Positions 1-42,045 of a stretch of DNA of 42,045 nt are shown piece after piece. The notes beneath the pieces are model-generated. The model searched no databases and had not been told where the DNA came from. It worked only from the letters and a program-made list of their open reading frames with translations. The DNA comes from a virus. Position 1 is the stretch's first letter. Every line of letters starts with the position of its first letter. Where the stretch lies: the IMG/VR virus record IMGVR_UViG_3300028595_000003, positions 1 through 42,045 of that record; one strand, written 5' to 3'. The translations under genes were made by a program, and so were the position numbers.

Positions 1-73
1 TGAGAAGTTTATAACATTATACGGTGCACCAAGAGACTTAGAGACTGTAGCACCTATCGATGGACTTGATTAA
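1..73 (+). CDS. Primase-helicase, C-terminal fragment (contig overlap)
   Basis: This is the last 23 codons and stop of the primase-helicase whose full copy is at 39802-41991. It appears here only because the contig ends overlap by 127 bases. It is not a broken gene. The stop codon is at 71-73, and the ribosome binding site of the next gene follows at 79-84. Confidence 0.9.
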   Translation, partial: EKFITLYGAPRDLETVAPIDGLD

Positions 74-127
74 AATACAAGGAGTAAAACATATGACACT
101 ATTAGAATACCAGAGACGACTAGAGAA
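1..127. repeat. Left copy of 127-bp terminal duplication
   Basis: Bases 1-127 are identical to 41919-42045. The duplication lies inside ordinary coding sequence: the 3' end of the primase-helicase gene and the 5' end of the next small gene. It therefore shows that the contig is circular or circularly permuted. A length of exactly 127 matches a common maximum assembly k-mer, so it is probably an assembly overlap, not a biological terminal repeat. Confidence 0.95.
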
Positions 128-272
128 TATACAAACTAGTGACGCACCAACAGAAGTTAAAGACGAGGCCATAAGAAAGCTGCGAGAGCAGTTTGAGCCA
201 GTTTCAGCATCTCAACAAGTGCTTAAAGATATACAAGAGTCTCAAGCAGACTACGACGATTTGGTGGATTAA
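93..272 (+). CDS. Small hypothetical phage protein (59 aa)
   Basis: A 59-residue acidic, mostly helical protein with no recognised domain. The start at ATG 93 is chosen because AAGGAG at 79-84 sits 8 bases upstream. An in-frame ATG at 60 lies inside the preceding primase-helicase gene and has no such site. The gene is immediately downstream of the primase-helicase across the contig join and one base ahead of the next gene, so it belongs to the replication operon. Its C-terminal part is rich in Gln, Ser and Asp, which suggests a flexible tail. Function is unknown. Confidence 0.75.
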   Translation: MTLLEYQRRLENIQTSDAPTEVKDEAIRKLREQFEPVSASQQVLKDIQESQADYDDLVD

Positions 273-273
273 C

Positions 274-444
274 ATGGAATTAGAAATAATACACGACTAC
301 TTTACCTATGCTATGCCGCTACATATGTTAGCGCAGAAGCACCAAGTATCTAAACATTATGTACTTAAGGTAATGCACTATCATATAGTTACAAAGCCTT
401 ATGAAATTATGGAATCAAGAAAACTACTAGAGGAGTTAGAATGA
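274..444 (+). CDS. Small HTH-like hypothetical protein (56 aa)
   Basis: A 56-residue protein. ATG 274 is one base after the previous stop, preceded by GGTGG about 7 bases upstream. Residues about 10-35 (Y-x-M-P-L-H-M-L-A-Q-K-H-x-V-S-K-H-Y-V) have the spacing of a helix-turn-helix: a helix, a short turn at HQVS, then a second helix. This could be a small DNA-binding protein, but the assignment rests on pattern only. Its stop overlaps the next start in an ATGA arrangement, so the two are probably translationally coupled. Confidence 0.65.
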   Translation: MELEIIHDYFTYAMPLHMLAQKHQVSKHYVLKVMHYHIVTKPYEIMESRKLLEELE

Positions 445-911
445 ATATTTTCGTACTAGACTATAACCCAAAAGTTGCAGCGCAATCTCACTGTGATAAA
501 CACGTTGTTAAAATGATATTAGAGACTGCTCAGATGATGTGCACAACAGCACACCTAGTTGGTGTTGATAGTCCTTATAAACCTACACATAAGAATCATC
601 CGTGTACTGTATGGGCTAGAGAGTCACAGCAAAACTTTAGATGGTTGATGGAACTATTTAATGAGCTGCACGAGGAGTGGATGTGGCGCTATAATCACAA
701 CGACAATCACTTATCGTACGCAAAACTTCAAGAAGTTGACTGGGACTTAGTTATCGAGAGACTCCCTGACATAGGTCTAACACCATTCGCACAAGCGATG
801 CCAGAAGAGTACAGAGACAGTGATGCAGTAACAGCGTATCAAACATACTATGTTAATGATAAAGCTGACTTATTAAACTACACAGGAAGGAGAGTACCAT
901 CATGGATATAA
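441..911 (+). CDS. Conserved phage protein with His/Cys-rich N-terminus
   Basis: A 156-residue protein of a type I associate with many environmental phages. It opens with a hydrophobic strand (NIFVLDYNP) followed by A-A-x-S-H-C-D-K-H-V-V-K-M at about residues 12-24, then a P-T-H-K-N-H-P-C-T-V-W block at 48-58 and an L-T-P-F-A-Q-A-M-P block near 112. The clustered His, Cys and Asp residues suggest a metal site or an enzyme active site. A distant relation to pyrimidine-dimer glycosylase-like families is possible, but I cannot support it from motifs. It overlaps both neighbours (ATGA upstream, 10 bases downstream). Confidence 0.75.
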   Translation: MNIFVLDYNPKVAAQSHCDKHVVKMILETAQMMCTTAHLVGVDSPYKPTHKNHPCTVWARESQQNFRWLMELFNELHEEWMWRYNHNDNHLSYAKLQEVDWDLVIERLPDIGLTPFAQAMPEEYRDSDAVTAYQTYYVNDKADLLNYTGRRVPSWI

Positions 912-1132
912 AAGAATACGAAGAACTCAAGCAAGAGATACTACAAGAGGAAAGAGAATCTAATGCAAGAGACTTAGACCACGAGTACAGAATGACTAAT
1001 GATTTTGACTACATTTTAGAGCATTACGCAGAAGAAGTTGACAAGGCTTATGAGATACTTAGAGAAGTATGTTACAAAATGTATGACTATGGTTGGGAAG
1101 AAACACCAGAAAGCTTAATAAGGAATGTATAA
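902..1132 (+). CDS. Small acidic hypothetical protein (76 aa)
   Basis: A 76-residue, very acidic, predicted all-helical protein without a recognised domain. AAGGAG ends about 10 bases before ATG 902, inside the end of the previous gene, which it overlaps by 10 bases. Its stop shares a base with the next start (TAATG at 1130-1134), which points to coupled translation. Function is unknown. Confidence 0.7.
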   Translation: MDIKEYEELKQEILQEERESNARDLDHEYRMTNDFDYILEHYAEEVDKAYEILREVCYKMYDYGWEETPESLIRNV

Positions 1133-1464
1133 TGAAAGAATATATAGGACAAATGGTAGAAGTTGCAGTATATACAGTAGATGAAGAATGGGAAGAAAGA
1201 GAACTGTTAGCAGTTATGCCAGATGATATAGAATACAAATATATTTGTAGAGCCAAAACAACGCACAGTGATTATGTTTCAGCATTTAAATATGCTAGAC
1301 CTCTTAAAAAAGAAGTCTACTACTATCAGTATGAGAAGCTTTATGCTTCTGGATATATATCTGAGACTGTATCTATAACAGAAGAACATGCAAAAGATAA
1401 AGGCTATACAGAAGAAAATGGTTGGTATAAAATAGAGTCATCTAAAAGAACGTGGGGGCATTAG
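1132..1464 (+). CDS. Hypothetical protein (110 aa)
   Basis: A 110-residue protein. The start at 1132 is preferred over an upstream ATG at 1093 because 1132 overlaps the previous stop in a TAATG junction and has AAGGAA nearby. The upstream choice would overlap the previous gene by 40 bases. It begins with M-K-E-Y-I-G-Q-M-V-E-V-A-V, a beta-strand pattern. It is rich in Tyr and Glu (for example K-K-E-V-Y-Y-Y-Q-Y) and has no recognised motif. Function is unknown. Confidence 0.65.
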   Translation: MKEYIGQMVEVAVYTVDEEWEERELLAVMPDDIEYKYICRAKTTHSDYVSAFKYARPLKKEVYYYQYEKLYASGYISETVSITEEHAKDKGYTEENGWYKIESSKRTWGH

Positions 1465-1465
1465 T

Positions 1466-1597
1466 ATGAAACTATGGTACTTAAAAATGAAATATAACTT
1501 TATTAAATGGTCTATCAAACACGATAGACTTAGTGATTGGTTAGCTATAGCTATATTCTTTACTATCACGTTTGGTACTTACTTTCTAGTGAGGTAA
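1466..1597 (+). CDS. Small single-pass membrane protein (43 aa)
   Basis: A 43-codon reading frame fills the gap between its neighbours with almost no spare bases. It has a GGGGG-type ribosome binding site at 1454-1458, and the next gene starts 4 bases after its stop. The N-terminal half is basic (M-K-L-W-Y-L-K-M-K-Y) and residues about 25-41 form one hydrophobic segment (W-L-A-I-A-I-F-F-T-I-T-F-G-T-Y-F-L). It may be a small inner-membrane protein of the kind used for takeover or exclusion, but that role is a guess. Confidence 0.6.
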   Translation: MKLWYLKMKYNFIKWSIKHDRLSDWLAIAIFFTITFGTYFLVR

Positions 1598-1600
1598 ATT

Positions 1601-2035
1601 ATGAGCTTTGAAACTAAAAGATTTGATATCACACATCTAAAGAAGTTTATGAGTCAGAGCATTGCTGCAGGGCATGTATGTAGATTATCAACAACAAAAG
1701 AATTTAGAAGCATTAAGAAAGTTCAAGACGATAGAGATATCTATATGATGCTCAATGTTAGAACATTTACTATTAATGATATTAGAAGAGTTAATAGTAA
1801 ACAGACCAACTTTATGATAGAAAATCTTAGAGAGCTTTATGAAGCTTATGGTGATAAGATACCTGACACTACCGACACAAACCCATTAGTTAAAAATAAG
1901 AACGCACACTTAGCAACCTACACAGAGCTTGGTTTAAAGTGGAAGGCGCAAAAGCGTGAAGAGAAAATACAAAGACAGCGTAGGTTCGTTAAGCGCTGGA
2001 ATAAAATGTTTCTAGGAGATAAAGATGAAGATTAA
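1601..2035 (+). CDS. Hypothetical basic protein (144 aa)
   Basis: A 144-residue protein, positively charged at its C-terminus, where the segment about 113-136 is dense in Arg and Lys (K-A-Q-K-R-E-E-K-I-Q-R-Q-R-R-F). This suggests nucleic acid contact or a partner-binding helix. The upstream site GTGAGG precedes ATG 1601. It overlaps the following helicase gene by 11 bases, suggesting coupled expression and perhaps an accessory role in replication. No domain was recognised. Confidence 0.65.
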   Translation: MSFETKRFDITHLKKFMSQSIAAGHVCRLSTTKEFRSIKKVQDDRDIYMMLNVRTFTINDIRRVNSKQTNFMIENLRELYEAYGDKIPDTTDTNPLVKNKNAHLATYTELGLKWKAQKREEKIQRQRRFVKRWNKMFLGDKDED

Positions 2036-3212
2036 TTACACAACTGGATATGCTGGTACTGGGAAGTCAACAGCACTACTAGAACTGTTAGATACCCTAC
2101 CGACAGAAACTAGTGTAGTGTTAGCACCTACTCACAAGGCACTAACTCGTTTATCAACTGCTTATGAAGGTGATATAGAGCTAAGAACCATTCACTCAAT
2201 CTTAGGGTGGATACCAGGTATCAATGAGAATGCGGAGCATATATCACACATTGACACAACTATTAAGCTGGCGAATTCAATGGCTGAGTATAGAAATATA
2301 GTTATCGACGAGGCTGGTATGATGTCTGAAGATATGCTAATGGACCTTACAGGTAAAATAGAAGAGATGTGTGACTTTGAGACAGACCACATAACCTTAC
2401 ACTTATTCTTGGACCCTTATCAGCTATTACCTGTTAAAGGAGTTCAAATACAAACTGACCCTACAACAACTACTCACTTAACTACTCAACACAGAGCAGA
2501 GAGTCCTGATGTTGTAGCACTGTTTACGAAGTTTGTTAACTACCTTGAGGGTACTAACTCTATGGACTTATCTACTCCTAGTAGTCAGAATGTTATACAC
2601 ATTAATAGTATTGAAGGTTTTAAGAAGGGTGATAGACTCTTAGCATATACTAATGCAGCTGTAGGTAAGTATAATCAGATACTCTCAGAGTACTTAGGTA
2701 TAACCTCATATGTAGGGCAAGAGGTACAACTGGGTTCACTAACAGACTTATATATAGTTGATAAGTTTGTAAAGCCTAGTTATGAGAAGCTCTTAGATGC
2801 ATATAACAATAATACGCTTATGTTACAAAACTCACAGATTAATAAGAAGTTCTTAGAGTCTTCACTTAAAGCACTTATAAAGAATAAACATATACGGTTT
2901 ATACAATCTGGTGGACTTATTATACCTGTGATACCAGGCATTGGGGAAGCTTACTTAATTCGTAATAAAGCTAAAGAAGCTGCTATCAGCGACCGTAAGA
3001 AGTTCCAAGATGTTTATGCACTCAATAGAGCATTCACTATGGATTATAGTTTTGCTAGCACTGTTCACAAATCTCAGGGCTCTGAGTTCAATAGAGTATG
3101 GATTGACAAGACTGATATACAGAAAAGTATCTTCGGCGGAAGCTATAGAAACTATGCTCGACTAATGTATGTAGCTATTAGTCGTGCTAAGCAGACGGTG
3201 TTCATATTATAA
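2025..3212 (+). CDS. RecD/Dda-like SF1B DNA helicase
   Basis: A 395-residue ATP-dependent helicase that would translocate 5'-3' on single-stranded DNA, like T4 Dda and the RecD family. Motif I (GYAGTGKST) is at residues 8-16, motif Ia near 34-40 (A-P-T-H-K-A), motif II (IDEAGM) around 94-99, motif III (FLDPYQLLPV) around 128-137, motif V (STVHKSQGSEF) near residue 345, and motif VI (YVAISRAK) near the C-terminus. All key motifs are intact and the length fits Dda-like proteins. The start has TAGGAGA at 2013-2019. It is the last gene before a 201-bp gap holding two promoters. Confidence 0.93.
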   Translation: MKINYTTGYAGTGKSTALLELLDTLPTETSVVLAPTHKALTRLSTAYEGDIELRTIHSILGWIPGINENAEHISHIDTTIKLANSMAEYRNIVIDEAGMMSEDMLMDLTGKIEEMCDFETDHITLHLFLDPYQLLPVKGVQIQTDPTTTTHLTTQHRAESPDVVALFTKFVNYLEGTNSMDLSTPSSQNVIHINSIEGFKKGDRLLAYTNAAVGKYNQILSEYLGITSYVGQEVQLGSLTDLYIVDKFVKPSYEKLLDAYNNNTLMLQNSQINKKFLESSLKALIKNKHIRFIQSGGLIIPVIPGIGEAYLIRNKAKEAAISDRKKFQDVYALNRAFTMDYSFASTVHKSQGSEFNRVWIDKTDIQKSIFGGSYRNYARLMYVAISRAKQTVFIL

Positions 3213-3225
3213 TTTTTAATATTCG

Positions 3226-3248
3226 TTTAAATATTATTTAGATATAAT
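3226..3248 (+). promoter_or_regulatory. Promoter, TTTAAA-N11-TATAAT type (upstream of tandem pair)
   Basis: TTTAAA at 3226-3231 and TATAAT at 3243-3248 are separated by 11 bases that end in ATTTAGA. The same arrangement recurs at 3301, 35174 (minus) and 37232 (minus). The preceding bases TTAATATTCG also recur upstream of the sites at 35174 and 37703. It is shaped like host sigma-70 promoters of Campylobacterota, with a -10 box and phased T/A tracts and no -35. Confidence 0.7.
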
Positions 3249-3300
3249 ATTAGTACGATTTAATTAATTAAATTAAAATATTTATTTCGATTAATTTTCT

Positions 3301-3323
3301 TTTAAAGAAGATTTAGATATAAT
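3301..3323 (+). promoter_or_regulatory. Promoter, TTTAAA-N11-TATAAT type (downstream of tandem pair)
   Basis: TTTAAA at 3301-3306 and TATAAT at 3318-3323 are spaced by 11 bases ending in ATTTAGA. It lies 75 bp after the first site. A transcript starting 6-8 bases after the -10 would begin almost exactly at the leader hairpin (3334-3385), which supports this as the main start. Confidence 0.75.
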
Positions 3324-3333
3324 ATATTTATAA

Positions 3334-3385
3334 TTAATCACCACTGGAAGACGGTGGATAAACTATTAAACTCATCAGTGATTAA
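3334..3385 (+). ncRNA. Structured 5' leader of the 3414 gene
   Basis: TTAATCA at 3334-3340 can pair with TGATTAA at 3379-3385. Inside it, CCACT at 3341-3345 pairs with GGTGG at 3353-3357, with one G-U pair. The element starts within a few bases of the predicted transcription start, so it could act as a 5'-end mRNA stabiliser or a translational control structure. No known riboswitch class was recognised. Confidence 0.45.
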
Positions 3386-3413
3386 ATAATTACTGAAACT
3401 TAAAGGAAATATT

Positions 3414-3863
3414 TTGGCAACAAAAAAAGAAATTCACGCAACGGTAACAAATGAAGTAGCAGCACTATGTACTGCAGAAGGTGTAGATGAGTCTACAGTA
3501 GAAAAGTTAATGGCAATCTTAGATACTAATCTTGCTCCTAAAACTGGTGGTGCAACTATTAAAATAGAAGATGTTTACAATGAAGAAGATGATACTCTTT
3601 TATGTTCTGTATCTGGCGTTTGGTTACCAGCAACTGAAGAATACTTCTACGCTGAAAAAGCTGAAGGTAAAGGTATCAAAGGTCTTAAACGTGTATCTAA
3701 ACAAGCTGAGTCAATCCGTAAAGCTGCTGTTAAAGTTCTTAATGCAACTGAAAAAGCAATTATGGCTGACGTTCTTGGTGGTGAGATGAGTCCAGAAGAT
3801 GGTAAAGAAGCTCTTGAAGCTGCTAAAGCAGTTAAGCCTGATTACTCAAGCGTATCTGCATAA
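3414..3863 (+). CDS. Paralogous 149-aa phage protein, copy A
   Basis: A 149-residue protein starting at TTG 3414, with AAAGGA about 9 bases upstream; no ATG is available near the site. It begins M-A-T-K-K-E-I-H and has the block I-L-D-T-N-L-A-P-K-x-G-G at about residues 35-46. Both are repeated in the 149-residue protein at 38030-38479, so the two are paralogues. The middle (L-C-S-V-S-G-V-W-L-P) looks like half of a small metal-binding fold, and the C-terminal half is helical and Ala/Lys/Glu-rich. It lies just before the SSB gene, behind its own promoters, and is flanked by structured RNA. Its role may be DNA- or RNA-binding regulation; function is unknown. Confidence 0.75.
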   Translation: MATKKEIHATVTNEVAALCTAEGVDESTVEKLMAILDTNLAPKTGGATIKIEDVYNEEDDTLLCSVSGVWLPATEEYFYAEKAEGKGIKGLKRVSKQAESIRKAAVKVLNATEKAIMADVLGGEMSPEDGKEALEAAKAVKPDYSSVSA

Positions 3864-3884
3864 TCTTAAGTTCCTCTTAGGAGG

Positions 3885-3947
3885 GCTTAATGTAGCTCAT
3901 TGGTTCTGTGACGGCAGATAACCTAGATGAAGTGAGTTACATTAAGC
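3885..3947 (+). ncRNA. Intergenic RNA element with 15-bp stem
   Basis: Bases 3885-3899 (GCTTAATGTAGCTCA) pair with 3933-3947 over 15 positions with one G-U. The enclosed 33 bases fold again: GGTT-CTG at 3902-3908 pairs with CAG and AACC at 3915-3917 and 3920-3923, around a TGACGG loop. A small hairpin (TCCT-CTT-AGGA) precedes it at 3872-3882. There is no U-tract, so this is not a normal terminator. It lies in the 149-bp gap before the SSB gene and could be an RNase III-type processing site, as between T7 genes, or a control RNA. Confidence 0.55.
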
Positions 3948-4012
3948 ACAAGGCTTAGACTAATACATAGTGACTGTACCAAAACTAAAACAAGTAAAAC
4001 AAAGGAAAACAC

Positions 4013-4624
4013 ATGTCAACAAAGATTAAAACTCCAGTAGGCGAACTAAGATACGTATTCATCAAAGGTGAAGGTCGTAACCAAGCAATGCCTGGACAAC
4101 CAGAACGTATGCAATTCGTAGCATCAATAGTACTTAAGAAAGATAGTGCACAACACAAAGCTTTATTAGCTGAGATTAATAAAGAGTGGGATGTATACAA
4201 AGCTAACAACAGTCTTAAACCAGCACAGCAACCAAAAACAAATGGTATTAAACCTGTGATGGATAAAGAGACTGGTGCTGAAACTGATTATGTTCTTGCA
4301 ACATTCAAAACAAATACTAAATGGCCTGATGGTAAACCACAAGTAGTTAAAGTATTTGACCATAAAGGTAATGACATTACTGTAGCTGCTACTAATGCTG
4401 CTTGGTCTATTGGCTCAGGTTCAACGGGTGTTATACACGGTTCAGCAGTAGGAAACGATGCAGGCGGTGCACATAAAGTAACACTATACTTAACTGCAGT
4501 ACAGATTGCTAAACTAGTTAAATATGAAGGTGATGCACCAGACGTTGAAGAAATGGAAGGTGAAGACATCGACCTAGGTGAAGAAGCAGTTGCTGCTATT
4601 AGTGACGAAGCTCCTGCTCTATAG
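4013..4624 (+). CDS. Single-stranded DNA-binding protein (T7 gp2.5-like role)
   Basis: A 203-residue protein. The N-terminal 150 residues have OB-fold-like beta structure (T-P-V-G-E-L-R-Y-V-F-I-K-G-E-G at 7-21 and a V-V-K-V-F-D-H-K-G-N strand-loop around 110). It ends in a strongly acidic tail (residues about 175-203, E-M-E-G-E-D-I-D-L-G-E-E) followed by hydrophobic residues, as in phage and bacterial SSBs that recruit replication proteins by the C-terminus. It sits between a strong leader and the DNA polymerase gene. AAAGGA precedes ATG 4013. The SSB assignment rests on tail, fold pattern and context, not on a signature motif. Confidence 0.75.
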   Translation: MSTKIKTPVGELRYVFIKGEGRNQAMPGQPERMQFVASIVLKKDSAQHKALLAEINKEWDVYKANNSLKPAQQPKTNGIKPVMDKETGAETDYVLATFKTNTKWPDGKPQVVKVFDHKGNDITVAATNAAWSIGSGSTGVIHGSAVGNDAGGAHKVTLYLTAVQIAKLVKYEGDAPDVEEMEGEDIDLGEEAVAAISDEAPAL

Positions 4625-4636
4625 TACATGCCATGT

Positions 4637-4675
4637 AAGCCCTAGCACTAGATGTTAGGCCTTGGCTTTATTTTT
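4637..4675 (+). terminator. Hairpin with U-rich tail after SSB gene
   Basis: AAGCC at 4637-4641 pairs with GGCTT at 4664-4668, and CTAGC at 4642-4646 pairs with GTTAG at 4654-4658, with one G-U and a 5-base bulge. TATTTTTAT follows. This looks like a partial rho-independent terminator that would let SSB be made at a higher level than the downstream polymerase. The rest of the 114-bp gap (4625-4738) shows a TACAAT box at 4697-4702 as a weak promoter candidate and no gene. Confidence 0.5.
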
Positions 4676-4738
4676 ATCAGATATCTACAATTTAACTAAA
4701 CTATAGTGATTACAACACTAAGAAAATAAGGAAATAAA

Positions 4739-6388
4739 ATGACAGATTTTAAAGTAATAAAAGACATAAATGACTTACCTCAATTCTCTACTGAAGAGCC
4801 AACATTTGCTGATATAGAAACTGAAGGCTTATACATTAATACCAGACTTATCCAAGTATATCAACCATCAACTGACCCTATTATATATGTTATTGACATA
4901 GACTATATAGACGAACAAGCTGCTAAAGATTTCATAAAACCTTTATGGACAGTATGGTGGAATTGTTCGTACGATTTTGGCACACTAAATATGACTACTG
5001 ATAAGTTCGACGATTTAATATACTTGGCTAAGACTGCTTATCCACTATGGCAAGACTATAGACTTGATGTTGCAATTAGTAAGTTAGGTCATAATCATTT
5101 ATATGATGGGCTTGATAAAAAGACATTGCAAAAATCTGGTTTCGTTAGAGGTGCATATCTTAGTCAAGCTCAGTTAAGATACTCAGCTACTGATGTTCTT
5201 GCTTTATCATTAATATGGAAAAATGCAAATATACAAGCTGCAAGAGAAGTATTAGCATATAAAGTAGATATACTTAGTATGAGATACGCTATTCAATACC
5301 AAGAAAATGGTATAATAGTAGACCAATCTGCAGTACGTAAAGAGTTAGATAAAATAGAACAAGATATAGAAGATAACTATGTGAAATTAGATGGTCTTAA
5401 TCCAAATTCACCTAAACAAGTTAAAGAGTTTCTTGGTACTAACTCATCAGATAAAGCAACACTAATTAAACTAATTTCAGAAGGTAATAAGACTGCAGAA
5501 TTAGTGTTTAATCAGCGTAGACTTTTAAAACGTAGAACTATGCTTAACTCTTATAACTTTCCAGTTGTTAAAACACGATTCAATGTTGCTGGCGCAATAA
5601 CAGGTAGATTTACAGCTACTGGTGGTGATTTACATAATGGTATAAATGCTCAACAAATTCCTAGAGATTTACAGTATATCTTTAATCAGCCAACAGAAGA
5701 TACAGTTATTATTGAAGCTGACTTTGGTACTGCTGAACTAAGAGCTGCTGCTTCAATTATGGGTGAAGCTAATATGTATAATGAGTTAATGAATGATATC
5801 GACCTACATAAAGTTAGTGCGCGTATGGTTAATGGTAAAGCCATAGAAGACATAACCAAAGATGATAGACTAAAAGGTAAAGCTGTTAGTTTTGGATTTA
5901 TATTTGGTATGTCTGCTCCGTCGTTTAAAGAGTATGCATTCGTTAACTATGGTGTTATATTCAGTGATGAAGAGTCTGCTAAGATTAAATCTGAGTATAC
6001 TAAACATTACCCTAGTATTGCTAAGTATCATAAAAATGCTTGGAATAACTATAAGGACCCTAACTACTTTGTTACTACAGCTCTTGGTAGACGTGCTAAA
6101 CCTAAAATGGGAACTGATGCTATTAATATACCTACACAAGGTACGATAGCTGAAACAACAAAACTTAGTATTCATTATGCTGTTAAAGAAAATCCTGATA
6201 TTCTTAAATACATATACAATGTGGTTCACGATCAGATCAATCTTAGGGTACCTAGAGATAACTATATGTACTGGAAAGAACTACTGGTTAGGAATATGGA
6301 AAAAGGTTGGGCTGAGATATGCAAATCTAGTCTTATGATATATAAAGACATACCAATGCCAGTTGATGCTGAACATAGTCAAGGATAA
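4739..6388 (+). CDS. Family A DNA polymerase with 3'-5' exonuclease
   Basis: The 549-residue replicative polymerase. The proofreading exonuclease keeps its acidic residues: D25 and E27 (F-A-D-I-E-T-E-G), D79 (W-N-C-S-Y-D-F) and Y148/D152 (Y-S-A-T-D). The polymerase motifs are A (E-A-D-F-G-T-A-E-L-R, D328), B (R377-x3-K381-x3-F385-G-x2-F-G) and C (V-H-D-Q-I at 496-500, D498). Motif C has Gln where most family members have Glu. F385 predicts strong discrimination against dideoxynucleotides. It is compact compared with T7 gp5 (704 residues). It begins the replication-modification block and is followed 3 bases later by the exonuclease gene. Confidence 0.95.
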   Translation: MTDFKVIKDINDLPQFSTEEPTFADIETEGLYINTRLIQVYQPSTDPIIYVIDIDYIDEQAAKDFIKPLWTVWWNCSYDFGTLNMTTDKFDDLIYLAKTAYPLWQDYRLDVAISKLGHNHLYDGLDKKTLQKSGFVRGAYLSQAQLRYSATDVLALSLIWKNANIQAAREVLAYKVDILSMRYAIQYQENGIIVDQSAVRKELDKIEQDIEDNYVKLDGLNPNSPKQVKEFLGTNSSDKATLIKLISEGNKTAELVFNQRRLLKRRTMLNSYNFPVVKTRFNVAGAITGRFTATGGDLHNGINAQQIPRDLQYIFNQPTEDTVIIEADFGTAELRAAASIMGEANMYNELMNDIDLHKVSARMVNGKAIEDITKDDRLKGKAVSFGFIFGMSAPSFKEYAFVNYGVIFSDEESAKIKSEYTKHYPSIAKYHKNAWNNYKDPNYFVTTALGRRAKPKMGTDAINIPTQGTIAETTKLSIHYAVKENPDILKYIYNVVHDQINLRVPRDNYMYWKELLVRNMEKGWAEICKSSLMIYKDIPMPVDAEHSQG

Positions 6389-6391
6389 ATA

Positions 6392-7282
6392 ATGGAAGAG
6401 TTCGTAGAAATAGAGTTAGATGACCAAGGTCAAGTTATGCCACAAAAGATAGACAAAGTTGCATTAATAGATGCTGATACTATAGCATACATAGCTTGCC
6501 TCAATACTGAAGTTGCTGCTGAAGTACTTCCACAAGAGATGTATAGTGAAATGGAATGGGATGCTATTATCAATAACAAGCAATATGATGAAGAGCTTCA
6601 GGTTATTTATGAGACTGATGTCAATCAAGCACTATTAAAGGCTAATGATAAGCTTCAGCGTATACTAGATAAAACTGGTTGCACTAGTTATGAGTTGCAC
6701 TTCACTGGTGGCAGAGATAACTTTAGATATAAAATATTCCCTGAGTATAAAGCTAACAGAACTGGTAGAAGTCCTGCAGGTCTCTTTGAAGTAAAGAAAG
6801 CAATGTGTGAACAACTTGGTGGTACTATTCATGAGGGTTGGGAAGCTGACGATATGGTAGTATATCTCAGAAATCTACACCCTGAAAAGTATATGCTAGT
6901 GGCTATCGACAAAGACGTACTAAACTCAGTTGAAGGCACACACTTTAACTACGATGAGTCTAGTATGTATAACATTGATATGAAGTTTGTTGAAGTTAGT
7001 AAGCATACATCACTTACCTGGAGATATTTACAGACTCTTATGGGTGACAAGACAGATGGTATTATTGGCTTACACGGTATTGGTCCTAAGAAGGCTGAGA
7101 AGATTATTGATGGTAACTTTACGCACTCTGATATATGGAAAGCTGTTGTTGAAGCTTATAAGATGAAAGGCCGTACAGCTGATGAGGCACTACTAAATCT
7201 CAACTTAGTAGATATGAAGCTTCTTAAAGAAGTTGATGGTGAACTTAAAATAGTTCTTAGAACACACGAGGAAATGAAATGA
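6392..7282 (+). CDS. 5'-3' exonuclease / flap endonuclease (T7 gp6-type)
   Basis: A 296-residue PIN-like nuclease that would remove RNA primers and degrade DNA 5' ends. Visible motifs are the N-terminal A-L-I-D-A-D-T near residue 24, the arch region F-P-E-Y-K-A-N-R near 115, the acidic E-A-D-D-M (about 152-156), A-I-D-K-D (about 172-176), and the helix-3-turn-helix M-G-D-K-T-D-G-I-I-G-L-H-G-I-G-P-K-K-A (about 215-233). The length fits phage exonucleases. Its last codons overlap the DUF5664 gene (ATGA), so it is translationally coupled to the nucleotide-modification cluster. Confidence 0.93.
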   Translation: MEEFVEIELDDQGQVMPQKIDKVALIDADTIAYIACLNTEVAAEVLPQEMYSEMEWDAIINNKQYDEELQVIYETDVNQALLKANDKLQRILDKTGCTSYELHFTGGRDNFRYKIFPEYKANRTGRSPAGLFEVKKAMCEQLGGTIHEGWEADDMVVYLRNLHPEKYMLVAIDKDVLNSVEGTHFNYDESSMYNIDMKFVEVSKHTSLTWRYLQTLMGDKTDGIIGLHGIGPKKAEKIIDGNFTHSDIWKAVVEAYKMKGRTADEALLNLNLVDMKLLKEVDGELKIVLRTHEEMK

Positions 7283-7578
7283 GTAATGAGTTTGTAAAAG
7301 AGTCACTTAGTGTTAACAAGCCTATGCCTTCACTAATAGAACCTGAGTTTCTATGGAAGATGGCTGAAGTATTAGCATTTGGTGCTGCTAAATATGCTAA
7401 AGATAACTGGAAACTTTGTACTAAAGAGAATATTCATCTATATTGGGATGCTCACGATAGACACTGCTTAGCGTACAGAATGGGTGAAAAAGTAGACCCT
7501 GAAACTGGAATGTGTCACTTAGCTCATGCTTCGTGTAACTTAATGTTTATACAATATATAATGAAGGAAGAAAAATGA
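7279..7578 (+). CDS. DUF5664-type nucleotide (d)NTP phosphohydrolase
   Basis: A 99-residue protein matching the phage dATP/dGTP diphosphohydrolase N-terminal (DUF5664) pattern: L-x-F-G-A-A-K-Y-A-x-D-N-W (about 32-45), then H-D-R-H-C-L-A-Y-R-M-G-E-x-V-D-x-E-T-G-x-x-H-L-A-H-A (about 60-84). Families of this type remove canonical nucleotides in phages with altered bases. Here it is the first of four overlapping genes leading into dCMP hydroxymethylase and carbamoyltransferase. No purZ-like gene was seen, so it probably is not part of a 2-aminoadenine system. A dCTP-clearing role is possible. Substrate is inferred, not visible. Confidence 0.82.
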   Translation: MSNEFVKESLSVNKPMPSLIEPEFLWKMAEVLAFGAAKYAKDNWKLCTKENIHLYWDAHDRHCLAYRMGEKVDPETGMCHLAHASCNLMFIQYIMKEEK

Positions 7579-8258
7579 ATTCTGAAATACTAATTAATGG
7601 TCCACTAAAAGAGCTATATCTTAAGTTAAAAGCTGGAGATATAGTTGAGGTAAGAGGTAACAAAACAGTTGAACTTTTGAATGCTACTATAACATTTGAT
7701 GGTAATAGTTCTGGTATTATAACTATAAATGACAAGTTTAAAACTAGCACTGACTATATTAAACACGAAACAACTTGGTATGAGTCACAAAATCCTCATA
7801 ATGGTTATATTAAGCAATACGCACAGATCTGGTCTACTGCTTCTGATGATAATGGTATGACAAATAGTAACTATGGTTTTCTTATGTTCTCACCTCAAAA
7901 TGGATATCAATTTGATAATGTGGTTAAAGAGCTAAGAAGAGATATGTATTCTCGTAGAGCTGTTGCTTACTACACTAATCCTTTTATGCACTATGTTGGT
8001 GGTAATGACCATGTATGTACTATGTATGTTAGCTATACAGTTAGAGACAATAAGCTACAAGCAATAGTATCTATGAGAAGTAATGACATACGCTTTGGCC
8101 TTATTGGTGCTGATTTAGAATGGCAAAGGCATATGCTACATAAAATAGCTGATAAGCTTGGCTTAGAAGTGGGTAATATACATTGGCACGCTGCAAGTCT
8201 TCATTTATATGAGAGACATTTTGAACAACTTATAGAAATTTTTGAAGGAGATAAGTAA
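7575..8258 (+). CDS. Deoxycytidylate hydroxymethylase (T4 gp42-like, ThyA superfamily)
   Basis: A 227-residue member of the thymidylate synthase fold. It matches the T4 gp42 pattern more closely than true ThyA: N-S-N-Y-G at 97-101, S-R-R at 126-128, catalytic C148 (H-V-C-T), R-S-N-D-x-x-F-G at 168-175, and S-L-H-L-Y-E-R-H-F at 208-216. The ThyA Asn that reads uracil is replaced in a G-A-D-L-E-W block by D180, the counterpart of T4 D179 that sets cytosine specificity. E65 in H-E-T-T-W-Y-E-S corresponds to the T4 E60 region. It would convert dCMP to 5-hydroxymethyl-dCMP with methylene-tetrahydrofolate. It overlaps both neighbours. dUMP as substrate is the main alternative. Confidence 0.87.
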   Translation: MNSEILINGPLKELYLKLKAGDIVEVRGNKTVELLNATITFDGNSSGIITINDKFKTSTDYIKHETTWYESQNPHNGYIKQYAQIWSTASDDNGMTNSNYGFLMFSPQNGYQFDNVVKELRRDMYSRRAVAYYTNPFMHYVGGNDHVCTMYVSYTVRDNKLQAIVSMRSNDIRFGLIGADLEWQRHMLHKIADKLGLEVGNIHWHAASLHLYERHFEQLIEIFEGDK

Positions 8259-8581
8259 TGCCTACATTATCTGATTTCTATGAAGATGGCTTAAAAGATT
8301 GTAGTTGGATTAATGGTGATATCTTTACATACTGTGAAGATATGAAAGTATCTATAATAGATGATGTACTTTTAATCTATAATGGTAATGCTAACTTTAA
8401 GTATATAGATACTATCTACACTATGAAAAGAAGTAGAGGTAAAGGTTTAGCTACAAAAGTGTTAAGTAATATAAAAGGTAGAGTAGCTTTAATATGTTCG
8501 GACAAGCTATTAGATTTCTATAAAGCTGAAGGTTTTACTAATGATTTACCTTACAATATTGTAATAAAGGATAACAGATGA
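8258..8581 (+). CDS. Small GNAT-type acyltransferase
   Basis: A 107-residue protein with the GNAT acyl-CoA binding motif R-S-R-G-K-G-L-A-T at 58-66 (the R-x-x-G-x-G/A signature) and the typical late element L-L-D-F-Y-K-A-E-G-F at 84-93. It lacks the usual long N-terminal part, so it is a minimal GNAT domain. It lies between the dCMP hydroxymethylase and the carbamoyltransferase with overlapping stops and starts, which suggests it acts in the same pathway, perhaps acylating a modified base or nucleotide. The Mu Mom protein, which modifies adenine, also has a GNAT-related fold, but no Mom-specific match is visible here. Substrate is unknown. Confidence 0.75.
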   Translation: MPTLSDFYEDGLKDCSWINGDIFTYCEDMKVSIIDDVLLIYNGNANFKYIDTIYTMKRSRGKGLATKVLSNIKGRVALICSDKLLDFYKAEGFTNDLPYNIVIKDNR

Positions 8582-10044
8582 GACTTTTATTAACTCTTGG
8601 ACATAACGCATCTGCAATACTAGAAGGTAACAATACAGTCATAGTTGGGTATGAAGAAGAGAGACTATCTGGTGTAAAAGCTGATAGCTCTTTTCCAGTA
8701 CTAAGCATTAACAAAATACTTGAGTACTATCCTGAGGCTAGATATGAAGTTACAGATATTTTCATTAGTCATTGGTTCTGGTCTTTCAAAGAACTTAAAG
8801 AGACTAAGTATTATAAACCTAAATATATTAAGGCAAATTTCCCAGAAGCTAAAGTTACTTCTGTAGACTACTACAATACGCATCACGACTTACATGCTAA
8901 ATCAGTTTGGAACTTCTTAAATGGAGACAGTAGTGGGCTTACAATAGTTGCTGACGGTTTTGGTAACTTTGGGGAATGTTTGTCACTATATGTAGATGGT
9001 AAACTAAGTCATAGAAGTTATGCTATACATAGTTCACTTGGTTTAATGTATCAGTATGCTATTGGGTATCTTGGTATGAAAGAAAATCAAGATGAGTATA
9101 AACTACTAGGTTATGAGCAGCAAGTTAGCAAAGAATATAAAGCTAACTACGCTCTTAAAATAGAAGAGTTAATAGAAGTTATGACAACTAATCTTCTGGA
9201 AAAATCTGAAATGCAAAAAGGTGATATGACATATATTCTAAATGATGTTAGGTCTGATTGGTATATATTGTTTAATCAGTTCTCACCAGATAGAAGTAGA
9301 CCAGAGATTGCTTATGTAGTACAAACTATTCTTGAAGGTGTTATGTTAAACATAGTCAAACATTATGATATTAAAAACATTAAAGTATCTGGTGGCGTAT
9401 TTTACAATGTTAAACTAAACAATGCTTTATTAAGATTTAGTGATAAGTTTGAAGCTAACCCACTTGCTGGTGACCAAGGTTGTGCTTTAGGTTTTACTAA
9501 TGTTAGATACCAAGACTTATTCTGGGGTAGACGTGAAATTAATAGTTACTCTTCTGATAAACTAATTAGTGATATAAAAACTAATGGGTATGCTGAAGTT
9601 ATGCAAGGTTGGATGGAGTTTGGTCCTAGAGCTTTATGTAATACCACTACGTTAGCAAGACCTACTTTAGAAATGGTTGAGCTAATTAATACTATCAATG
9701 GTCGTGATACTGTAATGCCTATGGCACCAGTAGTAACTAAAAAGTATGCTGAGAAACACTTCAGAGATATTGATAAAGTTACTAGGTCTAAGTACTATAT
9801 GGTTATAGCATTTGACTATATTAGCGTTGATGAAACCACAAGAGGTGCTGCTCACTATGATAGTGATAGAGATGTGTATACTGGTCGTATTCAAATTAGC
9901 AATATGCCTTTTATAGATGATATACTAAAGAAGTTCGGTGGTATTCTCATTAACACTTCACTAAATGCTCACGGTCAGCCAATATTATACGATTCGAATA
10001 ATTATAATATTATGAGACGTATCCAGAGTAATTTTAAGCGCTAA
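8578..10044 (+). CDS. NodU/TobZ-type O-carbamoyltransferase
   Basis: A 488-residue enzyme expected to transfer a carbamoyl group from carbamoyl phosphate, via carbamoyl-AMP, onto a hydroxyl. Family signatures in order are G-H-N-A-S-A (8-13), E-E-E-R-L (26-30), H-H-D-L-H (102-106), D-G-F-G (126-129), S-S-L-G-L-M-Y (152-158), E-Y-K-L-L-G (173-178), S-G-G-V-F-Y-N-V (271-278), G-D-Q-G-C-A-L-G (298-305), M-E-F-G-P-R-A-L (346-353) and N-T-S-L-N (459-463). The family is best known from antibiotic and Nod-factor synthesis. Phage members next to cytosine-modifying enzymes carbamoylate hydroxymethylcytosine. ATGA overlap couples it to the GNAT gene. It is the last gene of the block, followed by a palindrome. 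Confidence 0.93.
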   Translation: MRLLLTLGHNASAILEGNNTVIVGYEEERLSGVKADSSFPVLSINKILEYYPEARYEVTDIFISHWFWSFKELKETKYYKPKYIKANFPEAKVTSVDYYNTHHDLHAKSVWNFLNGDSSGLTIVADGFGNFGECLSLYVDGKLSHRSYAIHSSLGLMYQYAIGYLGMKENQDEYKLLGYEQQVSKEYKANYALKIEELIEVMTTNLLEKSEMQKGDMTYILNDVRSDWYILFNQFSPDRSRPEIAYVVQTILEGVMLNIVKHYDIKNIKVSGGVFYNVKLNNALLRFSDKFEANPLAGDQGCALGFTNVRYQDLFWGRREINSYSSDKLISDIKTNGYAEVMQGWMEFGPRALCNTTTLARPTLEMVELINTINGRDTVMPMAPVVTKKYAEKHFRDIDKVTRSKYYMVIAFDYISVDETTRGAAHYDSDRDVYTGRIQISNMPFIDDILKKFGGILINTSLNAHGQPILYDSNNYNIMRRIQSNFKR

Positions 10045-10048
10045 ATTT

Positions 10049-10100
10049 ACGTTCAAAAATATTTATACGAATATTAATATCGTATTTATATTTCGAACGT
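10049..10100 (+). terminator. Long imperfect palindrome after carbamoyltransferase gene
   Basis: ACGTTC at 10049-10054 and GAACGT at 10095-10100 are the ends of a near-perfect inverted repeat spanning 52 bases (arms about 25 bases, very AT-rich). It is followed by CGTTTTTAAATTT at 10108-10120. It may terminate the modification operon on RNA, or be a two-fold binding site. It is gene-free and lies just upstream of the promoter at 10129. Confidence 0.45.
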
Positions 10101-10128
10101 TTCTGAGCGTTTTTAAATTTAATTAAAT

Positions 10129-10150
10129 TTTAAACTTATTATGGTATAAT
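10129..10150 (+). promoter_or_regulatory. Promoter, TTTAAA-N10-TATAAT type
   Basis: TTTAAA at 10129-10134 and TATAAT at 10145-10150, with a 10-base spacer ending in TATGG. It begins the last plus-strand block (HTH protein to SF2 helicase). The spacer is one base shorter than at the other sites. Confidence 0.65.
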
Positions 10151-10168
10151 AAGGTAGAGGAGATATAA

Positions 10169-10390
10169 ATGATAACAATAAAAGAATTTGTTAATGGTAT
10201 GGTAGATGATGGAGCTAGTAGTTATGAAATAGCAGAGTTACTAGGTGTATCTGTTAGTATGGTTAGTGGTTATAAGTTACATCAATATAACCCAAGCTTA
10301 GAAGTTGCAAAGAACGTGTACAAGAAAACTAATGTTGTGTTACACCCATTTGCTGAACAGTCACTAAAATTAGAATTAGGAATAGAATAA
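10169..10390 (+). CDS. Small helix-turn-helix DNA-binding protein
   Basis: A 73-residue protein. Residues about 17-38 read S-S-Y-E-I-A-E-L-L-G-V-S-V-S-M-V-S-G-Y-K, a textbook HTH of the XRE/Cro type (E-I-A-x-x-L-G-V-S, then a recognition helix). GAGGAG precedes ATG 10169, just after a promoter. As the first gene of its transcription unit it may autoregulate or time the last plus-strand genes. Its stop overlaps the MazG gene start. There is no ligand or dimerisation domain. Confidence 0.82.
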   Translation: MITIKEFVNGMVDDGASSYEIAELLGVSVSMVSGYKLHQYNPSLEVAKNVYKKTNVVLHPFAEQSLKLELGIE

Positions 10391-10743
10391 TGTATAACTT
10401 AATAGAACTAAATGAGAAGATATTACAATGGTCACACGATAGAGGTATTCTTAGAAATGGAAATACAATAACACAATGTTTAAAACTTGGTAGCGAGTTT
10501 GGAGAGTTACAAGACAATCTTGCTAAGAATAAAAGTATTAAAGACGACATAGGCGATATGCTAGTTGTATTAACTAACATAGCTTTCTTAGAAGGTTATA
10601 CATTAGAAGAGTGTGGTAATCACGCATACAATGACATTAAAGACCGTAAAGGTTTTCTAAATGCTAATGGTACTTTTATTAAGTCTACTGACCCTAGATA
10701 TGAACAGCTACTAATGGAGTTCAATAATGATAAGCAAGATTAA
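10390..10743 (+). CDS. MazG-like nucleotide pyrophosphohydrolase
   Basis: A 117-residue all-alpha protein with the MazG-type metal-binding pattern: E-F-G-E-L at about 37-41 and K-D-D-I-G-D-M-L-V-V-L at about 51-61 (E-x-x-E then D-D-x-x-D). These enzymes cleave NTPs or dNTPs to monophosphate and pyrophosphate. The superfamily includes dCTP/dUTP pyrophosphatases. In a phage with a dCMP hydroxymethylase, a dCTP-clearing role (as for T4 gp56) is attractive but unproven. An alternative is lowering host (p)ppGpp, as proposed for other phage MazG proteins. Confidence 0.8.
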   Translation: MYNLIELNEKILQWSHDRGILRNGNTITQCLKLGSEFGELQDNLAKNKSIKDDIGDMLVVLTNIAFLEGYTLEECGNHAYNDIKDRKGFLNANGTFIKSTDPRYEQLLMEFNNDKQD

Positions 10744-11608
10744 ACCACAAAAAGGCAAAGACTATAAAAACTTACCTAAGAAAATCTTAGAGTGCTTTGA
10801 TGATACTAAATACTTAGTTAGTACTAAATATGACGGTAACCAAATCTTTATAGTTAAAGAAGGTTCTATGATTAGATTCTTTACTAGTGATTGGAAAGAG
10901 TTTAGTATTCAACTAATAGCTATGGAGCTTAGAGATATTTCATCAGACTTTGTTATAGTTGGTGAGTTCTTATATAACTCTGATGGTAAACTAGGTAGTC
11001 GTGGTAAGTCTGCTATTCTAACTACATTTAGAACTAACTTTAGCAAAGGCTGGCTAAATGGTCAAGCTGAAATAGGTAGTCAAGTGGTAGCCTTCGATTA
11101 TATTCCACTGGTTAATGGTGAGTTACAAACTAAGACTAGACAAGATAATCGTTTAGGTATGCTTAACCAAATACTAGATGGTAAGTTCTTAACACAACCT
11201 GTGCACGTTGAGCTTATGTCTGGCGCTGAAGCTAGAGAGTACACTAAAGAGTTAGTTAAGCACGGATGGGAAGGTACAATGCTAACACAGCCTCATGAGT
11301 TCTATCACTTAGGTAAACGAGTCAATCATGCTATTAAACTTAAAGAGCGTCCTACTGCCGATTTATTATGCATAGATTATGAAGATGGTGAAGGTAAGTA
11401 TGACTGCATGATAGGTTCTTTAATACTAAAAGACTCTGCTGGTAGAGTTGTTAAAGTTGGAAGTGGATTAACAGACTCTGATAGACTACTACATAACCAA
11501 CATAAATTTATTGGCTCTATAATAGAGATACAGTATGAACAGATACTTGATACTTATATTCAGCCAACATTCGTAGGTGTTAGAGATGACAAAAACGTAC
11601 CAGACTAA
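10727..11608 (+). CDS. ATP-dependent DNA ligase
   Basis: A 293-residue nucleotidyltransferase-type ligase that would seal nicks in replicated DNA. Motif I is S-T-K-Y-D-G-N-Q with adenylated K34, motif III F-V-I-V-G-E-F near residue 75-83, motif IV W-E-G-T-M-L near 184-189, and motif V A-I-K-L-K-E-R near 203-210. An OB domain follows (about 215-293). The protein is minimal, with no N-terminal DNA-binding domain. It overlaps the MazG gene by 17 bases, with GGAG ahead of the start. Confidence 0.93.
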   Translation: MISKIKPQKGKDYKNLPKKILECFDDTKYLVSTKYDGNQIFIVKEGSMIRFFTSDWKEFSIQLIAMELRDISSDFVIVGEFLYNSDGKLGSRGKSAILTTFRTNFSKGWLNGQAEIGSQVVAFDYIPLVNGELQTKTRQDNRLGMLNQILDGKFLTQPVHVELMSGAEAREYTKELVKHGWEGTMLTQPHEFYHLGKRVNHAIKLKERPTADLLCIDYEDGEGKYDCMIGSLILKDSAGRVVKVGSGLTDSDRLLHNQHKFIGSIIEIQYEQILDTYIQPTFVGVRDDKNVPD

Positions 11609-11795
11609 ACAAGAGCTTTTATATGGTGATAATAAGCCATTAAAAGTACCAGACGATGTTATAGCTAACAGAGTTAGTATAATGAACTGTGAACTATCTT
11701 ACGAGCTTAACAAAAGCTATAAAGATAGAGATTATATTAGAGTTAATAAACTAATAAAAGGTATAAGATTTTGGGAGACAATAAATGAAATGTGA
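11586..11795 (+). CDS. Small hypothetical protein (69 aa)
   Basis: A 69-residue protein overlapping the ligase gene end by 23 bases and the ThyX gene start by 11. ATG 11586 is preferred, with AGGTG at 11575-11579; a GTG at 11577 would add three residues. It is helical, with many Lys, Glu and Tyr, and no recognised motif. The tight overlaps indicate a real coupled gene. Function is unknown. Confidence 0.6.
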   Translation: MTKTYQTKQELLYGDNKPLKVPDDVIANRVSIMNCELSYELNKSYKDRDYIRVNKLIKGIRFWETINEM

Positions 11796-12339
11796 ACTAT
11801 TACATACAAATGGGCTAGAGTTTAGTGATAATGCTATAGGTCTATGCTATGACAAAGGTTGTTACACAGACGTTGAGAAACGAGATAATCGTATTAAGAA
11901 AGTTGCTTTAAAACACAAACACTCATCTACTATAGAGTTTACTAACTTTATCTTTCAAATAGAAGCATCAACTAAAGTACTTTTAGAAATGACTAGACAT
12001 AGAATGGCTAATTATGCTTGCAAGTCAAGTAGATTTACTCTGAACAAAGGTGAGGTAGTTTTTGAAAGCACTGGTGACACAGAGGTTGACTTTTTACTTA
12101 GTGAGTGGAAGTTAATAATAGAGTCACAGATCAGAAAGGGTAAGTCGAATGAGATTACCTCTCTTATGTTGCCTCAAGTATATCAGTATAGATGGCAAGT
12201 TCAATTTAATGCTAGAAGTCTTAAAAACTTCTTAGAACTTCGTAGAGCTAAATCAGCTCATTTCTTAATTAGAGAAGTTGCAGAAGCTATGTACGCTTCA
12301 GTACCAGAGGATATGAAATATTTATTCGAGGAGGACTAA
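11785..12339 (+). CDS. thyX: Flavin-dependent thymidylate synthase ThyX
   Basis: A 184-residue protein with the ThyX motif R-H-R-x7-S at residues 71-81 and the surrounding elements H-S-S-T-I-E at 46-51, K-S-S-R-F-T-L at 80-86 and N-A-R-S-L-K-N-F-L-E-L-R at 142-153. It would make dTMP from dUMP using FAD, NADPH and methylene-tetrahydrofolate. The H-S-S-T-x-E and K-S-S-R-x-T-L blocks and the Y-L-F-E-x near the end match the Helicobacter/Campylobacter branch as I recall it. It is shorter than most bacterial ThyX. It supplies thymidylate while the other synthase-fold protein (7575-8258) makes hydroxymethyl-dCMP. Confidence 0.9.
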   Translation: MKCELLHTNGLEFSDNAIGLCYDKGCYTDVEKRDNRIKKVALKHKHSSTIEFTNFIFQIEASTKVLLEMTRHRMANYACKSSRFTLNKGEVVFESTGDTEVDFLLSEWKLIIESQIRKGKSNEITSLMLPQVYQYRWQVQFNARSLKNFLELRRAKSAHFLIREVAEAMYASVPEDMKYLFEED

Positions 12340-12618
12340 ATGACTGAGCAACAAATACAAAAGAAGATAACAACATATCTTGAGTCACTAGGTGCTTACA
12401 CAGTTAAAGTTATATCAGCTTCTAGGTCTGGTGTACCAGATATACTATGCTGCTACCAAGGCTATTTTATTGGTATAGAAGTTAAGAAGCCTACTACACT
12501 AAATACAGTGTCTAAGCTTCAAGAGTATAACATTAAGAAGATACAGCAAGCCGAAGGTTATGCTATAGTTGCTAGTTGTGTTGAAGATGTTGAAAAGCTT
12601 TTAAAGGAGTTACCTTGA
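12340..12618 (+). CDS. VRR-NUC domain nuclease (Holliday junction resolvase-like)
   Basis: A 92-residue protein consisting of one VRR-NUC domain: S-G-V-P-D-I-L (about 30-36, metal-binding Asp), G-I-E-V-K-K (about 45-50, the E-x-K pair), then S-K-L-Q near 58-61. Such stand-alone phage domains resolve branched DNA, a role filled by gp3 in T7. It starts directly after the ThyX stop and has GAGGAG ahead of its ATG. Its stop overlaps the helicase start. Confidence 0.88.
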   Translation: MTEQQIQKKITTYLESLGAYTVKVISASRSGVPDILCCYQGYFIGIEVKKPTTLNTVSKLQEYNIKKIQQAEGYAIVASCVEDVEKLLKELP

Positions 12619-13871
12619 TAACAGCAATGAAACACCAAGAGGTATTCGCAGAGAAAGTCTGGGAAGTACTTAAGCCTAAAGGTTATGCTTATCTAGCTGG
12701 CAAGCCGAGGTCAGGCAAAACATACACAAGCATCTTAGTAGCTGAGAAGTCTGATAAAATTTCTAGAGTACTTGTACTAACTAAGAAGGCTGCTATTAGT
12801 GGTTGGCACAAGTTTACTGAAAGTAATGCTAATCTTAAGCATAGTTACTATGTTACTAACTATGAGCAAGCACACAAGCTAAAGCCTTCAGACTATGATA
12901 TGGTTATTATAGACGAGTCACATAACCTTGGGACTCTTGCTAAACCTAGTAACCGTATTAAAACTATTCGTAAGCTTTGTTGGAATATGCCTCACTTACA
13001 TTTAAGTGGTACAGCTATAGTTGAAAGTCCTTGTAGTATATATCATCAGATGGCAATTAGTAAGTATACACCATTTAAGCATAAGAACTTCTATGACTTC
13101 CATAGAGAGTTTGGTGAGCCTTACTATATCAAAGCAGCTGGTAGAGAGATTAACCAGTATGATAGAGCTAAGCCAACTCTTATGCCTAAGATAGATGAGT
13201 TCACTATTTATATGACTCAGAATGATGCAGGTATTAGTGATGACGTTCAAGCAGTAGATAAAGTTCACTATGTAGAGTTGGACGATAGTACTAAGAAGCT
13301 TTATAATGAACTGCAAGAGCATAATATAGCTAGCATAACTACCAGTAAAACAGTGAATGTAATGAAACCTGAGTATCCTCCACAATATGGAGAACTTATT
13401 AACTTATATACATTAGTTTGTGATACAACTATGAAGCTAAGAACTAGTTTACATATGCTAGAGTCGGGTATAGCAAAAGTTGATGATGAGTATATAATGC
13501 TCGGAAATCTTGAGAAAATTAATTACATTAAGAAGGAGTTTGGAGATGCAGCAGATATGGGAATCATGTGTCATTTCGTTGGTGAACAACGGTTACTTAG
13601 AGAACACTTTAAGTTTGCTAATATTTATTCTAGTAGTGCTCATGCTGAGGGAGTCGATTTATCTCATCTTCACCATTTTATTATCCTTAGCAGCGATTAT
13701 TCTGGTAGTAAATTTATTCAACGACGTGACAGGATTGTTAATGTAAATGGCAGCAATACTACTACTGTTCATCACATACTAGTGAAGAACGGTATTAGTG
13801 AGCAAGTATATAAAAGAGTTAGTAAGAAGGAAGACTTTAATAACTCTACTTATATTAAGGAGGAGCTATGA
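12615..13871 (+). CDS. SF2 (DEAD/SNF2-like) helicase
   Basis: A 418-residue ATPase. Motif I is A-G-K-P-R-S-G-K-T at 28-36, motif II D-E-S-H at 100-103, and motif III S-G-T-A at 131-134. A C-terminal helicase domain ends with a Q-R-R-D-R-I motif VI (about 372-377). TTG 12615 is taken as start because AAAGGAG sits at 12603-12609 and TTGA overlaps the previous stop; ATG 12627 is the alternative. Paired with the VRR-NUC gene, it may process replication forks or recombination intermediates. It resembles phage SNF2-type helicases of similar size. Confidence 0.88.
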   Translation: MITAMKHQEVFAEKVWEVLKPKGYAYLAGKPRSGKTYTSILVAEKSDKISRVLVLTKKAAISGWHKFTESNANLKHSYYVTNYEQAHKLKPSDYDMVIIDESHNLGTLAKPSNRIKTIRKLCWNMPHLHLSGTAIVESPCSIYHQMAISKYTPFKHKNFYDFHREFGEPYYIKAAGREINQYDRAKPTLMPKIDEFTIYMTQNDAGISDDVQAVDKVHYVELDDSTKKLYNELQEHNIASITTSKTVNVMKPEYPPQYGELINLYTLVCDTTMKLRTSLHMLESGIAKVDDEYIMLGNLEKINYIKKEFGDAADMGIMCHFVGEQRLLREHFKFANIYSSSAHAEGVDLSHLHHFIILSSDYSGSKFIQRRDRIVNVNGSNTTTVHHILVKNGISEQVYKRVSKKEDFNNSTYIKEEL

Positions 13872-14125
13872 GCATAGTATTGCCAGAACATAAATGTAGT
13901 TTAACTATTAGTCATAATAAACATAAAGATTACTATGAATCTTTAGAGGATTATTACTATGATGTTAAAGATGAGATAGGTTTAGCACTATATAAAGAAT
14001 GCATTGAAGAAGACTCAATATGGGAAATGCAATGGTACCCAGAAACACCAATAGGGTTTTATATTATATATAGTACAACATTTGAAGGATTATTTAGTGA
14101 GTACCAAAGGATATTTAATCCATAG
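13868..14125 (+). CDS. Hypothetical protein (85 aa), last plus-strand gene
   Basis: An 85-residue acidic, aromatic-rich protein (D-Y-Y-E-S-L-E-D-Y-Y-Y near 22-32), with GGAGG directly upstream and an ATGA overlap with the helicase gene. No domain was recognised. It is the end of the plus-strand arm and meets the minus-strand arm at about 14115-14200. No clear bidirectional terminator was seen between the arms. Confidence 0.65.
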   Translation: MSIVLPEHKCSLTISHNKHKDYYESLEDYYYDVKDEIGLALYKECIEEDSIWEMQWYPETPIGFYIIYSTTFEGLFSEYQRIFNP

Positions 14126-14216
14126 TACTATATTCTATAATAATTCCGCCATTAACTCTTTGGTACTCTTTAGCCTCATCTAGAGTGCTAAAGGTTTTAT
14201 CACTGATTTTGTACAT
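14115..14216 (-). CDS. Possible small protein (33 aa) at end of the late arm
   Basis: A short minus-strand frame from ATG 14216 to a TAA at 14115-14117. Its start overlaps the last codons of the large virion gene and GAGGA lies about 9 bases ahead. The product, M-Y-K-I-S-D-K-T-F-S-T-L-D-E-A-K-E-Y, has the look of a small beta-hairpin-plus-helix domain (K-x-F-x-T-L-x-E-A) common in short phage proteins. It overlaps the convergent plus-strand gene by 11 bases. A real gene is plausible but unproven. Confidence 0.4.
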   Translation of the reverse strand: MYKISDKTFSTLDEAKEYQRVNGGIIIEYSTMD

Positions 14217-16767
14217 CTACTATGTCCTCAGTTACATTTTTATTATTAGACTTCCCAAATAAAGCTTCACGCATACTACTAGGTTCTTTCGGTATAGAGT
14301 CTTCTACGCGAATTAAAGTATCTCTAAAGTCTTTTGGTACTGAGCCTGGTTTAAATCTACCTTCTTTTAAATACCTAGCAATTTTAGTAGCATCATTCTC
14401 TAGTAAACTACGAGTAAGCTTCCCACCATAGTAGCCACCTCCCGCGCCGAGTACAGTAGAGGTAATAAAACCAGCTAAAGAAATATCTTCAGGTTTTTCA
14501 TTAGCAAAATAATATGTTGCGCCTACAGCACCACCAGTAACAGTCCTAGTGTATGGTTGATTATGTACTATCTTAGCCATTGAAGAACTAATAAATTGTC
14601 CAATAGCATCTTTAAGAACTTTACCAGCTCTACCTGTAGCACTTCTAGTTTGGTCACCACTACGAATATAATTAGTAATTCCACCAGAGATACCAATACC
14701 ATATTTCTTCATAGCATCTTCTGTAGCCGCAGCGTTAGATACTAATTGTTTAATGCTTTGCATTTCAATCTTAGCTTGCTTACCTAAAGTATCTTCAATA
14801 AGCTTATAGTCAATTGCATCTAGCTTCTGTAGATTAGCAGCCATGGCTTGAACGTTCATTTCACCTTCTATAGGAACTGCTCTCTTCTGCTGTAGAATAT
14901 TTTGAATTTGCTCAGGATTCATTTGTAGCTTATCAAATAAGTACATATGCAATGACTGTTTAAACGCATCACTATCTTTACCAAGAGCATCACCTAAGTA
15001 GAGAATATTTTCTTTAGCATTAGGACCTGTCATATAGTTCTTAATCTTACTAAGTTCTCCAGTTTGTAAAATATTACTTAGCATTACTTTATCTTCAGTT
15101 TGTGAAGACATCGGGAATAGTCCAGCTCTACGCTTAGTAATGTTATTCGCATATTCTCTAGCTTTCCAGAAGTCTTCATTTTTAACATTAGCTTTCATTA
15201 AATCTTCTATTTGGCTTTTAGCTTTCATTAATGCACTAATTTCTTGCGCATCATTTCTAGATATATTACCACCAGGCACATAAATCTTACGATTAATAAG
15301 TTTAATAGTATTCATCAAATCTTCAGCAGTCATATACTTTACATCATTTAACGAATTAGCTTCTTCTTTAAGATTACTAAGTTTTAACTCTAGCTTGTCA
15401 ACTTTAGTTTGAGCTGTAAGACCTCTTCGCTTATCATTAGTTTCCATTGCAGCTTCTAACTGTTTTCTAGCTGCACCTAAGTCAAATGAAGTTTTACCAA
15501 TAGTTTTATTTAACTCTTTAAGTCTACCTGTCTCATCTTTATATGGTTTACTAAATCTTTTTAGTATTTTTTCAACAGTTGATATAGACTCTGCTGGTGC
15601 GCCGTTGTCAATCATAGTCTTTATCAACTTAGTGGTAAAACCATCTACTTTATACTGGTCTTTCATACCTCTAGCAATTTCAGTGACAGCACCAAATGCT
15701 TCATTCTCGGCAGCTTTATACTGTGCTCTAAGACCTTTAACTCCTGTCTTAATAACTTCTTCAGCTTTAAGTATATCAGTGTATGAAGTAATATTTTTAA
15801 TATCTATGCCAGCTTTATCAAGTGCTTTTAGAGTATCGCTAATATACCCTATAGTCGCAGTATTAAGCTTTGTTTGAGATGCTATTAAATTCTTAGTAGC
15901 AAATACATTTTCTTTACCTAAAAATTGAGCTAAATCATCTCCTTCTCTACTAAGGAGTAAAGAGTCACTAGGTAAGATTTTATTAGCTTCCATAAACTTA
16001 AACATATGTTGTTGTTGCTCATAAGTTTCTGTAGTCCAACTAGCGAATTTATTTCTAACATTTTCAGGGAGTCTAATCTTCGTAGCCATTTTATTAAATG
16101 CTTTTTCTATAATAGCTGGACCTACTGAAGCTATTGGTAAACTAAGTAGTTCCATCTTAGTATCAATACTTTCCCAAGCTTGTATATCATTTATCTCTTG
16201 GTCTGTATACTCGCCAGGAGCCATACCATAAGTCTCAACTAACTCTTTTCTAATCATACTAGTGCCACTACCTAAAGTAGCTATACCACCTAGCACTCCT
16301 AAATCAACCAAATTATTCTCTATAACATCTTTAGCTGTTAAGCCCATCTCTTTCCATTGCTGTGGAGACATAGCTTTAAGCTGTTCAAAGTTTTGTTCAG
16401 TAATTTTAATTTGCTTTTGCTCAGCTTCTCTCTGCTGTTCTTCAACTTGTACTTGAGCTCTTCTATTAGCCCTCTCTGTATCTAAGTCAGCGGGAGTAGG
16501 TATAATATTAACTTGCTGTGGAGTAGGCTCTGGTTGTGCCATACCAGGAACAGCTTCCATTGGTACACCCTTAGTGCCTTCCATAGTTTGTTGACCACCT
16601 ATAAACCTGTCTGGGTTCTTACTAAGAAAATCAACTATCTCAGCTGGTTTAACACCGTCAGACATAGCTTGGTCAAACTTATAGTTATATTGCCCACTGC
16701 CCTTAACCTCATTAACTATTTCTTCATCACTAAAGCCTTGTGCTCTAGCTCCTTCAAAGTCAAACAT
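14200..16767 (-). CDS. Large internal virion / ejection protein (855 aa)
   Basis: An 855-residue protein at the end of the late operon. The N-terminus (F-D-F-E-G-A-R-A-Q-G-F-S-D-E-E-I) and repeated helical stretches, with long coiled-coil-like regions around 430-490, fit podovirus internal core proteins that leave the capsid with the DNA and form a channel across the cell envelope. Near the C-terminus a Gly-rich hydrophobic segment (about 765-800, including T-V-L-G-A-G-G-G-Y-Y-G-G) could insert into a membrane. No lytic transglycosylase motif was seen. Assignment is by context and shape. Confidence 0.7.
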   Translation of the reverse strand: MFDFEGARAQGFSDEEIVNEVKGSGQYNYKFDQAMSDGVKPAEIVDFLSKNPDRFIGGQQTMEGTKGVPMEAVPGMAQPEPTPQQVNIIPTPADLDTERANRRAQVQVEEQQREAEQKQIKITEQNFEQLKAMSPQQWKEMGLTAKDVIENNLVDLGVLGGIATLGSGTSMIRKELVETYGMAPGEYTDQEINDIQAWESIDTKMELLSLPIASVGPAIIEKAFNKMATKIRLPENVRNKFASWTTETYEQQQHMFKFMEANKILPSDSLLLSREGDDLAQFLGKENVFATKNLIASQTKLNTATIGYISDTLKALDKAGIDIKNITSYTDILKAEEVIKTGVKGLRAQYKAAENEAFGAVTEIARGMKDQYKVDGFTTKLIKTMIDNGAPAESISTVEKILKRFSKPYKDETGRLKELNKTIGKTSFDLGAARKQLEAAMETNDKRRGLTAQTKVDKLELKLSNLKEEANSLNDVKYMTAEDLMNTIKLINRKIYVPGGNISRNDAQEISALMKAKSQIEDLMKANVKNEDFWKAREYANNITKRRAGLFPMSSQTEDKVMLSNILQTGELSKIKNYMTGPNAKENILYLGDALGKDSDAFKQSLHMYLFDKLQMNPEQIQNILQQKRAVPIEGEMNVQAMAANLQKLDAIDYKLIEDTLGKQAKIEMQSIKQLVSNAAATEDAMKKYGIGISGGITNYIRSGDQTRSATGRAGKVLKDAIGQFISSSMAKIVHNQPYTRTVTGGAVGATYYFANEKPEDISLAGFITSTVLGAGGGYYGGKLTRSLLENDATKIARYLKEGRFKPGSVPKDFRDTLIRVEDSIPKEPSSMREALFGKSNNKNVTEDIVDVQNQ

Positions 16768-16769
16768 TC

Positions 16770-18596
16770 TTATCTCCCTTCGTTAGTATTTTGAGGCAAC
16801 TTTAGTTCTTGACTCATTGGTTGTTGAGAACTAGGGCCTCCACCAGGGCTACCAGCCATACCTAATTGGTCTTGCATTTGTGGTTGAGGTTGTAACATCT
16901 GTGCAGTCTGCTCAAGTATTTGTGCAATATCTTGGCTATGTTTAGACTTAACTGATTTAACACTAAGGCTAGCAGCTTTCATATATCCTGCTGGGTTAAC
17001 AGTCATTAGTGCATTACCTATATTACCACTAAGCATTGTTTCAAGCATTAGCTGATTTTTCTCATCTTCGTCATTGTAAGCATTAGTACTAATCTCAATA
17101 TCGACTTCTGTAAAACTAATATCAGTTCTAGAGTCATTAAGCGGTACTAATATAATATTACCATTCTCATCTTCTCTAGGCTCACCGCTAGCTGGGTCAA
17201 TGTCTTCATCAAATACTACTTCCATTTGACCAGTAGCTGGGTTAGGTAACATAATAGGCTTATTAAGTTCTATCCATCTTTGTCCTACAGACTCATCTGC
17301 AATTCTAAGAACCTGATTAGCTGTATAGTATTGCTTAATAAGATTAACTATATCCCAACCAATCATTTTATAAAATAGCTCAAGCTTCTTAGTGATATAT
17401 CTTAGTGCAACCATACTAGCGTTTTGCTGTAGCTTAACTTTACGACCACTATCACTAGCGTATGCCATACCAAGGAAACTATCATTAATACCTAGTATTC
17501 TTTGTATTCTATCAAATGCTTTATCAATGATTATATACTGTTGTTGAATATCACCACTAAGGTTTTCTATCTTAATACCAGCCAATGTATTTACTGGTAT
17601 TACACCATTAACTCTATTAAACGCCTTAGTGAATTCTGCTAAGTCTTCAACTGCGCCATCTTGTACAAAAGCTTTATTGCTATTAGTCATAAGCTGAATT
17701 TGTATAATAGCTTGATTAATAGCATTTTGAGATTCTACAACTTCTCTAAAAACACCATAGTACTCGGCTTTATTACTATTAGTCATTTTAACGACGCGGT
17801 AAGGAAACTTTACTTCTTTATAAGTAATCTTATCTTTAGTAAGTATAGTATCACCCGACCAGTATACAGACCAAGTATCACCTTTATCATCTTCCATAAT
17901 ACTATGTACAACTAAGTAGTTATCGTGTTCTTTGTATTTACCTTGGAACTGTTCACCATATTTAAATTCAAAATCTGCTTCTTCTATATCTAAAAAGTTA
18001 TAGTAAGAGTCAAGTTTTTCAATGGCAGCTTTACCAAAGTTCTTACGAATAGTTTCAGTAGATAGCCACTTAAATCTATGAATATACTTTGCATCTTTAT
18101 AATCATCTCTGGTACTCATAGGGTCTAGTACTAATTCACTAGATGATACGTGCTCCATAGTAATTCTATAAAGCTCTCTACCAAATTGGTCTTTCTTACC
18201 AGTTTTTACAACGTCATGATATGAACACATTAAACCACTAAGGAAACCATCTAACTTAATCATGTCACCCTCAGACTCAAAGCTATTAGCATTTATGACA
18301 TAATTAGTAACATCATTAAGTACACTAGCAGTGTCTATATCACTAACTTGTACAGGATTAACTTTTACAGTATTGATAATAGTACTATAGTAACCTACTA
18401 ATTGTCTAGAGAAAAGTTTGATGATATTAAATGTTTCTGCTGGCTGACCGCGATTAGCTAGTATTTGTAGTTGGTCACTATTATACTGTCTATTGTGATA
18501 TAAGTCTTCTACTAGGTTAGCTTCTTTACGACTTTCCAGATAAGTATCATAACCTATCTGGAAAGTATCTTTTAAGTTTTCAATTGTTACTTTCAT
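16770..18596 (-). CDS. P22-type portal protein
   Basis: The 608-residue dodecameric vertex ring through which DNA is packaged and ejected. It fits the P22-type portal family: an N-terminal N-R-G-Q-P-A-E-T-F-N-I-I-K block (about 49-61), V-L-D-P-M-S near 155, A-S-D-S-G-R-K-V-K-L-Q-Q near 395-406, and a C-terminal Gln/Pro-rich tail (P-Q-P-Q-M-Q). The size is normal for this family. Unusually, it is not beside the terminase; it lies about 18 kb away between the ejection protein genes, and is separated by only 2 bases from the downstream 855-residue gene. Confidence 0.88.
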   Translation of the reverse strand: MKVTIENLKDTFQIGYDTYLESRKEANLVEDLYHNRQYNSDQLQILANRGQPAETFNIIKLFSRQLVGYYSTIINTVKVNPVQVSDIDTASVLNDVTNYVINANSFESEGDMIKLDGFLSGLMCSYHDVVKTGKKDQFGRELYRITMEHVSSSELVLDPMSTRDDYKDAKYIHRFKWLSTETIRKNFGKAAIEKLDSYYNFLDIEEADFEFKYGEQFQGKYKEHDNYLVVHSIMEDDKGDTWSVYWSGDTILTKDKITYKEVKFPYRVVKMTNSNKAEYYGVFREVVESQNAINQAIIQIQLMTNSNKAFVQDGAVEDLAEFTKAFNRVNGVIPVNTLAGIKIENLSGDIQQQYIIIDKAFDRIQRILGINDSFLGMAYASDSGRKVKLQQNASMVALRYITKKLELFYKMIGWDIVNLIKQYYTANQVLRIADESVGQRWIELNKPIMLPNPATGQMEVVFDEDIDPASGEPREDENGNIILVPLNDSRTDISFTEVDIEISTNAYNDEDEKNQLMLETMLSGNIGNALMTVNPAGYMKAASLSVKSVKSKHSQDIAQILEQTAQMLQPQPQMQDQLGMAGSPGGGPSSQQPMSQELKLPQNTNEGR

Positions 18597-18604
18597 TTCT
18601 ACTC

Positions 18605-20215
18605 CTAGTAGTTTGCTGGGTCTGGTGTATTGCCAGTAGCTTTACCCCAAAGAGATTTAATATTAGTAGTAACTCTTTCAGTAAACCCAGGCTTTTCTTT
18701 TGGCTTATCAGCTACTGGAATACTAACGTTAGTTAAATCAAGACCTTCAGTAATTTTATTAACTGAAGTCTTATAGTCTAAATAAGTTGCTGGTGTATCA
18801 GATGACAAGCCACTAACTGCACTGTCTAATCCATTTTTAAGCCCTGAAACAAAACCATTCATTGCTGCAAGTGCTGATTCCTTATTAGCCCATGTACCAC
18901 CAAGGATTGCACCCTCATAAAATCCGCGTTCTTGGTCACTAACTGCTGCACCAGACATTGCTTTAATATAACCAGCCATTACTGTTTTCAAGTCAGAGTC
19001 AAATGAGAACTTATCTAGCATCTTTTGTTTCTCTTCGGTAGATAAGTCTCGCCAGTCAACAACTTTACTTGTCTCATCCATAGCTTTATTCAAAGCGTCC
19101 CAGTTAAAATCTGAGTTTTCCATTTTAGTTTTTAATCTAATAGTATTATCTAAAGTACTAGTCATACCATCCAAGTAATCTTTACGAGTTGAAGAAATCT
19201 TATTGTCACCTTGAACAGTTTTGGCTACACTGTATAGTGATTTACCACTCTTATCAACTTTAGTTGTTTTATCACCTCTCGTTAATATACTACTCCATTG
19301 TTCTTGGTTGTTATTAACATAGTCTATAATCTCTTTTTCTTCCTTCATATTATTAAGCTCAAATGCTGCTTTCTCTTCAGAAGCTGATTTAGCCTTAGTT
19401 GGTTGTGGGTTATATCTATCATACACCTCTTGTATCTTAGCCATATCACCAGTTTTTAATGCAGCTCCCATTTCTTCCTGATACTTAACTGAAGCTTCGG
19501 CTGTAAGTTGTTGTGCTTCTAGTTGTGCCTTATTAACATCAGCTGCTTCAGGTCTTAATCCACCAATAATAGCTCTATTCTTTTGATGCTGTGTTGTATA
19601 TAGTTCACTTTGAGCTTTAGTCATCATAGCCAAACTATTAGTTTGTTTAACTATATCATCTACTGGAACTATTCTCCATTTACCATCGTGACCTTGAACA
19701 CGTACTAAATCGCTATTGATAGCTTGTTGAGCCTCAGTAGTCATGTTGGTAGTATCAAGTTTATACTGTTCTTTTAAAATAGCAATATCATTTGGGTCAT
19801 TAAAGTTAATTGGTGCTAAATCATTAACATCCAAAGACTTTGCATTTCTGAGAGCTTCTTTTAAACCGGGTGTATTATTCCAAAGTTTAAAAGTATCTTC
19901 CCAATTACCATCAGATATATTAGTAGCCATACTAGCTATAGTATTAGCAAAAGTCATACTTTGTTGAGCTTTTAAAGCATTCTTAGCATCTGCAAGTTCT
20001 TGCTCTACTAAATCTAATTTAGACTTCTCAACATTTTCTTGTTGCTTCTTAATATCAGTAGCAACCCATTGACCATCTTGTTGTGTATAACCAGCCTGTA
20101 AAGCTGTTAAGTCTTGTTGTTTTTGTTGGCGCTCTTCAGCAATCCTTCTCTGCTTAATCTCAAGACCACGACTAACTGCCGCTGACCCTGCGCTAAAACC
20201 TTCTGCAAATCCCAT
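18605..20215 (-). CDS. Internal virion / ejection protein (536 aa)
   Basis: A 536-residue helical, Gln/Lys/Ala-rich protein with an N-terminus (M-G-F-A-E-G-F-S-A-G-S-A-A-V) of the type found on podovirus ejection proteins, followed by coiled coil (about 20-100). There is no membrane segment and no enzymatic motif. It lies between the 194-residue core protein and the portal. It probably forms part of the DNA ejection apparatus, by analogy with T7 gp15/gp16-type proteins; this is inference. Confidence 0.65.
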   Translation of the reverse strand: MGFAEGFSAGSAAVSRGLEIKQRRIAEERQQKQQDLTALQAGYTQQDGQWVATDIKKQQENVEKSKLDLVEQELADAKNALKAQQSMTFANTIASMATNISDGNWEDTFKLWNNTPGLKEALRNAKSLDVNDLAPINFNDPNDIAILKEQYKLDTTNMTTEAQQAINSDLVRVQGHDGKWRIVPVDDIVKQTNSLAMMTKAQSELYTTQHQKNRAIIGGLRPEAADVNKAQLEAQQLTAEASVKYQEEMGAALKTGDMAKIQEVYDRYNPQPTKAKSASEEKAAFELNNMKEEKEIIDYVNNNQEQWSSILTRGDKTTKVDKSGKSLYSVAKTVQGDNKISSTRKDYLDGMTSTLDNTIRLKTKMENSDFNWDALNKAMDETSKVVDWRDLSTEEKQKMLDKFSFDSDLKTVMAGYIKAMSGAAVSDQERGFYEGAILGGTWANKESALAAMNGFVSGLKNGLDSAVSGLSSDTPATYLDYKTSVNKITEGLDLTNVSIPVADKPKEKPGFTERVTTNIKSLWGKATGNTPDPANY

Positions 20216-20225
20216 ATATTATCCT

Positions 20226-20810
20226 TTACTTACTAGTGAAGTAGGTAGTGGCACCACCTGTTACTGCACCAAAAATATCACCTGCTAAAGCTGTATTAGC
20301 ATTTTGAATACTTGTAGCTGCTGATAAACTAGCATTTGACATATTAGCCTGGTTGGCTGCAGCTGAATTAGCAGTGTTAGCTATATTACTTAGCATACTA
20401 TTACCTTGACCAAGACCTAAACCTAAAAAGCCCATTTGCTGTTGAGCTGCCATAGTATCAGCATTAGCTCTAACATTAGCCTTAGCCATCTCAGTACTAA
20501 ATGCATTACTTTGAAGTAAACTAGCTTCTAGTCCACTACCAGAAATACCACGCTGTGCTAGCTGTTGGTCAACTTGCTGTTGAGCTGCTTGAGCTCCTGC
20601 TTGAATCTCAGTAATTTGTTTAGCCGCCATAGCATCACCAGTTAAGTTCTTAAAGTAAGTACCTAAATCTTCTTGCAATGGGCCATAAATACTTTTCCAA
20701 TCATCATATTGAGCTTTTTGAAAGTCTAGTTGCTCTTTACTAATTTTATATGATAGCTCAGCTTGTGCAGCTGATTGTGCTCCATATCCTCCATCTCCTC
20801 CAAAACCCAT
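20226..20810 (-). CDS. Internal virion protein (T7 gp14-like role, 194 aa)
   Basis: A 194-residue Ala/Gln/Ser-rich protein. The middle has A-A-Q-Q-Q-V-D-Q-Q-L-A-Q-R-G-I-S-G-S-G-L-E (about 93-113), a pattern I associate with podovirus internal virion proteins, and the C-terminus is a Gly/Ala-rich amphipathic region able to meet a membrane (G-D-I-F-G-A-V-T-G-G-A). It starts immediately after the 135-residue gene, as gp14 follows gp13 in T7-like phages. The role would be forming the outer-membrane part of the ejection channel. Confidence 0.7.
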   Translation of the reverse strand: MGFGGDGGYGAQSAAQAELSYKISKEQLDFQKAQYDDWKSIYGPLQEDLGTYFKNLTGDAMAAKQITEIQAGAQAAQQQVDQQLAQRGISGSGLEASLLQSNAFSTEMAKANVRANADTMAAQQQMGFLGLGLGQGNSMLSNIANTANSAAANQANMSNASLSAATSIQNANTALAGDIFGAVTGGATTYFTSK

Positions 20811-21218
20811 TTATAACTCCTTATAGTATCTTACTTGTATTGGCTTAGCACCAACTTTTTCCATAAATTTTAATCCTTTAGCACTAAGACTATCAGATAT
20901 CCACCCTGTACTACCAAGCTCTTTGAAATACTTTTCAGCTTCTGTAAAGAAACGCCTAGTATAAAAAAGATACTTAGTATCGATATAAAATGCTTGTACT
21001 ATAAAGATACTATCAGGTTTTTTATAACCAAACCCAAAGCCTTTTAGTATATCACCTTTATATAACCCTAGTACTAAAGAATTCTCTTTAGCTAGTTCTT
21101 GCTGTAGCATATTCATAGTTAATGCTTCAGTTAGCTTAATGCCTATACTATGATTATATACATAGTATAAACGTAGTAGCTGAAACATATCATTATCTTC
21201 AACTCGCTTTATAATCAT
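20811..21218 (-). CDS. GNAT-like structural accessory protein (135 aa)
   Basis: A 135-residue protein with an acetyltransferase-like outline: beta strands V-L-G-L-Y-K-G-D and F-G-F-G-Y-K, then a helix and the late element A-K-G-L-K-F-M-E-K-V-G-A. The normal acyl-CoA binding motif (R-x-x-G-x-G/A) is not evident. Such GNAT-like proteins often precede gp14-type core genes in podoviruses. It may be a non-catalytic virion assembly factor. It is the first gene after the promoter at 21244-21266. Confidence 0.6.
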   Translation of the reverse strand: MIIKRVEDNDMFQLLRLYYVYNHSIGIKLTEALTMNMLQQELAKENSLVLGLYKGDILKGFGFGYKKPDSIFIVQAFYIDTKYLFYTRRFFTEAEKYFKELGSTGWISDSLSAKGLKFMEKVGAKPIQVRYYKEL

Positions 21219-21243
21219 AGCAGACCTTTACATAATATATCTA

Positions 21244-21266
21244 ATTATATCTAAATTAATATTAAA
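21244..21266 (-). promoter_or_regulatory. Promoter (minus), TTTAAT-N11-TATAAT type
   Basis: Read on the minus strand: TTTAAT (21266-21261), an 11-base spacer ending in ATTTAGA, then TATAAT (21249-21244). It lies in the 58-bp gap upstream of the ejection-protein and portal genes and would give that block its own late transcript. Confidence 0.65.
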
Positions 21267-21276
21267 TTAACATTAA

Positions 21277-23274
21277 TTATGAATTAAAACCAATGGCTGA
21301 TATTGATGCAGTCATTGGCTCACACGAGTTACCTGTTGTACTAACTGCTAGTCTAAAGGTAGCACTAGATGCTTGAGACACACTAGCTACTACAGTCATA
21401 GACACTGTTCTATTACTAGAGCCAATAATAGCTGACTGAGTAGTAATACCAGGCCCACTAAGAGTTACAGTATAGTAATCAAAACTATCAGCCCATAACG
21501 CTTGATTTACCGAACATGCTACAGTAATTACAAATGGTGTAGGTGATGCAACAAATCTGTCGGCTCTATACCCGGAGCTATATGAAGCACCATAGAATAC
21601 TACATCAATGTTTTTACTACTAGAGTAGTTATCTGGAAAAGTATAACTATTACCTTTAGCTATAGTTTGTGGTGCTGTATTATTAGGATAAGAACTATTA
21701 TATACCCTAAGCCCATCTATGGCTTGTTTACTAGCTGTTAGTGTTCCAGCATTAATTACTTTACCAGATATAGTAGTACCAGTAATATCAGTAGCATCTA
21801 CACTACCAGCAGTTATATCTAAAGCATTTATGTAAGTAGCTGTGACTACTGCTGATTGTATACTACTAGTATTAATTTTATCAGCTGTAATAGTGTTAGC
21901 TGCTATTTGTAATGCAGTAATACTACCAGTAGATATCTTAGCACCACTGATAGTAGTTGTATTACTATTAATAGCATTTGCTACTTCAGCCGGTACTACA
22001 TAGCCTTGAGACTGTACTTCAGTTAAAGTAGTTTTTAGGCTTGCTTCTGTAAAAGCATCATCTGCTAAAGACTTAGCTATCATACTAATTTTATTTAGTA
22101 AGCTTTGTTTTGCACTATAGACATTCCTAAATGCTTGGCTAAATAAAGCACTATTTATATCAGTATTTCCGCTAACATCATTCCATAAAACTGGTAATGT
22201 TAAGCCAGCTAAATAATTAGTTAAGACTGTTATGCTATTTGTATAAGCTGTTTTCTCTGTAGTAATATTATATGAAGTAGCAGTACTTTCAATACCAGTC
22301 TGTTCATCTAGTATAGTATCATATTCTTTTATAATAGCTGGCTTTTCATTAGGTGATAGAATATCATCATCAGCTATATCATCAATAGCAGCATTGGCTG
22401 TATTAGCATCAAATTGAGCTTGAGCAGCGGCATATGCAGCAGATTCTGCAGCTGCTTGTGCTGTCAGAGCTGCAGAATCATCCGTATAACCAGCGTCATT
22501 AGTAAAGTATGCATTACCTATAACTCCTAGCTCAGCTGTTGTAATAGTATTAGCTGCTATCTGGTCAGCAGTCACACTTTTACTAACTAATAAGTTGCCA
22601 TCAATAGCTACATCACTAGTCATATTAATCTTATGATTAACTGTATCTACTTGGAAAGGTTGATAACCTTCTTGGGTAGCTGAACTACTAATTGCAAATT
22701 TCTCTGCATATATTTCAAATACACTAGATATACCATCAGAAACTGCTCTATAACCTGATACCCTACCATTAGCTTCTACGGCAACTTCATAGATAGCACC
22801 AACGGCGTTTTGAGTAGCATAGGTTGAATTAATTACACTAGTGGTAGAATAATTATCAGCTAAATTAGTACTTAAAGTTAAGACCTCACTAGCCAGTGCA
22901 TAATTACCTCCAGCATCTATAGCAGCTGTGGTAGCACTAGTAATACTACTAAGTAATGTCCCATCTCCTACTGATATACTATTTTCCACTGACTTCACTA
23001 TAGTTGTATAGTCTGGTACTAATTGTGATAGGTCAAATTTAACCTTATTAACTACAGCATTAAATTCTGTCTCAAACTCTTTAACCCGAGTTTCAACTAT
23101 TTCTTGTAACTGAGCAGCTGATAGTAGACTATTTGGATTGAGTGATGTTTGGTCAGCTTCTGATGCACTATAATAAGTTGGTGCACTAGAGACAGATACA
23201 GATAAATTCTGTAGATATCCCCTTAGTGCTATGTCGTCATTTAAGTCTACTGGTACTTTAATATCTCTAGCCAT
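21277..23274 (-). CDS. Tail tip / host-specificity protein with DUF1983-like region
   Basis: A 665-residue virion protein. The centre (about 165-245) has the pattern of the C-terminal region of phage central tail/host-specificity proteins: S-V-F-E-I-Y-A-E-K-F-A-I, F-Q-V-D-T-V-N-H-K-I-N-M, then T-A-D-Q-I-A-A-N-T-I-T. That last element recurs as a repeat at about 455 (L-Q-I-A-A-N-T-I-T-A-D-K-I). Long helical, Ala/Thr-rich stretches suggest a trimeric fibre, and the C-terminal beta-rich domain could bind receptor. It is transcribed just before the ejection block. Confidence 0.7.
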   Translation of the reverse strand: MARDIKVPVDLNDDIALRGYLQNLSVSVSSAPTYYSASEADQTSLNPNSLLSAAQLQEIVETRVKEFETEFNAVVNKVKFDLSQLVPDYTTIVKSVENSISVGDGTLLSSITSATTAAIDAGGNYALASEVLTLSTNLADNYSTTSVINSTYATQNAVGAIYEVAVEANGRVSGYRAVSDGISSVFEIYAEKFAISSSATQEGYQPFQVDTVNHKINMTSDVAIDGNLLVSKSVTADQIAANTITTAELGVIGNAYFTNDAGYTDDSAALTAQAAAESAAYAAAQAQFDANTANAAIDDIADDDILSPNEKPAIIKEYDTILDEQTGIESTATSYNITTEKTAYTNSITVLTNYLAGLTLPVLWNDVSGNTDINSALFSQAFRNVYSAKQSLLNKISMIAKSLADDAFTEASLKTTLTEVQSQGYVVPAEVANAINSNTTTISGAKISTGSITALQIAANTITADKINTSSIQSAVVTATYINALDITAGSVDATDITGTTISGKVINAGTLTASKQAIDGLRVYNSSYPNNTAPQTIAKGNSYTFPDNYSSSKNIDVVFYGASYSSGYRADRFVASPTPFVITVACSVNQALWADSFDYYTVTLSGPGITTQSAIIGSSNRTVSMTVVASVSQASSATFRLAVSTTGNSCEPMTASISAIGFNS

Positions 23275-23277
23275 TTT

Positions 23278-25131
23278 CTATCCTTTTTGTCTAGGTTCTA
23301 CTTTATACTGTATTTCATATACTGTACCAGTACCTTCAATTTCAAACTCAATACCATAACCTTTAGTCACGCCATTACCAAGCTTTAAGTTATACATTTT
23401 ATCACCGGTGACATCTATCTCATTAGCTAAGATACCATCAATAAATACTTTAATATTAAAAGTACCATTATATCTAATGTATATATCTTTATAGTTTTTA
23501 TAGTTAGAATAGCTACCTTCAGTAAAGACTGGCGACTTCCAATGCATTTGCAGTAAATCACCATCGAATAGTCTTTGTAATGTACCATTATAGTACTGAT
23601 ATACATTATCTAGTGCTGTAACTACTTGCTCACCTATAACCTCTATATCTCTAACTATTTGATTGTATCTAAAGTCAAAAGCCATAATTTTATTGCCTAG
23701 TGGGTGATAGTAACTAAGATAATAAATACTGTCATGTACTGCTGCACTATAGATAGTATTGAATGTTAGTTTACCAACTTTAGGCCTACTAACTACTTGT
23801 ATGATACCACCAGAAGTAGTACATAAACCATCTAGTGACATCCATAGTAATTGGTTATCAACAAAGGCAACTGATTGGTGACTAATACAACCTTGAGAAC
23901 TACTAAGTAAAAACTTAGAAAAGCTTGCTGGTGAATTACCTACAACTATGTATGTTTTAAACTTAGTAAATACTAGTAAGCCATTACTCATAGCTCCTAT
24001 ACCTGTTATATCACCATCAAAGTCAATAAAGAACTCAGCTGGCCAGGAGTATGGCTTAGCTATCTCAGTAAAGTATAGCTTATCTCCTACTGCTGCAAAT
24101 AACATAGCATAAGCTTCTGTTAGATACTTTAATCCTTCAACTGGTCTATCGTGGTTTAAACTATCTAGTATAGAGCTACCAGCCAATGATAACACACCAG
24201 TCCCATCTTTATATTCTGGAGTAGCTACTGCTGGGTGGTCAAATTCATGAACTAGAGTATAAGCTGTAAGACCTCCTCCAATTTTATAAAGTCTTATCTT
24301 ATCAATAGTTACATCAGTTTCCGTTGACTTAGGTAATGGAGCAATTATAACATCATTACCAGCGCTATTAACTTCTTCACTAATTGGACTAGGAGGGCTC
24401 TCAATACCATTAGCAGAGTTGTAGTATGTATAGCAATAGGTAAATATCTCTCTATCACTAATATATAAATCTCCTAAAGTCTCAGTACTTTTGGTATCTA
24501 TAATAGTTGCGCCACCAGCTATACTATAAGTAGTTTCTCCAACTTCATAGTAGTTTACACCATCTTCTCTATATAGCTTTATTAAATCACCATCAGTAAA
24601 TGTAGCGATTGGCAAGCCTGTTAAAGTAAAAGTAATTTTCTTACCAGTAAAAGTAAGAGCAACATCACAACTATAATCGAGCTCAAAGGAAGTGCTTAAG
24701 ATGCTACTAAATACTACTAATTTATAGTTATAAAAGCCTTTTATAATATCTCCACCATCTTCTATAGTTATGTCTACATTAGCTGAAATAGTCTCAACTA
24801 ATGATACTGTAGGAGCAGTAGTTGGAGGAAGTATACCAAGCTTACTTAGAGTCAAGTCTTTATAAGATTGTAATATAGTACCATCACTAATATACAGTGT
24901 GTCTCTATACTCTACAAATGTAGCTTCTGTAGGTCTACTAACCCACTCATCATCAGCTTCAAAATAAGTAAAATACTTATCGATAGGTATACCAGTAGAT
25001 ACAGGCCCCTGAATACTAGTAAGAGACCCAGTAGCGTTATCTATATTAGTATATATTTGTGCTTCATTTTCAGCAAGTAAAGACGGGTTTACTCTAATAT
25101 TTTTACCGCCACTAAAGTCTCTTATTAACAT
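23278..25131 (-). CDS. Tail nozzle / tail tube-B-like protein (617 aa)
   Basis: A 617-residue beta-rich protein beginning M-L-I-R-D-F-S-G-G-K-N, a start common in podovirus tail nozzle proteins (compare T7 gp12). Repeated beta-propeller-like blades are suggested by spaced segments such as Y-R-D-T-L-Y-I-S-D-G and L-L-W-M-S-L-D-G-L-C. No catalytic motif was seen. It fits a short, non-contractile tail and lies beside the tip protein gene, which follows after 3 bases. Confidence 0.7.
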   Translation of the reverse strand: MLIRDFSGGKNIRVNPSLLAENEAQIYTNIDNATGSLTSIQGPVSTGIPIDKYFTYFEADDEWVSRPTEATFVEYRDTLYISDGTILQSYKDLTLSKLGILPPTTAPTVSLVETISANVDITIEDGGDIIKGFYNYKLVVFSSILSTSFELDYSCDVALTFTGKKITFTLTGLPIATFTDGDLIKLYREDGVNYYEVGETTYSIAGGATIIDTKSTETLGDLYISDREIFTYCYTYYNSANGIESPPSPISEEVNSAGNDVIIAPLPKSTETDVTIDKIRLYKIGGGLTAYTLVHEFDHPAVATPEYKDGTGVLSLAGSSILDSLNHDRPVEGLKYLTEAYAMLFAAVGDKLYFTEIAKPYSWPAEFFIDFDGDITGIGAMSNGLLVFTKFKTYIVVGNSPASFSKFLLSSSQGCISHQSVAFVDNQLLWMSLDGLCTTSGGIIQVVSRPKVGKLTFNTIYSAAVHDSIYYLSYYHPLGNKIMAFDFRYNQIVRDIEVIGEQVVTALDNVYQYYNGTLQRLFDGDLLQMHWKSPVFTEGSYSNYKNYKDIYIRYNGTFNIKVFIDGILANEIDVTGDKMYNLKLGNGVTKGYGIEFEIEGTGTVYEIQYKVEPRQKG

Positions 25132-25132
25132 T

Positions 25133-25552
25133 TTATACCACCTCTATAGTAATAATCTCTTCTCTTTGTTGAGCATCTATAAGCTTACCCATTAATCCTC
25201 TCATAGCCACTTTAGAACTACCTATCCAATCATCTGTTTCTGAACTATTAACACTACCTACAAGTATGCAACCTTCTGTATCTTCTGGCTTGTTACCAGA
25301 GTGCATTCTAACACCCGTAAAGCCTTCAACATTGTGAAGTAATGGTAATAGCTTATTAAACCTATTTGAGTGCGTTAAAGTGATTGTATACTTACCTCTA
25401 GGTATTGCACTCTCACCATATACCTTCTCATTACCTTCTTCAAGAAACCTATCTTTATCTTCAAGTGTATAACACTCAAATTCACCATTAACAAATAGCT
25501 TACCCTCTGTAGAATTGTTTGTAAATGACTCTCTTACAAGTTGTAAATACAT
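25133..25552 (-). CDS. DUF5675-like putative peptidoglycan enzyme (lysis)
   Basis: A 139-residue protein with the DUF5675 outline: G-x-F-E-C-Y-T-L-E-D near 24-33, A-I-P-R-G-K-Y near 49-55, and R-M-H-S-G-N-x-x-x-D-T-E-G-C-I-L-V-G near 82-99. The H-S-G-N ... G-C-I pattern resembles the His/Cys active site of L,D-transpeptidase-like folds, so a cell-wall hydrolase role is plausible. It overlaps the holin gene by one base, and no classic lysozyme, amidase or transglycosylase was found elsewhere. It is therefore the best endolysin candidate. Catalytic role is inference. Confidence 0.7.
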   Translation of the reverse strand: MYLQLVRESFTNNSTEGKLFVNGEFECYTLEDKDRFLEEGNEKVYGESAIPRGKYTITLTHSNRFNKLLPLLHNVEGFTGVRMHSGNKPEDTEGCILVGSVNSSETDDWIGSSKVAMRGLMGKLIDAQQREEIITIEVV

Positions 25553-25977
25553 TACTTACTTCCTTTAAAATGCTTCATTGTTTTTTCGACACCTCTACTA
25601 CCAAAGTATGCAACAGTCATTGTAGATAACAGTGTCTCAAGAACTGGTATATAGGATTGCTTTATTGAGAACTCTCCTATATTTCCATCAGTCAATACTA
25701 CAGCTCCAAACAATACAAGAACAGCAGAGTAGCTTACTGGTCTTACAAGCCTTGTAATCGAGTGTTCGTTATCAGAAGTCCATCTTTTAGTTATCTCTTG
25801 TTCCGCTTGTATAGATAACTTTTCAGCTTCTAATGTTGCATTTGTTTGTATCTTTGCAAGTTCATTCTTTAATAACAGTTTTTCCTCATCAGAAGTAACT
25901 AGTTTATCGATAGCATTACCTACGCTATCTACTACTGTACCTACACCACCAGCAAATAAGCTCTTTAACCAATCCAT
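25552..25977 (-). CDS. Holin (3TM-type)
   Basis: A 141-residue protein with a charged amphipathic N-terminal half (about 1-75, rich in Glu, Lys and Ala) and two clear hydrophobic segments (about 80-100 with Y-S-A-V-L-V-L-F-G-A-V-V-L, and 112-130 with V-L-E-T-L-L-S-T-M-T-V-A-Y-F). It ends in a basic tail. This is the layout of the phage 3TM holin family, whose N-terminal helix may form the third membrane contact. The holin opens the inner membrane at lysis. It lies next to the putative lysis enzyme and membrane proteins. Confidence 0.78.
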   Translation of the reverse strand: MDWLKSLFAGGVGTVVDSVGNAIDKLVTSDEEKLLLKNELAKIQTNATLEAEKLSIQAEQEITKRWTSDNEHSITRLVRPVSYSAVLVLFGAVVLTDGNIGEFSIKQSYIPVLETLLSTMTVAYFGSRGVEKTMKHFKGSK

Positions 25978-25978
25978 A

Positions 25979-26521
25979 TCATCCTCCTATTAACTTGTGG
26001 AGATTTGCTACAAACATAGTTAGTTTCCACCCACCATAAACAATGGCTGTTGTGACGATACCAATTACAGTAAGTATTGCTTTCTTTTTATACTCTTTAT
26101 ATGGTGCATCTCTCTCATCTAAAGCATCTTGTATAGCTCTTTGTTTCTCTTCTTCTATTCTCTTTTGCATAAGAGCTTTAGAATTATCATCAGTTTCAAC
26201 TTGAACTTTACCTATAGTGTTTGTAAGTTCTTCAAGAGCATCTATTATCTTGTCATACTTTTCCATTTCTTTACTATCGTGGGTCTTAGCCCATTCATTT
26301 AGTCTAGCAATTTCGTGTCTTATCTCATTACTAAAGTCTGCTCTTTGCTTTTCGTGTTCCTTTAATGACTTTTTAATATCAGCCATAGTAGACTCAAGAT
26401 TATCTATTCTGACAGCCTCTCCACCTATATGCTCGAGTATATCTTCTATCTGCTCCCAAGTCTTTAACTTGCATCTCATTACCTCTTCTGCAAGTTTAGC
26501 TGTATCCACCTCTTCTTCCAT
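25979..26521 (-). CDS. Coiled-coil membrane protein of the lysis cassette (180 aa)
   Basis: A 180-residue protein that is strongly helical and charged over residues about 20-145 (coiled-coil heptads), with one membrane segment near the C-terminus (about 150-172, A-I-L-T-V-I-G-I-V-T-T-A-I-V-Y-G-G). It lies between the holin and another membrane protein. Possible roles are an antiholin, a pinholin partner or a spanin-like bridging protein. Sequence alone does not decide between them. Confidence 0.6.
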   Translation of the reverse strand: MEEEVDTAKLAEEVMRCKLKTWEQIEDILEHIGGEAVRIDNLESTMADIKKSLKEHEKQRADFSNEIRHEIARLNEWAKTHDSKEMEKYDKIIDALEELTNTIGKVQVETDDNSKALMQKRIEEEKQRAIQDALDERDAPYKEYKKKAILTVIGIVTTAIVYGGWKLTMFVANLHKLIGG

Positions 26522-26522
26522 T

Positions 26523-26870
26523 CTACTTGTCCTTATACTGTTTATTTACAAATTCTTCTACTGTCATATTATCATCATAATAAGCATTATGAAACAGCAG
26601 TTGGTCTAAGTGATATTGAGCTTTATATATCTTGTGTTCTATACCTCTTTTAGCTAGTTCATCTGCAAGTAGTTTGTTAGACACTTTCCAAGTCTCTGCT
26701 GATTTCCTATCTTCTTCTCTCTCTTCAAGTATCTCCGCATCAGTCATATCTGTAGCATTAAGTACTCTATACTTCTGAATATAGTGTTTATCATCTTGCT
26801 CTGGGGTACCACCATTATATAAGTAACTACCAGCACCTAACACTAAGAATAATACAAGTATGTAACTCAT
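26523..26870 (-). CDS. N-terminally anchored lysis-cassette protein (115 aa), possible inner-membrane spanin
   Basis: A 115-residue protein with an N-terminal hydrophobic segment (M-S-Y-I-L-V-L-F-L-V-L-G-A-G-S-Y-L) followed by a hydrophilic helical part with many Glu, Lys and Arg. A single N-terminal anchor plus a periplasmic coiled region is the shape of an i-spanin (Rz), and its position in the lysis cassette agrees. No lipoprotein o-spanin partner was recognised. The assignment is tentative. Confidence 0.5.
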   Translation of the reverse strand: MSYILVLFLVLGAGSYLYNGGTPEQDDKHYIQKYRVLNATDMTDAEILEEREEDRKSAETWKVSNKLLADELAKRGIEHKIYKAQYHLDQLLFHNAYYDDNMTVEEFVNKQYKDK

Positions 26871-27112
26871 AGTAATGCTCCTAGTCCTACAATAAATACA
26901 GTAGATAATATGCCTACAAGATTAGCTACAACATCAAGATAGTCTGGTGTACCTCTACCTAGCTTATAGTCATAGTAAACCTCTTTAGCTACTCCTATAA
27001 GGAATACTATGAATGAAGCATATAATACATCTATACCAAGTACATATATCCAAGCAGTAAGTAGTGCTGATGCTAAGAAGTGTAGTTGTTTATCTATTGG
27101 TATCTTTTTCAT
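26867..27112 (-). CDS. Small membrane protein, DUF2279/YfiM-like
   Basis: An 81-residue protein with D-K-Q-L-H-F-L-A-S near residues 7-15 and A-K-E-V-Y-Y-D-Y-K-L-G-x-G-T-P-D-Y-L-D-V-V-A-N-L-V-G near 42-66. These signatures (D-x-x-x-H-F, then K-E-x-x-D ... D-x-x-A-N) recall YfiM/DUF2279 membrane proteins. It has about three hydrophobic segments. In phages this family often sits in lysis or tail cassettes; its activity is unknown. It overlaps both neighbours. Confidence 0.65.
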   Translation of the reverse strand: MKKIPIDKQLHFLASALLTAWIYVLGIDVLYASFIVFLIGVAKEVYYDYKLGRGTPDYLDVVANLVGILSTVFIVGLGALL

Positions 27113-27696
27113 ACTATCAACCTTGCTTCTGCTCTTTTATCAATTACCTCTTGTGGTATAGCTTCTCCATTGTCTACATATCTAATGTAATACCAATCAG
27201 TATCAGCTAAGTATTTAAGAGCATCTTGTTTCTCTTTAGACACATAACCAAGTTTATCTAACTCTGCTTGTATCATTTCATCTGTAACTTCAATAGGAGT
27301 ATATGGTCTTACAAGTTCTGTAACCTCTGGTACTGCTGGAGTAAGCTCCATACCATCTTCATAATAAGTGGCTTCAACTGCTTCTTGGATTACTTTAACC
27401 TCATTCTTAAACTCTTCAAATGTCATATAGCTTTCATCTTCTGAGTAGTCTATCTCTACTTGTGGGTATACATAGTCTAGGGGTATTCCATCAAGTTCTA
27501 TAAACACTTCTATATTGTGAGCATCTTTTTCCTCTTCTGTCATATCTCTGTAGGAAGGAAACATATTGTCATATTGATTAAATAACTCTTCATCAAACTT
27601 AGCTTTATCTAGTCTAAGTAACTCTTCTGTAATTAGCTTTTGTATAACTGCCAATGGTTTCCCATTAGCAATTACTCTTTCAATCTGGCTAGTCAT
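27109..27696 (-). CDS. Tail fibre assembly-like protein (195 aa)
   Basis: A 195-residue acidic protein directly downstream of the main tail fibre gene, sharing one base with it. Its C-terminal segment A-L-K-Y-L-A-D-T-D-W-Y-Y-I-R, followed by G-E-A-I-P-Q-E-V-I-D-K-R-A-E-A-R (about 161-192), is the typical closing pattern found on many phage fibre-associated proteins and fibre assembly chaperones. It probably assists folding or attachment of the 999-residue fibre. Confidence 0.65.
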   Translation of the reverse strand: MTSQIERVIANGKPLAVIQKLITEELLRLDKAKFDEELFNQYDNMFPSYRDMTEEEKDAHNIEVFIELDGIPLDYVYPQVEIDYSEDESYMTFEEFKNEVKVIQEAVEATYYEDGMELTPAVPEVTELVRPYTPIEVTDEMIQAELDKLGYVSKEKQDALKYLADTDWYYIRYVDNGEAIPQEVIDKRAEARLIV

Positions 27697-30695
27697 TATT
27701 TATCTCCTATGTATTTATTTAGAGGTGTAGATGCAACTATAGTCTTAACAGTATTTGCATTGTCATCTGTTAGAGTTCCATTAGTAAGTTGAGAGAATGT
27801 ATTATCATCTCCATCATAAGCACCACTATTACTTACCATCTCTTGTGCAAACACTTGATAGTGAGCCATACCGTCATCATCTTCTGCTATTGTCTCTATC
27901 ATCTTGTATGCTGGACTGTCTGAGTTGTCTAGTGCCATTGTTGAGTGGGATGGTAAGTTTAATTGTTTGCCTAAGTATCTATAGTTAACTGTATTATTCC
28001 AAGAAACTCCATCATTAAATATACCAGTATATGAAGTAGAAACTATTCTCTCATATAGACTTCCATCAGCATAGCCAGAGAAACCATATATTTCAAATAT
28101 ATCACCAGTATTCATAGTATGAGTGTCGCCTGCATTACATATCAACTTAGGCTTTATGTAGACTACATTCTCAACAACTTTACTCTCCAACCCATTACTA
28201 CCATTACCAACATTAACCTTACCAGTAGGTACTAATTGATTGCCTTTGTAGATACTATGTGAGTTAGTAGCTGTAGCATAGTTACCTACTAGCTTAACTG
28301 CTTTAGGGTCTGATACTTGTGTTGTTGGTATTTTGGCTGTGTATTGTTTAATAGTCAATACATTTGTATTTGTGTAGTCTTCATTTAATACAGAATCAAA
28401 TGCAAGACTTTGAGGTTGTAGTACTCCTCCTCCTATATCTTGAAGGTTCACTAGCATTTCTTTACATTTTCCACTCATTTTAACATCGATAGTATTACTA
28501 TCAACTAAACTATTTCCAGAGTCATCTACCAACAATGGGTTCATTCCAATCATAGGTAAACCACTAGCTAATCTATCTTTAACTGCTTGTGGGTAGTTGC
28601 TAGGGTCTCCTATCCAGTCTGTTCTTAGATATGTACCGCTTGATGGGTGCGGTAGGGTTTTATGATAGCTTCCTATTGCTGGTAAAGACTCTGCGAATGT
28701 TGCACTTATGTCTCCATATTTACTATCAAGTCTAACTAGTGTCCTATTTGTCCCGTATATACTAGAAGCTATAGAATCATAATTAACACCATCTATATTT
28801 ATCTTTATGTACTCATTTGATGTACTACCATCTGTTGAGCCAAAAGCATTTCCATTATTATATACACCACTTACTATAACAAAAGTATAAGGTGCTATAT
28901 AACCACTAAATGTACCAGTAGCCAGTGTTGATACAAAAGCATCATAAGTAGCAACAACCCCACCAATACCATCTAACTGTCCTGACTTAGCTTTAGTACT
29001 AACTCTATTAAGTTCATCTTGTTCTGATACTGCATTGGCTTCTATTCTTAAGTCTATCCACTGGTCTGGGTAGATTATGTCATAGTATTTACCTTGTGGG
29101 TGTCCAAACAAAGAGTCAACAACATTTCCTATGCTTCCATCTCTATTTGTTTGTGTTGTTTTCCAAATAAAACAGTCTGCTACACTTTCACTTGGAGTTG
29201 ATACTAAATTAGAATACCAATATGCACCATTATTAAGTACTTTATCATAAGCCCAAAGAGCAGTACCAAAAGCATTAAAATATGGATGATAAGCACCTTT
29301 ATTAAGCGTACTCCAAGTACCTATAGGGGTAACAATATCAGTACCTTTACTATAAAGACCATTACTTAACTTACTATACCCATTGTCAGTCATAACTATA
29401 TGTGCATTACCACAATCTTCAATATCTGTATCTACAAAACATACTTCTGTTTTAATAGTACCATCATTTCTTCTAGTAGCTAGTATCTTGTTTGTGATAC
29501 CGAATTTAGTTCTATCTTCATAGTATGTAGTGTCAGTTAATATAGTACTAGCTGGAGCTGTTTGTTTTGCTCTGTATATGTCTGATTTTAGTTGTACTGA
29601 GATGTTGTCTACAAGTATAAACAGTGCATCAGTATTAAGTGTATTTATAGCAGTTACATAGAGTGTTGTTGCTGTAGCTACAAATGAAGTTCTGACTTCT
29701 TTATCTGCTGTTAATGTTCCTGAATTATAGATATTACTAGTACCTAGTAATGTACCTAACCATAATGCACCATTTGAATTAAATGTAAAATCAGCTTTAA
29801 AATAATACTCTGCTCCAATAGTAAGACCTGATAATAACTGATAAGCATACCCATAATTTGTCGCTGCATTAGTGATTTTCATTCTTGTGGTATCTACTGA
29901 AAGAGTAGCATTAGAAGCACTCCACCCACTTGTATCAGTATCAAAAGTACCATTAGTAATCAACTCTTCCTTATCTATAACTACATAATCACCAGCATTA
30001 ACACTACTCTGTACTACTAAACCATCTGTAGCTTGGTCTTGTACTGTTACTTCTGGTATGTCATTTGTCATATCTACTGTTGTTATTTCTTTTACTGATA
30101 TGTTACTATAGTAGACTGTGCTTCCAACAACATTACTACTTATTGACAAATTTACAACAACACTACTTGAGGTTGCTCTGAATATAGCATAAGAAAAAAT
30201 ACCAGTACCAGCTATTTCTGACTCTATTGTCGTTGCTCCTGATGCAAAGAAAATATTTGGCTGAGATGTTCCATTTCTTCCATAAACATTAATAATATAT
30301 GCTTTTCCGACAACACAAGATATTGTAGTTTTTGCATAACCAAAATAAGATGCTCCATTTTTTATCTCAAGCTCTCCATTTGAAACAGATAATATAGCAC
30401 TATCTCCAGCTACCCACCCAGTAGTACCATTACTAAAGTCTCCATTAGTAACCAACTCTTCACCATAAGTATCGACTATATTACCATCAAAGTTTACAAA
30501 CCTATCAGTATTTGCCATCTTGTATTCATTGCCAACTACTGTCTTAAATACATTAGCATCATCTTGTTTGTTGATTGTACCACTTGCTACAAACTTAGCT
30601 TGGTTAGCTATAGTATCTCTACTTATACTATCCGATACTATTTGTGCGTCTATTACATCTTGTTGCTCTATTGGTCTTATATTAAATGTTCCCAT
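27696..30695 (-). CDS. Tail fibre / receptor-binding protein with two CBM-like domains
   Basis: A 999-residue protein. Two carbohydrate-binding jelly-roll-like domains are visible as repeats, about 78-205 and 240-370. They start E-L-V-T-N-G-D-F-S-N-G-T-T-G-W and E-L-I-T-N-G-T-F-D-T-D-T-S-G-W and each end with Y/V-x-N-I-S-V. The remaining two thirds (fibre shaft and tip) contain Y-P-Q-A-V-K-D-R-L-A-S-G-L-P-M-I-G-M-N-P, a motif I associate with phage fibre proteins. This makes it the most likely determinant of host surface-sugar recognition. It is followed by a fibre assembly-like gene. Confidence 0.8.
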   Translation of the reverse strand: MGTFNIRPIEQQDVIDAQIVSDSISRDTIANQAKFVASGTINKQDDANVFKTVVGNEYKMANTDRFVNFDGNIVDTYGEELVTNGDFSNGTTGWVAGDSAILSVSNGELEIKNGASYFGYAKTTISCVVGKAYIINVYGRNGTSQPNIFFASGATTIESEIAGTGIFSYAIFRATSSSVVVNLSISSNVVGSTVYYSNISVKEITTVDMTNDIPEVTVQDQATDGLVVQSSVNAGDYVVIDKEELITNGTFDTDTSGWSASNATLSVDTTRMKITNAATNYGYAYQLLSGLTIGAEYYFKADFTFNSNGALWLGTLLGTSNIYNSGTLTADKEVRTSFVATATTLYVTAINTLNTDALFILVDNISVQLKSDIYRAKQTAPASTILTDTTYYEDRTKFGITNKILATRRNDGTIKTEVCFVDTDIEDCGNAHIVMTDNGYSKLSNGLYSKGTDIVTPIGTWSTLNKGAYHPYFNAFGTALWAYDKVLNNGAYWYSNLVSTPSESVADCFIWKTTQTNRDGSIGNVVDSLFGHPQGKYYDIIYPDQWIDLRIEANAVSEQDELNRVSTKAKSGQLDGIGGVVATYDAFVSTLATGTFSGYIAPYTFVIVSGVYNNGNAFGSTDGSTSNEYIKINIDGVNYDSIASSIYGTNRTLVRLDSKYGDISATFAESLPAIGSYHKTLPHPSSGTYLRTDWIGDPSNYPQAVKDRLASGLPMIGMNPLLVDDSGNSLVDSNTIDVKMSGKCKEMLVNLQDIGGGVLQPQSLAFDSVLNEDYTNTNVLTIKQYTAKIPTTQVSDPKAVKLVGNYATATNSHSIYKGNQLVPTGKVNVGNGSNGLESKVVENVVYIKPKLICNAGDTHTMNTGDIFEIYGFSGYADGSLYERIVSTSYTGIFNDGVSWNNTVNYRYLGKQLNLPSHSTMALDNSDSPAYKMIETIAEDDDGMAHYQVFAQEMVSNSGAYDGDDNTFSQLTNGTLTDDNANTVKTIVASTPLNKYIGDK

Positions 30696-30704
30696 CTACT
30701 TTCC

Positions 30705-31730
30705 TTATGGAGTTACTATTGTTATTGTTCCATCAGCATTGAATGTTACTGATTTTATTGCTGTAGCTATAACTTTTGTCTTATCTACTTTCTCGCTATC
30801 TAGTTCTTGTAGTGCAGCCTGCACGCTTGTAGAAGAGATGCCACCTATTGCTGTTACTCTAACATCACTAGCATCTTGTTTTGGATATGCTGCTAGTACT
30901 TGTAATACACCTATATTAGCATTAGATTTTAATACATACGCTATAGGTTGAGCAAATCCTGTAGTAGGAGCTACACTAGTTAGTCCACCAGTAGTATTTA
31001 CATATAGTATAGTACCGTTAGTGTAAGCCGAGGTATCTAGTCCATCTATAATACCATTAGCTATTGCCATACCGAACGCATCTATACCTAAGTCTTCTGC
31101 TAGTATACCTATAGCTACTCCAGTAGCATTATTAGCTGCTACTACTTTTACTGCATCTTCAGTATCACTATATCCGAAGTACGATACTACAGTACCTTTA
31201 GGCATTATGACGCCACTTTGGTTTTTTACTCTCATATGTACAGCATCAGCTTTAATTCTATTAGTATAATCATCTAGTGTTTTGTTAGTTAAAGTAGATA
31301 TAGATGCTTCTGTTAAAGTTAAAGCATCACTCCAATTAGCACCATCCCAGACCATAACACGATTTAGTGTAGTATCCCAGTATAAAGCGCCTACTAATAG
31401 GGTATCTCCATCATTATCTAATGTAGGTGGAGTATCTTTACTACCTAGATATCTATCATCAAACATATCATATAAAGCTTCAGTTGAAGCAGCATAGCCA
31501 GGAGAAGCTATAATTGTATCTAAGTTTGCTACTACAACAGCCAAATCATCTTTAGCTGGTAAAAGTAAATCATATACCTCTTGTAGGCTTTTAGTTTCAT
31601 CAAATGGTAAGTTAGCAGCATTTATTTCTGTAATAGTACCTGTTACTCCACCTCTAATCTGGGTCTGAGTTCCAGTACCAAAGGCTAAATCTTCTACACC
31701 TAGTGGTTGTCTATTAAGTGTAACATTCAT
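30705..31730 (-). CDS. Tail fibre / virion attachment protein (341 aa)
   Basis: A 341-residue beta-rich protein. It includes G-A-L-Y-W-D-T-T-L-N-R-V-M-V-W-D-G-A-N-W (about 113-132), a motif often seen in phage fibre and appendage proteins, and a Gly/Ala-rich beta domain from 170 to 290 (G-V-A-I-G-I-L-A-E-D, G-T-I-L-Y-V-N-T-T-G-G). The C-terminus (A-L-Q-E-L-D-S-E-K-V-D-K) is a heptad stretch suited to trimerisation. It sits between the adaptor and the main fibre genes and may be the fibre base. Confidence 0.65.
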   Translation of the reverse strand: MNVTLNRQPLGVEDLAFGTGTQTQIRGGVTGTITEINAANLPFDETKSLQEVYDLLLPAKDDLAVVVANLDTIIASPGYAASTEALYDMFDDRYLGSKDTPPTLDNDGDTLLVGALYWDTTLNRVMVWDGANWSDALTLTEASISTLTNKTLDDYTNRIKADAVHMRVKNQSGVIMPKGTVVSYFGYSDTEDAVKVVAANNATGVAIGILAEDLGIDAFGMAIANGIIDGLDTSAYTNGTILYVNTTGGLTSVAPTTGFAQPIAYVLKSNANIGVLQVLAAYPKQDASDVRVTAIGGISSTSVQAALQELDSEKVDKTKVIATAIKSVTFNADGTITIVTP

Positions 31731-32485
31731 TAAAAACTCCTATACTCTGTAAGGTAATCTGTAACAGTATTACTACTTTTAGAGGTTTTACCTTTCGCTT
31801 TAGTCACATAAGACTCATATATACCAAGTTGTGCAGCACCTAAGTCTCTACTAACTGAGTCTTGGTCAAATATAAGACATTGACCAGTAATATATGCTAT
31901 CATAGCATGGTCATACGTATCATCTAAATCTATCTCATCATCAGTTGAAGCAATGGTAACTTCTCTAGGTTTACCTATATAAAACACTAATACATACTTA
32001 CTTAAGTCTTGTTCTATATTTTCTACAGCTGGTACACTAATTAAATCATCAGTAACACCAATATCAATTAACCCGCCAAAGAAGCTATTTTGCGTAATAA
32101 TATTTGCACTACCTTCAGATACTTTTGGGTATAATCTAAACTTTGATTGACCATAAACATCAAATATTACAGCCTCTGGCTCATCACCAGTTGTGTCTTC
32201 CCAAGTACTATCTCGTCTATCCATATAGCTTGAGAGTCTTCCTTCTAGCACTTTGGATAAATACTGTATTCTATCTATAGAGCTAGCATATGGGCTAACA
32301 TCGTATATACCAATATTATTCTCTATTAGCATATAGCTTCGTCTTTTTAAAGTCTTTGCATTTAATACAAAATGACTAAGACCTTCATTAAGAAGACTAA
32401 TTAGGTCATCATCTGACCAACGCGTTGCATTTTTATCACTAAGAATTAACCTAGCTCTATTAATAATCTTAGTTATTCTACTCAT
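31730..32485 (-). CDS. Head-tail adaptor-like protein (251 aa)
   Basis: A 251-residue protein starting M-S-R-I-T-K-I-I-N-R-A-R-L-I-L-S-D, with T-R-W-S-D-D-D-L-I-S-L-L-N-E-G at about 21-35. This W-S-D-x-x-L-x-x-x-x-N-E-G pattern marks a podovirus adaptor family whose members bind below the portal, as T7 gp11 does. The C-terminal region D-D-T-Y-D-H-A-M-I-A-Y-I-T-G (about 187-200) fits too. It overlaps the next fibre gene by one base. Confidence 0.75.
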   Translation of the reverse strand: MSRITKIINRARLILSDKNATRWSDDDLISLLNEGLSHFVLNAKTLKRRSYMLIENNIGIYDVSPYASSIDRIQYLSKVLEGRLSSYMDRRDSTWEDTTGDEPEAVIFDVYGQSKFRLYPKVSEGSANIITQNSFFGGLIDIGVTDDLISVPAVENIEQDLSKYVLVFYIGKPREVTIASTDDEIDLDDTYDHAMIAYITGQCLIFDQDSVSRDLGAAQLGIYESYVTKAKGKTSKSSNTVTDYLTEYRSF

Positions 32486-32512
32486 TAGCCATCCTTGTTA
32501 ATATACTAGCAG

Positions 32513-32532
32513 ATGCTCTGATTAAAGAGCAC
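32513..32532 (-). terminator. Hairpin between decoration and adaptor genes
   Basis: A TGCTCT/AGAGCA stem with a 6-base loop, readable on both strands, in the 57-bp gap after the decoration gene. There is no U-tract, so it may be an attenuator or an mRNA-processing site that lets the abundant capsid and decoration mRNAs end or be stabilised here. Confidence 0.4.
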
Positions 32533-32542
32533 CTAAAGTAAA

Positions 32543-32959
32543 TTAAACGCTTGTTAACTCACCATTTGTTTTAGTAAACTCTGCATACTCTACTACAACT
32601 TCTACTTTACCAGCAGTTGCATTAGCAGTACCAACAGTTACAGTAACCTCAGCACCAGTCGAAGTAAATACTGGAGTTGTTGCTCCACCTTTAACTGCAC
32701 CAGCTACACCAGCAAATGCTACAGCAGCAATTGCATCAGTTGAGCCAACAGTTACTTTACCAGTAGCAGTTGCACCAGTAACACCTGAAAGTACTACAAA
32801 GTAAGCCTTAGTTACTACAGCGTTTGCTGGAAGGTTGAATACTGAAACAGATTCACCAGAAGCTACTGCTTGCTCACCAAAATCGATAGTTGCTGAAGAA
32901 ACTGAAACGTCCTTCTTACAGCTATTTGAACCATTTAACATTTGATTATATGTTGCCAT
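32543..32959 (-). CDS. Capsid decoration/cement-like protein (138 aa)
   Basis: A 138-residue, Ala/Val/Thr/Gly-rich, almost all-beta protein (S-V-F-N-L-P-A-N-A-V-V-T-K-A-Y-F, T-V-G-S-T-D-A-I-A-A-V). Proteins of this size and composition directly downstream of a DUF4043/N4 gp56-type capsid gene are usually head-decoration or cement proteins. No sequence signature proves it. The start has AGGAGAG just ahead. Confidence 0.6.
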   Translation of the reverse strand: MATYNQMLNGSNSCKKDVSVSSATIDFGEQAVASGESVSVFNLPANAVVTKAYFVVLSGVTGATATGKVTVGSTDAIAAVAFAGVAGAVKGGATTPVFTSTGAEVTVTVGTANATAGKVEVVVEYAEFTKTNGELTSV

Positions 32960-32992
32960 TAATCTCTCCTATATTATTAGGTAAGCCGAAGC

Positions 32993-34180
32993 CTACCCGT
33001 GTTTGATATCAACGGCAATAACACCGAAGTCAAGACCACTAATTTTAGCAGCTTTATATACTGAACCACCCTCAAGTTTAAGGTTAGTTTTCTTAGCCTC
33101 TGTCCAGAACTCAACTGCAGATTGTGATGTAATACCGAAGTCAGTAGACTCTTGGAATTTGTAATCAGGCATCTTACCGAAAGCCATTTGACATGCACCT
33201 TGTCCAAGGATTAAACCACGTGACATAAGTTTAGAAGCAGTTGCTGAGTCAGTTTCGAATGCTTCTTGTCCTTCCCAACCAGTAAGAGGAGTAGTAGCAT
33301 CAATTGTGCCATCAGTTGTATATTTACGTAAACCAGCAATCTCAACTTCTGAGTCAGCCATTGTAAATGCACCAGCACCGTCAGTGTAACCAAAGAAGTC
33401 AGAAGCTTCAACGATAACTAAACGTCCAAGTTTACCAATAACACCAGAAATAGTTCTGTTATTCATACCACGAACATCAGCTTGTGGAACAATAGTTTGA
33501 TACTTAGTTGATTGCTTAAGCTTAGTAGCCATAAACGAGTCAATAATAAATAACCAAACAGCTTCACCATTTTCTAGTCTAAATGGCTCTAGTGGAGCAC
33601 GACGACCAGCAGCAGTTGTTGTTAATGCACCAGTTGCGCTAGCAGCTTTAAACCCTTTACCTGTTTTAAGAGCATCTTCAATACTAATAAGGTCATCATA
33701 ATCAAATGTTGTACCTAAGTCATAGATATGTGAAGGAGCAGTATCAGTACCACCTTGAAGTGCATCAAAAATCATTTGGTCTTTCCAACGAATGAAAAGG
33801 TCAGAAAGTTTTGAACGACTGTCAGAGTGTTCATTAATCGTTAAATCACCGATGTTTTTACCATCAAATTTGTCACCGTTATCTACGGGAATTCTATAGC
33901 GCTCAACAGTAATCTTATCAGAGAATTTACGTTTGATTTCGCCTTTACCATATGCAGTATCCTTACCTTTAACAGCTTTACCACTAATTTTACCTGAATA
34001 GTCAAATACTACAGTATGACCATCACCAGCACTTTCGTTGTTTACTTGATAAACGATTGCATTACTTGAGTTCCCTGTATATGGGCCCCAGAATGATGTT
34101 GAAGCAGCTTGTACTAAGCCTTCACGCATCCATTTTTTACGTTCTAAATCAGAACCTATAGCTACTTGAGCTGTTGCCAT
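32993..34180 (-). CDS. Major capsid protein (N4 gp56 / DUF4043 family)
   Basis: A 395-residue protein of the N4 gp56-like capsid family (HK97 fold). Indicative segments are R-K-K-W-M-R-E-G-L-V-Q-A (about 14-25), F-W-G-P-Y-T-G (30-36), V-D-N-G-D-K-F-D-G-K-N-I-G (about 97-109) and L-S-D-L-F-I-R-W-K-D-Q-M-I-F-D-A-L-Q-G (about 126-144). The size is typical. It is read after the scaffold gene and a 58-residue gene. Codon choice is cleaner and AT content slightly lower than in many neighbours, fitting high expression. Confidence 0.9.
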   Translation of the reverse strand: MATAQVAIGSDLERKKWMREGLVQAASTSFWGPYTGNSSNAIVYQVNNESAGDGHTVVFDYSGKISGKAVKGKDTAYGKGEIKRKFSDKITVERYRIPVDNGDKFDGKNIGDLTINEHSDSRSKLSDLFIRWKDQMIFDALQGGTDTAPSHIYDLGTTFDYDDLISIEDALKTGKGFKAASATGALTTTAAGRRAPLEPFRLENGEAVWLFIIDSFMATKLKQSTKYQTIVPQADVRGMNNRTISGVIGKLGRLVIVEASDFFGYTDGAGAFTMADSEVEIAGLRKYTTDGTIDATTPLTGWEGQEAFETDSATASKLMSRGLILGQGACQMAFGKMPDYKFQESTDFGITSQSAVEFWTEAKKTNLKLEGGSVYKAAKISGLDFGVIAVDIKHG

Positions 34181-34193
34181 GTTATTTCCTTAC

Positions 34194-34370
34194 TTAATAA
34201 GTTTCATCTTTATAGTCTTGCTTTTTCTTCTTTTTAGCACGCGCTCGGTCTGCATCAATGAAACCTTTAGCGAACTTATAAGCGTCATCACCAAGTCTTT
34301 TCTTTGTTTCCCTTAGGTAGGCATCTACCATAGGGTCCTCATCGTACTTTTCCATTTTCTTCTTAGCCAT
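34194..34370 (-). CDS. Small basic protein (58 aa) between scaffold and capsid
   Basis: A 58-codon frame with a strong AAAAGGAG site ahead of ATG 34370, filling most of the gap between the scaffold and capsid genes. The product begins M-A-K-K-K-M-E-K-Y-D-E-D and ends in a Lys/Arg/Asp/Tyr-rich tail (A-R-A-K-K-K-K-K-Q-D-Y-K-D). It is highly charged and probably binds DNA or the capsid interior, or helps scaffolding. No homologue was recognised. Confidence 0.7.
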   Translation of the reverse strand: MAKKKMEKYDEDPMVDAYLRETKKRLGDDAYKFAKGFIDADRARAKKKKKQDYKDETY

Positions 34371-34381
34371 AATGGCTCCTT

Positions 34382-35122
34382 TTAGAAGATGTCGTTTTTA
34401 TATGACTCACTAAGAGATTTCTCAGGCTTCATATCAGTAGGGGTTACCCCACCACCAAGGTTACCCATATTGGGTTGGTTTAACGTTGAGGGATTCTCTA
34501 CTACCTTCCCTTTATTAATATAGGTATGTACCTCGTTTAGAAACTCCTCGAAAGAAATTTCATTATTCTCAAGCCTTTTAGTAATTCTCGGAGGAACTTC
34601 ATTCGCTATAATCTCGTCAGTTATTGGCGTTTCAGTTGAGTCGTTGAATTCTTGTAAAACCTGAGAGCGACGCTCAAGCTCATATTGTTGCTCAGCAGCT
34701 TTTCTAGCTTCACCCGTCAGTTCTTCTATCTTAGCTCTAGACTCAGCAAGTTTTTGACTTTCTAGTTGATTAACTTTCTGTCTCCAAGCTTGTGGGTCTT
34801 CATACATTAAAGAATCAAGCTCTTCTTGTTCCTCAGCGGTAAAAGAAGGTTTGTTACTATTACTAAGTTGCTCTAGTAATTTTGCTTTCTCAGCTTCTAG
34901 AGCTTTAAGAGCTTGCTGATTCTTAGTGTATGACATCTGAGTGTCTCGACGTCTTTTCTCAGCAGTAGCTGCAAACTTAAGTTCTGGTGATAACTCTACA
35001 TCTTCGGGGAATATATAGTTACCTTCTTCGTCACTAGTTATTTGACTAACTAATGAAGATACCTGTTTTGTTACATCTGCTGCCGGTTGTTCTGGAGCAG
35101 CAGCGTTGTCTGGATTGCTCAT
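34382..35122 (-). CDS. Scaffolding protein
   Basis: A 246-residue acidic, helical protein without enzymatic motifs. It has a long coiled-coil stretch (about 60-160, with A-L-K-A-L-E-A-E-K-A-K-L-L-E-Q-L) and a disordered Pro/Gly-rich part (N-Q-P-N-M-G-N-L-G-G-G) before the end. Its position just ahead of the capsid gene and this composition fit podovirus scaffolds that assemble the prohead and are then removed. It is the first gene after the promoter at 35174-35196. Confidence 0.8.
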   Translation of the reverse strand: MSNPDNAAAPEQPAADVTKQVSSLVSQITSDEEGNYIFPEDVELSPELKFAATAEKRRRDTQMSYTKNQQALKALEAEKAKLLEQLSNSNKPSFTAEEQEELDSLMYEDPQAWRQKVNQLESQKLAESRAKIEELTGEARKAAEQQYELERRSQVLQEFNDSTETPITDEIIANEVPPRITKRLENNEISFEEFLNEVHTYINKGKVVENPSTLNQPNMGNLGGGVTPTDMKPEKSLSESYKNDIF

Positions 35123-35149
35123 CTTTGGTCCTTATTATGTTATTATAAC

Positions 35150-35167
35150 AACATTAATTATAATGTT
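35150..35167 (-). promoter_or_regulatory. 18-bp palindrome in the scaffold-capsid mRNA leader
   Basis: AACATTA-ATTA-TAATGTT is an exact inverted repeat just after the predicted transcription start from the 35174 promoter. It may be a 5' stabilising hairpin or an operator. Confidence 0.4.
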
Positions 35168-35173
35168 ATAACT

Positions 35174-35196
35174 ATTATATCTAAATTAAGTTTAAA
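35174..35196 (-). promoter_or_regulatory. Promoter (minus), TTTAAA-N11-TATAAT type
   Basis: On the minus strand: TTTAAA (35196-35191), an 11-base spacer ending in ATTTAGA, then TATAAT (35179-35174). The preceding bases (TTAATATTCG) repeat those before the 3226 promoter. It lies in the 85-bp gap between terL and scaffold and probably drives the capsid and tail block. Confidence 0.72.
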
Positions 35197-35207
35197 CGAA
35201 TATTAAA

Positions 35208-36755
35208 TTATAAGGCAAAACCACTATAATTTTGATAATTATCTCGTCGTTCTATCCACTGCTCTTCGTCGCTTTTAACTCTGGTTTTCCTAACTTTAAA
35301 ATACCCTAAGCCTTGTGCCATATACCTTAGTGCTGCTGCGTAGTTACTATGTATGTCGTGTACGTCAGTCCCTAAGAACACTCCTAGTGCCCTGTCATAT
35401 TTCTTGCGATAGTTCTGTAGTGCTAATAGTGTGTCCATAACCTTAGTATCGTCAAACACTGCTATATCTATAAACTGTCTTGCTGCTTCAATAGAGTCTT
35501 GAAAGCTTAGCTTCTCTAGTACTCTAACATTACTAAATCCTTCCCTCTGAAATGTCTCAAGTCTCGTTCGCCCTGTTGAGTAGTCTCTAACATTAATATC
35601 GTGAGGCATTATAATATTCTCATAATTACCTGAATATGGTAGCTCTTTCAGGACATTAGCATAGAACACTATACCCTCATCTTTATTGTGATAGTTATCT
35701 ATGAGATATGGTGTACCATCTATAACCTGTGAGAACAGCATAACAGTCTCATCATTTATCCCAAGGTCAAAACTGACATTAACTCCATAGTCAGGGTTAT
35801 ATTTTGTCTTCTGTATTCTGCTAGACTGCTGGAGCCTTAGGTACTGTGCTCTAAAGTACATACCCTCTACTTGCGTTGCGAACGCCATCTCTGGAGTCGC
35901 TGGGTACTCTTGGTTAAAGTCATCTCCCAGCTCTGCCATCTTAGCTGCTAACCACCATAGTTGCTCTTGAGACAGGTCGATATCTAGTTCATCTTTAACC
36001 TTCTTCTGGTACTCTATCACGTCCTCACTAATAGGATATTCATAACTAAGTGTACAGTCAGGGTCTTCCATCCAACTAAGGAATATAGGCTGAAAGTCTA
36101 GAGGAGTTAGTTCTTGTGTCGAAGACGCTCTTGTCGTTGCTGTCTGCCACATCTCGTAAAAGAGCCCTGTCTGCCCTTCAGCTGTTGACTCTATTGTTAT
36201 CTTATTCTTAACAGATACAGCCTGAAATGCACCAGTCTTAAGCTCCTTCGCTTTCTCTGGGTACCTCTTTGCAATCTTCCCTAACTCTGATACGTGTAGT
36301 CCTTGGAGAGTATCCCCACGGAAGTTACCTATCTTAAGTACCGAACCATTACTAAATGTCATACCCTTAGAGTTGTTACTAACTAATTTAAGACCAAACA
36401 TATCCTTAATATCCTGGTCAAGCTCTTCCCACATAAGCTCAGCTCTCTTACTAAGTTTATCTGCCTCATCTTGCCCGTAAGATTGTATACCTGCTGAGTA
36501 CCCCGGCTTAAATAGTACATCGTCGAGATTATATGCTAAGTATAGTGTCGATATCCCTTGCTGTCGTGACTTCAGAATTATCTTCTTATTATGTTTAAAC
36601 TTCCTTAGTACCTTTTCTTGTGAATGATTAAGCTTCATCTTAGTTAGAACACCATCCTTATCCCTAATAGCATAGAGATTATTCATACGCCAAAACTTAC
36701 TACTAAGTTTAGTATCTATAAACTCCTCCTGCTCTGGCGTTAACTCAACAGTCAT
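35208..36755 (-). CDS. Terminase large subunit
   Basis: A 515-residue DNA-packaging motor. The ATPase domain has a Walker A-like K-S-R-Q-Q-G-I-S-T (62-70), a Walker B-type L-H-V-S-E-L (153-158) and a coupling motif I-E-S-T-A-E-G near 183-190. The C-terminal nuclease has S-F-D-L-G-I-N-D-E (about 320-330) and a later Asp in G-T-D-V-H-D. Length and motifs are normal. It overlaps terS by 11 bases. It would cut concatemers and pump DNA into the prohead through the portal. Confidence 0.93.
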   Translation of the reverse strand: MTVELTPEQEEFIDTKLSSKFWRMNNLYAIRDKDGVLTKMKLNHSQEKVLRKFKHNKKIILKSRQQGISTLYLAYNLDDVLFKPGYSAGIQSYGQDEADKLSKRAELMWEELDQDIKDMFGLKLVSNNSKGMTFSNGSVLKIGNFRGDTLQGLHVSELGKIAKRYPEKAKELKTGAFQAVSVKNKITIESTAEGQTGLFYEMWQTATTRASSTQELTPLDFQPIFLSWMEDPDCTLSYEYPISEDVIEYQKKVKDELDIDLSQEQLWWLAAKMAELGDDFNQEYPATPEMAFATQVEGMYFRAQYLRLQQSSRIQKTKYNPDYGVNVSFDLGINDETVMLFSQVIDGTPYLIDNYHNKDEGIVFYANVLKELPYSGNYENIIMPHDINVRDYSTGRTRLETFQREGFSNVRVLEKLSFQDSIEAARQFIDIAVFDDTKVMDTLLALQNYRKKYDRALGVFLGTDVHDIHSNYAAALRYMAQGLGYFKVRKTRVKSDEEQWIERRDNYQNYSGFAL

Positions 36756-37191
36756 CTTTAAGTCTCTCAGTTAGGTTCTGTATTAGTACGTTTATTGTTG
36801 GACCAGTGTTAGTGTCCTTATAGCTCTTCTCTACTGAGTCTACAATCGCTACCATATCCTTAAGCTCCTTCACCTCTGCATACTGCGCATGATTCTTTAT
36901 GAAGTCTAGTGCTTTAGCCACCACTTCCTTCTTAAACGTGTCTATGTCTGCCATGAGGTCTTCGTGAGAGTCTTCTGTTGTTACTATGTTTTTATCACTA
37001 ATAGTAGTCTTAGGTACTGGGTTATCACTAGTGGTAGTCCCTGGCACTAATATAACATCTCTAGGTTCTGTGCGTTTCTTCCAGTGCGTGGTTTTATCAC
37101 TAGGTATACTATACTTTTGTTGGATTTCTGTGAGTGTTATGTCGGTGGTTTCGTATTCTATTTGATACGACAAGAGTAATGAATTTTCCAT
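36745..37191 (-). CDS. Terminase small subunit (putative)
   Basis: A 148-residue protein just ahead of terL. The N-terminus (about 15-40, T-D-I-T-L-T-E-I-Q-Q-K-Y-S-I-P-S, then W-K-K-R) forms a likely helix-turn-helix for recognising the packaging site. A Thr/Pro/Asp-rich linker follows, and then a helical oligomerisation region (about 75-145). This three-part layout and the position define small terminases even when sequence similarity is low. Confidence 0.75.
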   Translation of the reverse strand: MENSLLLSYQIEYETTDITLTEIQQKYSIPSDKTTHWKKRTEPRDVILVPGTTTSDNPVPKTTISDKNIVTTEDSHEDLMADIDTFKKEVVAKALDFIKNHAQYAEVKELKDMVAIVDSVEKSYKDTNTGPTINVLIQNLTERLKDDC

Positions 37192-37231
37192 TGTTTGTCC
37201 TTTGATGATTCTAATACTAGTTAGTTACTCG

Positions 37232-37254
37232 ATTATATCTTGATTATCTTTAAA
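37232..37254 (-). promoter_or_regulatory. Promoter (minus) for terminase genes, TTTAAA-N11-TATAAT
   Basis: On the minus strand: TTTAAA (37254-37249), an 11-base spacer ending in CAAGA, then TATAAT (37237-37232), 40 bases before terS. It begins the late arm. Confidence 0.7.
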
Positions 37255-37275
37255 GTTTGTTTAAACGTTGTTAAA

Positions 37276-37380
37276 GTTTGAAAATCTGTTAGACTCTTTT
37301 AATTAAATAAGGTTTGAAAATCTGTTAGACTCTTTTAATTTAGTTAAATTAAAGTAAGGTTTGAAAATCTGTTAGACTCT
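37276..37380. repeat. Three direct repeats (iteron-like)
   Basis: Copies begin at 37276, 37312 and 37359. Each has a shared 22-base core: GTTTGAAAATC then TGTTAGACTCT. The first two continue with TTTAATT. Start spacings are 36 and 47 bp. They lie just upstream of the terS promoter and could bind a phage regulator, terminase or replication initiator. Confidence 0.85.
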
Positions 37381-37407
37381 CAGGGTGCGTCGCATGAATA
37401 TTTTTAT

Positions 37408-37434
37408 AAGCCCGGTAAGCCCCTGGGGGGGTCC
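37408..37434. other. GC-rich island, candidate cos/pac site
   Basis: In otherwise AT-rich sequence, AAGCCC occurs twice (37408 and 37417). It runs into CCCC-T-GGGG (37420-37428), extended to seven G residues at 37425-37431. Phage cohesive-end sites are often GC-rich with this kind of symmetry and lie close to terS, which starts 217 bp away. Assignment is tentative. Confidence 0.35.
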
Positions 37435-37472
37435 AATATAATATTACAGAATCTTTAAGATTCCAATATAAT
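37432..37472. repeat. Direct repeats flanking a 15-bp palindrome
   Basis: TCCAATATAAT occurs at 37432-37442 and again at 37462-37472. Between them lies the exact inverted repeat GAATCTT-T-AAGATTC (37449-37463). This is a likely protein-binding or processing site. Confidence 0.6.
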
Positions 37473-37496
37473 TTAATGTCAATTTAATAATATATC

Positions 37497-37546
37497 GGTA
37501 TACGCATGCGTGTTTCATTATTATACGTGACGTGCGCACGCGTACC
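37497..37546. other. Cluster of CpG-rich palindromes
   Basis: The perfect palindromes ACGCATGCGT (37502-37511), GTGCGCAC (37532-37539) and ACGCGT (37538-37543) sit within 50 bp, bordered by GGTATACGC and GCGTACC. They contrast sharply with the surrounding AT-rich DNA and precede about 100 bp of almost pure A/T. This arrangement (symmetric sites beside an easily melted tract) is typical of replication origins. Confidence 0.5.
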
Positions 37547-37702
37547 ATAAATAATATTAAATCTTTATTAAATTTTAATATTAATATAATAATTTAATAT
37601 AAATTTAAATTCTTTTTAATATAATTTTAATATAACTTGATATATAATTATTACATCAAAAGGGAATGATTATTAAATCGAATTAAAAAGCTTTAATATT
37701 CG

Positions 37703-37725
37703 CTTAAAGATTCTTTTGGTACAAT
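37703..37725 (+). promoter_or_regulatory. Promoter (plus) for the early small genes
   Basis: CTTAAA at 37703-37708, an 11-base spacer ending in CTTTTGG, TACAAT at 37720-37725, and TTAATATTCG just upstream, as at the 3226 and 35174 promoters. It drives the plus-strand arm. Confidence 0.7.
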
Positions 37726-37754
37726 TTAATTATAAATAAATAAAGGAGTTCGAA

Positions 37755-37964
37755 ATGACTATTAGAATTGAAGTAGATTACGAGTATATTAGAGGTTGGG
37801 ACAAAACTATATTTAACGTAAGTGCCTTTAGCGAAGATTTAGAAGAGTTTATCGAATTCGTTGACTACCAATGTGGAGATTTACGTAATGAAACAGAAGC
37901 ACTTAATGACACAATAAAATGTTTACGTAAAAGCGCTTTAACTAAATTTAATGAACTGATTTAG
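37755..37964 (+). CDS. Small acidic early protein (69 aa)
   Basis: A 69-residue protein, the first gene of the plus arm, with AAAGGAG ahead of ATG 37755 and the promoter 30 bases upstream. The N-terminal strand (T-I-R-I-E-V-D-Y-E-Y-I) is followed by acidic helices (E-D-L-E-E-F-I-E-F-V-D). No domain was recognised. First-expressed small acidic proteins of this kind often inhibit host enzymes or defences, but nothing specific can be read here. Confidence 0.7.
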   Translation: MTIRIEVDYEYIRGWDKTIFNVSAFSEDLEEFIEFVDYQCGDLRNETEALNDTIKCLRKSALTKFNELI

Positions 37965-37992
37965 TGTAGCGCTTTTCGAAGCGTCTCACTAA
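37961..37992 (+). ncRNA. Hairpin with TTCG loop between early genes
   Basis: TTAGTG/CACTAA outer stem and GCGCTT-TTCG-AAGCGT inner stem, with a UUCG-type tetraloop. The outer stem starts within the stop region of the 69-residue gene. A second small hairpin (AAGTC-CTA-GACTT) follows at 37991-38003. No U-tract is present. It is a likely RNase III-type processing or mRNA-stabilising element, and is almost identical in design to the hairpin at 38471. Confidence 0.65.
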
Positions 37993-38029
37993 GTCCTAGA
38001 CTTAAAATAAAACATAACAGGAGTCAATT

Positions 38030-38479
38030 ATGACTAAGAAAGAATTACACACACAGGTACGCACACAAATTGACGAGTTACTAAATACTCAACCAAAGCT
38101 ATCGAAAGCTTTTAAGGAGTCTTTAGTCAAAATTATAGACACTAATTTAGCACCGAAGCAAGGCGGAGGCGGTTCGCAAAATCCTCCGAAGCTCGACGAA
38201 GATGGCAACATTGTTGAAGCATTTTGTCGCTTTCACCAACGCTACGAAGCTGCTGAAGCTATGGTGATATCTAATGGAAAATCGAAAGGCTATTGTAAGG
38301 CTGGGATTAGTGCTTGGAACAAAAACCAAACTAAAGTTAAATCGTTAGAGGCCGAAGCACTAAAAGCAATCTCAGAGGGTGACATAGAAACTGCACAAGC
38401 GAAGTCTAAAGAAGCCAAAGAGACTAAAGAGTCACTCGTGTACGACTATGAAGCTGACTGGGAGACTTTTAACTCTTAA
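38030..38479 (+). CDS. Paralogous 149-aa phage protein, copy B
   Basis: A 149-residue protein with the same length as the protein at 3414-3863, the same start (T-K-K-E-L-H) and the same core block (I-D-T-N-L-A-P-K-Q-G-G at about residues 37-47). Its middle has a stronger metal-site look: E-A-F-C-R-F-H-Q-R-Y-E (about 63-73) and K-S-K-G-Y-C-K-A-G (about 84-92), a C-x2-H ... C arrangement. The C-terminal third is a charged helix. It is expressed from the early promoter and flanked by two TTCG hairpins. AGGAG precedes ATG 38030. Function is unknown. Confidence 0.78.
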   Translation: MTKKELHTQVRTQIDELLNTQPKLSKAFKESLVKIIDTNLAPKQGGGGSQNPPKLDEDGNIVEAFCRFHQRYEAAEAMVISNGKSKGYCKAGISAWNKNQTKVKSLEAEALKAISEGDIETAQAKSKEAKETKESLVYDYEADWETFNS

Positions 38480-38516
38480 GACTATATAAGCGCTCTTCGG
38501 AGCGTCTATTAGAGTT
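38471..38516 (+). ncRNA. Second TTCG hairpin after copy B
   Basis: AACTCT at 38471-38476 pairs with AGAGTT at 38511-38516, enclosing GCGCTC-TTCG-GAGCGT at 38490-38505. Compared with the hairpin at 37961, a T-A pair next to the loop has become C-G on both sides, so the pairing is conserved. No terminator U-tract follows. Confidence 0.65.
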
Positions 38517-38549
38517 TTACTCGACTAAATAATACTTAAAGGATAACTA

Positions 38550-38783
38550 ATGGATAACTATGCACTAATAGATTGCTTCGAAGAGGCAGGAAGACAAGGG
38601 TATATAACTGATTTAATAAATAACGCTGAGTGTAATAGTATGTGCGAGACTTGCCCAGCTGCTGTTGCTTGCGAAGAGCTTAGCACAAATGCTGAAGGCG
38701 ACAAAGAATATTCACTATTTGTAAAGAACTTTAAGAGACTTTTAGAGTCTACAGGATATCTTAAGGAGACTAAAGATGCTTAA
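38550..38783 (+). CDS. Small Cys-rich early protein (77 aa)
   Basis: A 77-residue protein with C29-x3-C33-x2-C36-x5-C42 (N-A-E-C-N-S-M-C-E-T-C-P-A-A-V-A-C), which suggests a zinc or iron-sulphur site. AAAGGA precedes ATG 38550. It overlaps the next gene by 8 bases. A similar cysteine spacing occurs in small phage proteins of unknown role. Confidence 0.68.
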   Translation: MDNYALIDCFEEAGRQGYITDLINNAECNSMCETCPAAVACEELSTNAEGDKEYSLFVKNFKRLLESTGYLKETKDA

Positions 38784-39042
38784 TATAATACTAAAGAGAC
38801 TTTCAACAATCACAGGAGCACCATTAGAGGGTGCTGAGCCTACACGAATACTATTACACGATGATGGGATAACTATAGTGTCAACACGTATTGTAAAGTT
38901 ACGAACTGTTAGGGTCATAACTACTTGTGATGGCACTACTGGAGACTTTGCTAAGAAAGCTAAGAAATTGGCACAACTGGACGATAGTGTTTACGAAACT
39001 TTTGGTAGACTGCAGGACGATGAGTTAACTTCTGAGGACTAA
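38776..39042 (+). CDS. Hypothetical early protein (88 aa)
   Basis: An 88-residue protein with a beta-rich N-terminal half (R-I-L-L-H-D-D-G-I-T-I-V-S-T-R-I-V) and an acidic C-terminus (R-L-Q-D-D-E-L-T-S-E-D). AAGGAG lies 8 bases before ATG 38776. It is the last of the four-gene early cluster and is followed by a hairpin. No domain was recognised. Confidence 0.65.
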   Translation: MLNIILKRLSTITGAPLEGAEPTRILLHDDGITIVSTRIVKLRTVRVITTCDGTTGDFAKKAKKLAQLDDSVYETFGRLQDDELTSED

Positions 39043-39059
39043 ATAGATTTGTTTAGGCA

Positions 39060-39078
39060 CTGTTACTTTTTGTAACAT
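39060..39078 (+). terminator. Terminator-like hairpin after early genes
   Basis: TGTTAC-TTTTT-GTAACA at 39061-39077, a 6-bp stem with a T loop, followed by TATTATTATTTTATT. It probably ends the early cluster transcript. Confidence 0.5.
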
Positions 39079-39380
39079 ATTATTATTTTATTATATCTTA
39101 TATATCATTAAATATCTTATATATCATATAATATCATACAAATCTTAAAGGATGCGTCAGTTTCACTTTATTTTTACGATTGAAAAGGGGAAGGTACAGA
39201 GAACAAATATATTTAAGATATATCTAAAGTTATTTTAAAGTTATTTTAATGGAATTGTTTAAAAAATATCTCATATATCATCTTGTTCTCAAATATATCA
39301 AATATCTCAAATATCATCAAAATCGATTTTTTAATTTTTTATATTAATAAATTTTTTTAATATATAATTAATATAAAAAA

Positions 39381-39389
39381 TTGTATAAT
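39381..39389 (+). promoter_or_regulatory. Extended -10 promoter for the replication operon
   Basis: TTG-TATAAT (39381-39389), preceded by T-rich tracts about one and two helical turns upstream. It has no TTTAAA box at the spacing used elsewhere. Transcription would start near 39396 and run through the repeat array into the HTH and primase genes. Confidence 0.5.
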
Positions 39390-39415
39390 ATTCTCTCAAT
39401 TCCAACACATCTATT

Positions 39416-39570
39416 AGTACACTATTAGTATTCCAACAGAATCTATCAGTATTCTAAGAGACAACATAGTATTCCAACAGAATCTATTAGTATTCCAACA
39501 GAATCTATCAGTATTCCAACATAGTATTCCAACAGAATCTATTAGTACCAAAACATTAGTACACAACCAT
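39416..39570. repeat. Helically phased 21-bp repeat array
   Basis: AGTA units start at 39416, 39427, 39448, 39468, 39489, 39510, 39523, 39544 and 39558. Most spacings are 20-21 bp, two helical turns. Five copies share AGTATTCCAACA, and most are followed by GAATCTAT; the others are degenerate. Each full unit contains the dyad ATTC-CAACA-GAAT. The array sits between the promoter at 39384 and the HTH gene at 39585. It looks like an iteron set or an operator array. Confidence 0.85.
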
Positions 39571-39584
39571 TAAAAGGAGCACGT

Positions 39585-39800
39585 ATGACAGAAGACTACG
39601 AAGCATTCAAAGCTAAAATCAAGGCCAACGAACGAATAGAAGACTACAACTCGCAATTATTAGTACACCGACAATCAATCCTAGAGGATATCCAAGAGCG
39701 CAATCAAGGAGTAGTAGCAAGGGACCTCAACATGAGTCAATCACGCCTAAGCATACTTGTGCCATTTTTAAGAGCCTTGAACAATGACGAAGGAAATTAA
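39585..39800 (+). CDS. Small HTH-type protein upstream of primase (71 aa)
   Basis: A 71-residue protein with a C-terminal HTH-like segment: G-V-V-A-R-D-L-N-M-S-Q-S-R-L-S-I-L-V (about 42-59), the A-x-x-L-x-M-S-Q-S-x-x-S pattern. The N-terminal 35 residues are helical and charged. AAAGGAG precedes ATG 39585. Lying directly after the phased repeats, it is the natural candidate for the protein that binds them, either as repressor or as replication initiator. Confidence 0.75.
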   Translation: MTEDYEAFKAKIKANERIEDYNSQLLVHRQSILEDIQERNQGVVARDLNMSQSRLSILVPFLRALNNDEGN

Positions 39801-39801
39801 C

Positions 39802-41991
39802 ATGCTTATTAGTTACACAACGCTCTCAACGAACAAAGAGCATATTCTCAATGACCAAGAGACTAAGAAAGCTATAATGCCTACACTCTATGCTAAGACG
39901 AATTGGAGGACAAACACGCAGCAAGACACTCTAGCCAATGTCATATCTTTCCAAGCACTAATAGTAATCTCAGGGCCTGACTTATTAGTTATTGACTTCG
40001 ACGACAACGAAGCATTCAAACGTGCACAACTGTTTAACGAGTCACTAACTTCAAAACACAAGTGCAAATTTATAGTTAAGTCATCACGTAGAGGAGGTCA
40101 CTTTTACTTCCAACATAATCCTGATATAGAAGCACCTACAGGGCACACGAAGCAGAACATAGTTGATTATTTAGAGGGTGATAAACACAACATAATTGCC
40201 CCAACAAGTTTTGACCCTGGTAAGACGATATTAGAGCCATACGATACGAACCTTACGCAGTTTAACACAGCCTGGGAAGTGTTTGTGACTCATATGGTAC
40301 TACAGAACTTACCTGAGAAAGCATATAACATAGTACTAAGGTCTAGCCAGAGCCACTCTGATGATAATGTTAGTTTCGTTAAGCAGTACCTCAGTAATCT
40401 GATAACTGATGCTGATTTTAATGCTTATTATAATATACCAACTCCAATACCACCTGGTCAGAGTAACGAGTACTATAAAAATATCTCAACGAGACTTGCG
40501 TGTGATGAGACGGTATCATTTGAAGATTTTAAGTCGGCAATGGAGAAATTTAACGCCTTTCACAAACGTAAGGAGCAGGGAGAGTTATATAGTTGTCACA
40601 TTAATTCAATGACTAACAACGGGTTATGGGCTTACGACGCTGATAAGAAAGTTAATAGTTTTGAGGTATCTCACAAGCTCTATAAAACGCCAATCAGTGT
40701 ATACTATGATATAGACTCAGGAGAGTACTTACTTAGTTACTCAGATCGGGACGGTCAGCCACATCTGCACTGTATTCCAGCACGTGCGAAGTATCTTGAG
40801 CTCATTGAAAAGCTCTCGAGGTTGACCCCGCAGCAACGGAAGACTGATGCGATACCTGCTGTGCATACAGTGACTGACTATTCACTATCGTATGGTTATA
40901 ACACGTCAACAGGCGTTTTTAACAAGGCGGTGACTGGTCCAGAGCTTGCAGCATTTTACGGTACTAAGCCTGATGGTTATACAGTGCCAACGCGTCTCCT
41001 TGATGTGTGTAAGCATATGTGGGGTGAGGAGTATGAGTATCTCCTAGCGTCCACTAAGTATAGGTATAAACACTTTAGGTTTTCACCAGTTGTAACGTTC
41101 TTACAAGGTACTGAAGGTAGTGGTAAAGACTTAACAGTTTGGCTCTTGACTAGGCCGTTCCCAGTACAGTCCCAGCTGTTAGATGCCAGTCTCTTGAATG
41201 ATAAGCACTCGAATTGGCAGACAGAACCAAATGTAATAGTATCTGAAGTTGGTGACTGGCGTGCTATGGATAGAGATAGTCTCCTAGCAAAGGTTAAGAC
41301 AATAGCAGGTTCTAACGGAATAGTAACATTTCGTGGTATGAATAAGACTGCGATAACACAACCATCACTTATTAAGATATGGGTGACTGGTAACAAGTGG
41401 GTGAAGTTGCATACCGATCCGCTGTCACAACGTAGGATACACCCTGTATATATGCCACGACCTCTTAATAAAGAGCTTGGTGGGCCGTATTCAGAAGGTG
41501 AGCTGAGAAGTATATTCTCTCACGAGAGTGTACTGAACTTTTATTATTGGCTTGGGAATGAGTCAGACAGTATACCAGAACTAACACTAGACCAATACAT
41601 AGTACCAACTAGTAGGCACTCGTCAGAGAGTTATGAGATATACCAAGAGAATACTCAGACGATATCTGATACAGTATCACAGTTAATATATTCGAGGGAC
41701 TATAACAAGTTCCAGAAGGCACTTAACTTGTTACACGTTACACTAGATGAGCTTACCTGGAAATATAATGGTAAGACTAACAACTTAGTTATTGCTGTAG
41801 CACGTCTCAAAGATGTTCTCGGTTCTAAAAACTCTGATGATATAGTTATGAAGACTATTGACAGACTAACATCTGAAAAGGAGGGTAACAAAAAGTTGAG
41901 GTTTGATAGAGACTTCCCTGAGAAGTTTATAACATTATACGGTGCACCAAGAGACTTAGAGACTGTAGCACCTATCGATGGACTTGATTAA
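39802..41991 (+). CDS. AEP-type primase-helicase
   Basis: A 729-residue fusion. The N-terminal archaeo-eukaryotic primase domain has the catalytic V-I-D-F-D-D (63-68), the S-S-R-R-G-G-H-F-Y-F block (94-103), and D-Y-L-E-G-D-K-H-N-I-I-A-P (122-134). The C-terminal SF3-like helicase domain has Walker A G-T-E-G-S-G-K-D (about 436-443), Walker B near 476 (V-I-V-S-E-V) and I-W-V-T-G-N near 523 (sensor). ATG 39802, with AAGGA seven bases ahead, is preferred over ATG 39784, which overlaps the HTH gene. It would prime and unwind at the fork. Confidence 0.9.
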   Translation: MLISYTTLSTNKEHILNDQETKKAIMPTLYAKTNWRTNTQQDTLANVISFQALIVISGPDLLVIDFDDNEAFKRAQLFNESLTSKHKCKFIVKSSRRGGHFYFQHNPDIEAPTGHTKQNIVDYLEGDKHNIIAPTSFDPGKTILEPYDTNLTQFNTAWEVFVTHMVLQNLPEKAYNIVLRSSQSHSDDNVSFVKQYLSNLITDADFNAYYNIPTPIPPGQSNEYYKNISTRLACDETVSFEDFKSAMEKFNAFHKRKEQGELYSCHINSMTNNGLWAYDADKKVNSFEVSHKLYKTPISVYYDIDSGEYLLSYSDRDGQPHLHCIPARAKYLELIEKLSRLTPQQRKTDAIPAVHTVTDYSLSYGYNTSTGVFNKAVTGPELAAFYGTKPDGYTVPTRLLDVCKHMWGEEYEYLLASTKYRYKHFRFSPVVTFLQGTEGSGKDLTVWLLTRPFPVQSQLLDASLLNDKHSNWQTEPNVIVSEVGDWRAMDRDSLLAKVKTIAGSNGIVTFRGMNKTAITQPSLIKIWVTGNKWVKLHTDPLSQRRIHPVYMPRPLNKELGGPYSEGELRSIFSHESVLNFYYWLGNESDSIPELTLDQYIVPTSRHSSESYEIYQENTQTISDTVSQLIYSRDYNKFQKALNLLHVTLDELTWKYNGKTNNLVIAVARLKDVLGSKNSDDIVMKTIDRLTSEKEGNKKLRFDRDFPEKFITLYGAPRDLETVAPIDGLD

Positions 41992-42045
41992 AATACAAGG
42001 AGTAAAACATATGACACTATTAGAATACCAGAGACGACTAGAGAA
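41919..42045. repeat. Right copy of 127-bp terminal duplication
   Basis: Identical to bases 1-127. Merging the two copies gives a unique genome length of 41,918 bp and joins the primase-helicase gene (39802-41991) directly to the small gene at 93-272. Confidence 0.95.
42011..42045 (+). CDS. 5' fragment of the 59-aa gene (contig overlap)
   Basis: The start of the small gene whose complete copy is at 93-272. It is cut by the contig end, not by mutation. Its ribosome binding site AAGGAG is at 41997-42002. Confidence 0.9.
   Translation, partial: MTLLEYQRRLE

Follow-up and report, generated by a model that had tools for sequence, protein, structure and literature searches.

In phage T4, the dCMP hydroxymethylase gp42 feeds an enzyme that modifies the hydroxymethyl group, a glucosyltransferase. 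TET-associated phage carbamoyltransferases (CTs) perform the same final chemistry on 5-hydroxymethylcytosine (5hmC) as that considered here; there, the hydroxymethyl group is provided by TET oxidation of 5mC in DNA.

In the MetaGPA study, a purified phage CT was found by LC-MS to convert 5hmC in single-stranded DNA, and 5hmdCTP, to 5-carbamoyloxymethylcytosine without TET; 5hmdUTP was not a substrate (Yang et al., 2021; PMC8670742). The CT lay beside a D177-type thymidylate synthase (TS) homologue in modified phage contigs, and the two domains occurred together solely where contigs had been selected for modified cytosine (PMC8670742).

The locus analyzed here lies in the IMG/VR record IMGVR_UViG_3300028595_000003, referred to as the window (the whole stretch of 42,045 nucleotides). 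Its gene cluster very probably encodes a cytosine hypermodification pathway, in which dCMP hydroxymethylation would be followed by carbamoylation. Like the MetaGPA locus, it combines an Asp177-type TS homologue with a CT of the same clade, and has a pyrophosphohydrolase and a DNA ligase (PF01068, PF14743) nearby. It differs in the phage, in the gene order, in the length of the CT (488 versus 554 aa) and in a small GNAT gene, which is absent from the text of the MetaGPA neighbourhood analysis (PMC8670742). The predicted modifier is a CT, whereas that of T4 is a glucosyltransferase; no glucosyltransferase was seen among the scanned proteins. A search of the genome for TET/JBP dioxygenases gave no match, a weak negative, as the control genomes gave no match either.

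Related loci occur in Xanthomonas phage Xp15, Acinetobacter phage MD-2021a and Bacteroides phage BF503P1, in which a CT is followed by a hydroxymethylase within a few kb; these have no GNAT and another gene order, and in Xp15 and MD-2021a a PRA-PH pyrophosphohydrolase comes directly after the CT. In the same two phages a protein of about 275 aa without a significant Pfam match is encoded directly before the CT (Xp15, L001:14159-14989; MD-2021a, L003:14169-14984). In BF503P1 a P-loop AAA_28 protein, a candidate 5-hydroxymethyl-dCMP kinase, is encoded directly after it (L002:13818-14471).

Gene order and genome

The features of the locus are as follows:

6392-7282, exonuclease (ORF call)
7279-7578, plus strand, DUF5664 / dATP-dGTP diphosphohydrolase N-terminal family protein, 99 aa (PF18909)
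7575-8258, plus strand, predicted dCMP hydroxymethylase, T4 gp42-like, 227 aa (1b49 match, residue table)
8258-8581, plus strand, predicted minimal GNAT acyltransferase, 107 aa (RGKGLA loop and Tyr88, profile, model)
8578-10044, plus strand, predicted 5hmC carbamoyltransferase, shortened TobZ/NodU fold, 488 aa (Pfam, tree, model)
10390-10743, plus strand, MazG-like nucleotide pyrophosphohydrolase, candidate dCTP remover (family match and synteny; substrate predicted)
11785-12339, plus strand, ThyX thymidylate synthase (PF02511, 5e-27)

The preliminary description had placed four overlapping genes at 7279-10044, and the ORFs and their head-to-tail overlaps were found exactly there. From the exonuclease to the CT, successive genes overlap by 4, 4, 1 and 4 bases (ATGA, ATGA, TAATG and ATGA). 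Its family assignments were upheld by Pfam (PF18909, 4e-25; thymidylate synthase PF00303, 4e-18; carbamoyltransferase PF16861, 2e-19, and PF02543, 4e-15) and, for the GNAT, by a profile built from three sequences together with a structure model. The order DUF5664-hydroxymethylase-GNAT-CT, the recurrence of which had been named there as a check, was found again in the phage contigs L004 and L005 and is therefore not due to chance.

The DUF5664 gene is kept at the same place in L004, L005 and a further contig, L044, and its product is probably a dNTP-pool enzyme. The MazG-like gene is syntenic in L004, L044 and the contig L065. After the ligase, ThyX is found in the window and L004, and a dCMP deaminase-like gene in L044 (7688-8092) and L065, an alternative dTMP supply.

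A direct repeat of 127 bases is present at the ends of the window (1-127 and 41919-42045), and the 42-kb record is therefore probably a complete genome. The repeat may be a genuine terminal redundancy or the assembly overlap of a circular map. Structural genes, among them those for the portal, major head protein and terminase, are found on the opposite strand. The product of 441-911 belongs to the pyrimidine-dimer DNA glycosylase family (PF03013), of the T4 endonuclease V type. At the DNA level, the first 25 kb had no megablast match among phage records. Palindrome frequencies, considered because avoidance could point to modification, were uninformative: observed/expected was 0.88-0.90 in the window, the other loci gave similar values, and the comparison lacked a proper control.

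Hydroxymethylase and carbamoyltransferase

The solved structure closest to the window hydroxymethylase was T4 dCMP hydroxymethylase (1b49, E=2e-30), followed by the CMP hydroxymethylase MilA, with thymidylate synthases further down. In the residue table, the window protein has an Asp where E. coli TS has N177, the residue governing the choice of pyrimidine, and the catalytic Cys followed by Thr at 146-147. Both features are common to T4 gp42, MilA and the other CT-linked TS homologues; Asn177 and Cys-His stand in their place in E. coli ThyA and in the true TS of phage MD-2021a. The E. coli ThyA sequence that served as a ruler was checked only by its known residues. The hydroxymethylases of the window, L004 and L005 have one residue inserted immediately ahead of the key Asp, so that the match at position 177 depends on gap placement; HMMER, which aligned window Asp180 to T4 Asp179, and MAFFT concurred. 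The assignment to the dCMP type made in the preliminary description thus held, and the prediction that the TS-fold gene encodes a dCMP hydroxymethylase, the Asp selecting dCMP, is well supported.

A role as thymidylate synthase was considered for the same gene and ruled out by the Asp177 and Cys-Thr residues together with the ThyX gene of this genome; with dTMP supplied by ThyX, that task need not fall to the TS-fold gene at 7575.

Over 467 columns, the window CT and the MetaGPA enzyme are 40% identical. The two fall in one clade of 31 CTs (support 100/100), set on a long stem apart from GdmN/NovN and the cyanophage CTs, and within it in a subclade of eight (96/83). At the signature positions W408, G421 and R423 (TobZ numbering, transferred through the GdmN/NovN chain numbering, TobZ itself being absent from the alignment display), the window CT has Val, Cys and Thr and the MetaGPA enzyme Ile, Cys and Thr; the S-SSM7 control has Trp, Gly and Arg. 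H102, H106, D126 and D299, which we take from TobZ to be the metal site, are invariant in the alignment, and the protein has the two-domain O-carbamoyltransferase fold. Its model aligned over the full length to GdmN (with carbamoyl-adenylate/AMP) and TobZ (Z 30-36, 450-460 residues); the fold is also common to NovN. The clade, identity and signature residues bear out the earlier proposal of a 5hmC modifier, and the window protein is predicted, with good support, to be a 5hmC carbamoyltransferase.

A TS-family hydroxymethylase homologue was found nearby in 37 of the 40 loci with this CT type (fetched stretches; 3 cultured phage records and 37 IMG/VR contigs, with near-duplicates among them). 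The exceptions (L032, L038 and L039) are contig-end fragments truncated in or near the CT. The homologue was also present in three of three further loci, on contigs of metagenome-assembled genomes, as against none of six loci with the distant type of CT, some phage members of which (cyanophages, jumbo phages) adjoin glycosyltransferases or oxygenases. The CT-hydroxymethylase partnership is therefore general, as already published.

In many CT loci the CT is followed at a short distance by the gene for a second TS-fold protein, in which the catalytic Glu58 is replaced by Leu, Met or Ile and Asp177 and the Cys are retained (L002:14456-15262, L021:8425-9318, L030:8457-9245, L031:8395-9204 and L033:8399-9217; also L018-L020). 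These proteins are possibly inactive partners or catalyze a different reaction. In L009 (5219-6004), L010, L011, L013 and L029 (4970-6004), the sole TS-like gene found beside the CT has Gln58, and Glu for Asp169; in L009-L013 this gene overlaps the CT by 4 bases and also has Lys or Glu for Tyr209.

Predicted pathway

As read from its residues, the hydroxymethylase would convert dCMP to 5-hydroxymethyl-dCMP, which would be raised to 5hmdCTP via a kinase; no dNMP kinase for 5-hydroxymethyl-dCMP was recognised. MazG-like and perhaps DUF5664 pyrophosphohydrolases would remove dCTP. With carbamoyl phosphate and ATP, the CT would transfer a carbamoyl group, via carbamoyl-adenylate, onto the hydroxymethyl oxygen to give 5-carbamoyloxymethylcytosine. 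This step may take place on 5hmdCTP or on DNA; the in vitro proof belongs to the 40% identical enzyme rather than to the window CT. The modified cytosine would protect virion DNA from host restriction.

Phages also have TS-fold hydroxymethylases for dUMP, and the insertion lies beside the specificity residue, as would suit an enzyme acting on dUMP whose product, hydroxymethyl-deoxyuridine, is carbamoylated to a thymine-type modification. Such a route is very unlikely, given Asp in place of Asn at 177, Cys-Thr at 146-147 and the inactivity of the MetaGPA enzyme on 5hmdUTP (PMC8670742). Slightly less probable still is a CT with no connection to DNA, of NodU-like or antibiotic type, whose substrate would be a small molecule or a surface sugar. 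The fold shared with TobZ, GdmN and NovN and the gene neighbours of some distant phage CTs speak for this reading; the separate clade (100/100) on its long stem, the signature residues and the near-constant hydroxymethylase linkage speak against it.

The cytosine pathway put forward in the preliminary description is thus very likely, yet already known: the nucleotide-level, TET-free route proposed there is contained in PMC8670742 (CT with D177-type TS homologue, assays on 5hmC-DNA and 5hmdCTP). The GNAT is the remaining new element.

The GNAT between hydroxymethylase and carbamoyltransferase

Three phages have kept this GNAT between the hydroxymethylase and the CT. The window sequence alone fell below the Pfam cut-off (best 0.009), and the profile of the three sequences reached solved GNATs with E=8.5e-6. 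Foldseek, run with the AlphaFold model (mean pLDDT 77), gave a list headed entirely by GNATs, with weak E-values (best 0.012). The acetyl-CoA loop RGKGLA is intact (motif R/Q-x-x-G-x-A/G) and Tyr88 is present. Thirty-five positions are invariant across the window, L004 and L005, and dN/dS relative to L004 was about 0.34, indicating purifying selection, with dS near saturation.

Among all CT loci profiled, the GNAT was found in the window, L004 and L005 only, each time between hydroxymethylase and CT; the profile gave no match in any other CT locus. No relatives were found in phage records, nor any beyond L004 and L005 in IMG/VR (single-sequence and alignment queries). L044 has a hydroxymethylase 78% identical to that of the window, with syntenic flanks, followed directly by an HTH gene; neither CT nor GNAT was found on this 29.8-kb contig, a genome fragment. 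In L065, a 4-kb genome fragment, a CT 63% identical to that of the window comes directly after the hydroxymethylase, without the GNAT. L065 (QMKU01000198.1) is the nearest relative outside IMG/VR and was binned in an Epsilonproteobacteria MAG, a weak hint of the host group. The loci form a nested series of hydroxymethylase alone (L044), with CT (L065), and with GNAT as well (window, L004 and L005). The nesting of the GNAT within the CT distribution argues that it is an accessory outside the core pathway, accompanying the CT in a single branch and apparently dispensable for the hydroxymethylation and carbamoylation steps.

As to its target, the analysis leans strongly neither to the base, which it would acylate, nor to a protein, for instance a host defence factor, which it would acetylate. 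The GNAT may possibly be an anti-defence or host-takeover protein acetyltransferase that travels with the CT by chance. It is present with the CT and absent where the CT is absent, and AcrVA5, a minimal GNAT anti-CRISPR (95 aa) of similar size and fold, was among the Foldseek matches, with the top target-normalised TM-score among the matches listed (0.56). The AcrVA5 match is nevertheless weak (E=0.027, TM about 0.5) and one of many to GNATs, and translational coupling to pathway enzymes would be unusual for a stand-alone anti-defence gene.

It is rather unlikely that the GNAT acylates the hydroxymethylated or carbamoylated base, which would make the final nucleotide an acylated derivative beyond 5-carbamoyloxymethylcytosine. 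In three phages it lies between the two pathway genes, in the window it overlaps both, and its distribution is nested from L044 through L065 to the window, L004 and L005; these features are consistent with such a role. A carbamate nitrogen is, however, a poor acyl acceptor, L065 and all other CT loci manage without a GNAT, and no demonstrated cytosine precedent was found; the literature searched for GNATs in hypermodified phages yielded nothing usable.

Through this locus, 5-carbamoyloxymethylcytosine, a proven, little-studied chemistry, is placed in a phage genome that is apparently complete at 42 kb, and cultured phages with related loci (Xp15, Acinetobacter and Bacteroides phages) are open to direct testing. 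The natural series of hydroxymethylase, hydroxymethylase with CT, and both with GNAT offers a clean comparison for the role of the GNAT. If the GNAT does acylate the base, the phages that have it would carry an undescribed two-step hypermodified cytosine.

Follow-up and report, generated by a model that had tools for sequence, protein, structure and literature searches.

The 542-bp noncoding gap at positions 39043–39584 (77% A+T) of the phage record IMGVR_UViG_3300028595_000003 lies before an HTH gene and a primase gene, and its 3′ third is formed by tandem 21-bp repeats (array B), which are real, unusually regular and beyond what chance would produce. This array most resembles a docking site, either at a start of genome copying or at a switch of the replication genes. 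We tentatively favour the first option, in that the gap as a whole may quite possibly serve as replication origin and control region of the HTH-PrimPol operon, in a lambda- or SF3-iteron-like manner. The computed basis comprises two arrays, unstable DNA, a gap that is conserved and holds arrays in relatives, the leader position of array B, and the identity of the primase-helicase (Table 1).

The record (42,045 bases, analysed as a whole and called the window here) has ends overlapping by 127 bp, and because of this overlap it is read as the circular assembly of an essentially complete genome, about 41.9 kb long. Judged from its proteins, the phage is a podovirus and distant kin of Kafunavirus KF-1; terminase, portal, major head protein, DNA polymerase A, Dda-like helicase, thymidylate synthase and ligase display 20–38% identity to their podoviral counterparts. 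Both the proteins and the gene order correspond to those of Kafunavirus KF-1, Vibrio phage VPMS1, Pseudoalteromonas phage PH1 and Dickeya phage Amaethon. These four share the order primase, Dda-like helicase, DNA polymerase A, thymidylate synthase, and their terminases are 37–38% identical to that of the window; on the other hand, their primases are only about 20% identical, and the terminase genes, on the minus strand in the window, lie on the other strand in all four. The 21-bp array was looked for in these four phages and not found, and DNA of positions 38500–42045 has no match to known phages. An early 149-residue protein (38030–38479) has relatives in nearly all phages compared; its family often occurs in two copies per genome, the second copy of the window being located at 3414–3860.

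Table 1. Features of the window in and around the gap before the HTH and primase genes.
Feature	Positions	Strand	Basis or remark
Array B, tandem 21-bp repeats, consensus TAT(T/C)AGTATTCCAACAGAATC	39412..39566	+	self-match, clustering, layout
Outlying degenerate copy TATTAGTACACCGACA	39658..39673	+	inside HTH gene
Array A, first block, ATATC at 39093, 39102, 39112, 39121, 39131	39093..39135	+	
Array A, second block, ATATC at 39266, 39275, 39295, 39302, 39311	39266..39315	+	
Candidate unwinding element, third least stable 60 bp of genome	39078..39137		nearest-neighbour sum -53.5
Candidate unwinding element, second least stable 60 bp of genome	39331..39390		nearest-neighbour sum -52.8
Probable -10 of HTH-primase transcript, TATAAT	39384..39389	+	sequence; no good -35
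Probable ribosome-binding site of HTH gene, AAAAGGAG	39572..39579	+	sequence
Predicted 71-residue HTH protein (P0001)	39585..39800	+	AlphaFold2 model, weak PDB matches, homologues
735-residue primase-polymerase/SF3 helicase (P0002)	39784..41991	+	motifs, profile, Foldseek
Rival candidate origin/promoter region, TTTGAAAATCTGTTAGACTCT x3	37277..37380	+	repeats in divergent late/early intergenic region 37192–37754

Array B extends slightly beyond the region first described. Unit by unit it reads TATTAGTACAC / TATTAGTATTCCAACAGAATC / TATCAGTATTCTAAGAGACA / ACATAGTATTCCAACAGAATC / TATTAGTATTCCAACAGAATC / TATCAGTATTCCA / ACATAGTATTCCAACAGAATC / TATTAGTACCAAAA / CATTAGTACAC. A preliminary description of this DNA had counted nine AGTA units, mostly 20–21 bp apart, and this is borne out: the nine units (starts at 39416, 39427, 39448, 39468, 39489, 39510, 39523, 39544 and 39558; span 39416–39561) follow each other in steps of 11, 21, 20, 21, 21, 13, 21 and 14 bp, five of the eight steps being 20–21 bp. 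Self-match at lag 21 in 39412–39566 is 0.545, above all of 2000 dinucleotide shuffles (mean 0.396, sd 0.021, maximum 0.521), and it is the genome-wide maximum over 155-bp windows. The word ATTCCAAC, present in six copies in 39399–39533 and in one elsewhere, is the sole locally clustered 8-mer of the 42-kb genome, and ATTAGTACAC, confined to three places in the genome, borders the array on either side (39413, 39555) and appears once more within the HTH gene (39659). An exact 20-mer of the array has no match in IMG/VR, and a gapped search for the double motif returned 11 contigs, with an array of the full window motif in none of the 11.

An ATTC-N5-GAAT dyad, ascribed earlier to each full copy, is perfect in four of them (39430, 39471, 39492, 39526); it is broken in the copy at 39448, and the copy at 39510 is 8 bp shorter, resulting in the 13-bp step from 39510 to 39523. 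The perfect dyads always read ATTCCAACAGAAT, the sole such 13-mer dyad with at least three copies in the genome. In full copies the half-sites TAGTATTC and GAATCTA follow each other at intervals of about 10 bp in alternating orientation; the dyad arms measure 4 bp, or about 7 if a one-base slip is allowed. Since 27% of random tandem 21-mers hold a 4+4-bp dyad by chance, the dyad alone is weak, non-significant evidence. At 10.5 bp per turn, eight of the nine AGTA units share one phase to within about 1.5 bp, and the ninth, at 39558, points to the other side of the helix (R = 0.84 for the first eight units, 0.63 for all nine), so that the single face proposed for all copies applies to eight. A 21-bp duplication yields phasing automatically, and therefore only the irregular steps of the array are informative in this respect.

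The remainder of the gap carries a second array (array A), absent from the preliminary description, with a phasing of about 9.5 bp. Its ATATC words are spaced 9, 10, 9 and 10 bp in the first block, on one strand only; in 39043–39400 there are 11 forward copies and one reverse copy (shuffle mean 2.0), and 11 was reached in none of 2000 shuffles. Of the three 60-bp stretches with the lowest stability in the genome, the gap contains two (genome mean of the nearest-neighbour sum per 60 bp -73.6, sd 4.6). The one at 39331–39390 directly adjoins array B, and this computed instability supports the earlier suggestion that neighbouring A/T-rich DNA could melt. No exact match to the DnaA box TTWTNCACA is present in the gap; one site with one mismatch (39256) corresponds to the genome background rate. 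Array B precedes the HTH-primase operon, as had been described, and it probably lies in the 5′ leader of the transcript, between the predicted -10 and the start codon 195 nt further on; the -10 supports this earlier placement, though the -35 is poor.

The HTH gene overlaps the start of the 735-codon primase-polymerase gene. The AlphaFold2 model of its product has five helices (residues 5–13, 21–27, 29–38, 41–47 and 52–67; mean pLDDT 89.6) and the conserved motif RNQGxVAxDLN. Structure matches in the PDB are weak (Z about 4, nothing above 4.3) and mostly concern HTH and homeodomain DNA-binding domains. Homologues exist in the relatives L131, L132 and L136, those of L131 and L136 being 38–41% identical. 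In L131, the closest relative, the protein (encoded at 3986–4363) consists of two HTH units in tandem, a duplication of the one unit present in the window, and therefore binding as a dimer or as a pseudo-dimer may differ between the two.

The primase-helicase has the conserved residues D71-x-D73, H106, D128, Walker A G442..K448, N537 and R550-R551, and the primase DxD, H and D, the Walker A motif, the SF3 asparagine and the RR pair are invariant in eight aligned primase sequences. The family profile matches the C-terminal region of NrS-1 polymerase (E 5e-16), and on sequence grounds the enzyme is a homologue of that polymerase. Foldseek lists the NrS-1 CTR as best match, then PriRep1/SaPI5 and the pox D5/E5 helicases (model pLDDT only 57, below 60 in the C-terminal region); as far as the model permits, the enzyme is thus a structural homologue of the SaPI5 primase-helicase. 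In the primase tree the branch of the window is too long for firm placement. No Pfam or PHROG match to lambda O/P was obtained among the HTH protein, the primase and neighbouring early proteins.

Homologous gaps were compared in eight relatives, i.e. L131, L136, L137, L134 (contig G016), L135 (G010), L063 (G024), L061 and L132 (G023), reached via the portal protein, the primase and the early 149-residue protein (alignment and portal scans); viral contigs scanned with one protein alone, the primase or the HTH protein, yielded no relatives. All eight retain the order early genes, gap, HTH-position gene, primase, with other short genes between gap and HTH-position gene in L135 and L063. Their gaps measure 330–636 bp at 72–86% A+T, and at least five hold arrays with motifs differing from those of the window. 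Three share the motif TTYGRTTATT, found with at most one mismatch 9 times in the gap of L134, 14 times in that of L135 and 17 times in that of L063 (2, 4 and 8 times in the rest of the locus), in both orientations and before the primase-polymerase gene. The L134 array occupies positions 3086–3444, corresponding to 24585–24943 of G016. The primases of L134 and L135 are 25% identical, though both gaps carry TTYGRTTATT. The gap of L137 contains 9-bp AGATTTAGT repeats, that of L061 displays significant periodicity at lag 10 (p 0.003), and no significant array was detected in those of L131, L136 and L132. A -10 of the (TG)ATATAAT type is found at the corresponding place in all eight relatives (TATAAT-like, one TACAAT), 6–33 nt before the start codon in seven of them and 96 nt before it in L135.

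Array B was searched across all eight relatives and found in none, L131 and L136 included. A local form of TTYGRTTATT was considered for ATATC and dropped, since nothing matches when one mismatch is allowed and matches at two mismatches are not in excess. A homology of array B to a 17-bp array in L061 or to CTAACATTCCAAC in L137 seemed suggestive by eye and was dropped, because no second cluster came up when all loci were scanned.

Five of the eight genomic TTTGGTTA sites of G016 fall in a 310-bp part of the gap. This word is the published recognition sequence of NrS-1 PrimPol (PMC8718748); the match was noticed after seeing the sequence and is a lead, not a planned test. Reading TTGGAAT on the minus strand of array B as this NrS-1 site was dropped, as TTTGG(A/T)T is unenriched in the window gap; enrichment is confined to L134 and L036.

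For the gap to act as an origin, a phage-coded protein would recognise the array B repeats, probably with dimers sitting on the dyads at a phasing of two turns, and its binding would wrap or bend the DNA. This deformation would strain and open the adjacent A+T-rich stretch with its ATATC repeats, and the primase-helicase of the operon could then load, prime and unwind. Candidate binders are the 71-residue HTH protein or the primase-helicase itself. As array B lies in the leader of the operon, it is conceivable that transcription through it stimulates opening, as at lambda ori, and that bound protein feeds back on the synthesis of replication proteins. Binding, opening and origin activity are steps that we infer.

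We favour the origin on the basis of the array statistics, the unstable 60-bp stretches in the gap (one beside array B), the phased ATATC array, the conservation of the gap in eight relatives with clustered arrays of their own, the TTTGGTTA cluster in G016, the NrS-1/SaPI5-like nature of the downstream enzyme, and the resemblance to SaPI Rep and lambda iterons. This reading is weakened by the confinement of array B to the window, even at HTH identities of 38–41% and a primase identity of 48% (L131), by the lack of an exact DnaA box near array B together with the non-significance of the dyad alone, and by the rival repeat region at 37.2–37.75 kb. In comparison with the spacing in seven of the eight relatives, promoter and start codon seem to be separated by additional DNA in the window, occupied by array B. 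Being downstream of the -10 and apparently an insertion, it may be dispensable for the conserved part of the gap, which may therefore work without it.

Several known systems invite comparison. The iterons of lambda, inverted repeats of 19 bp to which dimers of O bind, are transcribed and have an A+T-rich stretch as neighbour (PMC5043065). Lambda ori contains four such O-binding iterons inside gene O and a 40-bp A+T-rich region, and it is activated by transcription (PMC5043065, PMC7466680). Array B is similar in its units about 20 bp apart, its internal inverted repeats, its low-stability neighbour and its predicted transcription close to replication genes. It differs in having more units and shorter dyad arms, and in its location in a leader, not inside an initiator gene (only one degenerate copy lies inside the HTH gene); no recognisable O or P protein is present among the early proteins scanned. 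SaPI Rep recognises iterons beside its gene and is described as a self-loading initiator (PMC7581432); for SaPI Rep/PriRep and SCCmec Cch2 the helicase is thought to load itself at iterons (PMC7581432). Likewise, the repeats of the window neighbour a gene whose product is an SF3-type (primase-)helicase and, according to the model, belongs to the same structural group. However, the SaPI and Cch2 origins are downstream of rep and have short repeats, whereas array B is upstream, with the HTH gene between array and primase. In a SaPI-type origin a C-terminal domain of the helicase would bind double-stranded DNA and recognise the repeats; the C-terminal region of the window enzyme is modelled at a pLDDT below 60.

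The PLE origin of V. cholerae lies in noncoding DNA close to its initiator gene and consists of semi-palindromic direct repeats, whose binding and necessity were demonstrated by experiment (PMC7145576). The arrangement in the window is comparable, with a candidate initiator gene nearby, but the PLE initiator is of the RepA_N type, a family to which neither the HTH protein nor the primase of the window was assigned. Likeness to NrS-1 consists in the homologous C-terminal helicase region and in the TTTGGTTA cluster of a relative (G016/L134); that word is absent from the window gap. With a plasmid-type DnaA-dependent iteron origin the window shares direct repeats in helical phase (eight of nine units), without exact DnaA boxes. 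By analogy, the region would most likely work like a lambda- or SaPI-type origin, but it is filed as neither, because the scanned proteins include no recognisable O/P and the array lies outside the initiator gene, and because the SaPI origin is downstream of rep. Elements of this kind, iteron arrays next to replication genes of phages, are already known, so that the 'new' origin type suggested earlier is better described as an undescribed member of the kind, in an undescribed phage group.

The main rival to the origin reading is an autoregulatory operator array, which we regard as a serious but less probable explanation. A phage DNA-binding protein (HTH or other) on array B would block or tune transcription of the HTH and primase genes, with the origin elsewhere, for example at 37.2–37.75 kb. 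Array B (from 39412) closely follows the predicted promoter, in a roadblock position between -10 and start codon, a small protein predicted to be of the HTH type is encoded next to it, and the divergent region contains repeats too, as well as the DNA of lowest stability; if this explanation is correct, it would account for throttling of the replication operon. However, nine units over 155 bp exceed the needs of most operators. The arrays of the relatives lie upstream of the promoter, so that autoregulation in a leader leaves them unexplained. Furthermore, L131, L136 and L132 keep gap and HTH family without array B, which speaks against this operator and likewise against the specific link to the 71-residue protein suggested in the preliminary description.

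On composition, the divergent region at 37.2–37.75 kb is an equal origin candidate. It contains the least stable 60 bp of the genome (37547) and the global GC-skew minimum; the skew, named earlier as a possible mark of the origin, is not diagnostic, because its sign switches with the gene strand. The terminase genes adjoin this region, and the early genes run rightwards from it. Its repeats TTTGAAAATCTGTTAGACTCT (37277, 37313, 37360) are 36 and 47 bp apart. Long-period repeats with similar words are found at the matching place in L131 (47-bp unit, 1858–1974), in L134 (49-bp unit, positions 2836–2932 of the reverse complement) and, by eye, in L137 (about 6400–6580); from this sequence comparison the long-period repeats appear to be a conserved element.

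In a further reading, which we consider improbable, origin or promoter function belongs to the conserved A+T-rich gap and its array A, and array B is a lineage-specific tandem duplication of little or no function. Array B is present in one of nine compared gaps, the window only, its copies are near-identical with indels, as from slippage, and an ordinary 21-bp expansion brings phasing for free. Against this stand the strong clustering, the irregular steps (11, 20, 13), mostly within 1.5 bp of one phase, the flanking ATTAGTACAC copies and the recurrence of arrays at this locus in relatives, all of which point to selection.

Quite unlikely, in our estimate, is an element acting in the leader RNA, where the repeats would bind a translational repressor or form regulatory hairpins: array B is in a probable 5′ leader and its + strand folds slightly better than shuffles (z -2.36), but the opposite strand folds better still (z -3.30), as DNA dyads would lead one to expect, there is no match to an Rfam family, and, with the array in no relative, covariation has nothing to compare. 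Dyad arrays occur at plasmid partition sites, and weak matches of the HTH model include ParB/KorB DNA-binding domains (Z 3.5–3.7), but a centromere-like (par) array, or one for host proteins, with a role in plasmid-like maintenance or in taking over the host, is very improbable, given that many unrelated HTH folds score a similar Z and that no ParA, ParB, integrase or repressor family was found among the window proteins scanned (part of the ORFs).

Returning to the origin reading, the relatives suggest a hypothesis that is unsupported by the array of the window itself and that we regard as doubtful: the origin would keep a fixed address before HTH-PrimPol while the iteron sequence is repeatedly replaced, the repeats being start sites of the PrimPol itself and co-evolving with it. 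Among these PrimPol-carrying podoviruses the exchanged iterons would be TTYGRTTATT arrays in some, with the NrS-1-type PrimPol site in them, AGATTTAGT in another, and 21-bp dyads together with phased ATATC in the window. As part of this hypothesis, one enzyme would perform both origin recognition and primer synthesis. Should the gap be an origin, it would provide a defined start place for an NrS-1/SaPI-type primase-helicase in a widespread, unstudied podovirus group. The homologous gaps (TTYGRTTATT in three, AGATTTAGT in one, 21-bp dyads in the window) form a natural series for co-change of initiator and iterons, and also allow one to ask whether PrimPol recognition sites themselves mark the origin.

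Some repeats and genes outside these gaps may be added. The window contains a Nol-like carbamoyltransferase gene (8578–10044), unusual cargo in a 42-kb podovirus. KF-1 (L012, 3538–3785) has a unit of roughly 60–90 bp about three times in a noncoding gap directly following the homologue of the 149-residue protein. In L017 (159–272), another relative, a 21-bp repeat, CTCCCAACCTAAAACAGTGCA, is present five times in noncoding DNA about 2.5 kb upstream of the primase gene. Repeats of the TTTGGATTTTTTGGATTT type, in both orientations, occupy an early noncoding region of L036 (3236–3490; also L035 and L028), where TTTGG(A/T)T occurs six times versus 0.1 expected. One intergenic region of PH1 (L015, 23117–23442) holds ten AGACGTCC and one AGACGTCT, with none elsewhere; the latter is presumably the met-box consensus of E. 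coli MetJ, and this array could be a candidate site for a MetJ-like regulator of the host.
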